A DNA stretch of 64,000 bases from Bacteroidia bacterium. Lineage in GTDB: Bacteria > Bacteroidota > Bacteroidia > Bacteroidales > UBA932. The stretch is from contig SABC01000004.1 of assembly GCA_009929175.1 (NCBI GenBank), positions 1 through 64,000 of the forward strand, read 5' to 3'. The notes below the pieces were generated by a model. The model was not told where the DNA came from. It saw nothing but the letters and a program-made list of their open reading frames with translations, and ran no database searches. The translations under genes and the position numbers were made by a program. Shown piece after piece: positions 1 to 64,000 of the stretch. Each line of letters opens with the position of its first letter. The stretch's first letter is position 1.

Positions 1-1
1 T

Positions 2-256
2 GCCGAGGAGAAACACATAATTCCTCTGCTCAAAGAATTGAGAGCTAATGGCATTGTTGCAGAGATTTATACAGAGAACGTGAAACTCAAAAAGCAGTTC
101 GATTATGCATCCAAAAGAGGAATTCCTTATATTGCTATCATTGGCGAGGAGGAGATGCGTAATAATTGTGTTAATGTGAAAAACCTCTCTTCGGGTGAGC
201 AAATAGTATTGGGTATTAGCGATTTATCCAATTGGTTAAAAGATAATCTGGAATAA
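2..256 (+). CDS. hisS: Histidyl-tRNA synthetase, C-terminal fragment (anticodon-binding domain; gene starts upstream of window)
   Basis: Open frame from base 2 (AEEKHIIPLLKELRANGIVAEIYTENVKLKKQFDYASKRGIPYIAIIGEEE...) resembles the C-terminal anticodon-binding domain of HisRS. Confidence 0.85.
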   Translation, partial: AEEKHIIPLLKELRANGIVAEIYTENVKLKKQFDYASKRGIPYIAIIGEEEMRNNCVNVKNLSSGEQIVLGISDLSNWLKDNLE

Positions 257-327
257 AATTTGGATTGTAAGATGTATTGCATTATCTTTGCAATCCAATT
301 CAAAGGTAATACCAACAAGAAATATAC

Positions 328-400
<73 letters not shown>

Positions 401-402
401 CT

Positions 403-445
403 AAAAAACACCGTAACAGCATAATCTGCAGTTGCGGTGTTTTTC
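403..445 (+). terminator. Rho-independent terminator after tRNA-Met
   Basis: AAAAACACCG (404-413) pairs with CGGTGTTTTT (435-444). Confidence 0.7.
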
Positions 446-501
446 TTATTTAAGGATCTTTTCTTATTTTTTTGAATAGACCAATTTAAAAAAACAGGTG
501 A

Positions 502-753
502 TTATAGATTGTATTTATAAACCGGATGTTTCTTTTTGCCGGTTTCTGTCGGTTTTACATAGAGAGGAGAGTTAATTGTCTGGCAGAATGTTGCCGGGTT
601 GTTTCGGGAGATGCATACCTCTTTGAGGTAACAGTTGGCACATTTTGATGGCTTTTTGCTTTTGAAGGTGGCAAGCAGGCTGACGGAAATGCGGTAAAGG
701 GTTACTGCAACCACAGCTGCAATTATTATGTAAACTATTGTCAATTGTGTCAT
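502..753 (-). CDS. FeoB-associated Cys-rich membrane protein
   Basis: 83 aa, one N-terminal TM helix then CANCYLKEVC; immediately downstream of feoAB on the same strand. Confidence 0.75.
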   Translation of the reverse strand: MTQLTIVYIIIAAVVAVTLYRISVSLLATFKSKKPSKCANCYLKEVCISRNNPATFCQTINSPLYVKPTETGKKKHPVYKYNL

Positions 754-764
754 GATTCAAATTT

Positions 765-3266
765 TTAAAGTAAGTTCCCGATGTTGTAAACGGCATATGC
801 CATGACCCATGCAAGCAGGGTTGTATAGACCATGGAAAAAGCAGCCCATTGCCATCCCGACTCCTTTCCTATGGCAACTATTGTTGCTACACATGGAAAA
901 TAGATAAGGATAAAGACCATGAATGCAAGGGCAACCACAGGGTCGAAAACCCTTTGGCCCGCTTTTTCCCCGGATTGGTGCAACTGGGATTTTATTCCGG
1001 CAATGAGTGAGTCGCTCTCTTCATCCGCCCCGGGAGCCTGGTAAAGCACACTCATGGTGCTCACCACTATCTCTTTTGCAGGCAGGCCACTGATAATGCT
1101 GACTCCCATCTTCCAGTCGAATCCCAATGGCTCCATCACAGGGGCAAGCGAGTGACCCAGTTGTCCTATATATGAGTTTTCCAGTCTCAAAGACTCTTTC
1201 TCTGCCTCGAGTTGGCTCAGTAGATCTGTTTTTAACTCTGTAGTTATCGAATAATCGTTTTGTATGCTCTCCATCCTGGAATCAAATTCGGCACTCCTGT
1301 CAAACTCCCTGGGAAAATAGCCCATTGCCCATATTATTACAGATGCTGCCAATATAACCGACCCCATCTTTTTAAGGTACTGGTAACCTTTGTGCCACAT
1401 ATGTCTTGAAGTGCTTTTCAATGTCGGGATCCGGTAAGGGGGCAGCTCCATTACAAACGGGATTTCCTGTTTTTTGAAAACCAGTTTTTTGAGGATAAGG
1501 GCCAGTATAACAGCCATCAGGATTCCGGTGAAATATATCCCGGATAGTACCAACCCTTGGTTTTTTGGGAAAAATGCCGAGATAAGCAACACATACACTG
1601 GCAGCCTTGCACTGCAAGACATGAAGGGAACCAACAGTGTCGTGAGGATCCTGTCGCTTTTGCTCTCCAGTGTCCGTGTGGCCATCACGGCAGGGACATT
1701 GCAACCAAAACCCATTACCAGTGGTATGAAGGATTTGCCGTGCAGCCCGATCTTGTGCATCAGCTTGTCCATGATGAATGCCGCCCTTGCCATATACCCG
1801 CTGTCTTCCATGAATGAGATGAAAAAGAAGAGTATAAGGATATTGGGAAGGAACACCACCACCCCGCCGACACCATCAATTATCCCGTTCACAACCAGGT
1901 CCCTGAGAGGCCCCTCTGCAATGATTGAAGAGAATAATGAGCCTGTTGCAGAGACCAGTTTTTCTATCAGTTCCATTGGGTAGTTGCCAAGGGAGAAGGT
2001 GGTCTGGAACATCAGCCACATGAATGCTATGAATATTGGGAGCCCAAAGTATTTGTGGGTGAGTATATCGTCCAGGTTGCGGATCTTCCTGCCCGGCAAT
2101 TCGGGGTATTTGACACACTCTTTAAGGGCGCCGTCAATGAAGCCGTATTTGGCATCAGTCATTACAGCCTCGGAGCTCTCTTTGTATTGCTCTTCGAGTT
2201 TGGATATCTCTTTGTTGGTCGTATCATTGATTTGGGTGTACTGTTCATATCCCGACAGCAACTTGTGGGTTGTCTGGTCCTTTTCAAGTAGCTTTATGGC
2301 CAAATACCTTGTGGAATAGAGATCTTTTACATGCCCGGTTTTCTTTACCTTCTCCTGCACCCTGGAGATGCTTTTTTCTATTTCGTTGCCATGATGCACA
2401 TGAACATGCCTTGATATTGTATCCTGGTCTTCATATACCTCAATGATCTTTTTGAGCAATTTGCCAATACCGTTACCTTTGTTTGCGGTGGTCGGTATCA
2501 CCGGAATGCCTAATAATTCCCCAAGTTTACAATGGTCTATTTCTGTTCCGGTTTTTTGGAGTTCATCATACATATTGAGGGCTATCACAACTTTGATATT
2601 CATATCCATTAGTTGTGAGGTAAGGTACAGATTCCTTTCCAGATTTGTCGAGTCAACAACATTCAGTACGACATCGGGACGGTTTTCCAGCAAATGGCTT
2701 CTTACATACAGCTCTTCCGGGGTATATTCGGTTATGGAGTATGTTCCGGGCAGGTCGGACAAAATGAATTTGTATCCGAATTTTGTAAGGAAACCCTCTT
2801 TGGATTCTACTGTTACGCCGCCATAGTTGCCGACCCTTTCGTGTGAGCCGGTTGTGTAGTTGAAAAGGGTGGTTTTACCGCAGTTGGGATTCCCTGCCAG
2901 GGCAATGTGGATGCTTTTGCCCTTTTGGGCAGCTGCCCTTAAAACCTCGGCCTCTATATCGGACAAAGGCATTGGATTTTCGGTGGTTAAAGTAATACCG
3001 GACTCCTCAATAATCTCAATCAGGCTGGCTTCGCTTTTCCTTAGCGAAATGTTATACCCCATGATTTCATACTCCATTGGGTCGTTCAAAGGGGCCTGTT
3101 TGACTACGGTTACCTTTTTGCCCTTCACAAAACCCATCTCAATGATCCTTTTGCGAAAGGCTCCGTGTCCCTTGACTTTTACTATGATTCCGGACTCCCC
3201 CGGTGCCAGTTGTGACAAAAATGTTGCCTCTGCCAGCTCTTTCCCTATCTCGTTTTTTATATCCAT
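765..3266 (-). CDS. feoB: Ferrous iron transport protein, FeoA-FeoB fusion
   Basis: N-terminal FeoA-like domain (LAPGESGIIVKVKGHGAFRKRIIEMGFVKGKKVTVV), then G-protein motifs GNPNCGKTTLFN, DLPGTYS, NMYD and FeoB membrane domain; start set to ATG at 3266 (MDIKNEIGKEL) because the longer ORF runs through promoter-like sequence. Confidence 0.95.
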   Translation of the reverse strand: MDIKNEIGKELAEATFLSQLAPGESGIIVKVKGHGAFRKRIIEMGFVKGKKVTVVKQAPLNDPMEYEIMGYNISLRKSEASLIEIIEESGITLTTENPMPLSDIEAEVLRAAAQKGKSIHIALAGNPNCGKTTLFNYTTGSHERVGNYGGVTVESKEGFLTKFGYKFILSDLPGTYSITEYTPEELYVRSHLLENRPDVVLNVVDSTNLERNLYLTSQLMDMNIKVVIALNMYDELQKTGTEIDHCKLGELLGIPVIPTTANKGNGIGKLLKKIIEVYEDQDTISRHVHVHHGNEIEKSISRVQEKVKKTGHVKDLYSTRYLAIKLLEKDQTTHKLLSGYEQYTQINDTTNKEISKLEEQYKESSEAVMTDAKYGFIDGALKECVKYPELPGRKIRNLDDILTHKYFGLPIFIAFMWLMFQTTFSLGNYPMELIEKLVSATGSLFSSIIAEGPLRDLVVNGIIDGVGGVVVFLPNILILFFFISFMEDSGYMARAAFIMDKLMHKIGLHGKSFIPLVMGFGCNVPAVMATRTLESKSDRILTTLLVPFMSCSARLPVYVLLISAFFPKNQGLVLSGIYFTGILMAVILALILKKLVFKKQEIPFVMELPPYRIPTLKSTSRHMWHKGYQYLKKMGSVILAASVIIWAMGYFPREFDRSAEFDSRMESIQNDYSITTELKTDLLSQLEAEKESLRLENSYIGQLGHSLAPVMEPLGFDWKMGVSIISGLPAKEIVVSTMSVLYQAPGADEESDSLIAGIKSQLHQSGEKAGQRVFDPVVALAFMVFILIYFPCVATIVAIGKESGWQWAAFSMVYTTLLAWVMAYAVYNIGNLL

Positions 3267-3278
3267 TACCAGTTGACT

Positions 3279-3306
3279 CTTTGTATTTTCTTTTGAAAAT
3301 ACAAAG
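3279..3306. repeat. Perfect inverted repeat (12-bp arms, 4-nt spacer) upstream of feoAB; candidate operator
   Basis: CTTTGTATTTTC-TTTT-GAAAATACAAAG; overlaps the predicted minus-strand -7 box. Confidence 0.7.
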
Positions 3307-3332
3307 TTAAAAGCTAAAAAGGGAGTTGTCAA
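3302..3332 (-). promoter_or_regulatory. Predicted Bacteroidota-type promoter of feoAB
   Basis: Minus strand TTGACAAC (3325-3332) about 20 nt upstream of TAACTTTG (3302-3309), matching TTG-N19-21-TAnnTTTG. Confidence 0.6.
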
Positions 3333-3417
3333 TCCCATAAAATAGGGATATTGTGGCACCTTCATTCATCATTTATGACGATAAATATGCTATTTTTGTA
3401 ACCTAAACCCGATTACC

Positions 3418-3900
3418 ATGTCTTTTACTGTCAAAAAAGGTGAACCTCAGGATACCGAACTTATTTTCAAATTTATATGTGAGCTTGCGGAATACGAAAA
3501 ACTGAGACACGATGTTACAGCAACAGTCGAGGTTCTTCATGACTCACTCTTTGTAAGGAAATCTGCCGAAGTTTTGATTGGTTATCAAGATGAGGTCCCC
3601 GCAGGCTTCGCGCTGTTCTTTCATAACTTCTCTACATTCAAAGGGAGGGCCTGCCTTTACCTGGAAGATATTTTCATTTCGCCGCAGTTCAGGGGCAAAG
3701 GATACGGGAAAAGACTTTTCAATGAGCTGGCATCAATTGCTGTGGAGAGAAATTGTGACCGGTTTGACTGGGCTGTTCTGGATTGGAACCAACCTGCCAT
3801 TGGTTTTTACAAAAGCCTTGGTGCAAAAGCAATGGATGACTGGACTGTATTCCGCCTGGAGGGAGAAGCATTGAGAAAGGTGGCAAATAAACAATTTTAA
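3418..3900 (+). CDS. GNAT family N-acetyltransferase (diamine acetyltransferase-like)
   Basis: ACLYLEDIFISPQFRGKGYGKRLFNELA acetyl-CoA loop and DWAVLDWNQPAIGFYKSLGA. Confidence 0.85.
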   Translation: MSFTVKKGEPQDTELIFKFICELAEYEKLRHDVTATVEVLHDSLFVRKSAEVLIGYQDEVPAGFALFFHNFSTFKGRACLYLEDIFISPQFRGKGYGKRLFNELASIAVERNCDRFDWAVLDWNQPAIGFYKSLGAKAMDDWTVFRLEGEALRKVANKQF

Positions 3901-3928
3901 AACTCAATAATCATTTTTTGATTCAATA

Positions 3929-4387
3929 ATGAAAACGATAGCACTGGTTGCCCATGACAACCGAAAAAAAGACCTTATAGAGTGGGTGGAATTCAACAGG
4001 GATACCCTGCTAAAGCATAAACTGGTATGTACCGGAACAACAGGAAGGATGGTGGAGGCTGCTTTGACACAGAACTTGTCCAGAAACAGTCCAAAGCCCG
4101 ATATTCGTTTGTTAAAGTCGGGCCCTCTTGGAGGAGACCAGCAACTTGGGGCACTTATTTGCGAAGGGGTGGTGGATATGCTTTTTTTCCTTTGGGACCC
4201 TATGCAACCCCAGCCTCACGACGTGGATGTGAAGGCGTTGCTCAGGATTTCCAGTCTTTACAATGTTCCTACCGCAATCAACAGGTCATCTGCTGATTTT
4301 ATTATTTCTTCGCCGTTGTTTGACAGCGAATACCAACCCAAACTCAAGAATTTCTCGGAGTATCTCAACCGATCGGTTGACCTTTGA
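3929..4387 (+). CDS. mgsA: Methylglyoxal synthase
   Basis: MKTIALVAHDNRKKDLIEW, TGTTGRM, SGPLGGDQQLGALI, FFLWDPMQPQPHDVDVKALLR. Confidence 0.95.
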   Translation: MKTIALVAHDNRKKDLIEWVEFNRDTLLKHKLVCTGTTGRMVEAALTQNLSRNSPKPDIRLLKSGPLGGDQQLGALICEGVVDMLFFLWDPMQPQPHDVDVKALLRISSLYNVPTAINRSSADFIISSPLFDSEYQPKLKNFSEYLNRSVDL

Positions 4388-5096
4388 TCTTAAGCTGGAA
4401 AATTGATGTGTCCCCCCTTTTTCCTTCGATAAATATATCGGGATCAACGGAAGTATAAAGGTCAACACTCTCTCCTGGAAGGGATTCATTATTGAAGTTT
4501 AACCACATCTCTCTTATAGTCATCTCTTTGGTTAGCTCAAAGGGCAGTGAGTCGATTGCCCATTCAAAATAGCGGGCGTTGTTGGTGTGGCCGTTGATAT
4601 CGAGATCAGAAAGTGACACCACACGGGTTCTGGAAAAGGTCATCTCTTTTGGGGATGTAAGCCTCTCTGCAGGTTCTTGGATTGCATCCTTTTGATTCTC
4701 CCCTTTGAAGCTGGTTCCCAAGATGGATTCTATCTTCTGCAGCCTGCGGGTTTTGTAATCTATGATAAGCCAGGACGATGTTGCCGAGATAATTTCATTA
4801 TTCCCGGAATCATGGGCCAAAAAATCGCGGAACCCAAAAAGGCGGTCACTTCCTTTGTGCCAGGTTTCCATCGAAACCTCTTCCTTCCAAACCGGTAACC
4901 TTTGGAATTTGATGTGGAAACGGGATAGTACCCACACTACACCGGTAGAGATAAGGTTGTCGTAACCAAACCCCAGGGTGTGGGCGTGGATGTTTGCCAT
5001 CTCCTGTGCATGATTTAGGAACGAAAAAGGCTTGAATAGTCCATTATGGTCTGTTTCATAACTTTTTACAGAAAAAATTTCTCTATAGCTTTTCAT
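4365..5096 (-). CDS. Acyl-ACP thioesterase
   Basis: Hot-dog acyl-ACP thioesterase features (NHAQEMANIHAHTLGFGYDNL, DINGHTNNARYFEW); ATG start at 5096 (MKSYREIFSV). Confidence 0.88.
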   Translation of the reverse strand: MKSYREIFSVKSYETDHNGLFKPFSFLNHAQEMANIHAHTLGFGYDNLISTGVVWVLSRFHIKFQRLPVWKEEVSMETWHKGSDRLFGFRDFLAHDSGNNEIISATSSWLIIDYKTRRLQKIESILGTSFKGENQKDAIQEPAERLTSPKEMTFSRTRVVSLSDLDINGHTNNARYFEWAIDSLPFELTKEMTIREMWLNFNNESLPGESVDLYTSVDPDIFIEGKRGDTSIFQLKIKGQPIG

Positions 5097-5110
5097 TGGG
5101 TTCTTTTTTA

Positions 5111-5118
5111 CAAAGATA
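5111..5118 (-). promoter_or_regulatory. Predicted -7 element (TATCTTTG) of the acyl-ACP thioesterase gene
   Basis: CAAAGATA on plus strand; matches TAnnTTTG just upstream of the ATG at 5096. Confidence 0.4.
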
Positions 5119-5147
5119 GGAACCATGATTCCAAAACAAAACTAAAA

Positions 5148-5179
5148 TTGGAAAAAACGGTTCGATTGTACTATCTTTG
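5148..5179 (+). promoter_or_regulatory. Predicted promoter of pyrG
   Basis: TTG (5148-5150) about 21 nt upstream of TATCTTTG (5172-5179). Confidence 0.5.
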
Positions 5180-5213
5180 TATCCCGGTATCACAATAATC
5201 CAAGAATAATCTT

Positions 5214-6833
5214 ATGAGCACCAAATATGTATTTGTTTTGGGAGGAGTTACCTCTTCCCTCGGTAAGGGTATTATTTCGGCTTCTCTTGCCAAATTGTTG
5301 CAGTCGAGGGGCTTGTCGGTAACAATTCAAAAATTCGACCCTTATATCAATATTGATCCGGGAACATTGAACCCATACGAGCATGGTGAATGCTACGTTA
5401 CGGAAGATGGAGCCGAAACCGACCTTGACCTGGGCCATTACGAAAGGTTCCTGAATGTCTTTACCGGTAAGGCCAATAACGTTACTACCGGCCGTATTTA
5501 CAGGAACGTGATAGAAAAGGAGAGGCAGGGAGCCTACCTTGGCAAAACCGTCCAGGTTGTCCCCCATATTACCGACGAAATCAAAAGGAGAATGCTTCTG
5601 CTTGGTAAAAGTGGTAAATATGATGTTGTCATTACCGAACTTGGAGGTACTGTGGGCGATATCGAGTCGCTTCCTTTCGTGGAGGCGGTCCGACAGTTGC
5701 AATGGGAGCTGGAAGATGAGGATTGTCTGGTGATACACCTGACACTGGTTCCTTACCTGAATGCGGCAAAGGAGCTTAAGACCAAGCCTACCCAGCACTC
5801 AGTGAGGATGTTGCAGCAAAACGGAGTCCATCCGGATATCATAGTCTGCAGGACAGAACACCCACTACCAGCCGAAATCAGGAAAAAGGTGGCACTATTT
5901 TGCAATGTGAAACCAAATGCTGTAATTGAGTCTATCGATGCAAAAAGTATTTATGAAGTACCCCTTTTGATGGTAAAGGAGAAATTGGATGAATTGGCGC
6001 TTCGTAAATTCAAACTTGATAACAGCCTTGTCAACCCGCCCGAACTTTCGGGATGGAAGTCTTTCCTTAACAGGTTGTTCAATCCCTCGCACGAGGTAAA
6101 TATTGCCTTGGTAGGGAAATATGTGGAGTTGCAGGATGCCTACAAATCAATATTGGAATCATTTATACATGCCGGAGCACGCAACGAGTGCAAGGTTAAT
6201 GTGCACAGTATCCACAGTGAACATATTAACGAATCCAATGTGGGTGATTTGCTGGGCACTATGGATGGGATACTGGTAGCACCAGGATTTGGGGAGAGAG
6301 GTATTGAGGGTAAGATAACGGCAGTCAAATATGCCAGGGAAAATAAAATTCCTTTCCTTGGAATCTGCCTTGGCATGCAAATGGCAGTTATAGAGTTTGC
6401 GAGGAATGTGCTCAAACTGGAGGATGCCATGACAACTGAGATCAGAACAAATACCAAAAACCCTGTGATTGACCTTATGGAAGATCAAAAATCCCTGACA
6501 ATCAAAGGGGGGACTATGAGGCTGGGAGCTTATGGATGTACCATAGAGGAGGGTTCCCTTGCCCATGCAGTATACGGGAAGACCGAAATATCGGAACGTC
6601 ATCGTCACCGGTATGAGTTTAACAACAGCTATGCCGAGCAATTGGGCAGAGCAGGATTAATCTGCACAGGAAAAAATTCAGACACATCACTTGTAGAGAT
6701 AGTAGAGATCCGGGAACATCCTTTCTTTATCGGGGTACAGTTCCATCCCGAATTGAAGAGTACTCCGGAAAATCCCCACCCCCTGTTTGTCGCATTGGTG
6801 AAAGCTGCCATAAAATTTAACAAGAGGGATTAA
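5214..6833 (+). CDS. pyrG: CTP synthase
   Basis: KYVFVLGGVTSSLGKGIISASLAKLLQSRG synthetase domain; FLGICLGMQ glutaminase motif; GVQFHPE. Confidence 0.98.
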   Translation: MSTKYVFVLGGVTSSLGKGIISASLAKLLQSRGLSVTIQKFDPYINIDPGTLNPYEHGECYVTEDGAETDLDLGHYERFLNVFTGKANNVTTGRIYRNVIEKERQGAYLGKTVQVVPHITDEIKRRMLLLGKSGKYDVVITELGGTVGDIESLPFVEAVRQLQWELEDEDCLVIHLTLVPYLNAAKELKTKPTQHSVRMLQQNGVHPDIIVCRTEHPLPAEIRKKVALFCNVKPNAVIESIDAKSIYEVPLLMVKEKLDELALRKFKLDNSLVNPPELSGWKSFLNRLFNPSHEVNIALVGKYVELQDAYKSILESFIHAGARNECKVNVHSIHSEHINESNVGDLLGTMDGILVAPGFGERGIEGKITAVKYARENKIPFLGICLGMQMAVIEFARNVLKLEDAMTTEIRTNTKNPVIDLMEDQKSLTIKGGTMRLGAYGCTIEEGSLAHAVYGKTEISERHRHRYEFNNSYAEQLGRAGLICTGKNSDTSLVEIVEIREHPFFIGVQFHPELKSTPENPHPLFVALVKAAIKFNKRD

Positions 6834-6843
6834 CTTTTCGGTT

Positions 6844-7626
6844 ATGTTGTACAAAGGTTTTTTTAAATTAATTGTCATGGTTTTTGCGATCATTGCGCTT
6901 GCACCAAATTGCAGGGCTCAGGGTACTAAGGCCGTGGGATACAAGGCAAAGGTTACGGCGACTTTTCCCCATTACGAAAAAGCCTACACACAGGGTCTAT
7001 TCTTTTACAAGGGGAGGCTTTACGAAAGCTCAGGCCAGTATGGGCAATCATTTTTCCATGAGGTTGACCTGGCAAAGGGAAGCACGCTCAGGAGCTTCAA
7101 CCTGGCCCCAAAGTATTTTGCAGAGGGGGCCGTGGTCCTGAATGATAAACTCTACATACTTACCTGGATGGAGATGGAGGTGTTGGTATACGACATAAAC
7201 ACTTTACGGCAAGTTGGCAAGTTGTTCAACAGAAGAGAGGGATGGGGGCTTACAACCGATGGCAGGAGTCTGATTTCAACAGATGGAAGTTCCAATATCT
7301 TTTTCCATGACCCTGCCACTTTTGCAGACCAATCCAGGATAGAGGTAACCCTTAACGGCAAGCCCCTTTCCCAGCTAAACGAGTTGGAATACATCAACGG
7401 AGAGATTTGGGCCAATGTCTATGGCACAGACATGATTGTGATAATCAATCCTGTTACCGGCATAGTGAGGGCTACGGTAGATTGTACCGGATTACTTCCT
7501 TTGAGGCTCAGGAAACCGGATACGGATGTCTTGAACGGAATAGCTTATGACCCTGAAAACCGGCATATATACGTGACCGGTAAATATTGGCCCAGGATGT
7601 TCAGGATTGAACTTGAAAAACTTTAA
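6844..7626 (+). CDS. Glutaminyl-peptide cyclotransferase (bacterial glutamine cyclotransferase family), secreted
   Basis: Signal peptide; FPHYEKAYTQGLFFYKGRLYESSGQYGQS; LTWMEMEVLVYD; NGIAYDPENRHIYVTGKYWP. Confidence 0.9.
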   Translation: MLYKGFFKLIVMVFAIIALAPNCRAQGTKAVGYKAKVTATFPHYEKAYTQGLFFYKGRLYESSGQYGQSFFHEVDLAKGSTLRSFNLAPKYFAEGAVVLNDKLYILTWMEMEVLVYDINTLRQVGKLFNRREGWGLTTDGRSLISTDGSSNIFFHDPATFADQSRIEVTLNGKPLSQLNELEYINGEIWANVYGTDMIVIINPVTGIVRATVDCTGLLPLRLRKPDTDVLNGIAYDPENRHIYVTGKYWPRMFRIELEKL

Positions 7627-8342
7627 TCCTTCCGTTTTTTGTTGGCAACCAAAATATGCCTTTTACCAGGAGGTCCCTGTACCCTTGAAACCTCAAAACC
7701 GGAATCCCTCAGGGCGCTTTTCACTACTCCCTTTGCAGAATAGGTGACCAGGACAGCACCATCTCCCATCATGTGGTAAATCTCTTTAAATATGTCGGGC
7801 TGCCATAACTCCGGCTGTACTCCCGGAGAGAATGCATCATAATAGACAACATCGGCCTTGTTGCCTTCCAGCATCGGGAACCCCTTTTGTAGTATATGGA
7901 CAAGATCTCCCTCTATTTTATTGAGATTGAATCCCTGGAAAATTTCGACAGGAATATTCCAGGGAGCATCGTAGATACCGGCTGCAATCTCCCGGAATTG
8001 TAAAGGAAATAATTCCAAATGGTTTAATTCACGGGTTTTACCTATAGAGAGCGGAAATTTTTCGATGGAATTGTAATTGATGTTTAAGCCTTGTAATCCA
8101 ATGTTATAGTGTGCTGTTGCAAGACAGTTAAGACCTGTTCCGAACCCAACTTCAAAAATATTTACTACCTCTCTTTTATTGTTTGTTTTGGCATTGAGCT
8201 CCAAATAGCGGGCAATGCCGTTATTTATGAAAATATGACTGGTTTCTGTCAGGGCACCGTTAACTGAATGGTATGTTTCTTTAAACTCTTGTGATGCCAG
8301 GGTGGCAGATCCGTCTTTTGTGTGAATAATATCTCTCTCCAT
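7623..8342 (-). CDS. mnmD: tRNA (5-methylaminomethyl-2-thiouridine)(34)-methyltransferase MnmD
   Basis: DGSATLASQEFKETYHSVNGALTETSHIFI, FEVGFGTGLNCL, YYDAFSPGVQPELW. Confidence 0.9.
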   Translation of the reverse strand: MERDIIHTKDGSATLASQEFKETYHSVNGALTETSHIFINNGIARYLELNAKTNNKREVVNIFEVGFGTGLNCLATAHYNIGLQGLNINYNSIEKFPLSIGKTRELNHLELFPLQFREIAAGIYDAPWNIPVEIFQGFNLNKIEGDLVHILQKGFPMLEGNKADVVYYDAFSPGVQPELWQPDIFKEIYHMMGDGAVLVTYSAKGVVKSALRDSGFEVSRVQGPPGKRHILVANKKRKD

Positions 8343-8427
8343 TGAATTTGTTGTTGGTACAAATGTATATCATTCCTTCATTTTTTTTATCTTTGCAGAC
8401 TATACATAATAAAATTACTGCGATATA

Positions 8428-11400
8428 ATGGCATTTTTTACAGATGTGCTCAAAAAGTTTTTCGGCACAAAATCGGATAGGGATATTAAATTGATTCGCC
8501 CATACGTGGACAAGACGATCGCTGCCTACGATAGGATAGACAAATTGACCCACGATGAGCTGAGGACCGAAAGTTTCCGGATTAAAAAGATAATCACCGA
8601 CAGGATTGCTGCTGACGAAGAGAAAAAGAGGTCCCTTCGCGAACGTCTGGAAGATGTGATGATAGATGTGAAGGAAAAGGAGGAGTTGGCAACTGAAGTC
8701 GATAAACTCTCCAAAAAGATAGATGAGAATATTGAGGAAGTTCTCCTGGAGATATTACCCGATGCTTTTGCAATAATGAAGTCTACCGCGCGCCGTTTCA
8801 AGGAGAACGAAAAGGTTGTGGTAAAGGCTCTGGATTTTGACAGGGACCTTGCAGCAATGCAGGATTTCGTTTCCATTGAGGGAGATAACGCTGTATGGAG
8901 CAATAGTTGGGTTGCCGGCGGAAACAAGATTGTATGGGATATGGTCCATTACGATGTGCAGCTTATTGGTGGTGTTGCCCTCCACCAGGGCAAGATTGCC
9001 GAGATGGCGACGGGTGAGGGTAAGACCCTGGTAGCCACTCTGCCCGTATTCTTAAATGCTTTGGCCGGAAAGGGTGTTCATGTGGTGACTGTCAACGACT
9101 ATCTCTCCAAACGTGACTCGGAGTGGATGGGACCGCTATACCAGTTCCACGGATTAAAGGTGGATTGCCTGGACAGGCACCAACCTAACTCCGAAGCTCG
9201 TAAAAAGGCATACAGGGCAGATATCACTTTTGGAACAAACAACGAGTTCGGATTTGATTACCTGCGTGATAACATGGCAATCAATGCCGAAGACTTAGTC
9301 CAGAAAAAGCATCACTTTGCTATTGTGGATGAGGTTGACTCTGTGTTGATCGATGATGCAAGGACTCCGCTTATAATATCGGGTCCGGTACCTAAAGGGG
9401 ATGAACAGCAGTTCAACGAATACAAACCAATTGTTGAGAAGCTCTACAGTGCACAAAGAGCACTTGTTACCCAACTCCTCAATGAAGCTAAAACTAAGCT
9501 TAAGGAAGGGAACGAAGAGGAGGGCGGAAAGCTTTTACTCAGGGCCCACAAGGGACTTCCCCGCTATAACCCGCTTATTAAGTATTTGAGTGAGGCAGGC
9601 AGCAAGCAGATACTGATTAAAACCGAGAACTTCCATATGCAGGACAATAACAAACAGATGCATCTGATTACGGATGACCTCTTCTTTGTTATTGACGAAA
9701 AACAGCGTTCTGTAGAGCTGACCGATAAAGGTCATGAACTGATTGCAAAGAGTGTCAGTGACAACAAATTCTTTATTCTGCCCGATATTGGCACGGAGAT
9801 TTCCGAAATTGAAAAAAGTGATATATCTCCCGAAGAGAAGCTTGCAAAAAAAGATGCCCTTTTGAGTGATTATGCAGTAAAGAGTGAAAGGGTGCACACA
9901 GTCAATCAGTTACTTAAGGCATATACAATGTTCGAAAAGGATGTCGAGTACGTTGTAATGGATAACAAAATCAAGATTGTGGATGAACAGACCGGGCGTA
10001 TTCTGGAGGGGCGGAGATATTCAGACGGCCTCCACCAGGCAATCGAGGCCAAAGAGTCTGTTAAGATTGAGGCGGCTACTCAGACTTTTGCTACTATCAC
10101 CCTGCAAAACTACTTTAGGATGTACCACAAGCTTGCCGGTATGACCGGTACGGCTGAGACCGAAGCTGGTGAGTTCTGGTCAATTTACAAGCTGGATGTG
10201 GTGGTTATTCCAACCAACCGCCCTATAGTACGTAAGGATTTGGATGACTTGATATTCAAAACCAAGAGGGAAAAATACAATGCAGTTATCGATGAGATTG
10301 TTAAGTTAACCAAGGATGGAAGGCCTGTATTGGTTGGTACCACATCGGTAGAGGTTTCGGAGCTGTTAAGCAGGATGTTAAAACTCAGAGGTATTAAGCA
10401 TAATGTGCTAAACGCCAAACAACACGCAAGGGAGGCCGAGATTGTTGCAGAGGCGGGGCAACCGGGAGCTGTGACTATAGCAACCAACATGGCGGGACGT
10501 GGAACGGATATAAAATTGGGAAACGGAGTAAAGGAGGCCGGCGGACTGGCAATCATTGGTACGGAAAGACACGATTCCCGAAGGGTGGACAGGCAGTTAA
10601 GGGGACGTGCAGGACGTCAGGGAGACCCTGGTTCTTCAAGTTTTTATGTATCACTTGAGGATGACCTTATGCGCCTGTTTGGATCGGAGAGGATTGCAAA
10701 TATTGTTGACAGGATGGGTATGAAGGAGGGTGAGGTGCTCCAGCACTCCATGCTTTCCAAATCCATAGAGAGGGCCCAAAGAAAGGTAGAGGAGAATAAT
10801 TTTGGAATCAGGAAAAGGCTTCTGGAGTACGATGATGTCATGAATTCCCAAAGAGAGGTGATTTACACACGCAGGAGGAATGCTCTCTACGGGGAAAGGA
10901 TCGATGTGGATATCAGGAATATGATGACCGATTACACCGAATCACTTGTGAACTCTTCCCATGGTAATTTGTCTTTTGATGAGTTTTCTTATGAGACCAT
11001 AAGGCATCTCTCGATGGAGCCGGGAATCTCCGGTGAAGTTTACGAGAAGGAGAGTGCTGCAGAAGTTGCGGCAAAACTCCTGGAGAATGTACAAAACTCA
11101 CATAAACGAAGGGTGGATACCATGGTCAGTCAGGCTTGGCCAATTGTTAAACAGGTTTATGAAACCCAAAGTGCCACATACGACAATATTGCAATTCCGG
11201 TAGGTGACGGGAGCAAGATCATGCAAACCGTTGTAAACCTCAAAAAGGCTTATGATACCAAAGGGCTTGAGATTGCCAGGTCACTGAACAAAAGTATCAC
11301 CCTCATGATGATTGACGAATATTGGAAAGAGCATCTCAGGGATATGGATGACCTCAAACAATCTGTACAGAATGCAACCTACGAACAAAAGGATCCGTTA

Positions 11401-11715
11401 TTGATATACAAATTTGAGAGCTTTAAACTTTTTCAGGAGATGCTGGATAAAGTGAACAAGGATGTCCTGAGCTTCCTTCTGAAAGCACACATTCCTCTCA
11501 GGGATGTTCAAAACGATCCTTCCAGGCTAAGGCAGGAACAGAGGCGCAAGACGGACCTTTCCAATATGCAAACTTCCCGATCGGATCTGGTGACCTCTTC
11601 GGGGGAACCAAAATCCCAGGCTCCTGTACATGTTGAGAAGAGGGTTGGACGAAATGATCCATGTCCATGCGGGAGCGGGAAAAAATTCAAAAACTGCCAT
11701 GGTGCGGCAGAATAG
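8428..11715 (+). CDS. secA: Preprotein translocase subunit SecA
   Basis: [45 protein letters not shown]-terminal zinc motif [17 protein letters not shown]. Confidence 0.98.
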
Positions 11716-11756
11716 TTTCAACCATGTGAGTATTCACATTAAAAAAAATGTAAATT

Positions 11757-13145
11757 ATGTATGATGTATTGATAATAGGCTCAGGACCCGGAGGATATGT
11801 TGCAGCAATAAGGGCAGCACAATTAGGTTTGAGCACTGCCGTAATCGAAAAATCAGAACTGGGCGGCGTATGCCTCAATTGGGGGTGTATCCCAACAAAA
11901 GCCCTTTTAAAAAGTGCCCAGGCGATGCACTATGCAAAAAACTTCAAGGATTATGGTTTCACAATAGAGGGAGATGTAAAACCCGATATCAAAGCAATTG
12001 TAGAGAGAAGCCGTGGAGTTGCTGCCGGTATGAGCCGTGGGATAGAGTACCTTTTCAAGAAAAACGAGGTGAATGTGATCAACGGTTTTGGCAAAATCAT
12101 AGCAAAAGGGGAGGTAGAGGTTACCTCCGTCGACGGAACCAAAGAGATATACAAAGCCAGGAACATCATAATTGCAACAGGCTCCAGGGCCAATTCCCTG
12201 CCCTTTGCTCCCATAGACGGGAAGAAGATAATATCGTACCGTCAGGCACTTGTTCCTGAGTCAATACCTACATCTATTGCAGTGATAGGATCAGGAGCAA
12301 TAGGCAGCGAGTTTGCTTTTTTCTACAAATCCCTGGGTTCCCAAGTCTACCTTATTGAGTATTTACCATCCATTGTTCCGATGGAAGATGATGAGGTCTC
12401 GGCTCAGTTGAGCCGCTCTTTCCGTAAGATGGGTATGAAGGTGATGACCTCTGCACAGGTTAAGAGTATTGATACCAAGGGAGAAAATTGCAGACTTACA
12501 ATTGAAACCAAAAAGGGGGAGGAGGTGATTGAGACCCAAATGGTCCTCTCTGCAGTCGGGGTTGTTGCCAATATTGAAAATATCGGCATAGAAGAGCTCA
12601 ATATAGCAACTGAAAAAGGGAAAATCAAAGTAGATAACTATTATTCTACTTCAGTAGAAGGTATTTATGCAATCGGAGATGTGATTGCTACACCAGCCCT
12701 TGCACACGTAGCGTCGGCAGAGGCAATTGTTTGCGTGGAGCGTATAGCCGGTCACAACCCCAAACCTTTGAACTATACTAATATACCTGCTTGCACCTAC
12801 ACCTCCCCGGAAATTGCATCGGTAGGAAGTACCGAGAGAGCTTTGAAGGAGAGTGGTACCGATTATAAAGTAGGCAAGTTTCCTTTTACTGCATCAGGAA
12901 AGGCGACTACATCGGGTGAAAGGGACGGGTTTGTCAAACTCCTGACAGATCCTGTAAGCGACAAGATACTTGGTGCACACCTTATTGGCGCAAATGTCAC
13001 CGAGATGCTTTCGGGAATCGTAACAGCACGCACAATGGGTGCAACTGCAAAGGATATCATGGGTTCCATCCATCCTCATCCAACCATGAGTGAAGCCATT
13101 ATGGAGGCTGCAGCCGCCTCCCACGGCGAAGTTATTCACATTTAA
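11757..13145 (+). CDS. lpdA: Dihydrolipoyl dehydrogenase
   Basis: FAD motif GSGPGGYVAAIRAAQLG, redox GGVCLNWGCIPTKALL, HPHPTMSEA C-terminal motif. Confidence 0.96.
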   Translation: MYDVLIIGSGPGGYVAAIRAAQLGLSTAVIEKSELGGVCLNWGCIPTKALLKSAQAMHYAKNFKDYGFTIEGDVKPDIKAIVERSRGVAAGMSRGIEYLFKKNEVNVINGFGKIIAKGEVEVTSVDGTKEIYKARNIIIATGSRANSLPFAPIDGKKIISYRQALVPESIPTSIAVIGSGAIGSEFAFFYKSLGSQVYLIEYLPSIVPMEDDEVSAQLSRSFRKMGMKVMTSAQVKSIDTKGENCRLTIETKKGEEVIETQMVLSAVGVVANIENIGIEELNIATEKGKIKVDNYYSTSVEGIYAIGDVIATPALAHVASAEAIVCVERIAGHNPKPLNYTNIPACTYTSPEIASVGSTERALKESGTDYKVGKFPFTASGKATTSGERDGFVKLLTDPVSDKILGAHLIGANVTEMLSGIVTARTMGATAKDIMGSIHPHPTMSEAIMEAAAASHGEVIHI

Positions 13146-13156
13146 CAACAAGAGGT

Positions 13157-13558
13157 ATGTCTAAGAACGAAGTTACAACCCAGGTAAATGATGTAAACAG
13201 GATCTCTTCGGGGACGGAATTTCACGGAGTACTAAATTCTAATGCCGATATCAGGATTGATGGTTTTTTTGAAGGTAAAATAACCACTACAGGCAAACTG
13301 GTGATAGGAGACTCCGCCAGGATGGTGGGAGAGGCCATTGCGAAAAGCTGTGACATTTGGGGGGAGATGGAGGGCAAGGTCCTTCTAAAGGAGTTCTTTG
13401 GCCTTAGGAAAACCGGGACATTCAAAGGAAAGGTCGCTTGTCATAAAGTGTTTATCGAAGATGGCGGTTACTTTAACGGTAGTTGCAAGATAATCACTCC
13501 GGAAGAGTTTGAAGGTAGTATCAAAGCCTTAGAAAATGACGGCAAGGAGATTTTTTAG
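13157..13558 (+). CDS. Bactofilin family polymer-forming cytoskeletal protein
   Basis: ISSGTEFHGVLNSNADIRIDGFFEGKITTTGKLVIGDSARMVGEA beta-helical bactofilin core. Confidence 0.92.
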   Translation: MSKNEVTTQVNDVNRISSGTEFHGVLNSNADIRIDGFFEGKITTTGKLVIGDSARMVGEAIAKSCDIWGEMEGKVLLKEFFGLRKTGTFKGKVACHKVFIEDGGYFNGSCKIITPEEFEGSIKALENDGKEIF

Positions 13559-13570
13559 TTTTGTAATTAC

Positions 13571-13607
13571 AAAAAAAAGGCTGCAGTTTTTATTGCAGCC
13601 TTTTTTT
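13571..13607. terminator. Bidirectional intrinsic terminator between bactofilin and actin-like genes
   Basis: AAAAAAAAGGCTGCA-loop-TGCAGCCTTTTTTT. Confidence 0.85.
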
Positions 13608-13621
13608 ATGGAATATTCAGA

Positions 13622-14713
13622 CTATTCGGCAGTTGATTTATGGTATACAGCTACCGATGTATTGGCGTTTCCTATGTCTATGCCAAGGTAAGCAGGTTTG
13701 TCCGGGTTTTCAGTAGAGAAGACTCCGTCTTTTTCGTTGACAGAATGGTTTAACTTAGAGTAAAGGGCATAACCGGTTGACGCGCATTTCTCGGGGTTTT
13801 CAAATACTGTGATATTCAAAAGTTCTCCAAACTCCTTGCGGAACATCTCAAGAAGGTCTTTGTGGTTGGCTCCGCCACCGGCAAGGACAAGCTTGTCCAC
13901 TGATTCAAAATCCTGGTCCGAAATGTAACGCCTGATAGCAGGAGATACAACGTTGTTGTAATACATTTCCAAAGACATCTTCTTTTCATTGGAGAAATCC
14001 CTCCTTTTGCGGTTCACATACATGAATCCTTTGGTAAAGAGGTGGTCCACCTGGTGTTCTGTGCGCATAGAAAGGTATGTGTGCTTGGATAACTCCTGGG
14101 AGAAGAGGTTTACAGCGTAACTTATGCCATGAGTACTGAAAAGTGTTCGTACCGACAGGCCTTCGGGTGTACTGACAGCTCCTTCGCATGTTCCGTAACC
14201 AAGACTGATAATAAGGAAATTACCTCCTAAAGGGTTTTCGCCTTTGCGGACAGCCGTATCGCAGCCAACCAGCTCCGGTATAATATTTACTTCGCTGATT
14301 GATACTATCCTCTGTTCGGATGTCAAAATACCATCGTCACTTGATTTGAAGTATGAAATGATTTTCTCATCCTTCAGGTAGTGCTCGGCGGCTTCTTTGT
14401 TGAACTGATAAGTTGCATAGGGAAATCCGGTTGTGATTATCATCTTTGGGATCCAACCGTTCTTAACCTCAGACTGCAATGCATTGTTTGCCACTACCAG
14501 GGCAGCTTGCGTGATTATTTTGTAGTCAAGGTCTTCCGGCATAGGATTTATGAACTTATGAGGGGATACCCCATCATTAAGGGCATGGAGACCAACAAGG
14601 TAGTCCACTCCTTCGAATTTCAATTTTGAGAAACCAAGTATCGGATCATTGCTGGTAGCAAAATCCCTTAACGTTGATTCGTACACGCTTGGAAAAGAAT
14701 ATGTTTTTATCAT
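13622..14713 (-). CDS. ParM/StbA-like actin-family ATPase with circularly permuted motif order
   Basis: Motif order from N-terminus: YSFPSVY, DYLVGLHAL, MIITTGFPYATYQFNKE, FLIISLGYGTCEGAV (phosphate 2), VDKLVLAGGGANHKDLLEMF (adenosine), then C-terminal PAYLGIDIGNANTSVAVYHKSTAE (phosphate 1); ATG at 14713. Confidence 0.85.
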   Translation of the reverse strand: MIKTYSFPSVYESTLRDFATSNDPILGFSKLKFEGVDYLVGLHALNDGVSPHKFINPMPEDLDYKIITQAALVVANNALQSEVKNGWIPKMIITTGFPYATYQFNKEAAEHYLKDEKIISYFKSSDDGILTSEQRIVSISEVNIIPELVGCDTAVRKGENPLGGNFLIISLGYGTCEGAVSTPEGLSVRTLFSTHGISYAVNLFSQELSKHTYLSMRTEHQVDHLFTKGFMYVNRKRRDFSNEKKMSLEMYYNNVVSPAIRRYISDQDFESVDKLVLAGGGANHKDLLEMFRKEFGELLNITVFENPEKCASTGYALYSKLNHSVNEKDGVFSTENPDKPAYLGIDIGNANTSVAVYHKSTAE

Positions 14714-14763
14714 GATCAAATATTTTGTTCAAATGTACAAAAAAAAGGAATAAACCAGCTAAA

Positions 14764-15717
14764 CTATATCCTTTTTTTTATCTTGTAATTATTTCTTTCA
14801 CTGCTGTTTCTGCTGACCAGTTCGGCAACAAACCCCGAAAGGAAGAGTTGCATACCTATAATTAGTGCAACGAGTGAAATGTAAAACAAAGGCTGGTCGG
14901 TTACCTGCCGGAAAGGAAGCCCTTTGGATTGAGTTGCTAACTTTTGGATTATAAGGTAGATAGAGATTACTGCACCAAAGAAAAATGTAAGGGAACCTAT
15001 CAGTCCGAAGAAGTGCATGGGCTTTTTGCCAAACCTGTTGAGAAACCACAACGACAGCAAATCGAGGAATCCGTTTACAAACCGGTCCATACCGAATTTG
15101 CTTTTGCCGAATTTGCGGGAGCGGTGTTTTACTACCTTCTCTCCAATACGGCTAAATCCTGCGTTTTTGCATAAATATGGGATATACCGGTGCATTTCGC
15201 CGTAAACCTCGATGTTTTTGACAACCTCGGCGCGGTATGCTTTGAGTCCGCAGTTCATGTCGTGAAGCTTGATGCCGGTAACACGCCTCGCAGTAGCATT
15301 GTAAATCTTTGAAGGAAGATTTTTACTTAAAAACCCGTCATGACGTTTCTTTTTCCAACCGGAAACAAGATCGTATCCCTCTTCACGAATCATTTTTATT
15401 AGTTGAGGAATCTCCTCCGGACTGTCCTGAAGGTCGGCATCCATCGTAATGACGATATCTCCGGAGGCTGCCTCAAAGCCACAGTAAAGCGCTGCAGATT
15501 TTCCGTAATTCCTGCGAAAACAAATACCCTTTACAGGATAGGATTTGGAAAGCTCCTCTATTGCATTCCATGAACCATCGGTACTTCCGTCATCCACCAT
15601 GATGATTTCATAGGAGAGGCCTTCTCCTTTAAGGGTTTCGGAAATCCAGGGTACAAGCTCTCTGAGGGATTCCTCTTCATTCAAAAGGGATATTACGATA
15701 GACAGATCCATTTCCAT
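14764..15717 (-). CDS. Glycosyltransferase family 2 with two C-terminal TM helices (DPM1/GtrB-like)
   Basis: LSIVISLLNEEESL, MVDDGSTDGSW, DADLQDSPEEIPQLI, GSLTFFFGAVISIYLI. Confidence 0.92.
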   Translation of the reverse strand: MEMDLSIVISLLNEEESLRELVPWISETLKGEGLSYEIIMVDDGSTDGSWNAIEELSKSYPVKGICFRRNYGKSAALYCGFEAASGDIVITMDADLQDSPEEIPQLIKMIREEGYDLVSGWKKKRHDGFLSKNLPSKIYNATARRVTGIKLHDMNCGLKAYRAEVVKNIEVYGEMHRYIPYLCKNAGFSRIGEKVVKHRSRKFGKSKFGMDRFVNGFLDLLSLWFLNRFGKKPMHFFGLIGSLTFFFGAVISIYLIIQKLATQSKGLPFRQVTDQPLFYISLVALIIGMQLFLSGFVAELVSRNSSERNNYKIKKRI

Positions 15718-15738
15718 TACTGTGCTGGTGATTCAAGT

Positions 15739-16254
15739 TTAAATATTTTCGTTTTCCTGTTCCATGAAGGGGGTAGCAGTTTTTGTGTAGTTGGCCATGA
15801 TTGCAGAGGCAATCATACCTATTATTGTGTAATATACAAGCGTGACCCCGAGAACAAGGTGGGGAAGTATTCCCTCAATTTTTTCCAGCATATCAACCGA
15901 ATCAGGGTTGGAACTTGCCATCATTTCCATCGCTACTGACATCTGTTCTGCCACCATGTCCGGGAAAATTACAGCATAATGTAAAAACATATAGCAAGCG
16001 CAAATTAGTGAAGAGAAAAAAGCAACCATAGTTCCGTACCGGAAACCGTCGCCGTAAGTAAAAGATTCGGATAACCTTGAGTGCTCCTTTAAAAAATAGT
16101 AAAGCAGCCAGATACTGCCGACTGTCTTGACAAGCCACAGGGCTATGTTTATTGCAGTCCCGGGGGTAAATACAGTTTGGACCAAGGTGATGATGATTGT
16201 AATCAGAGCCAGCAAGAAGCCACTTGTTGCAGCTGTTGTCCATTTGTTTTGCAT
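15739..16254 (-). CDS. DUF4199-like integral membrane protein
   Basis: 4-TM protein with SFTYGDGFRYGTMVAFFSSLI, resembling Bacteroidota DUF4199. Confidence 0.75.
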   Translation of the reverse strand: MQNKWTTAATSGFLLALITIIITLVQTVFTPGTAINIALWLVKTVGSIWLLYYFLKEHSRLSESFTYGDGFRYGTMVAFFSSLICACYMFLHYAVIFPDMVAEQMSVAMEMMASSNPDSVDMLEKIEGILPHLVLGVTLVYYTIIGMIASAIMANYTKTATPFMEQENENI

Positions 16255-16375
16255 GATAGGTTAAGTTTGAGGATTAGTGGATTTGGAATAATCCATCAAA
16301 TTTAGTCAAAAATATCAATTGGTAAAAATTTAGATAATTCTGTAAATAATATTTACCTTTGTGAGTTGATTAGAA

Positions 16376-18325
16376 ATGAAGGACAACATGATTAATATTA
16401 CTTTCCCGGACGGCAGTGTCCGACAGTACCAAAAGGGGATTACCCCATTCGAAATTGCTAACTCCATCAGCCCGAGGCTGGCCTCTGAGGTGCTGGCGGC
16501 AACCGTAAACTCAAAGGTAACGGAGGTAAACCGCCCCATTAACTCCGACTCAACCTTGAAATTGCATAAATGGGAAGACCAGGAGGCAAAGAGTACTTTT
16601 TGGCACTCCTCTTCACATCTGATGGCTGAGGCTTTGGAGCAGTTGTTTCCCGGAATCAAATTCGGGATAGGGCCATCTATCGAGACTGGATTTTACTATG
16701 ATGTTGACAGCGGTGACCGCCAGTTGACAGAGTCCGATCTCAAACAAATTGAGGAGAAGATGCTGGAACTTGCAAGGGAAAAGCAAACCTTTGTGAGGAG
16801 GGAGGTAAGCAAGGAGGAGGCAATGGCCACCTATACACAAAAAGGTGATGAATACAAATGCGAACTAATCAATGACCTGGAAGACGGGACCATCTCCTTT
16901 TACACAAACGGAACCTTTACTGACCTCTGCAGGGGGCCTCACCTTGCCGACACTTCGGTGATCAAGGCTGTAAAGCTAACCTCCATTGCAGGAGCTTACT
17001 GGAGAGGAAACGAAAACAACAAGATGCTTACCCGCATTTATGGAGTGACTTTTCCCCAAAAGAAACTTTTGGACGAATATTTGGTAATGCTGGAAGAGGC
17101 CAAGAAGAGGGACCACAGGAAAGTAGGCAAGGAGCTGGAACTTTTTGCTTTTTCACAAAGGGTAGGGCAGGGGCTTCCGTTATGGTTGCCAAAAGGTGCA
17201 ATGCTGAGGGAAAGACTGGAGAATTTCCTCAAGGTACTGCAAAAAAAACATGGTTACCTGCCTGTCATTACTCCCCATATCGGACAAAAGGAACTTTACG
17301 TGACCTCCGGCCACTATGCAAAATACGGCAAGGATTCATTCCAGCCAATTCATACTCCTCAGGAGGGAGAAGAGTTTTTGCTCAAACCTATGAACTGCCC
17401 GCACCACTGCGAGATATACAAGACCAAACCCAGGTCATACAAAGATATGCCGCTCAGGTTGGCAGAGTTTGGTACCGTTTACCGTTACGAACAGAGCGGA
17501 GAGCTTCATGGACTTACCAGGGTAAGAGGCTTTACCCAGGACGATGCCCATATTTTTTGCCGTCCTGACCAGCTAAAGGAGGAGTTCATCAAGGTTATAG
17601 ATATTGTCTTGTATATATTCCGCACACTGGATTTCAAGGACTATACTGCCCAAATATCCCTGAGGGATCCCGAAAACAGGGAAAAGTACATTGGCTCCGA
17701 TGAAAACTGGGACAAAGCCGAAAAGGCGATTATCGAAGCTGCCAACGAAAAAGGTCTCAATACTGTTGTAGAGTTGGGAGAGGCAGCATTCTACGGACCA
17801 AAACTTGACTTTATGGTCAAGGACGCTATTGGAAGGAAGTGGCAGCTGGGTACCATACAGGTAGATTATAACCTTCCTGAGAGGTTTGAACTGGAGTACG
17901 TAGGGGCTGATGACAAAAAACACAGGCCGGTCATGATCCACAGGGCACCATTCGGATCCATGGAGAGGTTCGTGGCCGTGCTCATTGAACATACCGGGGG
18001 AAAGTTCCCGTTATGGCTCACTCCTGAGCAGGCCGTCATCCTCCCGATTAGTGAAAAATACAATGATTATGCAAAAAAAGTTGTAGAATTCCTCAATAAT
18101 AACGATATTCGCGCCTCAATTGACGACCGTAACGAAACTATAGGCAAGAAGATCAGGGAGAATGAACTTAAAAGAGTTCCATTCCTCCTCATTGTGGGTG
18201 AAAAAGAGATGGATGCCAACATGGTCTCTGTGAGGGTACAAGGAGAGGGAGACAAAGGACAGATGTCTGCAGCAGATTTTGCGTCAATGGTAGAAAACGA
18301 AATTAAAGAACAAATAAAGTATTAA
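16376..18325 (+). CDS. thrS: Threonyl-tRNA synthetase
   Basis: TGS domain, [47 protein letters not shown] alternative at 16385. Confidence 0.98.
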
Positions 18326-18349
18326 CTAAAATTTTTGGAGGAATAACTT

Positions 18350-18970
18350 ATCGCTACACCTTTTAAACCTCGCCCCGGAGGATTTGTCAAGAAGACAAAT
18401 AGCTCATCTTCAGTTAACAGAAGTATTGACAGGAGAAACATGTCAAACAGGAAAGTTGAGGATGGACCACGGATGAATTACAACATAACAGCCCTTAAGG
18501 TAAGGGTTGTGGGAGATAATGTTGAAAATCCGGGAGTATTCTCGACCACAGAGGCAATAAAGATGGCAGAGGCGATGGAGCTGGATCTTGTGGAGATATC
18601 TCCAAATGCCGATCCTCCTGTTTGTAAGATAATTGATTACCAAAAGTTTATCTACCAACAGAAGAAAAAAGCAAAGGAGATTAAAGCCAATGCCCAAAAG
18701 GTTGTCATCAAAGAGATCCGCTTTGGTCCCAATACCGATGAGCACGATTTTCAGTTTAAGCTGAAACATGCAAAGTCATTTTTGGAAGAGGGTTCCAAAG
18801 TAAAAGCTTATGTTTTTTTCAAAGGCCGTTCCATTCTGTTTGCCGCCCAGGGAGAAAAACTGCTTTTAAGGTTTGCCTACGAACTTGATGATTACGGCAA
18901 AGCAGAGCAGATGCCCAAGCTAGAAGGAAAAAGGATGATAATGATGTTATCACCTGCCAAGAAAAAATAG
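18350..18970 (+). CDS. infC: Translation initiation factor IF-3, likely AUC start upstream of first ATG
   Basis: Track ORF starts at 18440, but the frame is open from 18347 and encodes [30 protein letters not shown] before [22 protein letters not shown] at 18337-18341 lies 8 nt before ATC at 18350. Confidence 0.85.
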
Positions 18971-19007
18971 TTGAAGAGTAATAATCTTAATTAAAACCAG
19001 ATAAACA

Positions 19008-19202
19008 ATGCCAAAGATTAAGACCAACTCCGGTGCAAAAAAGCGTTTCCAGCTTACCGGATCAGGTAAAGTGAAGAGAAAACACGCCTACAAGAGTCAC
19101 ATTCTCACCAAGAAGACAATCAAGCAAAAGAGGAATCTAACCTATTCTGCTTTGGTTTCGACTGCGGATGAGAAACGTATCAAAGCTCTTTTGGTAGCTT
19201 AG
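19008..19202 (+). CDS. rpmI: 50S ribosomal protein bL35
   Basis: [36 protein letters not shown]. Confidence 0.97.
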
Positions 19203-19292
19203 TTCCAAATTATTATTAACCTGAATGTGCAGCAGGAAAAGTTTCTCAACAGGAGGAGAGCGCTGACATTCTTAAAACCAATTTAGTGTAGT

Positions 19293-19637
19293 ATGCCAAG
19301 ATCGGTAAACTCGGTGGCCTCAAGAGCCCGCCGTAAAAAAATTTTAAAACTGACACGGGGTAATTTTCTTGCTCGTGCCAATGTTTGGACGGTAGCAAAA
19401 AACACCTACGAAAAGGGTCTGACTTATGCCTACCGCGACCGTAAAAACAAAAAACGCGCATTCCGTGCATTGTGGATCCAGAGGATCAACGCTGCAGCAA
19501 GGCAACATGGTATGAACTACTCGCAGTTCATAGGTAAACTTGCAAAAAGCAATGTGGGACTTAACCGTAAGGTTCTTGCCGACCTGGCAATGAATAACCC
19601 GCAGGCATTTGAAGCGATTATCAACTCTGTAAAATAG
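19293..19637 (+). CDS. rplT: 50S ribosomal protein bL20
   Basis: [49 protein letters not shown]. Confidence 0.98.
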
Positions 19638-19643
19638 ACCAAA

Positions 19644-20999
19644 TTGAAAATTCTCCGGATAAAAGGCAACAAATGGTTCAGGTTTGGTATCTGGGCTCTT
19701 TTGTATTTGCTTTGGGTGGTATGGTTTGGCAACTGGTGGTTCCTTTTGGGATTGGCGGTGGTTTTTGACATATTCATCACCCGTAAGGTTAAATGGGCCT
19801 TTTGGAAAAAACATTACAAACCCGGTGAGAAACGAAATTCGTGGCTGGAATGGCTGGATGCCATAATCTTTGCGTTGGTGGTATCTACCTTCATAAAGTC
19901 TTTCTTTTTTGAAGCATATATGATACCTACATCATCCATGGAGAGGACGCTTATGACAGGTGATTACCTGTTTGTCAGCAAACTTTCATACGGACCTAAG
20001 GTTTCCCAGACACCACTCTCGTTCCCTCTTGTGCATAATGTTTTACCTGTCACCGGAGGAGAGTCTTACCTTACCTGGATACAAAATCCCTACAGAAGGC
20101 TCAAAGGATTCTCCAAAGTGAATCGTGACGATATAGTAGTGTTTAATTTTCCACATGGTGATACTGTCCTAAAACAGATCCCCACTGAGGATTATTATAC
20201 ACATGCAAGGATTCACGGAAGGGAGCAGACTATCCGGATGTACGGGCCGGTAGTGGTAAGGCCTGATGATAAAAAGGACAATTACGTCAAACGATGTGTG
20301 GCAATTGCCGGAGATACTCTTAGTATAATCAACGGAAAGGTTCATGTTAACGGAGTTCCCCAAAAGGATTACCCCGGAATACAGAATACCTTTACCGTGA
20401 TAACAAGCGGTGCCCCTGTCAATGCCAGGATAATGGAGAACATGGGACTAAATCCCGAGGAACTATACTTTGATGCTTCGTTGCCAGGGTATACTTCATT
20501 CCCGTTGAACGAAAAAGAATCCAATGAGATATCTGCATTGGGAAATGTTGTAGAGGTCAGGCAGAACATAGATGTCTATCCTCCCGATTTTCCCGATTTC
20601 AAGCTGATGCTTTTTCCGTTCACCGATTCCCTTTCGTACCGTTGGACCAGGGATAACTTTGGTCCCCTGTGGATTCCGGCTCAAGGCGCAACAGTTACCC
20701 TTACACTGGGAAACCTGCCTCTTTACAGACGAATAATTACAGCCTATGAAGGTAATGAATTGGAAGTCAAAGAGGGTGTTATCCATATTAACGGACAACC
20801 AGCAAACAGCTACACATTCAAGATGGATTACTACTTCATGCTAGGAGACAACCGGCACAACTCGCTCGATTCCCGCTATTGGGGTTTTGTTCCCGAGTCA
20901 CATGTGGTTGGATCTCCGGCGGTGATATGGTTCTCAAAGAATCAGTACAAAGCTTTTCCTAGGAGCATCAGATGGAAAAGGATTTTTAAATTTGTGTAA
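19644..20999 (+). CDS. lepB: Signal peptidase I (long Bacteroidota form)
   Basis: YMIPTSSMERTLMTGDYLFVSKLSYGPK (Ser), KRCVAIAGDTL (Lys), YFMLGDNRHNSLDSRYWGFVPE. Confidence 0.95.
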   Translation: MKILRIKGNKWFRFGIWALLYLLWVVWFGNWWFLLGLAVVFDIFITRKVKWAFWKKHYKPGEKRNSWLEWLDAIIFALVVSTFIKSFFFEAYMIPTSSMERTLMTGDYLFVSKLSYGPKVSQTPLSFPLVHNVLPVTGGESYLTWIQNPYRRLKGFSKVNRDDIVVFNFPHGDTVLKQIPTEDYYTHARIHGREQTIRMYGPVVVRPDDKKDNYVKRCVAIAGDTLSIINGKVHVNGVPQKDYPGIQNTFTVITSGAPVNARIMENMGLNPEELYFDASLPGYTSFPLNEKESNEISALGNVVEVRQNIDVYPPDFPDFKLMLFPFTDSLSYRWTRDNFGPLWIPAQGATVTLTLGNLPLYRRIITAYEGNELEVKEGVIHINGQPANSYTFKMDYYFMLGDNRHNSLDSRYWGFVPESHVVGSPAVIWFSKNQYKAFPRSIRWKRIFKFV

Positions 21000-21071
21000 A
21001 TATTTTGGATTAAAAAAAAATATTCACGATATTTGCAACCCTTGAAAAAATATTAAATTCTACGATATAAA

Positions 21072-21314
21072 ATGGCACGAGTTTGTCAAGTTACAGGAAA
21101 AAAGAGGATGATCGGGAACAATGTTTCTCACTCCAAGCGCAGGACCAAGCGTGAGTTTGCCCCAAACCTGCAAAACAAACGCATATGGTTTGCAGAGGAA
21201 CAGAGGTTCATAAACCTTAAGGTTTCGGCCGCAGGGATGCGCACAATCAACAAAAAAGGTCTGAGCGCCGTATTGAAGGAGGCCAAGGCCAAAGGTTTAA
21301 TTAACGTGATATAA
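21072..21314 (+). CDS. rpmB: 50S ribosomal protein bL28
   Basis: MARVCQVTGKKRMIGNNVSHSKRRTKREFAPNLQ. Confidence 0.97.
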   Translation: MARVCQVTGKKRMIGNNVSHSKRRTKREFAPNLQNKRIWFAEEQRFINLKVSAAGMRTINKKGLSAVLKEAKAKGLINVI

Positions 21315-21327
21315 TACATAGAGCAAT

Positions 21328-21510
21328 ATGGCAAAGAAAGGTAACAGGGTTCAGGTTATACTGGAGTGCACCGAACAAAGGGAAAGCGGTGTTCCCGGAA
21401 TTTCCAGGTATATTACTACCAAGAACAAGAAGAATACTACCCAGCGCCTGGAGCGTAAGAAATACAACCCATATCTCAAAAAGGTGACCCTACACCGTGA
21501 GATCAAGTAA
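21328..21510 (+). CDS. rpmG: 50S ribosomal protein bL33
   Basis: [37 protein letters not shown]; no CxxC zinc motif. Confidence 0.96.
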
Positions 21511-21533
21511 GAAATATTAAAAATTGAGATAAA

Positions 21534-21695
21534 ATGGCAAAGAAAGTAGTTGCTACCTTTGGTGGTACTAAAGGATCAGGAAAAAACAACGTTAAATGCA
21601 TACGCATGGTACGTTCGGAACGTAGCGGTTCCTATGCTTTCAATGAGGAGATGGTTCCCGTTGATGGCGTAAAGGACTTCTTCGCTAAGAAGTAA
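21534..21695 (+). CDS. DUF4295 family protein (probable Bacteroidota-specific ribosomal protein)
   Basis: 53-aa ORF below the track cut-off: MAKKVVATFGGTKGSGKNNVKCIRMVRSERSGSYAFNEEMVPVDGVKDFFAKK; follows rpmB-rpmG. Confidence 0.85.
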   Translation: MAKKVVATFGGTKGSGKNNVKCIRMVRSERSGSYAFNEEMVPVDGVKDFFAKK

Positions 21696-21712
21696 TCTGT
21701 AATAATAGATTT

Positions 21713-21749
21713 AAAAGGCTGGTACATTTAGTTGTACCGGCCTTTTTTT
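21713..21749 (+). terminator. Intrinsic terminator after rpmB-rpmG-DUF4295
   Basis: AAAAGGCTGGTAC-ATTTAGTT-GTACCGGCCTTTTTTT. Confidence 0.8.
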
Positions 21750-21818
21750 GCATAAAGGGCAACTCTCTTTTGGCGGAGTTTGGCATTATTTGTATCTTCG
21801 TAAGTTAATTTTATTCTT

Positions 21819-22778
21819 ATGGCACTATTTGGATTATTTGGCTCAAAATCAAAGGAAGAGAAGAGGGCGTTGGAAGAGGGTCTTGAAAAGACCAAGAGCG
21901 GTATTTTTGACCGGCTGGCCAGGGCAGTAGCAGGGAAATCCAAGGTGGACGATTCTATTCTTGACAGTATAGAGGAGGCTCTTATAGCATCTGACATAGG
22001 GGTTGAGACCACTTTGAGGATTATTGAAAAACTGGAAGAGAGGGTTGCAAAGGATAAGTTCATGAATACTTCTGAACTCAACTCCATACTTAAAGGGGTT
22101 ATTGAGCAGTTGCTGGATATCAGGGACAATGTCGGTGCAACTCCTGATGCTTTTGATTTTTCCAAAAAGCCTTATGTTGTTATGGTAGTCGGGGTAAACG
22201 GTGTCGGTAAAACAACCACCATTGGCAAACTTGCTGCCAGGCTCAGGGAGTCCGGGAAGAGTGTTGTGTTGGGGGCTGCTGATACCTTTAGGGCTGCAGC
22301 TGTCGAACAGCTTGTCATTTGGAGTGAAAGGGCAGGTGTTCCCATCATCAAGCAAAAGATGGGTGCCGATCCTGCATCTGTGGCATTCGATGCTGTTTCG
22401 AGTGCGAAATCGACCGGGGCCGATGTTGTGCTGATTGATACTGCCGGAAGATTGCATAACAAGGTAAACCTTATGAATGAATTGACAAAAATCCGCAATG
22501 TGATGGGGAAGGTGGTTCCAGGTGCTCCCCACGAAGTGTTGTTGGTACTGGATGGCTCAACGGGGCAGAATGCTTACCAGCAGGCAAAAGAATTTACAAA
22601 AGCAACGGAGGTGACTGCATTGGCGGTAACAAAGCTTGACGGTACAGCTAAGGGAGGGGTGGTGATAGGCATTTCGGACCAATTCGGTATTCCTGTCAAG
22701 TTCATCGGTGTGGGAGAGAAGATAGAAGATTTGCAGCTCTTCGACAAAAAGGAGTTTGTTGAGTCGCTGTTCGAATAG
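21819..22778 (+). CDS. ftsY: Signal recognition particle receptor FtsY
   Basis: GVNGVGKTTTIGKLA, DTFRAAAVEQL, DTAGRLHNKVNLMNEL, TKLDGTAKGG. Confidence 0.97.
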   Translation: MALFGLFGSKSKEEKRALEEGLEKTKSGIFDRLARAVAGKSKVDDSILDSIEEALIASDIGVETTLRIIEKLEERVAKDKFMNTSELNSILKGVIEQLLDIRDNVGATPDAFDFSKKPYVVMVVGVNGVGKTTTIGKLAARLRESGKSVVLGAADTFRAAAVEQLVIWSERAGVPIIKQKMGADPASVAFDAVSSAKSTGADVVLIDTAGRLHNKVNLMNELTKIRNVMGKVVPGAPHEVLLVLDGSTGQNAYQQAKEFTKATEVTALAVTKLDGTAKGGVVIGISDQFGIPVKFIGVGEKIEDLQLFDKKEFVESLFE

Positions 22779-22836
22779 GCCAATTCAATGTATTAAACAA
22801 GAATCATAAGAGAAAAATTTTAAAACAACCCTACCA

Positions 22837-25320
22837 ATGAAGATTTCGTACAACTGGTTAAAAAGATATTTGCAAACAGAAATTCCTGTATCACAGATAG
22901 AAGAGATTCTTACTTCAATAGGTCTCGAAGTGGAATCGGTTGAGACAACCGAACAAATCCCCGGAGGGCTGGCCGGTGTATTCACAGGGGAGGTTGTGGA
23001 GTGTGCCAAACATCCCGGAGCAGACAAACTCAGCCTGACAAAGGTTGATGTTGGCAGCGGGGAGCTTTTGAGCATAGTTTGTGGAGCTCCCAACGTTGCT
23101 GCCGGCCAAAAGGTGCTGGTCGCTACTGTGGGTACCGCTCTTACCTTTGCCGGTGGAGAGGTGTTAAAGATAAAAAGGTCAAAGATACGGGGAGAAGAGA
23201 GCATGGGGATGATTTGTGCTGAGGATGAGCTTGGTATAGGGACTTCGCATGATGGGATCATGGTGCTCGATCCGGATACTCCTGTTGGTATCAGTGCCAA
23301 GGAGTTCCTTAAACTGGACAGTGATACCGTTTTCGAGATAGGGCTGACCCCTAACCGCATAGATGCTGCTTCACACATAGGTGTTGCCAGGGACCTTAAT
23401 GCTTACCTTAAGTTCAACGGGATAGGGTGTGAATTTGAAATACCCGGGGTAAATGAATTTGATAACATCCAAAAATCGGAAATAACTAAATCTGCTGACC
23501 TTGAGGTGACAGCTAAGGATGGTGCTCCAAAGTACTACGGCCTTACAATGGATAATGTGAATGTTGCCCCATCTCCGGAGTGGCTTCAAAACGCATTAAG
23601 GGCCATAGGTCTAAGGCCTATCAATAATGTAGTGGATGTGACCAATTTTGTATTGCACGAGACCGGGCATCCTTTGCATGCGTTTGATTATAATAAGATT
23701 GACGGAGGCAAGGTAGTGGTCAGAAGGGCATTTGAGGGAGAGAAATTTGTAACGCTGGACCAGGCAGAGCGGGTTCTGAGTGCAGAGGATCTTATGATTT
23801 GCAATGCAGCGAAACCAATGTGTATTGCAGGAGTTTTCGGTGGGGATGAGTCGGGGGTAACAGCTTCTACAACAAAGGTATTTATTGAGAGTGCCTTTTT
23901 TAATCCGGTTTCTGTCAGGAAGAGTTCAAAGCGTCACAACCTCAAGACCGACGCCTCGTTTCGTTTTGAAAGGGGAGCCGATCCCGATAACGTGGAATTT
24001 GCCTTGAAAAGAGCTGCAATATTATTATCCCTTCTTTCGGGAGCCAGGGTGTGCGGAGAGATTGTAAGGTTTGATGGCGATATCCCTTCCAAGGCTGTGG
24101 CAGAGTTGGATTTCTCCAGGATGGAGAGGTTGATTGGTAAGGAGATAGGGTTAGCAAACATAAAGAAATTATTGGAGCTTTTGGATTTTGATATCCTTTC
24201 AGTCAACGGGGAGGGAGCCAAGGTATCTGTTCCCCGCTACAGGGTAGATGTAACGCGTGAGTGCGATGTGGTGGAAGATATATTGAGGATTTACGGTTAC
24301 AATAATATAGAGTTGCCGCAGAGGATGAGTGCTTCACTGACTCCCGGCTTCAAACCCGATCCAGAAAGAATCCGTACTTTGGCCGCCAATCTTTTAGTCG
24401 ATAACGGGTTTTACGAGATGATGAACAACTCGCTTACAAAGAGTGATTATTATTCCAAACTAAAAACTTATCCCGAGGAGAGTCTGGTGAGGTTGCTCAA
24501 CCCTTTGAGCTCCGATCTTAATGCCATGAGACAGACCTTGCTTCTTAACGGTTTGGAGGTGGTTGCCTATAATGTAAACAGGCAACATACCGAACTCAGG
24601 TTGTTTGAATTTGGGAATGTTTATTCCTTGGAACAGTCTATTGGTAGTTCTAATGATGCCCAGGAACCGGACAAACTGAAAGCCTACAAGGAGAGTTCCC
24701 GTTTATCCATGGTCGTGACAGGGCAGGGCTCCCCTTATTGGAGAGGGAAAAAGGCTCCGGGCAATTATTTCATGCTCAAAGGGTATGTTGAGGCATTGCT
24801 CAAAAGATTCGGTATTGACATCAATGATTTTGAATATGTAGCGGCGCCTGCCGATCTCTTTGAGGAGGGGCTTGCTTTAAAGACAAAAAGCGGCAAGGAG
24901 TTGGGATACTTTGGTACTGTCAGGAAGAGCCTTGCAAAACAGTTTGACATCAAGCAGGATGTTTATGCAGCTGAGCTTAGCTGGGACATGATCCTTACAC
25001 AGGTCAAAAAGAAAAGGGTTCTCTACAGCGAACTGCCTAAATATCCCTCGGTTACAAGGGACTTGGCTTTGCTTGTAGACGAGGCAGTTACTTACTCACA
25101 ATTACGCCAGGCCTCTTTTTCTGCCGAAAGGAAACTGCTCAAAAACGTGGTTTTGTTTGATGTTTACAGAGGTGACAAGATACCTGCAGGTAAAAAACAG
25201 TATGCCTTGAGCTTTACCCTTCAGGACTTGGGAAATACCCTTACCGATAAGGTTGTAGAGGAAGTTATGTCTAAATTGCTGGATACTTTTTCAAAGAATA
25301 TCGGAGCATCATTGAGATAA
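22837..25320 (+). CDS. pheT: Phenylalanyl-tRNA synthetase beta subunit
   Basis: MKISYNWLKRYLQTEIPVSQIEEILTSIGLEVE; tRNA-binding EMAP domain; B3/B4, B5 and C-terminal FDX-ACB domains. Confidence 0.97.
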   Translation: MKISYNWLKRYLQTEIPVSQIEEILTSIGLEVESVETTEQIPGGLAGVFTGEVVECAKHPGADKLSLTKVDVGSGELLSIVCGAPNVAAGQKVLVATVGTALTFAGGEVLKIKRSKIRGEESMGMICAEDELGIGTSHDGIMVLDPDTPVGISAKEFLKLDSDTVFEIGLTPNRIDAASHIGVARDLNAYLKFNGIGCEFEIPGVNEFDNIQKSEITKSADLEVTAKDGAPKYYGLTMDNVNVAPSPEWLQNALRAIGLRPINNVVDVTNFVLHETGHPLHAFDYNKIDGGKVVVRRAFEGEKFVTLDQAERVLSAEDLMICNAAKPMCIAGVFGGDESGVTASTTKVFIESAFFNPVSVRKSSKRHNLKTDASFRFERGADPDNVEFALKRAAILLSLLSGARVCGEIVRFDGDIPSKAVAELDFSRMERLIGKEIGLANIKKLLELLDFDILSVNGEGAKVSVPRYRVDVTRECDVVEDILRIYGYNNIELPQRMSASLTPGFKPDPERIRTLAANLLVDNGFYEMMNNSLTKSDYYSKLKTYPEESLVRLLNPLSSDLNAMRQTLLLNGLEVVAYNVNRQHTELRLFEFGNVYSLEQSIGSSNDAQEPDKLKAYKESSRLSMVVTGQGSPYWRGKKAPGNYFMLKGYVEALLKRFGIDINDFEYVAAPADLFEEGLALKTKSGKELGYFGTVRKSLAKQFDIKQDVYAAELSWDMILTQVKKKRVLYSELPKYPSVTRDLALLVDEAVTYSQLRQASFSAERKLLKNVVLFDVYRGDKIPAGKKQYALSFTLQDLGNTLTDKVVEEVMSKLLDTFSKNIGASLR

Positions 25321-25339
25321 AAATAATATGGGAGTAATC

Positions 25340-26212
25340 ATGCAGGTTGTGGGAAGGTTCTTCTCTTTGGTGAAATTTTCCCATACCCTCTTTGCCATGC
25401 CTTTTGCTCTAATCGGTTTTGTACTGGCATTGACAACCACTGGAAACCCTTTTACACTAAGGCTGTTTTTGTTGGTACTGCTGGCAATGGTATCGGCCAG
25501 GAATGCAGCCATGGGGTTCAACCGTTACCTGGACAGGGATATAGATGCCCTTAATCCGAGGACCAGCAGCAGGGAGATACCTGCCGGGATCATATCTGCA
25601 AGGAGTGCTCTGGTTTTTGTAATTGCCAATTCCATCGTTTTTCTCCTGTCAGCATTCTTTATAAACCAACTTAGTTTTGTATTATCTTTCCCGGCTTTGG
25701 GGGTTTTACTGGGATACAGCTATATGAAGAGAGTCTCTGCACTCAGCCATTATGTGTTGGGGATAGCACTTGCGATTGCTCCTACGGGTGCTTATATTGC
25801 AGTGGCAGGCAGTTTTGACATGGCACCGGTTATACTCTCTTTCCTGGTTCTTTTTTGGGTAAGCGGGTTTGATATAATATACTCGCTTGCAGATGCAGGT
25901 TTTGACCGGGAGCACTCACTCCATTCGGTCCCGGGAACATTTGGTGTAAAAAATGCCCTGCGGATTTCATCGGCAGGGCATCTGATGGTGCTTCCCTTTT
26001 TGGCCTGGTTCTATTTATTGGTTAACAGTGTGGCTAATTTGCTGGGCTGGATCTATTTTTTCGGTGCTGTGGTTTTTTTGGTGTTGTTGCTGTGGCAACA
26101 CCTGATTGTTTCGTCCAGGGACTTAAGCAGGGTAAATGCTGCATTCTTTACCGCGAACGGGGTTGCGTCTGTCTTGTTTGCACTGTTTACCATCGCCGAC
26201 CTATTGTTCTGA
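25340..26212 (+). CDS. UbiA-family polyprenyltransferase (MqnP/4-hydroxybenzoate polyprenyltransferase-like)
   Basis: FNRYLDRDIDALNPRTSSREIPAG and DIIYSLADAGFDREHSLHSVP Asp-rich motifs; multi-TM; start may be 25328. Confidence 0.88.
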   Translation: MQVVGRFFSLVKFSHTLFAMPFALIGFVLALTTTGNPFTLRLFLLVLLAMVSARNAAMGFNRYLDRDIDALNPRTSSREIPAGIISARSALVFVIANSIVFLLSAFFINQLSFVLSFPALGVLLGYSYMKRVSALSHYVLGIALAIAPTGAYIAVAGSFDMAPVILSFLVLFWVSGFDIIYSLADAGFDREHSLHSVPGTFGVKNALRISSAGHLMVLPFLAWFYLLVNSVANLLGWIYFFGAVVFLVLLLWQHLIVSSRDLSRVNAAFFTANGVASVLFALFTIADLLF

Positions 26213-28009
26213 CCTGTAAACCGGATATCGGTTGGCATCAGCCTCTATTCCTTCCCTTACTTTATCCATGAAGAATTGCAATATGGCCCTTGGGTTTGAT
26301 GCAAACTCTTTGTCTCCGGCTTTTTTCTTTTCGAATTCTGTCTTTAGCACTGGATCCTTCTCCATCATTTCACGTCCCTTTACCTCCATGTAGCTGAGGC
26401 TGATCCAAAATTCGGTGGGAGGGGCCACATATGAGTTGTAGAATCCCCAGTATACAAGGGATGTGGAGGATTTAGGTTCAAGCATGTGGGCAATCACCCT
26501 GATTTTGGGCTGGGCTGTATGGACAACAACATCGCCCTTGAAGCATTTGACGGATTCTGTTTGTTGGCTGTACCCTGTCTCCAGTGTAATGCGACCTTCG
26601 TATGGCCTGGGTGACCATTTGGGGTTATGGAAGCGGTATGTTACCAGCTCCATTATGGTGTCTTTTTCCAGCCGGGTATATTTGATTGAATGGATATCCA
26701 GGAGTTCTATGGTTTGGAGTTGCTCCCTGGGAATGATATAGGCCTTTGGTATGCTGACTTTATCCTCTTCTTTGTATGAGTGTACATAAGGCATGTTGTA
26801 AGTTACAGGGGCTGTGCGGTCGGAATATGTCCACAGGGCACCGCTCATGTCACTGGTTTGGGTCCTGGACCTCCATGCGAGGAAATCTACCATATGGAAC
26901 TTTGTGGAGTCGTGTATATAATTTAGGGTGAGGGAATCCTTGCGCATATAGGTGCGAGCAGAGAACTCATCGGCTCTGGCTGCGCTTTCCTTGAGGGAGT
27001 GGTTGTTTTGCCCGACAATTTCCAGAGAGTGGAGCAGGATCTGGTATGCTGCCTGTACCCTCTCTTTGTAAGGTTTGTAAATATGGTTCTCCACCAACAG
27101 TCCTACACGGTTGTTTGCGTAGGCATATCCGTTGGAGTATTGGGGAGCAAAATTGGAGGGGAGCAAAACAGAGGCAGAGTCCCTGTAGCTGGTGTACTCA
27201 AGGTAAGGGAATATGGGATAGCCGGACTCCTCCATCTTTTTGTTGAGCTCTTTTTCGTATATGTTTTTGCTCCAATCTTGCATCGGGGGGGCAAGGTAAC
27301 CGCACTGGTCCAGGCCGTATGTGCTCACATACTGGAAGTCCGCTCCATTGGTCACATGGATGTCTATGAAAAGCTCCGGCATCCATTGGTTGTATAGTTT
27401 TAGGAGTGCACGGGTCTCCGGGGCATCTGCCTTAATGAAGTCACGGTTCATGTTGTATCGTTGGGCTGTGAACCTGGAACCCACCTCCTGCGGGCCATTT
27501 TGGTTGATACGGTAGTGAGTCCCGAAATCTTCGTGGCCGTCGGGATTGATTATCGGGATAAACAGGAGTGAAACACTGTCCAGAATGCCTGGATATTTGT
27601 TGTAGATGGCTATGTCCCTGATGAGCATCAGCCCGGCATCTTTGCCATCGGGTTCCCCTGCATGTATGGCCGCCTCTGCAAGTATCACTGAGCGTCCATT
27701 TTTTCTGATTTTGACGGGATCTGTAAGACCATCCTTATCCAGTATAATAAGCGGGATCTCCCGCCCCTGGGGGGATGTTCCTGCAGAGGCGAAGTTAACT
27801 TTGCGGGAGTTTTGGGCCAGCAACCGGCAGTAATCTACGGTTTGGGCGTAACGGGGGGTCCTGTCAAAGTTGTTTTGTTCGTAATAGGTAAGGAACTTTT
27901 CCTGTGTGGCGGAATCTTGTCCGGTTCCTTCATAAACACCGGATCCTGTGCATGAGAGTATAGCCGATATAGCTATGAGGGATCCGGATATCAATTTGTT
28001 TATTCTCAT
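26201..28009 (-). CDS. M14 family zinc carboxypeptidase-like lipoprotein
   Basis: Lipobox-like AILSCTG; AEAAIHAGEPDGKDAG, PIINPDGHEDF, FIDIHVTNGADFQY. Confidence 0.85.
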   Translation of the reverse strand: MRINKLISGSLIAISAILSCTGSGVYEGTGQDSATQEKFLTYYEQNNFDRTPRYAQTVDYCRLLAQNSRKVNFASAGTSPQGREIPLIILDKDGLTDPVKIRKNGRSVILAEAAIHAGEPDGKDAGLMLIRDIAIYNKYPGILDSVSLLFIPIINPDGHEDFGTHYRINQNGPQEVGSRFTAQRYNMNRDFIKADAPETRALLKLYNQWMPELFIDIHVTNGADFQYVSTYGLDQCGYLAPPMQDWSKNIYEKELNKKMEESGYPIFPYLEYTSYRDSASVLLPSNFAPQYSNGYAYANNRVGLLVENHIYKPYKERVQAAYQILLHSLEIVGQNNHSLKESAARADEFSARTYMRKDSLTLNYIHDSTKFHMVDFLAWRSRTQTSDMSGALWTYSDRTAPVTYNMPYVHSYKEEDKVSIPKAYIIPREQLQTIELLDIHSIKYTRLEKDTIMELVTYRFHNPKWSPRPYEGRITLETGYSQQTESVKCFKGDVVVHTAQPKIRVIAHMLEPKSSTSLVYWGFYNSYVAPPTEFWISLSYMEVKGREMMEKDPVLKTEFEKKKAGDKEFASNPRAILQFFMDKVREGIEADANRYPVYRSEQ

Positions 28010-28043
28010 TGGTTATAGTTTAAATTTGGTTACCAAAGATAAC

Positions 28044-28083
28044 AAAAAACGCAAACCCTTATTGAATAAAAGTTTGCGTTTTT
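28044..28083 (-). terminator. Intrinsic terminator downstream of eno
   Basis: AAAAAACGCAAAC-loop-GTTTGCGTTTTT. Confidence 0.75.
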
Positions 28084-28122
28084 AAAAATGAACTTATTGT
28101 AAAGTTCTTGTTATAGTGCGGA

Positions 28123-29403
<1,281 letters not shown>

Positions 29404-29443
29404 TTAGATGTTAATTGATTTTATTACTTGTATCCTGTTACTT

Positions 29444-30160
29444 CTAGTCTTTGAGCATGTATTCCACAGTGCTTACAACCCTGATGGTTTTTATATGGGG
29501 AGTGTTGGCATCCCTGTCCGAGATTGTGAACTGGCCCTGGCTGGCCCTTTTTATTTTACCCAGCTTGCTGTCGGAATCCTTTGCAAACTTTTGGGCAGAA
29601 GCCCTTGCGTTTTTGGTGGCTTCTTCTATCATTGCAGGTTTTATGTCGTTGAGAAGGGTATAAAAATATTGTGTCTGGTACTGGTAGTCACCCGCCAGCA
29701 AAGCCACCCCGTGAGCAAGCAGTTCGGATTGGCCGGAGGCTATTTCCCTTACGAGGTCCACCTTTTGTGATGTGACCGTGATAATGCTTGTTATATTATA
29801 TCTGTAGGGTGAAGGCTGGCTTTGGTACCTTTCGGCATTCATGTCAATGATAGAAGGTGCAGAAATGCTGATCTCCTCCTCTTCCAGTCCTTTGGACTTC
29901 AAATATGAAATTATTTTTTCGTTTTTGGTGTTTATCTCTTTGTAGAGCATTGTAAGGTCGTTTCCTATCTCTTTGTATACAACAGGCCATACAACCTTAT
30001 TGGCAGGAACCTCCAGCTCTGCAAGCCCTTTTACGTTAACAACCCTGTCGTATGACTTGAAGGATGTTACGGCACTTTTAATGAAAACTCCCAGGAATAT
30101 CAGCCCCAACATAATGAATATACCGGGGAACAACGATTTTTCAGAAACTTTACTTCCCAT
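29444..30160 (-). CDS. SIMPL domain (DUF541) protein
   Basis: N-terminal TM then VVNVKGLAELEVPANKVVWPVVYKEIG... typical SIMPL domain. Confidence 0.85.
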   Translation of the reverse strand: MGSKVSEKSLFPGIFIMLGLIFLGVFIKSAVTSFKSYDRVVNVKGLAELEVPANKVVWPVVYKEIGNDLTMLYKEINTKNEKIISYLKSKGLEEEEISISAPSIIDMNAERYQSQPSPYRYNITSIITVTSQKVDLVREIASGQSELLAHGVALLAGDYQYQTQYFYTLLNDIKPAMIEEATKNARASAQKFAKDSDSKLGKIKRASQGQFTISDRDANTPHIKTIRVVSTVEYMLKD

Positions 30161-30257
30161 AATTTTGTTTAAATTTGTAAGCTATTCTTGTACTACGGTG
30201 CAAATTTAGCAAAGCTTTTTTAATTTTATGTAACCCGATAATAGCAAAATTCAAGCC

Positions 30258-31730
30258 ATGAAACAAAAAATCAATCTACTATCATACCTTGTATTGGTCA
30301 TGATGTTGACTCTTACTGGTTATGCACAAGATAACACATCGTTACGGATTGTAAGAGGTAAAACAGACACTGTGTTTGCAAGAAGCCATTTTGTCATAGG
30401 AGTTGCTGAGCCAGGATCAAATGTATATATCAATGATATACTGGTTAAACAATATTCCACCGGCTCATTTGGAACTGAGCTTATGCTCCAGCATGGAGAT
30501 AACCCTGTTGTAGTCAGGGTAGTATCCGGAGCAAAAGAGGTCAGCGATAACTTCTCGGTTTTTTACAAACAGGCTCCTGCTCCCCAACCAGTGAAAACTA
30601 CCCACTTCAATTCACCGGTTGTGGTTACGAAAAAAGGGGCTTACCTCAATTCCAGTTCGGGAGCCGACCGGCTTGGCGGGAATAAAATGAACTTCCTTGC
30701 AGAGGGCATAGCCCTTGAATTATTGGGAGTGGAGGGAAACCTATACAAAGTGAGGCTTTCAGAAAACAGAACAGCATTTATTCCCAGGCAGTTTGCAGAT
30801 GTTGCCCCTTTTGGACAGATGCCGGCCACTTCAATTTCAAGTTCATGGAGTGTTACCAACGCCGGTAATGCCGACAGGATCAGGATAGCCTTGGAAAACC
30901 GTCAACCCTACCTTGTTTACCGCTCGGTTGATCCAAACCAGCTTGTCGTAGAATTGCATGGCACATTCAATAATTCCAACTGGATTACTCAGTACAGGAA
31001 TCTGAACTCAATCGAACATGTACACCTCAACCAGATTGGCTCCGACGTACTCCAGGTTGTAGTGAGCCTAAAAGACAAGTACAGTTGGGGATATAGTGTG
31101 GATTATGTGGGAAACAGTTTGGAAATCATAGTTAAACACACACCAAAGGTGCTCTACGAACGTTCCAGGAATCCATTGGCAGGACTTGTAATCGGACTGG
31201 ATGCCGGCCATGGCGGCCCTGCCAACGGTGCTGTGAGTCCGTCAGGAATCAAGGAAAAGGATCTGAATCTGGACATGGTGCTGGCCCTAAAGGAGATGAT
31301 TGAGAAAAAAGGAGGAAAGGTCGTTTTGAGCCGGAGCGAAGATATAGATGTTCCGATGCAGCAAAGAGGTGAGATTTTTCGCAATGGAAAGGTGGACCTT
31401 ATGGTTTCCGTCCACTGCAATGCCGGAGGTAACCCCCTTAGGCCAATGGGAACAAGTACCTATTACAGGCACATAGAGTACAGACCGTTGGCCAAAACCA
31501 TACTAAACAGGATAATGGATCTGGAGGTAGGGGAGTTTGGATTGGTAGGCAACTTCAACTTCTCAATGAACGCTCCCACCGATTTCCCTACAGTTTTGGT
31601 AGAGACTTTGTTTATGAGCTCGCTCCCGGACGAGGAGCTCCTGGCTTCGCCCAAATTCAGGAGGGAGATGATGGAAAAGGTTCTCTTTGGGTTGGAAGAG
31701 TATATCTCTGAAGTGAGGAAATCTTTGTAA
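30258..31730 (+). CDS. N-acetylmuramoyl-L-alanine amidase (Amidase_3) with N-terminal extension
   Basis: Signal peptide; GLVIGLDAGHGGPANGAVSPSGIKEKDLNLDMVLALKEMIEKKGGKVVLSRSED; SVHCNAGG; PTVLVETLFMSS. Confidence 0.92.
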   Translation: MKQKINLLSYLVLVMMLTLTGYAQDNTSLRIVRGKTDTVFARSHFVIGVAEPGSNVYINDILVKQYSTGSFGTELMLQHGDNPVVVRVVSGAKEVSDNFSVFYKQAPAPQPVKTTHFNSPVVVTKKGAYLNSSSGADRLGGNKMNFLAEGIALELLGVEGNLYKVRLSENRTAFIPRQFADVAPFGQMPATSISSSWSVTNAGNADRIRIALENRQPYLVYRSVDPNQLVVELHGTFNNSNWITQYRNLNSIEHVHLNQIGSDVLQVVVSLKDKYSWGYSVDYVGNSLEIIVKHTPKVLYERSRNPLAGLVIGLDAGHGGPANGAVSPSGIKEKDLNLDMVLALKEMIEKKGGKVVLSRSEDIDVPMQQRGEIFRNGKVDLMVSVHCNAGGNPLRPMGTSTYYRHIEYRPLAKTILNRIMDLEVGEFGLVGNFNFSMNAPTDFPTVLVETLFMSSLPDEELLASPKFRREMMEKVLFGLEEYISEVRKSL

Positions 31731-31733
31731 TAG

Positions 31734-33734
31734 ATGGAGTTCCGTCTATCATCCAATTACAGGCCAACCGGTGATCAGCCCGAAGCAATTGAGCTGCTCT
31801 CCCGTTATATGGAGCAAGGTGTAGAAGCTGCAACACTGCTTGGTGTAACCGGCTCAGGCAAGACATTTACAATGGCTAACGTGATTGAAAAGTTGCAAAG
31901 GCCTGCCCTGATACTCAGCCATAACAAGACCCTTGCAGCACAGCTTTACGGCGAATTCCGCTCTTTTTTCCCGGACAATGCTGTCGAATATTTTGTGTCA
32001 TATTACGACTATTATCAACCGGAGGCCTATTTGCCGGTTACCGATACATATATTGAAAAGGATCTGAGTATAAACGATGAGATTGAAAAACTAAGGTTAT
32101 CGGCATCTAGCGCTTTGCTCTCAGGAAGGCGGGACGTGATTGTGATTTCCAGTGTCTCTTGTTTGTACGGGATCGGGAATCCTGAAGATTTTCATTCCAA
32201 TACCATAAAACTTTCGAAGGGAGCAAAAATTTCCCGCAGTAAATTGCTGTATGCTTTGGTGGACAGCCTATACTCAAGAAACGAAAATGAATTCAAAAGG
32301 GGAGTATTCCGGGTAAAAGGCGATACGGTGGATATTTACCCTGCTTACTCCGATACAGCAGTCAGGGTTCTATTTTTCGGAGATGAAATTGAGGCAATTT
32401 CATTGTTTGACCCGGTATCGGGCAATTTTTCCGGGGAGATGGATGAGGTTGCCATCTATCCTGCAAATATTTTCGTGACCACCAAAGAGAGGATGAAGAG
32501 TGCCATTTACCGTATCCAGGACGATCTTACTTCCCAAGTGTCATATTACAAAGAGATAGGAAAGCACCTCGAGGCAAAACGTCTAAAGCAGCGTGTGGAG
32601 TATGATTTGGAAATGATCAAGGAGATAGGATATTGCCCTGGAATAGAGAATTATTCACGATATTTTGATGGGAGGGAGCCAGGTATGAGACCATTTTGCC
32701 TGATTGATTATTTTCCTGATGATTTCATTACCTTTATTGATGAAAGCCACGTGACCATACCTCAGGTAAGGGCAATGTACGGAGGTGACCGCTCCCGCAA
32801 GGAGACACTTATAAATTACGGTTTCCGGCTTCCTGCAGCCGCCGATAACCGTCCTCTCAAATTTGACGAGTTTGAATCGGTCCTGGGACAAAGGATATAT
32901 GTGAGTGCTACCCCAGCCGAATATGAACTGGCTGCTTCGGAAGGGCTTATAGTGGAACAGGTGGTGAGGCCTACCGGGCTTTTAGATCCTCCGATTGAGG
33001 TCCGTCCAACCAAGGGCCAGATTGACGACCTATTGGAGGAGATCCGTTCCAGGACTGTGAAGGATGAGAGGATTTTAGTCACAACCCTTACAAAAAGGAT
33101 GGCGGAAGAGTTGGATAAATATCTATCTGCCATAGATATAAGGTGCCGTTACATCCACTCCGATGTGGATACCCTGGAAAGGGTTGAGATCTTGGAAGAT
33201 TTCCAGGAGGGGAGGTTTGATGTGCTGATAGGGGTCAATTTGTTGAGGGAGGGACTGGACTTGCCGCAGGTATCATTGGTTGCCATACTGGATGCCAACA
33301 AAGAGGGTTTTCTGCGAAGCGAAAGGTCTCTTACACAAACAGCAGGAAGGGCTGCCCGTAACGTGGACGGAAGGGTGATAATGTATGCAGATACAATCAC
33401 CGGCTCCATGCAGAGGACTATTGACGAAACCGAGAGAAGAAGGAAGAAACAGGAGGAGTACAATACCAGGCACAACATTATTCCCCGCCAGATTGTTAAA
33501 CAGGTGAGGAACGTACTTGGGAGGGTTAAGGAATATGGCGTACCCGAACTTGAACAAAATCCACTGCTGATGGACCCGGTGATGGCAAAATTCAATCCCG
33601 GCCAGGTAGAGGAGGCCATAAAGGCGGCGAAACTGCAGATGGAAAGCGCCGCTGCCGATCTCGATTTTTTGAGGGCAGCAAAGTTCCGAGATGAGATGAA
33701 TGCATTGAAAAAACTTGCCAGTAAAATCAAATGA
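31734..33734 (+). CDS. uvrB: Excinuclease ABC subunit B
   Basis: GVTGSGKTFTMANVI, VSYYDYYQPEAYLP, DEIEKLRLSAS, DESHVTIPQVRAMYGGDRSRK, C-terminal UVR motif. Confidence 0.98.
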   Translation: MEFRLSSNYRPTGDQPEAIELLSRYMEQGVEAATLLGVTGSGKTFTMANVIEKLQRPALILSHNKTLAAQLYGEFRSFFPDNAVEYFVSYYDYYQPEAYLPVTDTYIEKDLSINDEIEKLRLSASSALLSGRRDVIVISSVSCLYGIGNPEDFHSNTIKLSKGAKISRSKLLYALVDSLYSRNENEFKRGVFRVKGDTVDIYPAYSDTAVRVLFFGDEIEAISLFDPVSGNFSGEMDEVAIYPANIFVTTKERMKSAIYRIQDDLTSQVSYYKEIGKHLEAKRLKQRVEYDLEMIKEIGYCPGIENYSRYFDGREPGMRPFCLIDYFPDDFITFIDESHVTIPQVRAMYGGDRSRKETLINYGFRLPAAADNRPLKFDEFESVLGQRIYVSATPAEYELAASEGLIVEQVVRPTGLLDPPIEVRPTKGQIDDLLEEIRSRTVKDERILVTTLTKRMAEELDKYLSAIDIRCRYIHSDVDTLERVEILEDFQEGRFDVLIGVNLLREGLDLPQVSLVAILDANKEGFLRSERSLTQTAGRAARNVDGRVIMYADTITGSMQRTIDETERRRKKQEEYNTRHNIIPRQIVKQVRNVLGRVKEYGVPELEQNPLLMDPVMAKFNPGQVEEAIKAAKLQMESAAADLDFLRAAKFRDEMNALKKLASKIK

Positions 33735-35893
33735 TAAACCAAGCAAAACCATTTTCTCCAAAAATGGAGAGGATAATGGAAGCCTCTCCCATCAGGGAGC
33801 AAGAGGAGGTGGGGCTCTCTCTGGAGATTGCCAAAAAAGAGCTTTCGTTGCAAACCAGGAGTGATGGCTCTCCTTTCATAAACCATGTGATTGCTGTTTC
33901 CGAAATTCTGGTTTTGGAGGTGGGGCTGATGATGCCTGCCGTAGCTGCTTTTTTCCTGCACGAAGCTTCCAGGATTAACAGGGAGATTTTGGAGAAAAAC
34001 AGGAAAAACTTTTCGGAAGAGGTAGTTACAATGGCAACCGGACTGAACAAGATATCGGAAATCAAACCGAAGGATACCGGTTTGCAGGCCGAGAACTACC
34101 GCAAGTTGATTGTAAGTTATTCGACAGATCCAAGGGTTACCCTTATTAAGTTGGCAGACAGGCTGGAAGTTATGAGAAACCTGGAGTTTTTCACGAAACC
34201 TGGACAATTGAAAAAGGCTACTGAGACACAACTTTTGTACGCCCCGCTGGCTCACCAGCTTGGGTTGTACAACATAAAGAGCGAAATGGAGGACTTGTCG
34301 TTCCGGTATACCGACCCCGAAAATTACAGGTTGATAGCCAATAAGCTTAAGGCAGGGGAGCAGGAGCGCAAAAGGTTGACTGACCTCTTCATAAGGCCAA
34401 TAGAGATGGACCTTAAAAAGGCACATGTAAAATACCAGCTAAAGAGCCGGACAAAGACTGCCTATTCCATATACCGCAAGATGCAAAAACAGCAGATACC
34501 GTTTGAAGCTGTTGCGGACCTCTTTGCAATCAGGATTATTGTTGATTCCCAGCCGGATAGAGAGAAAGAGCTGTGCTGGAAGGTCTACTCCATTGTGACC
34601 AGTAACTATACTCCCGATACCAAGAGGTTGCGGGACTGGATTACCGTGCCTAAGGAGAATGGATACGAATCTTTACATACAACGGTGGATACCAAGGACG
34701 GCCATACTGTTGAGGTCCAGATCAGGAGTGTGAGGATGGATGATATTGCCGAGAATGGTTATGCTGCCCACTGGGCATACAAAGGGGTGAAAAGCGAACA
34801 GGGACTCTCTGCATGGCTCGGAGGTGTGAAGGAGCTACTCGAAAAGGGTGATGTTTCCAAGGCGCACAAGGAGGTGGAGCTCTCTTTGGGAGAGATATTT
34901 GTTTTCACACCAAACGGAGATCTCAGGAGGTTGCCTGCCGGGGCTTCGGTTTTGGATTTTGCCTTTGACATCCATACAAACCTGGGGCAAAAGTGTACGG
35001 GCGCTAAGATAAACGGCAAAACTGCATCTATTCGTGAGACACTCAAGACCGGCGATGTTGTAGAGGTGATGAGTACCCGTTCACAAAAACCAACAATGGA
35101 CTGGCTCAACTATGTGGTTACATCCAAGGCAAGGGCAAAAATTAAGCAGAAGATCAAGGAAGAGGAGGTCAAAAGGGCGCAGGAGGGACGGGAAATCCTG
35201 GAGAGGAGGGTTAATAACTGGAAGTATGTTTTTAACGACGACTTGGTGACCTATCTGCTTAAGTGCTACAAATTCAAAATGTCAAGTGAACTTTACTCTG
35301 CAATTGCTAGGGAACAGATAGATTTGCCGGCAATCAAGGGTTTGCTTGCCGACAGGGAGAGTGCTGCCGGCCCGGAATCCAGGGAAAGTGCCGGTATTGT
35401 AGTTCCTAAACCAGTAAAACTTATCCAGACAGGTGATTCCGATTATCTGATAATTGACGAGAAAGTTAATAATGTAGGTTTCCGTTTGGCCAAATGCTGC
35501 AATCCAATATTGGGTGACGATGTGTTTGGATTTGTGACAATAAGGGAGGGTATCAAAATTCACAGGATGGGTTGTCCCAATGCAGCAAGGCTCATAGAAA
35601 ACTATCCATACAGGATACAAAAGGTCAAATGGAAAGAGAATGTGCAGGGCAACCACTTCCAGGCTTCAATCAAAATCAGTGGTTACGGGGAAGCTGCCGG
35701 AGCACAGCAAATAATGGAGATAATCAATTCCCTCGGAATTTCGTTAAGGAATTTTTCAATTTCCGAAACCAAAGGTAAACTGGAGGCCAAAATGCAAGTG
35801 GCGGTATCCAATAACCAGCAGTTGGATAAATTGATGTTCAATCTACGAAAACTCAAAGGGGTAAAATCTGTAAACAGGATTGCAAATGTCTGA
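33731..35893 (+). CDS. RelA/SpoT family (p)ppGpp synthetase with degenerate HD hydrolase motif
   Basis: Synthetase motifs [21 protein letters not shown] and [29 protein letters not shown] and ACT domains; HD replaced by [14 protein letters not shown] overlap with uvrB. Confidence 0.95.
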
Positions 35894-38711
35894 AAACATA
35901 GTTATTAAAGGAGCAAGGCTCAATAATCTGAAAAATCTGGACATTGAGATTCCACGAGATAAGATGGTGGTGATCACGGGGATTTCGGGTTCGGGTAAGT
36001 CGACACTTGCTTTTGATACCATATTTGCCGAAGGTCAGAGGAGGTTTGTGGAGAGCCTTTCATCTTTTGCACGTCAGTTCCTGGGCAGGATGACAAAACC
36101 GGACGCCGATGAAATTTCGGGAATTCCTCCTGCAATAGCCATTGAGCAAAAGGTAAATACACGCAACCCACGTTCTACTGTTGGTTCTACTACTGAGATA
36201 TATGAGTATTTGCGGTTGCTCTATGCAAGGATAGGCAAAACAATTTCACCGGTTTCGGGAGAGGAGGTAAGAAAGGATTCGGTTGCAGATATAATCGGTT
36301 ATGCCCTCTCTTCTCCGGCAGAATCGGTAATTTTTATCTTGGCTCCAATCTCCTGGGATAAAGAAGATAAACGTACCGAGACACTGCTGGCACTCAGGGA
36401 AGATGGTTTTTCGCGTTTATGGTATGATGGTAAGATTGAAAAGATTGATGATTTCATGTCGGGTGGAACCTTTACGGATTTACCTCTCTATCTTTTGGTT
36501 GACAGGGTTGTCAATAATCATGATGAGGAGAACGAATCGCGATTGTACGACTCCGTAGGAACTGCTTTTGCAGTGGGCAGGGGCAGTGGAGCACAGAGGG
36601 AGTCTGTCACGGTTGTCATCAACAATGTCAATGGTTACACGACAAAAAGTTTTTCTGCCCTTTTTGAAAGGGACGGGATAATTTTTGAGGAGCCTGCAGA
36701 ATACTTGTTCAGTTACAACAACCCTTTGGGTGCGTGTCCAAGTTGCTCGGGATATGGTAAGGTGATAGGCATTGACGAGACCCTTGTGATACCAAACCCT
36801 AACCTTTCGGTTTATGAAGAGGCAGTTGCATGCTGGAAAGGTGAAGTAATGAACCATTATTACAACGAACTTATATCCTCATCCCATAAATTTGGGTTTC
36901 CAATACACAAACCATACAAGGATCTTAACCAAGAACAAAAAAGGGTCCTATGGAAAGGCAATGAGTTTTTCACGGGTATAGACGGTTTCTTCAAGTGGGT
37001 GGAGGAGAATAAATTCAAAATCCAGTACCGCTATATGCTGAGCCGCTACTCGGGAAAGACAACTTGTCCCGAATGTGAGGGGAAACGCTTGAGAAAGGAG
37101 GCTTTGTACGTAAAGGTCAATGGCAAGGATATAGCTGAGTTGATGGATATGAGTATAGAAAACCTTTACAGGTTTTTCATGGATTTTGCTCCAGATGGCC
37201 ACCAAGAGAGGGTTGCCGGACGCATCCTCAAAGAGATCCGTACCCGGTTATCATTGTTAGTCGATGTAGGTCTCCCATACCTGACCCTCAACCGACCCTC
37301 CAGGACACTGAGCGGAGGTGAAAGTCAAAGGATAAACCTTGTAAGTTCAATAGGGAGTAGTCTTGTCGGTTCGCTTTATATACTGGACGAACCCAGCATA
37401 GGACTCCACCCGAGGGATACAGCCCGCCTGATTGCTGTTTTGAAACAGCTGAGGGACCTTGGTAATACTGTTTTAATAGTGGAACACGACGAGGAGATCA
37501 TGAGGGCAGCCGACATGATCATAGATATAGGACCATTGGCCGGAAGCTATGGCGGAGAGGTTGTCTTTTCGGGGACTCCGGACGAGATGTACTCCCGGGA
37601 AAATGCGGGCAGAAGCCTGACCATCGATTACCTGAAAGGGAGCAAAACAATACCTCTGCCCGCTTACCGTCGGGAGTGCTCCGGGTTTATTGAGGTCAGA
37701 GGTGCGTCCGAAAACAATCTCAAGGATATTAATGTGAAGTTTCCTTTAAAAGTATTTACTGCAGTTACCGGGGTAAGCGGCTCTGGGAAATCTACCTTGG
37801 TTAGGGAAATACTGTATCCTGCCATAAACCGTATGATCAATCAGTTTGGAGAAAAACCAGGACTCCACAAAGAGTTGTCTGGCGATTTTTCCAAGATAAC
37901 CTCTGTTGAGTATGTGGACCAAAATCCGATAGGAAAATCCACAAGGTCCAATCCTGCAACCTATCTAAAGATATACGACGAAATCCGGAGGCTCTTCTCG
38001 GAGCAACCATATGCCAAGGCAAACAAATATGGTCACTCCCATTTCTCATTCAATATTGACGGGGGGAGGTGTCCTGAGTGCGAAGGGGAGGGGGTAATCA
38101 AGATAGAGATGCAGTTTATGGCCGATGTTAAAATGGTTTGTGAATCCTGCGGAGGCAAAAGGTTCAAACCCGATATCCTGGAGGTACGGTACAAAGGAAA
38201 GAATATCAACGATGTGCTCAATATGAGAGTAGACGAAGCAATCGAATTTTTCTCTGCCCAAAAAGAGGCTGCTGCAAAGAGGATTGCAGATAAATTACAA
38301 CCTTTGAAGGCTGTAGGGCTCTCATATGTGCAACTTGGACAAAGCAGCAGCACCCTTTCGGGGGGCGAGAGCCAGAGGGTAAAGCTCGCTTATTTCCTGG
38401 CAAAGGAGAGTAGTAACGACTCTATACTCTTTATCTTTGACGAACCTACGACCGGTCTCCATTTCCATGATATCAATAAGCTTATGGACTCCCTGAATGC
38501 CTTGATTTCAAAAGGACATACAGTGATTGTTGTGGAACACAACATGGATGTTGTCAAATGTGCTGACTGGGTAGTGGACCTGGGGCCTGAGGGTGGTGAA
38601 AAAGGGGGTGAGCTTTTGTTTGCCGGCAGACCGGAGGATTTATTGCGGACTGAAGAAAGTTACACAGCCAAAGCCTTGGCTCCCTATTTTGCAAAATCTT
38701 CTATCAGATGA
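35886..38711 (+). CDS. uvrA: Excinuclease ABC subunit A
   Basis: [72 protein letters not shown] at 35886 overlaps rel stop. Confidence 0.98.
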
Positions 38712-39643
38712 TAGATGAGCTTTATCCTGTTGATGAATACGGGATAATTTATAAAATAGTGTTCATCGGTTGGTTTGTATGTGTGCATATGGATGCCCGA
38801 TGTAAACATGATAGAAGGAATCCCTTTTTGAGAGAGGTTGAACTGGTCCGATGTCTTAAAGAAAATTTCATAAAAAGCATTGCTTCCGTAAAACGTGTGG
38901 TCTATGTCCATTCCAAGGTTGTAGAAACCATTGTTTATGTTTAGCTTCCTTTTAATGTCACTCCTGATTCTTTTGTCTGCTACGTACAGGATATAGTTTT
39001 CGTTATTCCCGGGAGGGGCGAAGGTGCAACCCAACTGGTCCAGGTTGATATTCATTATTATATCCGAAACAGGGACTTTAAGGTGTTTTGCAAAATATTC
39101 CGAACCAGCAAGGCTGCTCTCTTTGGCATCGAAAAGGGCAAAAACAATATTAATCCTGGGCCCCTCCCTTTGCTGCCTCATGTTTGAAAACCACTCTGCA
39201 ATGGTAAGGAGTGCAGTTACGCCTGAGGCATTGTCATCGGCACCGTTGTAGATTCGACCGCCAAGTATCCCTAAGTGGTCATAATGGGCAGATATTATAA
39301 TGTATTTTGGCGAGTAGTAGATGGAGGGAAGTACCCCAACTACGTTTCGCCCTATGGTTTCTCCTCCCTGCACGGGAAAGCTTTGGGTGAAGGTGCTGCT
39401 GTAAAAAGGAATCATCCCAAGGGAAGAGAGTTTGTCCCTCAGGAAAGAAGAGACTATCATATTGCCAGGCGTGCCGGTAAGACGCCCCTTGGTCAGGTCA
39501 TCCGAAACAAAGGAGAGGGTGCTCTTGATTTTTTGTGTATCGGGGATGGCGACGTATCGTGCATTTTGACCGTCGCTTATGTTTGCCCTTGCAGGGGCTG
39601 CAGACATCAATAAAACAATCGCGGCGCAAATCGGTAAAAACAT
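38684..39643 (-). CDS. M28 family metallopeptidase, secreted
   Basis: Signal peptide; YIIISAHYDHLGILGGRIYNGADDNASGVTALLTIAEWF; FALFDAKESSLAGSEYF. Confidence 0.92.
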   Translation of the reverse strand: MFLPICAAIVLLMSAAPARANISDGQNARYVAIPDTQKIKSTLSFVSDDLTKGRLTGTPGNMIVSSFLRDKLSSLGMIPFYSSTFTQSFPVQGGETIGRNVVGVLPSIYYSPKYIIISAHYDHLGILGGRIYNGADDNASGVTALLTIAEWFSNMRQQREGPRINIVFALFDAKESSLAGSEYFAKHLKVPVSDIIMNINLDQLGCTFAPPGNNENYILYVADKRIRSDIKRKLNINNGFYNLGMDIDHTFYGSNAFYEIFFKTSDQFNLSQKGIPSIMFTSGIHMHTYKPTDEHYFINYPVFINRIKLIYHLIEDFAK

Positions 39644-39689
39644 CTATATTTTTTTATATTTGCCAAAAATAGTGGTTTTCGTAACAATA

Positions 39690-40400
39690 ATGAAAAAGAA
39701 AAAAAGTTTTTTAAAATACATAAAAATCCTCTTAATATACATACCACTTGCTTTCGTACTGGTATCTATCTTTTGGATTACACTACACAAGTGGGTCCCT
39801 GTATATGTTACTCCTCTGATGGTCAAGCGTTCTGTCGAATTTGCCGGAGATGATTCCTTTAAAACCAAAAAGAAATGGGTCTCTTTGGATGAAATCTCCA
39901 AATCCATGGTTATGGCAGTTATCGCTTCGGAAGATAACCGTTTTGACCAACATAACGGTTTTGACTGGATTGAGATTGACAAAGCATTAGAGGCGGGCAA
40001 AAAGGGCAAACGGCTCAGAGGAGCCAGCACCATTACTCAGCAGACAGCAAAGAATGTATTTCTCCTCCCTTCCCGATCCTGGATCCGCAAGGGACTGGAG
40101 GCATGGTTCACCTTGGGGGTGGAGCTTATTTGGGGAAAGGAGAGGATTATGGAAGTTTACCTTAATGTTGCCGAAATGGGAAAAGGTGTTTATGGAGCCG
40201 AAGCTGCAGCAAGGCATCATTTTGGCAAGAGTGCCAAAAGGCTGACAGCCCATGAAAGTGCCCTGATTGCGGCTACCCTGCCCAATCCTTTAAAAAGAAG
40301 TGCTTCCAGGCCTGGTCCTTACGTGCAGTCCAGGGCTGTACAGATATTGGCCCTCATGTACAAAGTACCCCGCCCGGATTGGCTGGATAAATTAAAGTAG
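39690..40400 (+). CDS. mtgA: Monofunctional biosynthetic peptidoglycan transglycosylase
   Basis: MAVIASEDNRFDQHNGFDW, RGASTITQQTAKNVFLLPSRSWIRKGLEAWFT; ATG at 39690. Confidence 0.95.
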   Translation: MKKKKSFLKYIKILLIYIPLAFVLVSIFWITLHKWVPVYVTPLMVKRSVEFAGDDSFKTKKKWVSLDEISKSMVMAVIASEDNRFDQHNGFDWIEIDKALEAGKKGKRLRGASTITQQTAKNVFLLPSRSWIRKGLEAWFTLGVELIWGKERIMEVYLNVAEMGKGVYGAEAAARHHFGKSAKRLTAHESALIAATLPNPLKRSASRPGPYVQSRAVQILALMYKVPRPDWLDKLK

Positions 40401-40418
40401 ATTAATAATTTAAGGAAT

Positions 40419-42425
40419 ATGTTTTTTATTGCTAAAGGTAAAAGGTTTTTGACCCTTATGCTGCTCATTTTTGTGTGGAGTGCGTTGGTTGGTCAGTATG
40501 ATAAGGAGCAGTTTTTTTTAAGGGGGAGACAAGCCCTGATAGATGGCAAATATGCTCAGGCCATAGAGCACTTCAACCTTTTGGCAAGGATTGACACAAC
40601 TCTCCACGAGGCCTTTTTTTTCCGGGGTATAGCAAAGTATAACCTTGGGGATTTTTACGGAGCACAAACAGATTTTGACCGGACAATCTCCCTGAACCCC
40701 CTATATACCTTGGCATACCACTACAGGGCAATCACCCACAGCAGGATTGGTAAATACGATCTGGCCCTCAAAGACCTTGAGGAGGCGGTGGATTTGCGTC
40801 CTGGTTATACAGGCCTGTACTTCAGCCGGGGGGTAACCTATTTTTTATCGCAGCAGTTCGAATTGGCTGTGGAGGATTTTACCAGGTTTTTGCGCAGGGA
40901 GCCCAAAGAGGCTGATGCATACCTGAACCGTGGTGCCAGCTATCTCTTCCTGGGTGACACCCTAAAGGCAATAGATGATTACAATACAGCAATTTCCCTC
41001 AACCGTACAGAGCCGGAAGGATACGTCCGACGTTCCAGGATATATATAATGCAGGAGAAGTACGATTTGGCAATCGATGACTTGAACAATGCAATCAAGC
41101 TTGATTCTACCAACACTTTTGCAATTTTCAACAGGGCTTTGGTACGTTATGACCAAAAAGAGATAAACGGAGCACTTGAGGATCTGGAAACAGTGCTTAA
41201 GCTTGATCCGGGAAATGCCCTTACTTTGTACAACAGGGCTTTGATCCGCTCCCAGATAGGTGACTACAACAATGCTATAGATGATTACGACAGGGTTATC
41301 TCCATCAATCCCAACAATGTGCTTGCTTACTACAACCGGGCTGCTGTCTTTATCCAGCTTGGCAGGTACAGGGATGCCATGGATGATTATTCCCAGGCCA
41401 TCAACCTCTATCCGGATTTTGCAAACGCATATCTCAACAGATCATATGTAAAAAACCAGCTGGGACAATTCAACTCTGCAAGGGCCGACTACCAGACAGC
41501 ACAAGAGAAGGTGAGGGAATACCGTACCCGTAAATCGGATTCGACTGACTTTTCTTTGCTCTCGGATACAACCCGCAAGTTCGACAATCTGCTGGCTCTG
41601 GATGCTGATTTTGCCAAAAGGGACTTTAACAACGAGTTGTTACAATACAGAGATGTTGATATTAGGCTCAAACCTCTATACAAGTTCAGACCTGCAATGG
41701 AGCAGTCTCAATACCTTGCTCTTGACAAAAGGTTCCGGGATTCCTCAATAGACAATTTTGTAAGTGAATTTGACTTTCCCGTTGAGTTGAGTTCAGCCGG
41801 TTACAGTTTGCCGGCAGAGGTTGCACGAGTATATCTCAAAAGTGCCGACTCTTTACTGCATCACGGTAAGGATGCAAAAACCCTGTTTTCCAAGGCCATC
41901 CTGGAGACCGGCAACAAACAGTTCAACACAGCACTGGAGTGCTACAACCAGGCCATCTCCATCGAACCTGACCAGACATTCTTTTACATAAACAGAGGAG
42001 CTCTCCAATCCGAAATGATTGATTTCATCTCGTCAATTGAGAGCAATGTGCAGGTACTTACCCTGGACAACACTGGAGCAACCAGGGCAAAAGTCAGGGA
42101 TAACCAGACCCAAAATTACGACTACACAGCTGCTATACACGACATGAAACGTGCTGCAGGCCTTTCTCCCGGGATTCCATTCATTTTCTACAACCTGGGT
42201 AACCTGTACTGTCTATCTAATGACCTGCCTGAGGCGATTGTGCAATATTCTAAGGCCATTGAGTTGCACCCAAACCTTGCTGAGGCCTATTACAACAGGG
42301 GTTTGGTGCACATTTACCTTAGGGATAGTGAAAAGGGATGCCTGGATATGAGTAAGGCCGGGGAGTTGGGAATAGAAGATGCCTACAGTGTCATAAAGAA
42401 GTACTGTATAAAAGAGAATGATTAG
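40419..42425 (+). CDS. Secreted tetratricopeptide repeat protein
   Basis: Signal peptide and at least ten TPR-like units (ALVRYDQKEINGALEDLETVLKLDPGNALTLYNRALIRSQIGDYNNAIDDYDRVISINPNN...). Confidence 0.93.
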   Translation: MFFIAKGKRFLTLMLLIFVWSALVGQYDKEQFFLRGRQALIDGKYAQAIEHFNLLARIDTTLHEAFFFRGIAKYNLGDFYGAQTDFDRTISLNPLYTLAYHYRAITHSRIGKYDLALKDLEEAVDLRPGYTGLYFSRGVTYFLSQQFELAVEDFTRFLRREPKEADAYLNRGASYLFLGDTLKAIDDYNTAISLNRTEPEGYVRRSRIYIMQEKYDLAIDDLNNAIKLDSTNTFAIFNRALVRYDQKEINGALEDLETVLKLDPGNALTLYNRALIRSQIGDYNNAIDDYDRVISINPNNVLAYYNRAAVFIQLGRYRDAMDDYSQAINLYPDFANAYLNRSYVKNQLGQFNSARADYQTAQEKVREYRTRKSDSTDFSLLSDTTRKFDNLLALDADFAKRDFNNELLQYRDVDIRLKPLYKFRPAMEQSQYLALDKRFRDSSIDNFVSEFDFPVELSSAGYSLPAEVARVYLKSADSLLHHGKDAKTLFSKAILETGNKQFNTALECYNQAISIEPDQTFFYINRGALQSEMIDFISSIESNVQVLTLDNTGATRAKVRDNQTQNYDYTAAIHDMKRAAGLSPGIPFIFYNLGNLYCLSNDLPEAIVQYSKAIELHPNLAEAYYNRGLVHIYLRDSEKGCLDMSKAGELGIEDAYSVIKKYCIKEND

Positions 42426-42440
42426 GGTAAATAAACCCTG

Positions 42441-42839
42441 CTATTTCCTGAGCCTGGAAGTTGACCTTACCATGGCTTCGTCCCTGGCAATGTATCTGAG
42501 TGCTGTAAATACAAGTATTGCAGAAACAACCGGGAAAACAGCACTGATTGTAAATGCGCTTCCCTCTGGCCTGGATATGAACATCCAAAGGATGAAGCCT
42601 TGTAATCCCAATAATATCAATGAATTAAGTGTGCACATGCGAATCTGTACCATCCTGTGTCTATAGAGGAAAATTGTAAAAAAGGAGATCAGGAAGGTGA
42701 CGACGATCATGATCATCAGGGTTATTATGTCGGTGTACTTCACACTCTCGTTCACGGAGAAAGCCATTCTTGAAAACAACATTGAAAATTGCAGCCCGGA
42801 TGCTGCCAGCAAGAAGAGAGTCTGTATTCTTTGTATCAT
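42441..42839 (-). CDS. DUF4293-like integral membrane protein
   Basis: MIQRIQTLFLLAASGLQ...; C-terminal YIARDEAMVRSTSRLRK. Confidence 0.85.
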   Translation of the reverse strand: MIQRIQTLFLLAASGLQFSMLFSRMAFSVNESVKYTDIITLMIMIVVTFLISFFTIFLYRHRMVQIRMCTLNSLILLGLQGFILWMFISRPEGSAFTISAVFPVVSAILVFTALRYIARDEAMVRSTSRLRK

Positions 42840-42906
42840 ATATGGATTGATTTTTGCACAAAAGTATAAAACAAATGGCTATTTTTGTAATTTAAAGGCA
42901 GATTAT

Positions 42907-43773
42907 ATGAATGCAATAGCATCTTCTGAATTAATAATAAACAGTGACGGTTCGGTTTTCCACCTGCATATGACACCATCCCAATTGGCTGACAGGGTTG
43001 TTCTGGTGGGGGATCCTGGAAGGGTAGCGCTCGTCTCCTCTTTTTTTGAATCCATAGAGTGTCAAAATGCCTCGAGGGAATTTGTCTCTGCGACAGGATC
43101 CTTCAAAGGCAAAAGGATAACAGTGCTCTCGACAGGGATAGGTACCGACAATATTGACATTGTTCTCAACGAACTGGATGCCCTGGCCAATATTGATTTT
43201 GAAACCCGTACTCCTCGCAGCGAACATAAGAGGTTAAGAATACTAAGGATAGGGACCTCGGGCGCAATCCAGCCGGATATACCACTGGGCTCTTTTGTCC
43301 TCTCCCATATTTCCGTGGGTTGTGACGGGTTGCTGAATTGGTATGCCGGTCGTGAAAAGGTCACAATAAAAGAGATGGAGGTTTCTTTTATGAAACACAC
43401 AGGCTGGTTGCCTCAGTTGCCATGGCCCTATTTTGCCTCGGCAAGTCCGGGACTGATCGATAATTTCAAGGATTTCACAATACCAGGCGTGACCATTTCG
43501 GCATCGGGGTTCTATGCTCCCCAGGGAAGGGTTTTGAGACTTCCGCTCTCTATGCCGGACATGATGGAAAAGTTTGAGTCCTTTAAATACGGGGATTACA
43601 GGATAACCAATTTTGAGATGGAGGGGTCTGCTATTGCAGGACTTTCTGCCCATCTGGGTCATGACGCTGCTACTGTTTGCTGCATCATTGCAAACCGGCA
43701 CTTGCACGAAAGCCAACCTGATTACAAACCGTTTGTCAAAAGATTGATAGAACTATCACTAGAAAGGATATGA
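42907..43773 (+). CDS. Nucleoside phosphorylase (uridine phosphorylase-like)
   Basis: RVVLVGDPGRVALVSSFFES, STGIGTDNIDIVLNEL, LRIGTSGAIQPDIPLGSFV, NFEMEGSAIAGL; start 42907 (MNAIASSE). Confidence 0.9.
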   Translation: MNAIASSELIINSDGSVFHLHMTPSQLADRVVLVGDPGRVALVSSFFESIECQNASREFVSATGSFKGKRITVLSTGIGTDNIDIVLNELDALANIDFETRTPRSEHKRLRILRIGTSGAIQPDIPLGSFVLSHISVGCDGLLNWYAGREKVTIKEMEVSFMKHTGWLPQLPWPYFASASPGLIDNFKDFTIPGVTISASGFYAPQGRVLRLPLSMPDMMEKFESFKYGDYRITNFEMEGSAIAGLSAHLGHDAATVCCIIANRHLHESQPDYKPFVKRLIELSLERI

Positions 43774-44624
43774 GACCGGACTCAGAGCTATTATCACTGA
43801 TTTACCTGATGGAAGATCCCGATCCAGTGATTCGTGATGCTGTGAGGGAAAGGCTGGTTGAGAGAGGGGAAGATGCTGTGGAACAGATTGAAAGATTTGT
43901 TCTGCCTCAAATGGAGGAGGAGCGAAAGGAGAAGTATTTTCTTTTGCTTGATGAGATCAGGGCTGATATTGCAATTGATCAACTATCTCTTCTGTTGAAA
44001 GACCCCCAGCCAAAGCTGGATAAAGCACTCTACCTGATTACCCGGGTTGCAGACACCTCTGCAGTGGAGATCATCTATTTCAGTACCCTGGAGAACCTTA
44101 TGGATGAGATATCGCTCGAAATATCTGAGGATAAAACACCGGTGGAAAACATCGGGATTTTCAATTTCCTGTTTTTCAAAAGATTTGGTTTCAGGCATAC
44201 CGACACCAAAATGCAAAGGCCCGAGGCTGCTTTGCTGGACAGGGTATTGCTTTCCAGGGGAGGCAATCCTGTCACAGTTACCCTTGCTTTTTTCCTGCTT
44301 GCCGGGTTGACAGGTCTGCCCGTGTATCCGTTATGTTTTCCCGGAGGTTTTGTTCCCGTCTACCTGGACCAACAGGGGAACATTCTTTTTTATTTGAACA
44401 TTTTCAAGCAAGGGACAATTTTTGCCGAAGATACCCTAAGGCAGTTTTTTGAAGAGATAGGCATGACATATAATCCCGAAAATCTCAGGATAGAAGAGGA
44501 GAGGGCGTTATTGTCAATATATGCCGAACTTCTCTCGTTTGTGTATAAAAACAACGGTGACGAAGTTGTGGGGCGCAGGATTGACAGGGTCATAGAGCTC
44601 TTGGGAGGGAGGAGGTATTTGTAA
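43770..44624 (+). CDS. SirB1/transglutaminase-like family protein
   Basis: PVENIGIFNFLFFKRFGFRH, LLSRGGNPVTVTLAFFLLAGLTGLPVYPLCFPGGFVPVYL; ATGA overlap with upstream gene. Confidence 0.75.
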   Translation: MRPDSELLSLIYLMEDPDPVIRDAVRERLVERGEDAVEQIERFVLPQMEEERKEKYFLLLDEIRADIAIDQLSLLLKDPQPKLDKALYLITRVADTSAVEIIYFSTLENLMDEISLEISEDKTPVENIGIFNFLFFKRFGFRHTDTKMQRPEAALLDRVLLSRGGNPVTVTLAFFLLAGLTGLPVYPLCFPGGFVPVYLDQQGNILFYLNIFKQGTIFAEDTLRQFFEEIGMTYNPENLRIEEERALLSIYAELLSFVYKNNGDEVVGRRIDRVIELLGGRRYL

Positions 44625-44708
44625 AAAAAAACCTCTATAATCCCGGAAGATCACAGAGGTCAGAAGTTAAGTAATAGGTTAAGTAATGACTAACAGTAGA
44701 CAAATATA
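44623..44708 (-). ncRNA. Candidate small RNA (putative -7 box plus intrinsic terminator, no ORF)
   Basis: Minus strand TATATTTG (44701-44708), then repeated ATTACTTAAC, then ACCTCT...AGAGGT followed by TTTTTTTTT (44631-44623). Confidence 0.4.
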
Positions 44709-44725
44709 ATAATATTTTTTAATTA

Positions 44726-45964
44726 TTGAATACAAATATCTTTATTGCAAAAACTTTATGGAAAAAGCAAACGGGGAAAAAGGGCCTTACCGGAGGCAGC
44801 TCCCTGATTGCCGGAATTTCTGTTGCCGTGAGTATAATGGTGATGTTCCTTTCCATTGTGATTTCGGATGGGTTTAAAAAAGAGATAAAAGACAAGGCTT
44901 CGGGGTTTTCCGGAGAGATACTCCTGCACAGCCCGGGAGTGGACATCACAACATCAATCTACCCGGTCAGTGCAACACCTTCCTTCCTGGACTCCCTTAA
45001 GTCTATGGGCAGTGTAAAGGCTGTCCAGCCTTATGTCTACCGCTCTGCAATTATAAAAAAGGAGGATGCAATACAGGGTGTGTTGATCAAGGGAGTAGAT
45101 TCCACTTTTGACTGGAGCTTTTTTGGTGGTGCTTTGCACGAGGGGCGTTTGCCTTGTATTACAACTAATGAAGGGGAGCCGGAGATCCTGATGTCAAAAA
45201 GATTGTCTGAGATGCTGGGTTTTGCTGTAGGGGATGGGATTCTTGTATATTTTGTTGATAATTCGGTAAAGGTTAGGAGGTTTTTGCTTACTGGTATCTA
45301 CAACGCCCAATTGGAGGATATAGACAAGACGCTGCTTTTGACTGATGCCGGTTCATTGCAAAAAGTGAATGGTTGGAGCAAGGACGATGTGTCGGGTTTG
45401 GAAATCCGGTTGTGGAACGGGAACGAAATAAGGAAAAGTGCTCTCGAAATCGAACGGTTGACACTGAACGCCCCACAGGACGAATCCTATTTTGTAACAA
45501 GTGTGGATGAATTGTTCCCGCATCTTTTTGATTGGCTCAAACTTTTGGATTTTAATGTGTTGATTATAATGCTACTGATGATATCAGTAGCCGGGTTCAA
45601 TATGGTTTCGGGACTTTTGATCCTTTTGTTTGAAAAGATTTCTATGATCGGTCTTTTAAAGGCTCTTGGAATGAGAGATACATCTATACACAAGATATTC
45701 CTAACCAGGGCTTTCTACCTTGTAATTTCGGGAATGGCAGTTGGAAACCTTCTGGGGTTTGTGCTTGCATATATTCAATTCCAATTCAAAACCATACCGT
45801 TGGATCCGGTTAATTACTTTGTGGCTTATGTTCCGGTATACTTTAACTGGACAAAGCTTATCCTGCTAAACGTGATATCAGTTTTGATGATTACACTTTT
45901 GTTGATGATTCCATCCTTTTTCATCTCCAGGGTAAGCCCCGAAAAAACCCTCAGGGTAAAGTAA
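44726..45964 (+). CDS. ABC transporter permease, LolC/LolE-FtsX type, TTG start
   Basis: SSLIAGISVAVSIMVMFLSIVISDGFKKEIKDKASGFSGEILL; DVNVLIIMLLMISVAGFNMVSGLLILLFEKISMIGLLKALGMRD; in-frame stop just upstream. Confidence 0.88.
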   Translation: MNTNIFIAKTLWKKQTGKKGLTGGSSLIAGISVAVSIMVMFLSIVISDGFKKEIKDKASGFSGEILLHSPGVDITTSIYPVSATPSFLDSLKSMGSVKAVQPYVYRSAIIKKEDAIQGVLIKGVDSTFDWSFFGGALHEGRLPCITTNEGEPEILMSKRLSEMLGFAVGDGILVYFVDNSVKVRRFLLTGIYNAQLEDIDKTLLLTDAGSLQKVNGWSKDDVSGLEIRLWNGNEIRKSALEIERLTLNAPQDESYFVTSVDELFPHLFDWLKLLDFNVLIIMLLMISVAGFNMVSGLLILLFEKISMIGLLKALGMRDTSIHKIFLTRAFYLVISGMAVGNLLGFVLAYIQFQFKTIPLDPVNYFVAYVPVYFNWTKLILLNVISVLMITLLLMIPSFFISRVSPEKTLRVK

Positions 45965-45966
45965 AA

Positions 45967-47028
45967 CTACTTTTTTACCAGCATTTTGTAGTTTTCGTAA
46001 CGGTTGAGTATTTCGTCCACGAAATTGATTGTTTCGGTACCTTTGAATTTACCGTGGCGCAGCAACTCCTCAGGGAGTTCTCCATGGATGCTCATATATG
46101 GAATAACCTGTTTAAGGCTGTCCCATTCGAACCTGTTGATTTTTTTATAGTCGGCAGCCCTGCGGATATCCTCGACCCTTCCCTCTCCGGCGTTATAGGC
46201 GGCAAGGATGAACTTTACCCGGTTTACCGAGTCAATCTCATGTGAATTATAAAGGGAGGTAAGCCTTTTTATAAAAAGTGTTCCAGCTTTGATGTTCTGT
46301 TCGGGATCGTATAGGTCTACTATATCGAACTTCTTTGCAGTAGAGGGTAAAACCTGCATAAGCCCATGGGCATCCCTGCCCGATTTTGCACTTATGCGGA
46401 ATTTGCTCTCCTGGTAAATGAGGGATGCAAGCAGTCTCCAGTCCCATCCAATAGAACGGGCATATTGTTTGATTATCTGATCATAGGGAGAGAGTACAGA
46501 TACAGGACCGTTTGTGAAAGTATTGCGTCGGTACATCCTGTAATATTTGTTTTGCATATTCCGGAATTCCCTTGTATGGCTATAGTAGCCAAACCAGTAA
46601 TTCATACTTTGGAGCATGTTGTAATTCTCTTTTTTCACAACCCATACATGTTCCTTGTCATTCAGATAGAGGCTGGATATTACTTTGTCGGCGTATTGGT
46701 CTGGAATGGAGTCTCCGGCAGCGTCTACGACAAGAATATCAGTTGTTCCGTCCATCAGGCTTTTCCAATGGTCCTTTTCTTGAGATGGTGCAATCTTGAT
46801 GTTGCATTTTTGATGTTTGGCAAAGCGGTTAAGGAGGTCAAAGTGGAATCCCACGGGGTGTCCCTGGCTGAGATAAATGCCTCCGTTAATATTTACCATT
46901 GCACTTAACTCTTTTCCTTCGAGGAAAAAGTCGATCTTCTCACCGTTGTGACCCTCATCCGAAGAGGAGAGGACAGGATGGATCAGGATAAAGGAAAGGG
47001 CTAAGATTGTTTTGATGATTGGCCTCAT
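45967..47028 (-). CDS. MltF-like lytic transglycosylase with short solute-binding domain
   Basis: SLT motif DWRLLASLIYQESKFRISAKSGRDAHGLMQVLPSTAKKF...ILAAYNAGEGRVEDIRR; N-terminal SBP_bac_3-like segment. Confidence 0.88.
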   Translation of the reverse strand: MRPIIKTILALSFILIHPVLSSSDEGHNGEKIDFFLEGKELSAMVNINGGIYLSQGHPVGFHFDLLNRFAKHQKCNIKIAPSQEKDHWKSLMDGTTDILVVDAAGDSIPDQYADKVISSLYLNDKEHVWVVKKENYNMLQSMNYWFGYYSHTREFRNMQNKYYRMYRRNTFTNGPVSVLSPYDQIIKQYARSIGWDWRLLASLIYQESKFRISAKSGRDAHGLMQVLPSTAKKFDIVDLYDPEQNIKAGTLFIKRLTSLYNSHEIDSVNRVKFILAAYNAGEGRVEDIRRAADYKKINRFEWDSLKQVIPYMSIHGELPEELLRHGKFKGTETINFVDEILNRYENYKMLVKK

Positions 47029-47037
47029 AGGCTATTG

Positions 47038-49236
47038 TTATTTTACGTAAAATGGCCAGTGAATCCCGATTTTAAGGGCTGTCTGTGGCCTGATGTAATG
47101 GTGTGCCGAGAAATAATCGCCGTCCGGCCAACCTTGGGCTGCATTTAGGTATTTGACAAAAATGCTTGCTCTTTTCCATTGCAAGTTTACAAAAGCATCA
47201 ATATATGGATAGTTGCCTATCTGCCTGTCGTTTTGATTGTGGAAAAGTCCAAGAGCCGGGCTGTATGCCGGTGCGAACCATGGTGTGTTAAAGCTGACAT
47301 CAGCCCCAAGTTGTGCAGTAAGGACGTTTTTTACCAACTCAAACTGCATGTAGTATTTGAGGTTGGCACTTATCTCGGGAAGCGGAATGACCTCCTTGTT
47401 GGAGCTCATCTGAAAAAGTACCCTGTTGTCCAGGTGAAGAAAACCAAATTTGAAGTTTTTCTGTATATAGGCCGACATTATGGTCACAATGTCCGGGTGT
47501 TGGGCTGCCAGGCCCTGGATTCCGTAGTATACAGGATTGTTGATTATTGCATATCCTGCAAAAATTGAGAGTTTGTACTTTGGAATTTCCAGGCTCCCTT
47601 CGAGCTTAGTTTCGGTTATGTTGCTGAATTCATTATCCCACATGTAGTGGTTTGAATAATAGTTGTTGCCGAGCCAACCGGGTGTTCGGTTGTCGATCCT
47701 GACAGCAGCAGTCAGATGGATTCCGTCCTCCACCGGATAGAGGGAAAACCTTATCCTGCCGTCAGCAGAGAGATTACCGGAGTAATAGCCCGAAAGGTCG
47801 TAACGGGCATTTGCATCCCACTCCATATAGTTGCGGAATCTCCCCAGTGCCCCAAAATAGAGGAAAATATTGTTGTGGCTTTGCTGAGACCTTCCTTGGG
47901 TATAAAACTCAGGCCTGAAGTTGTAGATTGTCATCAGTTGATGGCCTATTCCTCCGTCAAGTTTTGAGATCACTGCATCTTTTGCCCACGGCTGTATACG
48001 AATAAAGGCTTTGTTTTCCAGAGAGCTTACCCTCAAAGAGTCAAAAGTAGAGGTGGGAGAAAACAGGAACATGTTGTTATACAAAGCTCTGCCTGCCGAA
48101 TCTGTCTGATCTATGTTGTCGGTGTATTTTTTTGTATAGGTTGAGTACTCGAAACTATGTCCAAAATAGGTCATGGTTCCCTCCCCGTATGCCAATGTGT
48201 CGTTCTTTGACCATCTCACAGGAATCCCGTAAGAGTGGGTTAGAAACAGAGTGTTCCTCTTAAGGTTATTGTCGGCCTCTTTCAATCGGTATTCAAGGTC
48301 CTTAGAGTCTTCTGTAGTTGTGTCTATCACCATTTTGTCGTCCAGGACCCCACCGTTCTCTTCCCTCTTTATACCCTGGAAAATGTAACCTCCATGCAGG
48401 ATATACCTTTTTCCAAGATAGTTTGCCGTCATGGTTACTGTACGGTTGTCAGTTGCCTCCCTGGGCAGAAGGCCTGCTGCACCGAATCTTTTATAGGTGA
48501 AGTTAAGGTTGAAGGATGGGGAGAGGTTTTGGGTGTGCATTATCTTAAGGTTGCTCTCTTCCTTATCTCTGTTTGCAAACAGGGTTCCCCAAAAAGCCAT
48601 CTCGGTGTATGGTGTCTTTGTGTTGTAAAACGGAACACTTTCCTTTGTGTTGCTATATACAAGGTATGGTTCAAATGGTTCGAAAAGGTCCAGTCTCTCC
48701 CTTTTAAAGTAGTTGTGAGTCTGGGCTGCCGAACCTGAAATCCCGAGGTATGTAGCTCCAACATCATTTTTCATGAAAGGATATACCTGGAAATTTTCAT
48801 TGAAAGTGGTGTCCGGATTGAGCATACGGATATTGTTGAAGCGGCTGTCATGGCTCCATGTTATCAACCTCTTGTATTTAAGAGAATCTGGAATTATATA
48901 GGTGTTTAGGATACGAGGCTCTGACCATCTTAGTGTGTCTCTTGCCCCCTTGGCACTATCCCTTTTTTCCTTTTTCTGTTGTTTTTCCACGAATTTCTTC
49001 TCTTTTGCAATTGCCCGAAGCTCTTTGGCAGAGAGTGCCGAGGAGTCAATCAAGAGCTTTTGTAATGAGTCATTGACCTGCAGCAAAGTATCTTTTTGCG
49101 GGATAGTCTCCGATATGATATTGTAATTTGCAGATAATATGCTTGGTATGTATAAGAGCATCACGATTGTAAAAACCGTAATGCTCCTTTTGTGTTTAAC
49201 TATTTCCTGCATACTACTGCACATAACAAGCTGCAA
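47038..49236 (-). CDS. Putative beta-barrel porin (Porin_10-like)
   Basis: Signal peptide, long outer-membrane barrel with alternating aromatic strands ending in FYVK; likely start 49212 (MQEIVKHKR). Confidence 0.8.
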   Translation of the reverse strand: MQLVMCSSMQEIVKHKRSITVFTIVMLLYIPSILSANYNIISETIPQKDTLLQVNDSLQKLLIDSSALSAKELRAIAKEKKFVEKQQKKEKRDSAKGARDTLRWSEPRILNTYIIPDSLKYKRLITWSHDSRFNNIRMLNPDTTFNENFQVYPFMKNDVGATYLGISGSAAQTHNYFKRERLDLFEPFEPYLVYSNTKESVPFYNTKTPYTEMAFWGTLFANRDKEESNLKIMHTQNLSPSFNLNFTYKRFGAAGLLPREATDNRTVTMTANYLGKRYILHGGYIFQGIKREENGGVLDDKMVIDTTTEDSKDLEYRLKEADNNLKRNTLFLTHSYGIPVRWSKNDTLAYGEGTMTYFGHSFEYSTYTKKYTDNIDQTDSAGRALYNNMFLFSPTSTFDSLRVSSLENKAFIRIQPWAKDAVISKLDGGIGHQLMTIYNFRPEFYTQGRSQQSHNNIFLYFGALGRFRNYMEWDANARYDLSGYYSGNLSADGRIRFSLYPVEDGIHLTAAVRIDNRTPGWLGNNYYSNHYMWDNEFSNITETKLEGSLEIPKYKLSIFAGYAIINNPVYYGIQGLAAQHPDIVTIMSAYIQKNFKFGFLHLDNRVLFQMSSNKEVIPLPEISANLKYYMQFELVKNVLTAQLGADVSFNTPWFAPAYSPALGLFHNQNDRQIGNYPYIDAFVNLQWKRASIFVKYLNAAQGWPDGDYFSAHHYIRPQTALKIGIHWPFYVK

Positions 49237-49294
49237 ACTTACAAAAAATATTCCAAACTGTTACCCGTATTTGTAATATGCAGATTGTCAGACA

Positions 49295-50056
49295 TTAAAT
49301 TCCTGCAACCCGTTTCTTGTATTCATCGATGCAAGCATCAAGGCGTTGGTGTGCGGTTGTATCTCCGGGAACGTTGTGGGACGGATGGATGTAGAGTTTG
49401 ACACCTCTGTCGGCCAGTATCTCGGCAACGGTTGTAACTGTCATCCATACCAGGGTTATGAATGCCATTGTTGAAACCGGACCTACTTTGTCATAATGAT
49501 TCTTGAGGGGCACGCTTGCGTCAACCAGTGGCGCACACGAATCCACGACTATATCTGCCAGTTCAAACAAAGTCTTGCCGCATGAGTGGCGGCTTTTTTT
49601 GTCGACAGATTCCGAAGCAGACCCGAATACAATTACCTTCATCCCTGCCTCTTTGGCTTTTAGTGCGACATCAATGTTCACGTTGTTGATGCCTGTGTGC
49701 GAAAAGATCCACATGGTGTCTTCGCTGCTAAAGTTATAGGATTTCATGATTGCCTCTCCGTAGCCCTCAGCCCTTTCGAGGAAAAGGAACTGGTGGATTC
49801 CCATCTCTCCGGTAATGCGGGTAAAAAAGGTAAGTGGCAGCTCCACTATAGGATGGAAACCAACAAAACCCCCTATCCTGGGGTACATCTCCTCAACCGG
49901 TATTGTTGCATGGCCACATCCAAAGGTGTGTACCCATCTGCCCTTTTCTATTGAATCAGCCATTACTGCAGCTGCTTTCTTTATGTTTTCCAGCTGACTC
50001 TCTTCAATTTTTGACATCACCTCACGGGCGTTTTTTAACCATTCTAATGCTAACAT
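49295..50056 (-). CDS. SIS domain protein (UPF0309-like sugar isomerase)
   Basis: GRWVHTFGCGHATIPVEEMYPRIGGFVGFHPIVE; IFSHTGINNVNIDVALKAKEAGMKVIVFGS. Confidence 0.85.
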   Translation of the reverse strand: MLALEWLKNAREVMSKIEESQLENIKKAAAVMADSIEKGRWVHTFGCGHATIPVEEMYPRIGGFVGFHPIVELPLTFFTRITGEMGIHQFLFLERAEGYGEAIMKSYNFSSEDTMWIFSHTGINNVNIDVALKAKEAGMKVIVFGSASESVDKKSRHSCGKTLFELADIVVDSCAPLVDASVPLKNHYDKVGPVSTMAFITLVWMTVTTVAEILADRGVKLYIHPSHNVPGDTTAHQRLDACIDEYKKRVAGI

Positions 50057-50057
50057 A

Positions 50058-51209
50058 TTATTTTGTTTTTTTAAAAGATAAACTCAAAGAGTAAAGTATG
50101 ATTATTGCAATTGTACAACCTATTACAATGTAGTGGAAATTGACAAGAGATACCATTCCGACCAAAAGGTTGAGCAGAGTGTTTCCTGTAAGTGCAATTA
50201 CTAGGGCAATGCTGAATGCGGTTCCCGACATCTCCTTGTATTTCTCTCCAACCTCACCCAGTATGACCGGAAATGTAGATGCAAAACCCAGTCCAAGCAT
50301 GAATGTTCCAGGGATAATCAATACGGGGTTTCCGGAATAGGTGAGTATAATCATTCCGGAAGCAGAGATGATCATACTTACAAGCAACGTAATATACCTT
50401 GAAACAAACCTTAACAAAAATCCCAACACCACACGTCCGGTTCCTACTCCCAGTATGATTGCAGTAAGGCCGTACATGGCCATATTCCTTTCTACTCCGG
50501 AAATACCTTCCAGATAGGCAGGTATCCAGTTGTTGCTGATACCTTCAAGACCGCTTTGGAAGAAGAGTACAAAACTGAGTACAATCAAAAAAGGCTCTTT
50601 GAGGAGGGAAGCCATCTTTGATATTGGTATTCCCTGTTTGAACTTGGCCTCCGGGAATTGTACCAAAAGGTAAAATATGACCGGCAATAAAACCAAAGCT
50701 CCTGCCGATGAAACAATTGTGACATAGGTAGTGCTTTTTGAAAGGGTTGCAAAAAGCAACGGGATAGCAATTGCCCCTACTGTATAGAATAATCCCAGTA
50801 TACTCAGGTTGGAGGCTCTGGATTTATCGTCGGAGATATCCGAAACCAAAGCGTTGGTAAGTCCGTTAAGTGTGCCTCCCCCAAATCCTATCAGGAAAAT
50901 TGCAAAACGGGCCATTTGGGCTGTATTGCAAAATGCCAGTAATTCCAACCCTGCCATGGTAACCAGACTAGCTGTTATTATCAGGATTTTATATCCGAAC
51001 CTGTCGATAACCGGTCCAAATATCAACGACCCTATCAATATCCCCAATGGCAGCAATCCGGCAAGTGTGGAGGCAGATGTGGTGTCGAGCCCAAACTTTT
51101 CAATCAATGATGGAAGTACTGCTCCCATTATGACAAATGATACTCCAAAGAATATCATTCCTGTGAACCCGGCTGCCAAGGTAGCCCCCTTGTTTCGGTA
51201 AAATTCCAT
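50058..51209 (-). CDS. MFS transporter (sugar transporter-like)
   Basis: 12-TM pattern; GSLIFGPVIDRFGYK motif A; start 51209 (MEFYRNKGA). Confidence 0.87.
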   Translation of the reverse strand: MEFYRNKGATLAAGFTGMIFFGVSFVIMGAVLPSLIEKFGLDTTSASTLAGLLPLGILIGSLIFGPVIDRFGYKILIITASLVTMAGLELLAFCNTAQMARFAIFLIGFGGGTLNGLTNALVSDISDDKSRASNLSILGLFYTVGAIAIPLLFATLSKSTTYVTIVSSAGALVLLPVIFYLLVQFPEAKFKQGIPISKMASLLKEPFLIVLSFVLFFQSGLEGISNNWIPAYLEGISGVERNMAMYGLTAIILGVGTGRVVLGFLLRFVSRYITLLVSMIISASGMIILTYSGNPVLIIPGTFMLGLGFASTFPVILGEVGEKYKEMSGTAFSIALVIALTGNTLLNLLVGMVSLVNFHYIVIGCTIAIIILYSLSLSFKKTK

Positions 51210-51211
51210 AT

Positions 51212-52159
51212 TTAATTTTGTTTTAGAGAGTTGGCATATCCAATGGCAGCTATTGCCCCTGCGCCATACAGGCCGGCTGTATCGGGAAGGGAGGTTGCTG
51301 CAAAGCGACACTCTTTAATTGCAATGGGTTGAGCCCATCTGGAGGCTTCTTGGTAAATCTTGTCAATAAATTTGGTGGCAGGACCGAACACTCCTCCTCC
51401 AAATATCAACATTTGGGGATTGAACAGGCTTACAAAATTTGCCGCTGCCATTCCCCAGAACCTGATTGCCTTTTCCAATACCATAACGGCAACCGGATCG
51501 TTTTGCTCATAGGCATCGAATACATCCCTTGTAGAGGATTCCTGGTTCAGTAAGGAAGTATGTATTGTTGACAGTTCCCGGGCTCTGGCAGCAATACCGT
51601 TTCCCGAGGCTTCACTTTCGAAACAGCCGCAACTATCCCATTTGTTTTGGTATGGATATTCAAGCGCCATCCAACCGGTGGCCCCGACAATGTCCGAAGC
51701 ACCATGAAGAACCCTTCCGTCAATCAGTATACCCGCTCCAATGCCGGTTCCGACCGCAATGAAAATGGCGTTTTCACACCCTTTGGCAACCCCTCTGCTC
51801 ACCTCTCCCAAAATATAGCAAGTACGGTCGCTCTCTATCATGATGTTTGCTTTGGGATATTTAGAGCAGAGAAAATCTCTAAGGGGAAACATATCCCAGC
51901 CTTTTATATTTGGAGCCCAAACTTTACCACTCTTGGAATAGGCAATGCCAGGAACACATATTCCCAGGCTTATCTTTTGAGAATCTGTGATGTTGTAGGG
52001 CAGGAGCAGTGAGTTGCAAACGTCTGTGATAAGTGTTGCCACCCCCGTACCTTCACGATTATCCAGGTACCTGGTCTCACTGGCCAATAATGAGTTGCCT
52101 TCTCCAAAAACTGCACCCGAAATCTTGGTGCCCCCCAAATCTATTCCAATATAAACCAT
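51212..52159 (-). CDS. ROK family sugar kinase
   Basis: YIGIDLGGTKISGAVF, AVGTGIGAGILIDGRVLHGASDIVGATGWM, CGCFESEASG. Confidence 0.92.
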   Translation of the reverse strand: MVYIGIDLGGTKISGAVFGEGNSLLASETRYLDNREGTGVATLITDVCNSLLLPYNITDSQKISLGICVPGIAYSKSGKVWAPNIKGWDMFPLRDFLCSKYPKANIMIESDRTCYILGEVSRGVAKGCENAIFIAVGTGIGAGILIDGRVLHGASDIVGATGWMALEYPYQNKWDSCGCFESEASGNGIAARARELSTIHTSLLNQESSTRDVFDAYEQNDPVAVMVLEKAIRFWGMAAANFVSLFNPQMLIFGGGVFGPATKFIDKIYQEASRWAQPIAIKECRFAATSLPDTAGLYGAGAIAAIGYANSLKQN

Positions 52160-52160
52160 G

Positions 52161-52733
52161 TCAAATCATTGTTATGCCGTTTATTTGCAGCTTGATCAAC
52201 GTCTCTTCGTGTCCCTGCCGATCGACATAGGCAAGAGCCTCCTGAATTAGTGAAACTTTGAATCCAGCATCGGACAGGTCCGATACAGTTGCATTGATGC
52301 AATACTCTGTGGCAATCCCGCTTACAATAACCTCTTGGACACCTTTGTCCCGTAGGAATTCTTCAAGGGTCTTACCAGCACGATCCTTAGCTTCGAAACC
52401 TGAGTATTGTTCCTGTTTAGGGTCTTCTCCCTTGGCAAGAGTGTTGGCATCACATGGTCTGTTGCAATGGTCAGTCACTTGTGTGAAATAGGATTGGTGT
52501 ATTTGCTGGCCCCTGGTCCCTTTAACACAGTGGGCCGGCCAGATGCCTCCGTTTTCAATGAATGAGCAATGGTTGGCAGGGTGGGAGTCGGTTATGTAAA
52601 ACACCTGTTGTCCAGGATTGCTGTTTATGAATCGGATGCTCTCCCTGACAGCATTTTGCGAGTTGTGGCAGGCCATCGAGCCATCGATAAAATCGTACAG
52701 CATGTCTACCACAATATGTGCCTTGTTATTCAT
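52161..52733 (-). CDS. pncA: Nicotinamidase/isochorismatase family
   Basis: AHIVVDMLYDFIDGSMAC, WPAHCVKGTRG, VSGIATEYCINATVSDLSDAGFKV; adjacent to pncB. Confidence 0.88.
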   Translation of the reverse strand: MNNKAHIVVDMLYDFIDGSMACHNSQNAVRESIRFINSNPGQQVFYITDSHPANHCSFIENGGIWPAHCVKGTRGQQIHQSYFTQVTDHCNRPCDANTLAKGEDPKQEQYSGFEAKDRAGKTLEEFLRDKGVQEVIVSGIATEYCINATVSDLSDAGFKVSLIQEALAYVDRQGHEETLIKLQINGITMI

Positions 52734-54210
52734 GGTCGTTCAAATCTTTAATCTCTTTGAGCAGCGAATTTATCAAATTGTTTTTTAAATCGTACAGGCT
52801 GTCCGAAATATCCACCTTGTAATAGTGGGGGTTGATGATCCTTGTTTGGGTAGGATTCATGGATGCGAGGTTGGACAGGTAATATTTCCTTCTCTCCTTG
52901 ACCGGCTTGGGTGAAAGTGTTGTTATCCCTTTTTCTATGACCGGTTTTTGCAGTATTTTGCAGGTATAACTCCCGGCATTGAATCGGGTGGTTTTGGTGT
53001 CGTCAAATTCGTCCCTCAGGGTGATGGATTCTCCCTTTTCAATTGCAGAGGCCAATTGGTCGCCACGCAGACAAGTTACATCGGCTTTGAAAACCCCGTT
53101 AAGGGATATCCTGTATGTTACCTGGAATCCCGGGTTGATTGCCTTGCTTTTGTCCTCGGACCTTTTTAGTACGGGATTTCCATCGATCTCTACCAGCTTG
53201 TATACGTTTCCAAAACATGGGTTGTGTTTGCTGGTGGCTATGGCATCACCGACTCCGTAAGCATCTATGAGGGCTCCCTGTCTCTCGAGTTCGGTGATTA
53301 TATACTCATCCAGGGAGTTGGTTGCAAATATCTTGCACTTGTGAAATCCAGCTTTGTCAAGCTCTTCCCTGCATGCAACGGAAAGGTAGGTAAGATCCCC
53401 GCTGTCCAGTCGTATACCGTAACTTTCAGGATAATTGTCGTCTACACCATTTTGGGAATAGGCTTTTATTGCGTTTTTTATCCCGCACCTAAGGGTGTCG
53501 TATGTGTCTACCAACAGGATCAAGGGTTCTCCCCAGTGGCTTTTTATGTAAGAGTCAAAAGCTTCGAGTTCCCCGGCTATTGTACATCCAAATGCATTGA
53601 TATAGCTGTGTGCCATGGTGCCGAAAATCGGGACTCCGAATTTGTCCCCGGTGATTATATTGGATGTGTTGAGGCAACCTCCGATATATGCAGCCTTGGC
53701 ACCGTAAGCTGCTGCCCAAGGGCCGTGTGCCCTCCTGGAGCCAAATTCGCTTACAGGTTTGTGGGTGGCCCTTGATACACGGGAAGCCTTTGTGGCAATT
53801 GCCATTTGATGGTTCATAATGGATAACAACGGGGTTTCCAACACTTGGGCTTCAATAAGAGGAGCCTCCACTGTTATGACAGGCTGGGAAGGAAAAGCAA
53901 TTTCTCCCTCCTCCATTGCGTACACATTCCCGGTAAACTTCATTTTTGAAAGGTAGTTGCGGTAATCTTTGTGGTTATCACCCGGAAGGAATTTTTCGAA
54001 AAACCCTTCGCTGGCAGTTCCCAGACCGTTGATCATCTCCAGGGCCTCTTCTATACCGCTTACCACAGCCCAATTGTTTTTATCCGGAGCACTGCGGAAA
54101 AACAGATTGAATACAGCGCGCTTTTGTTCAAAACCTTTGTCAAAAAAGGTTTTCCCCATTGTATACTGGTATTTGTCAGAACAATAGGATATATTAAAAA
54201 ATTCAAACAT
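52726..54210 (-). CDS. pncB: Nicotinate phosphoribosyltransferase
   Basis: YQYTMGKTFFDKGFEQKRAVFNLFFRSAP; EFGSRRAHGPWAAAYGAKAAYIGG; LVDTYDTL; IRLDSGDL. Confidence 0.95.
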   Translation of the reverse strand: MFEFFNISYCSDKYQYTMGKTFFDKGFEQKRAVFNLFFRSAPDKNNWAVVSGIEEALEMINGLGTASEGFFEKFLPGDNHKDYRNYLSKMKFTGNVYAMEEGEIAFPSQPVITVEAPLIEAQVLETPLLSIMNHQMAIATKASRVSRATHKPVSEFGSRRAHGPWAAAYGAKAAYIGGCLNTSNIITGDKFGVPIFGTMAHSYINAFGCTIAGELEAFDSYIKSHWGEPLILLVDTYDTLRCGIKNAIKAYSQNGVDDNYPESYGIRLDSGDLTYLSVACREELDKAGFHKCKIFATNSLDEYIITELERQGALIDAYGVGDAIATSKHNPCFGNVYKLVEIDGNPVLKRSEDKSKAINPGFQVTYRISLNGVFKADVTCLRGDQLASAIEKGESITLRDEFDDTKTTRFNAGSYTCKILQKPVIEKGITTLSPKPVKERRKYYLSNLASMNPTQTRIINPHYYKVDISDSLYDLKNNLINSLLKEIKDLNDHE

Positions 54211-54249
54211 TGCAATTTTGGGATTTTGTCAAACAAAGTTAAAAAAAAA

Positions 54250-54987
54250 CTAATCCTCGGGCTCTGCCAAAAGTTCACCTGCAATAAGATCCTGTAAAAA
54301 ATGGAGGAGTATTACAATATAGAGGGAGCCGGTGAAGTAATAAACAAGTGCCAGGAAAAAACCGGCAACAGAAGGTTTTATAACCTCTTTGCCTTGGTAT
54401 ATGTGACCTGCTGCAAACAATAGTGTAGACGCCAATATCAGTATTGCCGGGTGAAGCCTTCCGAACACCAATGGAATTGCAAAAAAAAGATATCCCCTGT
54501 AAAGGAACTCCTCTGTAAATCCTGCTGTAAACGAAAGAAAAAACCATGCTCTCTTTTCTTTTTTTGAGACCGGTAATATATACTTTAAACGGGAGGGAAC
54601 GGATGCAGCGTGGTGTTCCCTGATTTTGCTGCTTATCCGGAAAGAAATTATGCTGTACAGGCTGTACAGCATATAGATTGTTGATGCAAAAAGGGATATT
54701 TTGAAAATAACGGGGCTGATATTGTTGATTTGTGCAGAGGGTAACCTAAAGCCAATTCCGTAAGGGGTTACCCCTGTGACCAACATTAACGACGAAAGGA
54801 AAAAAACGGGAATCCAGCTCCATAGTATGGATTTTTTGTACCAGCGAACCTTGTTGTAATTGCCGGTGTAAAGACCTTTAAGTACTGATTTTCCCTGCCT
54901 GTAACCGGTAACAGGATATATTACTGCCATCAGGATAATTGCAAGGAAAAAAACAATTATATGTGTTGTTGTCGAAATTGCGGACAT
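54250..54987 (-). CDS. CPBP family intramembrane metalloprotease
   Basis: FTEEFLYRGYLFFAIPL, LLFAAGHIYQG, ILLHFLQDLIAG; start 54987 (MSAISTTTHI). Confidence 0.9.
   Translation of the reverse strand: MSAISTTTHIIVFFLAIILMAVIYPVTGYRQGKSVLKGLYTGNYNKVRWYKKSILWSWIPVFFLSSLMLVTGVTPYGIGFRLPSAQINNISPVIFKISLFASTIYMLYSLYSIISFRISSKIREHHAASVPSRLKYILPVSKKEKRAWFFLSFTAGFTEEFLYRGYLFFAIPLVFGRLHPAILILASTLLFAAGHIYQGKEVIKPSVAGFFLALVYYFTGSLYIVILLHFLQDLIAGELLAEPED
54649..54673. repeat. Perfect inverted repeat with 12-bp arms inside CPBP gene
   Basis: TATGCTGTACAG-G-CTGTACAGCATA. Confidence 0.8.
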
Positions 54988-55008
54988 CAATTTATTTTCA
55001 CGAAAGTA

Positions 55009-55068
55009 CAAAAAAAAGACCGAGGGCACTCTTTGTTCACCAATCAACCTCATTTTTTGCCCCCGGTC
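55009..55068 (-). terminator. Intrinsic terminator downstream of nhaD
   Basis: Minus strand GACCGGGGGC...GCCCTCGGTCTTTTTTTT. Confidence 0.7.
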
Positions 55069-55128
55069 TGTCGAAAATTCTCTTCGCTATACAATATATA
55101 AGCAAAAAGTGTACCAGTCAGGACATTC

Positions 55129-56505
55129 CTAGTTGATAAGGAAAAAAACGACTGAACCTGAGACATATCCAATTAGAGCCAATAATGAGATGTTCTTAAA
55201 GTACCATCCGAAATTGATTTTTTCCAGTCCCATTACTACAACACCGGCTGCTGAGCCGATAATTAGAAGCGAGCCTCCGGTGCCTGCACAATAGGCAAGC
55301 AAATGCCAAAAGTTCCCATCCATGACAAACTCCGCCCCCAAAGAAGCCCCTACAGGGAACATACCCATCGCAACTGCTACCAGGGGAACGTTGTCCACAA
55401 TTGAGGAGAGGACACCTATTGCAAGCGCCATCAGGTTGCTGTTGCCAAGTTTTTCCTGCATTATCCCGCCGGCGTATCCAAGAACACCTGATGCCTGCAG
55501 GGACATCACAGAGAGGAGTATTCCCAAGAAAAAAAGAATGGTGGCAGTATCGATTTTTTTAATTAGTTTGGTAACCCTGTTTTTCGCCGATTCGCTGATT
55601 TTGAGTCTGCTGTACATAATCTCTGTATAAATCCACATCACTCCGAGTGCTGTCAAAACTCCGGCAAAGGGGGGTAGGGATGTGACATATTTGAACACCG
55701 GTACAGATAAGAGCGAAGCTACACCCATTACCAGAATTATCTTCCTCTCTTTCCTGCTGATCGCAAACTCTTTTTCGTGTGTTTTTTGTGCAGCCGGAGC
55801 TGTCACAGGTTGCTCTTTTATGAGTCTCATAGCAAAAAGCAGAGGTAAAGCCATCGATATAAAGCTTGGGAGAAGCAGGGATTTTATCAAAGGCCAGGAA
55901 GAGAGTGTCCCTTTGATCCATAACATTATGGTTGTTACGTCTCCTATCGGGGACCATGCTCCTCCGCTGTTTGCCGATATGATGATCATTCCGGCAAATA
56001 CCCACCTCTCCTTATAATTTGCAACCAGTTTCCGTACCAGGGTAACCATCACAATGGATGTCGTGAGGTTGTCGAGTACTGCTGACATGAAAAATGTGAT
56101 TACTGTTATAATTAACAATAATTTACGTTTGCTTCCAGGTTTGATTTTATCGGTCAGGATGTCAAAACCGTGGTGGGAGTCTATAAGCTCCACTATTGTC
56201 ATTGCTCCTATAAGAAAGAAAAGGGTTGAGGATATGTCACCCATATACTCGATTAGCAGAAAGTCGGTTATAAACCTTCTCCAAACCTCTGGTTGTGACA
56301 GGGTGGAGAGGGCAGGGTCAAGGACCAGGAACTCCTGGAATACCTTGGGATGGGCAACCGCAGCTGTTTGAGGTTCAAGGAGTATCAATAAGCTCCACAT
56401 GATTCCGGACATGATAAGGGCAATTGCAGCCTTATCTACACGTAAACGATGTTCCATGGCTATGCAGACATAGCCAAGGACAAAGATGATAAACATAGCA
56501 TTCAT
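55129..56505 (-). CDS. nhaD: Sodium:proton antiporter, NhaD family
   Basis: SAVLDNLTTSIVMVTLVRKL, ISANSGGAWSPIGDVTTIMLWIKG, LSSIVDNVPLVAVAMGM. Confidence 0.92.
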   Translation of the reverse strand: MNAMFIIFVLGYVCIAMEHRLRVDKAAIALIMSGIMWSLLILLEPQTAAVAHPKVFQEFLVLDPALSTLSQPEVWRRFITDFLLIEYMGDISSTLFFLIGAMTIVELIDSHHGFDILTDKIKPGSKRKLLLIITVITFFMSAVLDNLTTSIVMVTLVRKLVANYKERWVFAGMIIISANSGGAWSPIGDVTTIMLWIKGTLSSWPLIKSLLLPSFISMALPLLFAMRLIKEQPVTAPAAQKTHEKEFAISRKERKIILVMGVASLLSVPVFKYVTSLPPFAGVLTALGVMWIYTEIMYSRLKISESAKNRVTKLIKKIDTATILFFLGILLSVMSLQASGVLGYAGGIMQEKLGNSNLMALAIGVLSSIVDNVPLVAVAMGMFPVGASLGAEFVMDGNFWHLLAYCAGTGGSLLIIGSAAGVVVMGLEKINFGWYFKNISLLALIGYVSGSVVFFLIN

Positions 56506-56537
56506 CTTTTTTCGGGATAATTAATGTAAAAATTTAC

Positions 56538-57617
56538 TTACTGTCTAAGTGTGGCGGGAAGCGCTGGAACACCAATGTATTCTCCGCCGGCCCCAAGGTA
56601 CTTCTCTTTTTTGACATAATCAATGTCAATTTTGTCCAACAGTGGTTCGACTGCTACCTGGTGCAGTTGCAACCCTATGTCCCAGGGGTTATATCCAAGT
56701 AAAATGCCGGTGAGCTCTTCGTAGGTCAGTACCGGAATTCCAAAACCATCAGATCCATACACTTTGCCCTCCATTTCGGAGATTACATACTGCCATCTGT
56801 CCAGAAAAAATGTACATCCCGGGCAATTTGCTATGATAAGGTCTGGTTGGAAGGGTCTCATTGATTCAAATTTTATCTTAGAGTTAGCTATGGAGTACCC
56901 TCTGTTGCTTTTGAGAAGGTATTGACGGAATCCGAAACCACAGCAATGCCTTCTTTCGGGGTAATCCACCTGTGTACCTCCGAATTGGTCCGTGAGGCCG
57001 GCCAGCACATAGGGATATTCTGCGCCTCCGATACCATGTTCGGGGAATATCTTGGCATAGTGGCAACCTATGTGGTCCACAACCTTGAGTGGTTCTCCGG
57101 TTTGTTTGTTAACCAGACGGTATTTTAGCTTTCGGGACAACTCTTCGCGGAATTTGAAAATCAGATCGCTTGTATGTACTATGTTTTGAGGTAATTCAAA
57201 GCTTTTGCCTGTCGCATTGAAAAGATGTTTCCTTGCTTGTTCGAGTGTATGAGGGAACTGGTGCCAGGTTTCCAGAACCTCGGCATAAATTCCAAATGAT
57301 GTAACACATGAACAGGCGAAATTTTTGTATCCCGCTTCGTTCATAAGTGCAAACTGGCGGGCAACCACAGTCATAGTGGTCTCCAAAGGGATTATCCCTG
57401 AGTGATATGCTATTCCGGTACATGTGGTTTGTGCGGGATCATCGTATATATCCTTGCCCAGCACATCCCTGAGTATTTTGATGAGCAAATCCTCTGCAGC
57501 CGGAAAGACATTCTGGCGAATACAACTACGGGCAAGGTAATAATTGTCCCCGGCTATGGTTTTTTGATATTTTTCCCATTCCCGGTTATGTACCGGTTTG
57601 ACCGATGATTTGTTCAT
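56538..57617 (-). CDS. Heterodisulfide reductase subunit B-like (CCG domain) protein
   Basis: C-terminal CCG domain GCHYAK...RRHCCGFGF...ANCPGCTFFLD; divergent N-terminal CCG domain. Confidence 0.87.
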   Translation of the reverse strand: MNKSSVKPVHNREWEKYQKTIAGDNYYLARSCIRQNVFPAAEDLLIKILRDVLGKDIYDDPAQTTCTGIAYHSGIIPLETTMTVVARQFALMNEAGYKNFACSCVTSFGIYAEVLETWHQFPHTLEQARKHLFNATGKSFELPQNIVHTSDLIFKFREELSRKLKYRLVNKQTGEPLKVVDHIGCHYAKIFPEHGIGGAEYPYVLAGLTDQFGGTQVDYPERRHCCGFGFRQYLLKSNRGYSIANSKIKFESMRPFQPDLIIANCPGCTFFLDRWQYVISEMEGKVYGSDGFGIPVLTYEELTGILLGYNPWDIGLQLHQVAVEPLLDKIDIDYVKKEKYLGAGGEYIGVPALPATLRQ

Positions 57618-57629
57618 TTCATATTGGAT

Positions 57630-58241
57630 TTATTGCTCTTCGATTTTTCGGAATCTCTCCAAGGCTCCGGTCTCCCGGAATATGGCATTCAAATCGTCCA
57701 TCGACTCTTGTGGTATGTTCCGGAGTGCCCCAGCGCGGTTTTGCTTATAACTGCAACCAAGCCGCTCCAGGATACTGAACCGGTTTTCCATAACCCAATC
57801 CCAAACTGGCCCCTGCTCGGGGAAGTCGGTGGTGTTTAGGGCGTCAAAATAGACACAGTAGCCATGTTCAAGCATGTGTTTCCCTATGGTTTTTACCAAT
57901 TCTTTTTGTTTGAGCCCCTCTTTACTCTGCGCAAAGAGACCGCTTTCAATGGATAGGGCCCTTAAAGCCTGGATTATATAGCATGGAGTGTTCCCCCTTG
58001 GGCAACGTGTTTTGCATGAAAGGCACTCCCCGCATCTCCATATTTGGTCTGAGCTTAGCAATTCCCTCAAGGTTTCTTCATCTGCGTTTTGGACAGTATC
58101 TACTATTTCCCTTGGATCGTAGTCGGAGACAGCAGCGGCAGGGCATACAGCAGTGCAGGTGCCACAATTGATACATCCTGTCATACCTTCTTGATAACGA
58201 GTATCTTCCTTTAGTTTGTCGAGTAGGTTATCCATGCCCAA
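57630..58241 (-). CDS. Heterodisulfide reductase subunit C-like 2x[4Fe-4S] protein
   Basis: CINCGTCTAVCPAAAVSDYDPREIV and CGECLSCKTRCPRGNTP. Confidence 0.88.
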   Translation of the reverse strand: MGMDNLLDKLKEDTRYQEGMTGCINCGTCTAVCPAAAVSDYDPREIVDTVQNADEETLRELLSSDQIWRCGECLSCKTRCPRGNTPCYIIQALRALSIESGLFAQSKEGLKQKELVKTIGKHMLEHGYCVYFDALNTTDFPEQGPVWDWVMENRFSILERLGCSYKQNRAGALRNIPQESMDDLNAIFRETGALERFRKIEEQ

Positions 58242-58277
58242 ATTTAGTAAAAGATTTTACTAATATTGATATAAATG

Positions 58278-59087
58278 TTAAACAGGTAATCTTTTATTGA
58301 TATAATTAATAATCCTGGCAAAGTTCTCTTTTACGGAGGGAGATTCCATCACTGCCTTAAGCTTGCCGTAATCACACTCTTCGCAGATTGTTTCGTCCAG
58401 GGGCAGTTGGGCAAGAAGTTCCACGTTGAATCTTTTTGCAAGAGCATCACCGCCTCCTTTGCCAAAGAGGTAGTACTTATCGCCGGGATGGTTTTTTGGG
58501 GTGAACCATGACATGTTCTCAATAACTCCTAGGACAGGAACTCCTACGTTATTATCTGTATATAATGAGATTGCTTTTTGGACATCACTTGTAGAGAGCA
58601 TCTGAGGGGTTGTGACAACTATTACACCTCCAATTTTGTACTCTTGCAAAAGGGAAATATGTATGTCACCTGTCCCGGGAGGGGTGTCGATTATAAGGTA
58701 GTCAAGGTTTTCCCACTCTGTCTGGTCAATCATCTGCTTCATTCCGCTTGCAGCAAGCGGTCCTCTCCAGATAGCTGCTTTGGCTGGGTCAATAAACAGG
58801 CCGATGGACATGAGTTTGATTCCCAGCCTGATAATTGGTTCTATCTTGGTATTTCCTGCCTCTTCAATAACTGCAGGTTGGCAATGCTGGATGTCAAAGA
58901 GCATTGGAATGGAAGGCCCGTAAATGTCGGCATCAAGTAATCCGGTGGAAAATCCCTGCAATGAGAGAGAGGCAGCGAGTGTAGCTGCAACAGTGGATTT
59001 TCCCACACCACCTTTACCGGAGGCTACGATTATTATGTTCTTTACTCCGGCCAGCTCTTTTTTTACAAATTCTTTTTCGCAACTCAT
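58278..59087 (-). CDS. Mrp/NBP35 family Fe-S cluster carrier ATPase
   Basis: IIVASGKGGVGKSTVAATLAASL, DADIYGPSIPMLF, IDTPPGTGDIHISL, GVIENMSWF. Confidence 0.93.
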   Translation of the reverse strand: MSCEKEFVKKELAGVKNIIIVASGKGGVGKSTVAATLAASLSLQGFSTGLLDADIYGPSIPMLFDIQHCQPAVIEEAGNTKIEPIIRLGIKLMSIGLFIDPAKAAIWRGPLAASGMKQMIDQTEWENLDYLIIDTPPGTGDIHISLLQEYKIGGVIVVTTPQMLSTSDVQKAISLYTDNNVGVPVLGVIENMSWFTPKNHPGDKYYLFGKGGGDALAKRFNVELLAQLPLDETICEECDYGKLKAVMESPSVKENFARIINYINKRLPV

Positions 59088-59096
59088 AATTTTGGT

Positions 59097-59426
59097 TTAT
59101 TGATTGTTTTGCATATTGATTGTTCGAATAATGGATTCTATTGTTTTATGGTTATCCTCAATGATTACCATACCCACTTTGTTAATTTCCAGCACATTCC
59201 TTATCTTTTCGCCGAATTCAAGCGAAACGACAATACCTACATTAAGTGATAACAGCAGCTTTACTACTGCCGGACCGGCCTTTTCGGGCATATTCCTCAA
59301 GTTATTCTCAAGGAAAGATAAATCCCCGGTTTTCGTGTCGTAGACCGCAAAGTATGGAGAGCGTGCAAAATGGTTGTCGCATACACCTCCTGGATGGTTT
59401 TCGGTAGATGATATTGCAAAAATCAT
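59097..59426 (-). CDS. NifB/NifX family molybdenum-iron cluster-binding-like protein
   Basis: CDNHFARSPYFAVYDTKTGDLSFLENN...GPAVVKLLLSLNVGIVVS dinitrogenase cofactor fold. Confidence 0.85.
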   Translation of the reverse strand: MIFAISSTENHPGGVCDNHFARSPYFAVYDTKTGDLSFLENNLRNMPEKAGPAVVKLLLSLNVGIVVSLEFGEKIRNVLEINKVGMVIIEDNHKTIESIIRTINMQNNQ

Positions 59427-59445
59427 GTAGACTTGTTTTTGAATT

Positions 59446-59853
59446 TTAAATACTATCGGAGTAAGACCTTATCTCGAGGGATCCGCATAACGAACAATGT
59501 GGGCTCTCACTATGGAGAAAGTTGTTAAACAGGGAACTGCATCGGATACACTTATACCAGTCGCTATCAAAGTAAACCTTTCCTCCTTCGAAAACAATCC
59601 CTATTCCCGTTACAAATGCCTCGGCCACCTTTTTTCTTGCAATCGAATAAATCCTTGTGAGGGTAGGACGCGAAACGCCCATTTTGAGAGCAGCCTCTTC
59701 TTGGCTAAGTGAGAGAAAGTCACATAACCTTATGGATTCATACTCTTCCAGGTTTATAATCACCAATTGCTCAGCAGAGTCGGCTCCTGTAGGATGAAAT
59801 CCTTTTACTGGTGGAGGGTTTTCTATTTTTCTGAGATTTTTAGGACGGGCCAT
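59446..59853 (-). CDS. DUF134 family HTH protein with C-terminal zinc ribbon
   Basis: MARPKNLRKIENPPPVKGFHPTG...LEEYESIRLCDFLSLSQEEAALKMGVSRPTLTRIYSIARKKVAEAF; CIRC...CSLC; ATG at 59853. Confidence 0.88.
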   Translation of the reverse strand: MARPKNLRKIENPPPVKGFHPTGADSAEQLVIINLEEYESIRLCDFLSLSQEEAALKMGVSRPTLTRIYSIARKKVAEAFVTGIGIVFEGGKVYFDSDWYKCIRCSSLFNNFLHSESPHCSLCGSLEIRSYSDSI

Positions 59854-59912
59854 AAAAAAACATTTGCCCACAAAGATAATGAACAAATGTTTATAATTGT
59901 TGGAATGAAGGA

Positions 59913-61001
59913 TTATTTTGCAAAAAAGTATGCTGCTTTTCTCATCTCTTCGTGAGTTGCAAATGGTTTCGGGGGGTTAAGGAATTTCTCCAGGAACTTG
60001 TGAACGGTGAACCTTATCTCACTTGCCTCCCTTGTATCTATCCTGTCAAACCCGTGGCCTCCGGCTGCATCCTGGAAAATCCGGTATTCAAAAACCTTGT
60101 CATGTTTTTTCAAGGAGTCAATCATTGCAATCACCTCCTCAACATAGACGTCGTTGTCGTTGGTGTTGGTATAGATCATCAATGGCTTTTCCAAAAGTGC
60201 AGCATATGTGGAGGGAGACCTTCTCTTGTACTCTTGAGTATTCTCTTCGATGGTTTGCCCTATGTGGTAGGCCGGTGTAAAATAAGCAGTGTAGGAAGCA
60301 TCGTGGGACTCCAGCCGGTTGGCCAGGTCGCTTACGGGAACTCCTGCAAAGGCTACGTTGTATTTTTGGGGATATCTCAGGATGTTCATCAGGGAGATCA
60401 TACCTCCGTGGCTCCAACCAACAATACCCACCCTTGTTTCGTCAACTATAGCATAGTTCTCTACCATATAATCCCTGCTGGCCAGGACATCTTCGTTCTC
60501 AAGTCCACCGTAGTCTATGTTTTCGTAAGTGCTCTTCCCGTATCCGGTGCTGCCACGGTATTCGGCTGAGACAACTATGTATTCCTGGGCAATCAGTTCC
60601 CTTACAATATGGGCGTAATAGGTGGAGAAGTCGGCATGGATACCGCTGTGCGGTAAAACTACGAGAGGGTATTTTTTGGCCGGATCCACACTCCTTGGTA
60701 TAAAAACATAGGTGTAAAACTGCAGGGGGTTTGCTGCAAAACGGTCATTTTCACGAAGAGGTTTCCACCTTGGCGGACCGGTGAGCCGGACTTTATCTAC
60801 ATAGGCAATATCTCCCAGCATCTGGTGCCACATGAGGTCATCGGTTTTCTTGATGATCATGTCGTGTGTGTGCCGTTGGTTTTCCAGGCTCCTGCGAAGC
60901 TGTTCCACCTCATTTTTGAGCTCTTCCATGGACTGTGCTGTTGCTGTAGTGCTAAATGCAGTCAATAGGGTGATAAAAAGTGCTTTTGTAAAGGTTTTCA
61001 T
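59913..61001 (-). CDS. Secreted S9-like alpha/beta hydrolase
   Basis: Signal peptide; YRGSTGYGKSTYENIDYGGLENEDVLASRDYM; GIVGWSHGGMISL nucleophile elbow. Confidence 0.88.
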   Translation of the reverse strand: MKTFTKALFITLLTAFSTTATAQSMEELKNEVEQLRRSLENQRHTHDMIIKKTDDLMWHQMLGDIAYVDKVRLTGPPRWKPLRENDRFAANPLQFYTYVFIPRSVDPAKKYPLVVLPHSGIHADFSTYYAHIVRELIAQEYIVVSAEYRGSTGYGKSTYENIDYGGLENEDVLASRDYMVENYAIVDETRVGIVGWSHGGMISLMNILRYPQKYNVAFAGVPVSDLANRLESHDASYTAYFTPAYHIGQTIEENTQEYKRRSPSTYAALLEKPLMIYTNTNDNDVYVEEVIAMIDSLKKHDKVFEYRIFQDAAGGHGFDRIDTREASEIRFTVHKFLEKFLNPPKPFATHEEMRKAAYFFAK

Positions 61002-61029
61002 AGAGTTTGTCCTTTTTTACAAATATATA

Positions 61030-61061
61030 AAAAAAAGAGCGGTACAGGACCGCTCTTTTAA
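61030..61061. terminator. Intrinsic terminator between dnaK and the alpha/beta hydrolase gene (same strand)
   Basis: AAAAAAGAGCGG-TACAGGA-CCGCTCTTTT. Confidence 0.75.
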
Positions 61062-61081
61062 AACCAAATTATTATATGAGT

Positions 61082-62992
61082 TTACTTTACCTCTTCGAAA
61101 TCCACATCGGTTACCTCTTTGTCCGGTCCTTCCTGACCGCCTCCCGGTTGGGAAGTTTCTGCTCCCTGAGCAGCTCCGGGTTGACCTTGGGTAGCTTTGG
61201 CCATATCTTCGGATGCAGCATGCCATGCACTGTTCATCTTTTCCATAGCCGAGTCGATTGCATTAATATCCTGGGATTTGTGGGCTTCTTTAAGGGCTGC
61301 TAGTGCCGATTCTATTGCAGACTTCTTGTCTGCAGGAATCTTGTCTCCGTAGTCCTTGAGGTTTTTCTCAGTCTGGAAAATCATGGAGTCTGCTCCGTTG
61401 ATTTTGTCGACCCTCTCCCTCTCTTTTTTATCGAGCTCTTCGTTGGCCTTGGCCTCATCCTTCATTTTGTTGATCTCTGCCTCGGTAAGTCCGCTGGAGG
61501 CTTCGATACGTATCTTTTGCTCTTTGCCTGTGCCTTTGTCCTTTGCAGATACGTTAAGAATACCGTTGGCATCAATGTCAAATGTTACTTCGATTTGGGG
61601 AACACCTCTTGGAGCGGGTGATATACCATCCAAGTGGAAGCGTCCGATTGTCTTGTTGTCTTTGGCCATGGATCTCTCTCCCTGCAACACGTGGATCTCT
61701 ACCGAAGGTTGGTTGTCACTGGCTGTACTGAAGACTTCCGATTTGCGGGTAGGGATGGTGGTGTTTGATTCAATCAGTTTGGTCATCACTCCTCCCAATG
61801 TCTCGATACCGAGAGAAAGAGGTGTAACATCCAAAAGCAGAACATCTTTAACATCTCCTGCCAAAACCCCGCCTTGGATGGCTGCACCAACGGCTACCAC
61901 CTCATCGGGATTAACCCCTTTGCTGGGTGCCTTACCAAAGAATTTCTCCACTATTTGTTGTATGGCAGGAATTCTCGTAGAACCTCCGACCAAGATTACC
62001 TCGTCTACATCGGAGGCTTGCATCCCTGCATCTTTCAGGGCTTTACGGCAAGGCTCTATGGTCCTTTGAATGAGGTCGTCACACAATTGCTCAAACTTTG
62101 CACGGGTAAGTGTCTTCACAAGGTGTTTTGGAACTCCGTCAACAGGCATGATATATGGCAGGTTGATTTCGGAGGAGCTCTGGCTGGAAAGCTCTATCTT
62201 AGCCTTTTCGGCAGCCTCTTTTAGTCTTTGCAGAGCCATCGGGTCTTTTCGGAGGTCCAGACCGCTGTTTTCGGATTTGAATTCATCTGCAAGCCAGTCT
62301 ATGATCTTTTGGTCAAAATCATCTCCTCCAAGGTGTGTGTCACCATTGGTAGATTTAACTTCAAACACTCCGTCTCCCAGTTCAAGTATGGAGATATCGA
62401 AAGTTCCGCCTCCCAGGTCAAATACTGCTACTTTTGTGTCTTTGTGTTGTTTGTCAAGCCCGTATGCAAGAGCTGCGGCAGTAGGCTCATTGATGATGCG
62501 CCTTACCTTGAGGCCTGCAATTTCGCCTGCCTCCTTAGTAGCCTGTCTTTGGGAGTCGCTAAAGTAGGCAGGAACAGTTATTACAGCTTCGGTAACCTCT
62601 TGTCCCAAGTAATCCTCTGCAGTCTTTTTCATTTTTTGAAGTACCATTGCCGAAATCTCCTGAGGAGTGTAAAGCCTTCCGTCAATGTTTACACGTGCGG
62701 TGTTGTTGTCCCCTTTTTCCACTTTATAAGGAACCCTGTTGACCTCCAACTGTACCCTGTCATAACTTTCACCCATGAACCTCTTGATGGAGGATATTGT
62801 ACGTGTAGGGTTTGTAATTGCCTGTCTTTTTGCTGGATCGCCAATTTTCCTCTCTCCGTTGTCGGCAAAGGCCACCACAGAAGGGGTTGTGCGTTTGCCT
62901 TCGCTGTTTATGATGATTGCAGGCTCGTTACCTTCCATAACGGCCACGCAGGAGTTGGTTGTTCCAAGGTCTATTCCAATAATTTTTCCCAT
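61082..62992 (-). CDS. dnaK: Molecular chaperone DnaK
   Basis: [70 protein letters not shown]; start 62992. Confidence 0.98.
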
Positions 62993-63083
62993 AATTATTA
63001 TTATTTTGTTTGTTGTTTTTTTAGTTATGCTTCCAATGTCCTCCAAGATTGTGCCAATTTGTAAAACTGACAAGCTGTCATAA

Positions 63084-63114
63084 TTTGTGCTCTTACTTTT
63101 ATTGTATAGATTTG
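63084..63114 (+). promoter_or_regulatory. Predicted promoter of panB
   Basis: TTTG (63084-63087) 19 nt upstream of TAGATTTG (63107-63114). Confidence 0.5.
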
Positions 63115-63133
63115 CAGATCTAAATTTCACATT

Positions 63134-63949
63134 ATGTCAATAGAGGGTAAACAAAGGGTCATTACAACACAGAGATTGTTGGAAATGAAGCAGAAGGGAG
63201 AAAAAATTGCAATGCTGACTGCTTATGATTACTCATTTGCAAAAATACTTGAAGAGTCAGGCATAGATATCATATTGGTTGGAGATTCGGCTGCCAATGT
63301 GATGGCAGGTCACGAAACCACACTACCCATAACTTTGGACCAGATGATTTACCATGCCCAGAGTGTTGTCAGGGCGGTTAACAACCCTATGGTGGTAGTG
63401 GATATGCCTTTTGGAACTTACCAGGGAGACACGCGGCAGGCTGTCTCCAGCGCAATCAAGATAATGAAGGAGTCCGAGGCCGATGCCCTTAAGGTAGAGG
63501 GTGGTGCGGAGGTAATGGAATCTGTATCAAGGATACTAAGTACAGGAATTCCTGTTATGGGTCACCTTGGGCTGACACCCCAATCCATTCATAAATTTGG
63601 TACATACACTGTCCGTGCCCGGGAAGATGCTGAGGCAAACAAACTGATTGCCGATGCAATAGCATTGGAAGATGCCGGATGTTTTGCCCTTGTGCTGGAA
63701 AAAATCCCGGCTTCCCTTGGAGAGAAAGTTGCATCCATCCTAAAGATTCCTGTAATTGGTATAGGTGCAGGGTCGGGTGTAGACGGGCAGGTGCTTGTGA
63801 TGCATGATATGCTGGGGATAAACAAAGAGTTTTCGCCCAGGTTCTTAAGGCGTTACCATAATCTTCATGACGAAATCCACAAAGCTTTCGTTGCATATAT
63901 AAAAGATGTGAAAAGCAGTGATTTCCCAAGCCAAGATGAACAATATTGA
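63134..63949 (+). CDS. panB: 3-methyl-2-oxobutanoate hydroxymethyltransferase
   Basis: [67 protein letters not shown]. Confidence 0.97.
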
Positions 63950-63962
63950 AATTTTTGAATTA

Positions 63963-64000
63963 ATGACTGATATACCAAAGATTTTATTTGAAGATAACCA
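63963..64000 (+). CDS. Start of a CDS truncated by the window end; N-terminus resembles RluA-family pseudouridine synthases
   Basis: ATG at 63963, MTDIPKILFEDN...; only 12 residues visible. Confidence 0.35.
   Translation, partial: MTDIPKILFEDN

Follow-up and report, generated by a model that had tools for sequence, protein, structure and literature searches.

Can a protein of the actin fold carry at its very end the strand with which its relatives begin, and what might such a protein do in the cell? To our knowledge, actins, MreB, ParM, Hsp70 and sugar kinases all start with the same phosphate-1 strand. A gene in the window analysed here (that is, the whole stretch of 64,000 nucleotides from a Bacteroidia bacterium) raises the question, given that a sequence-only reading had claimed that its product starts past phosphate-1, carries a phosphate-2-like motif with Ser for Asp and an adenosine-like motif, and ends in a phosphate-1 hairpin (that is, that it is a circularly permuted actin-family protein). 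The same reading had named a second phosphate-1 at the N terminus, and a frameshift or assembly artefact in homologues, as observations that would speak against it.

Locus and protein layout

The permuted actin-like gene occupies positions 13622–14713 of the reverse strand and encodes 363 residues from an ATG at 14713; the nearest in-frame stop stands six codons 5′ of this ATG, so that no N-terminal phosphate-1 was missed. The protein begins with MIKTYSFPSV, in which starts SFPSVYE (residues 6–12; 14678–14698, reverse strand), which in ordinary actin-like proteins (ALPs) comes next after phosphate-1; this segment aligns with its counterpart there, and its P, S and E are invariant in a 24-member alignment. 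The other elements claimed earlier are likewise in place: the phosphate-2-like SLGYGTCE (residues 170–177; 14183–14206, reverse strand; ISLGYGTCE with the preceding residue), in which Ser replaces the usual Asp, and the adenosine-like AGGGA within LAGGGA (residues 278–282; 13868–13882, reverse strand), which aligns with TGGGA of ordinary ALPs. A linker (residues 323–340; 13694–13747, reverse strand) then leads from the old C-terminal helix to the phosphate-1 hairpin AYLGIDIGNANTSVAVY (residues 341–357; 13643–13693, reverse strand), which we assign on the basis of the rotation tests below and of five residues (G, D, G, N and T) that never vary in the family. The final residues are AYLGIDIGNANTSVAVYHKSTAE, and phosphate-1 makes up the last ~20 residues. 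The spacing from the helix motif to GxDxGN is 11–12 residues in most relatives and greater in the window protein.

The surroundings are chromosomal, with secA (8428–11715), lpd (11757–13145), thrS, infC, rpmI and rplT, all named from their sequences. A bactofilin gene on the forward strand (13157–13558; PF04519, 82.5 bits), the putative partner discussed below, converges on the actin gene, and a Pfam-confirmed family-2 glycosyltransferase gene (14764–15717, reverse strand) lies on its other side. Between the two convergent genes, an A-run, an inverted repeat (GGCTGCAG / TTGCAGCC) and a T-run can be read at 13571–13607, an arrangement that looks like a bidirectional terminator shared by the bactofilin and actin genes. 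Another genome of the window's genus (G225) has no actin gene, and there the stops of the bactofilin and glycosyltransferase genes are one base apart (L146, 1065–2451); this empty site implies that the actin gene is dispensable there and that it was gained or lost cleanly.

Motif order across the family

The order is a property of a family. Genome searches turned up homologues in 23 of the 394 genomes searched from the order, in 24 of 398 from the phylum and in 12 of 41 from near relatives, and all 59 distinct full-length sequences, from about 20 Bacteroidota families, have the identical motif order, ending in the C-terminal phosphate-1 as the window protein does. One near relative from the genome-collection scan (L001), at 69% identity, has the same ending. 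Among the 59, GxDxGNxxT stands 6–23 residues before the stop, except in one member whose tail runs to 130 residues. FPS is found 6–52 codons past the preceding in-frame stop in every case, and no DxG motif occurs between that stop and FPS in any of the 59. Residues G344, D346, G348, N349 and T352 are identical in all 59, whereas the preceding linker has a mean of 36%. An assembly artefact or frameshift can be rejected, as many independent genomes agree: the same order is found in genomes of one or few contigs (for example, G696 and G505), and in several carrier genomes the gene sits on contigs of 3.5–5.3 Mb, so the permuted order is not an assembly error. The codons upstream of the gene in G207 were considered as a relic phosphate-1 (ALP_N 5–148) and rejected, as that match crosses a stop and the upstream open frame holds no DxG.

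Ordinary-order ALPs were absent from the genomes sampled. In 396 Bacteroidota genomes, ALP_N matches fall at 12 places, all of them permuted genes, and the same is true of all ALP_N places in 16 carrier genomes. Outside Bacteroidota, the range of the family was probed only through plasmid, phage and IMG/VR collections and one single-sequence scan; tblastn against 72,556 plasmid and 50,697 phage records, and a family-alignment scan of IMG/VR, found no relatives at the sensitivity used.

Two variants were seen along the way. One actin copy (G030:C131; L024/L026) is interrupted by stops and frame changes, a copy in decay. In G168 (L016, L088), a charged extension of ~100 residues continues beyond phosphate-1 and ends in YEPDFS, and relatives from the same family end in FKPAFS or FEPTFS shortly past the hairpin, possibly a conserved C-terminal peptide.

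Tests of the proposed permutation

Rotation of the chain (that is, moving the tail to the front) completes the match to known ALPs. In native order, ALP_N matches the window protein with 31.5 bits over profile positions 17–148, and with the tail placed first the match rises to 41.5 bits over positions 1–148. Native family members mostly begin their ALP_N match at profile position 15–21, compared with position 1–2 for five ordinary ParM-type proteins. When hhalign was used to compare the family profile with one of 15 ordinary plasmid and phage ALPs, the native order scored 162.3 (E 3.5e-22, 291 columns) and the rotated order 176.5 (E 3.4e-24, 308 columns), compared with 155.8 (E 5.3e-21) when the tail was shuffled and 161.2 (E 3.5e-22) when it was removed; the gain thus appears only when the intact tail is moved to the front. 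The rotated alignment parallels pSK41 ParM over its full length, through phosphate-1, FPS, connecting GFP, phosphate-2 GYGT and adenosine TGGGA. A 15-column phosphate-1 profile built from ordinary ALPs matches 57 of the 59 members best within the final 10% of the chain; the individual scores are low, as expected at such a length.

Searches of PDB sequences gave weak matches only. The ParM match there did not improve on rotation (20.9 bits native versus 17.4 rotated, from alignments of different row numbers), and DnaK was matched by the native profile as two pieces in swapped order, the phosphate-1 piece with only 2.7 bits. An AlphaFold model built from just two sequences (the window protein and L001) reached a pLDDT of 33, too low for use. 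Of the readings considered, sequence speaks most strongly for circular permutation of a ParM-type ALP, as claimed earlier; the chain break would then fall within subdomain Ia, at the turn that joins strands 2 and 3.

Predicted nucleotide site

The replacement of the phosphate-2 Asp, first noticed in the window protein, is family-wide: the position is Ser in 55 of the 59 sequences, Gly in 3, Asn in 1 and Asp in none. Elsewhere in the site, the phosphate-1 Asp is invariant (59 of 59), the first two Gly of the adenosine-like motif are kept in all 59, and the later acidic position of the phosphate-2 segment (the final Glu of SLGYGTCE) is Glu throughout. By analogy with the actin/Hsp70 superfamily, a protein that has lost this Asp should still bind nucleotide but hydrolyse it much more slowly. 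The retained phosphate-1 and adenosine motif predict binding of ATP or ADP with Mg, and the Ser in place of the phosphate-2 acid predicts slow or absent hydrolysis; the permuted actin is thus probably an ATP-binding protein with slow ATPase activity.

Association with bactofilin

The best functional clue to the permuted actin is its association with bactofilin, which, together with the Trp-ended tail of the partner in several genera, goes beyond what had been noted before. A six-frame search places a bactofilin adjacent to the actin gene or one gene off in 32 of 59 distinct loci, across 11 family groups, and out of reach in the other 27, and on the tree the neighbour state changes at least 7 times. 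When the neighbours of the first 40 loci were clustered, bactofilin was near the actin gene in 19, and the runner-up was found in 4, mostly of the window's genus. Genomes carry only 1–7 bactofilins, so chance association is negligible; a rough estimate for association in 11 of 20 families, which are not fully independent, is <1e-22. The placement varies (upstream, downstream, on both sides, with one gene between in f136, and convergent in the window's genus), and genomes related to the window's that have no actin gene retain the bactofilin.

Individual loci show further forms. G373 has three paralogous loci (L082, L083 and L084) in which the actin gene lies between a short upstream bactofilin and a downstream bactofilin ending in Trp-Trp, and in G258 (L079) the bactofilin upstream of the actin gene has 536 residues and an acidic tail with internal SELSDGRQVELEQSTIKTSLLDENIN repeats.

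Where the bactofilin gene lies downstream on the same strand, its product tends to have a long low-complexity tail that ends in Trp (14 of 17 loci; endings NWW, VAW, SLW, NIW, IEW, IDW, RLW and KLW), and two of the 17 end in LF or IF. None of 35 non-adjacent bactofilins ends in Trp. Counted by genus, the Trp end is found in 6 of 7 downstream same-strand cases versus 0 of 20 non-adjacent ones (p about 2e-5), a test that is conservative in counting 33 non-adjacent bactofilins instead of 35. Upstream bactofilins, those of f136 with one gene between and the convergent bactofilin of the window have no such tail. On the simplest reading of these sequences, the Trp tail is a partner-binding tail; it could instead be a membrane anchor rather than actin-binding.

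The gene of the M23 peptidase LmdC lies beside that of a bactofilin, and the two proteins interact (PMC10945521); on this precedent we read the bactofilin neighbour of the permuted actin as its probable partner. The recurrent link suggests an undescribed two-part actin–bactofilin cytoskeleton in Bacteroidota. We found no paper on a bactofilin–actin operon in the open-access literature, which, being open access only, is weak evidence of absence.

Proposed model and alternatives

We consider it probable that the gene encodes a naturally permuted ParM-type ALP that binds nucleotide and forms a chromosome-encoded two-component cytoskeleton with bactofilin. In this model, the phosphate-1 hairpin (strands 1 and 2), tethered to the C terminus through a short linker, would most likely fold back to supply the first two strands of Ia and thereby complete the nucleotide site, and the protein would bind ATP or ADP with Mg, hydrolyse it slowly or not at all, and assemble into filaments. 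Bactofilin would serve as a nucleotide-independent scaffold to which the actin binds, in several lineages probably via the disordered Trp-ended tail, and the actin would add nucleotide-dependent control of position or shape. Several observations weigh against this model: 27 loci have no bactofilin in reach, related genomes keep the window's bactofilin without the actin gene, the convergent, upstream and f136 bactofilins have no Trp tail, and phosphate-2 has lost the acid on which hydrolysis normally depends. A quite improbable variant is that each subunit donates its hairpin in trans to the one that follows (that is, donor-strand actin polymerisation), with bactofilin again as the scaffold; if this were true, each nucleotide site of the filament would be common to two chains.

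The family could also have given up polymerisation altogether, so that the permuted actin-fold protein binds nucleotide and, in the manner of FtsA or PilM, serves as an adaptor or switch by which bactofilin polymers are recruited or regulated. The missing phosphate-2 acid of all 59 members is in keeping with this, as are weak PilM and FtsA profile matches and the statement in PMC12448750 that bactofilin polymerises without nucleotide; however, the closest profiles are those of filament-forming ALPs (ALP_N, PRTRC_D and ParM), not of FtsA or PilM, and we regard such an adaptor as unlikely. Another reading denies the permutation itself and holds that the protein has lost phosphate-1 and now ends in a mimic or a regulatory peptide that binds elsewhere. 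In its favour are the variable linker and the low pLDDT of the two-sequence AlphaFold model, but the tail is in register with ALP phosphate-1, improves the alignment only when placed first and keeps its Asp, Gly, Asn and Thr in all 59 sequences, which leaves this reading very improbable.

The same nearest named families (ALP_N, PRTRC_D and ParM) would also fit a ParM homologue that segregates plasmids or chromosomes and has its partner encoded away from the actin gene. Yet the plasmid, phage and IMG/VR searches returned no match, the setting of secA, lpd, thrS and infC is chromosomal, and no ParR-like neighbour recurs, its place being taken by bactofilin; we accordingly give a role in segregation very little credence. 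A family with phosphate-1 at the end of the chain across much of a phylum shows that the strand order of this fold is not obligatory, and questions of fold order, nucleotide switching and terminus accessibility become testable by comparison.

Comparison with known systems

The closest likeness is to ParM-type ALPs (ALP_N, PF17989; for example, pSK41 ParM), with which the family shares whole-length profile similarity once rotated; the window protein scores 31.7 bits, above the curated ALP_N cut-off of 26.3. It differs from them in the C-terminal phosphate-1 (59 of 59), in the loss of the acidic phosphate-2 residue, and in being chromosomal, with a bactofilin rather than a ParR-like neighbour and with no plasmid or phage relatives found. 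Against the ParM equivalog (NCBIfam PRK13917) it scores 28.8, below the curated cut-off of 417. PRTRC system protein D (TIGR03739) matches 3 of 24 permuted members (best E 1.6e-9), but the phosphate-1 of the PRTRC D protein at L136 stands at the start. MreB (PF06723) is distant actin-fold kin with a weak match around the adenosine motif, but the score of 14.2 lies below the cut-off of 27, and a full-length MreB is separately encoded in 27 of 27 genomes tested, actin carriers and non-carriers alike.

As for precedents, no permuted actin or ParM was found in the open-access full-text literature (again weak evidence of absence, being open access only), and the texts checked on Cardinium and on the Verrucomicrobiota actin BeeR describe neither a permuted actin nor a bactofilin link. 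FtsA is an actin-fold protein in which one subdomain is relocated and the phosphate-1 strand is still N-terminal; it thus resembles the permuted family in its altered domain layout, but only the latter moves the phosphate-1 strand itself. Bactofilin–LmdC modules offer the parallel on the other side of the proposed pair, with a bactofilin gene clustered with that of its partner (PMC10945521); the partner there is an M23 peptidase, whereas here it is actin-like.
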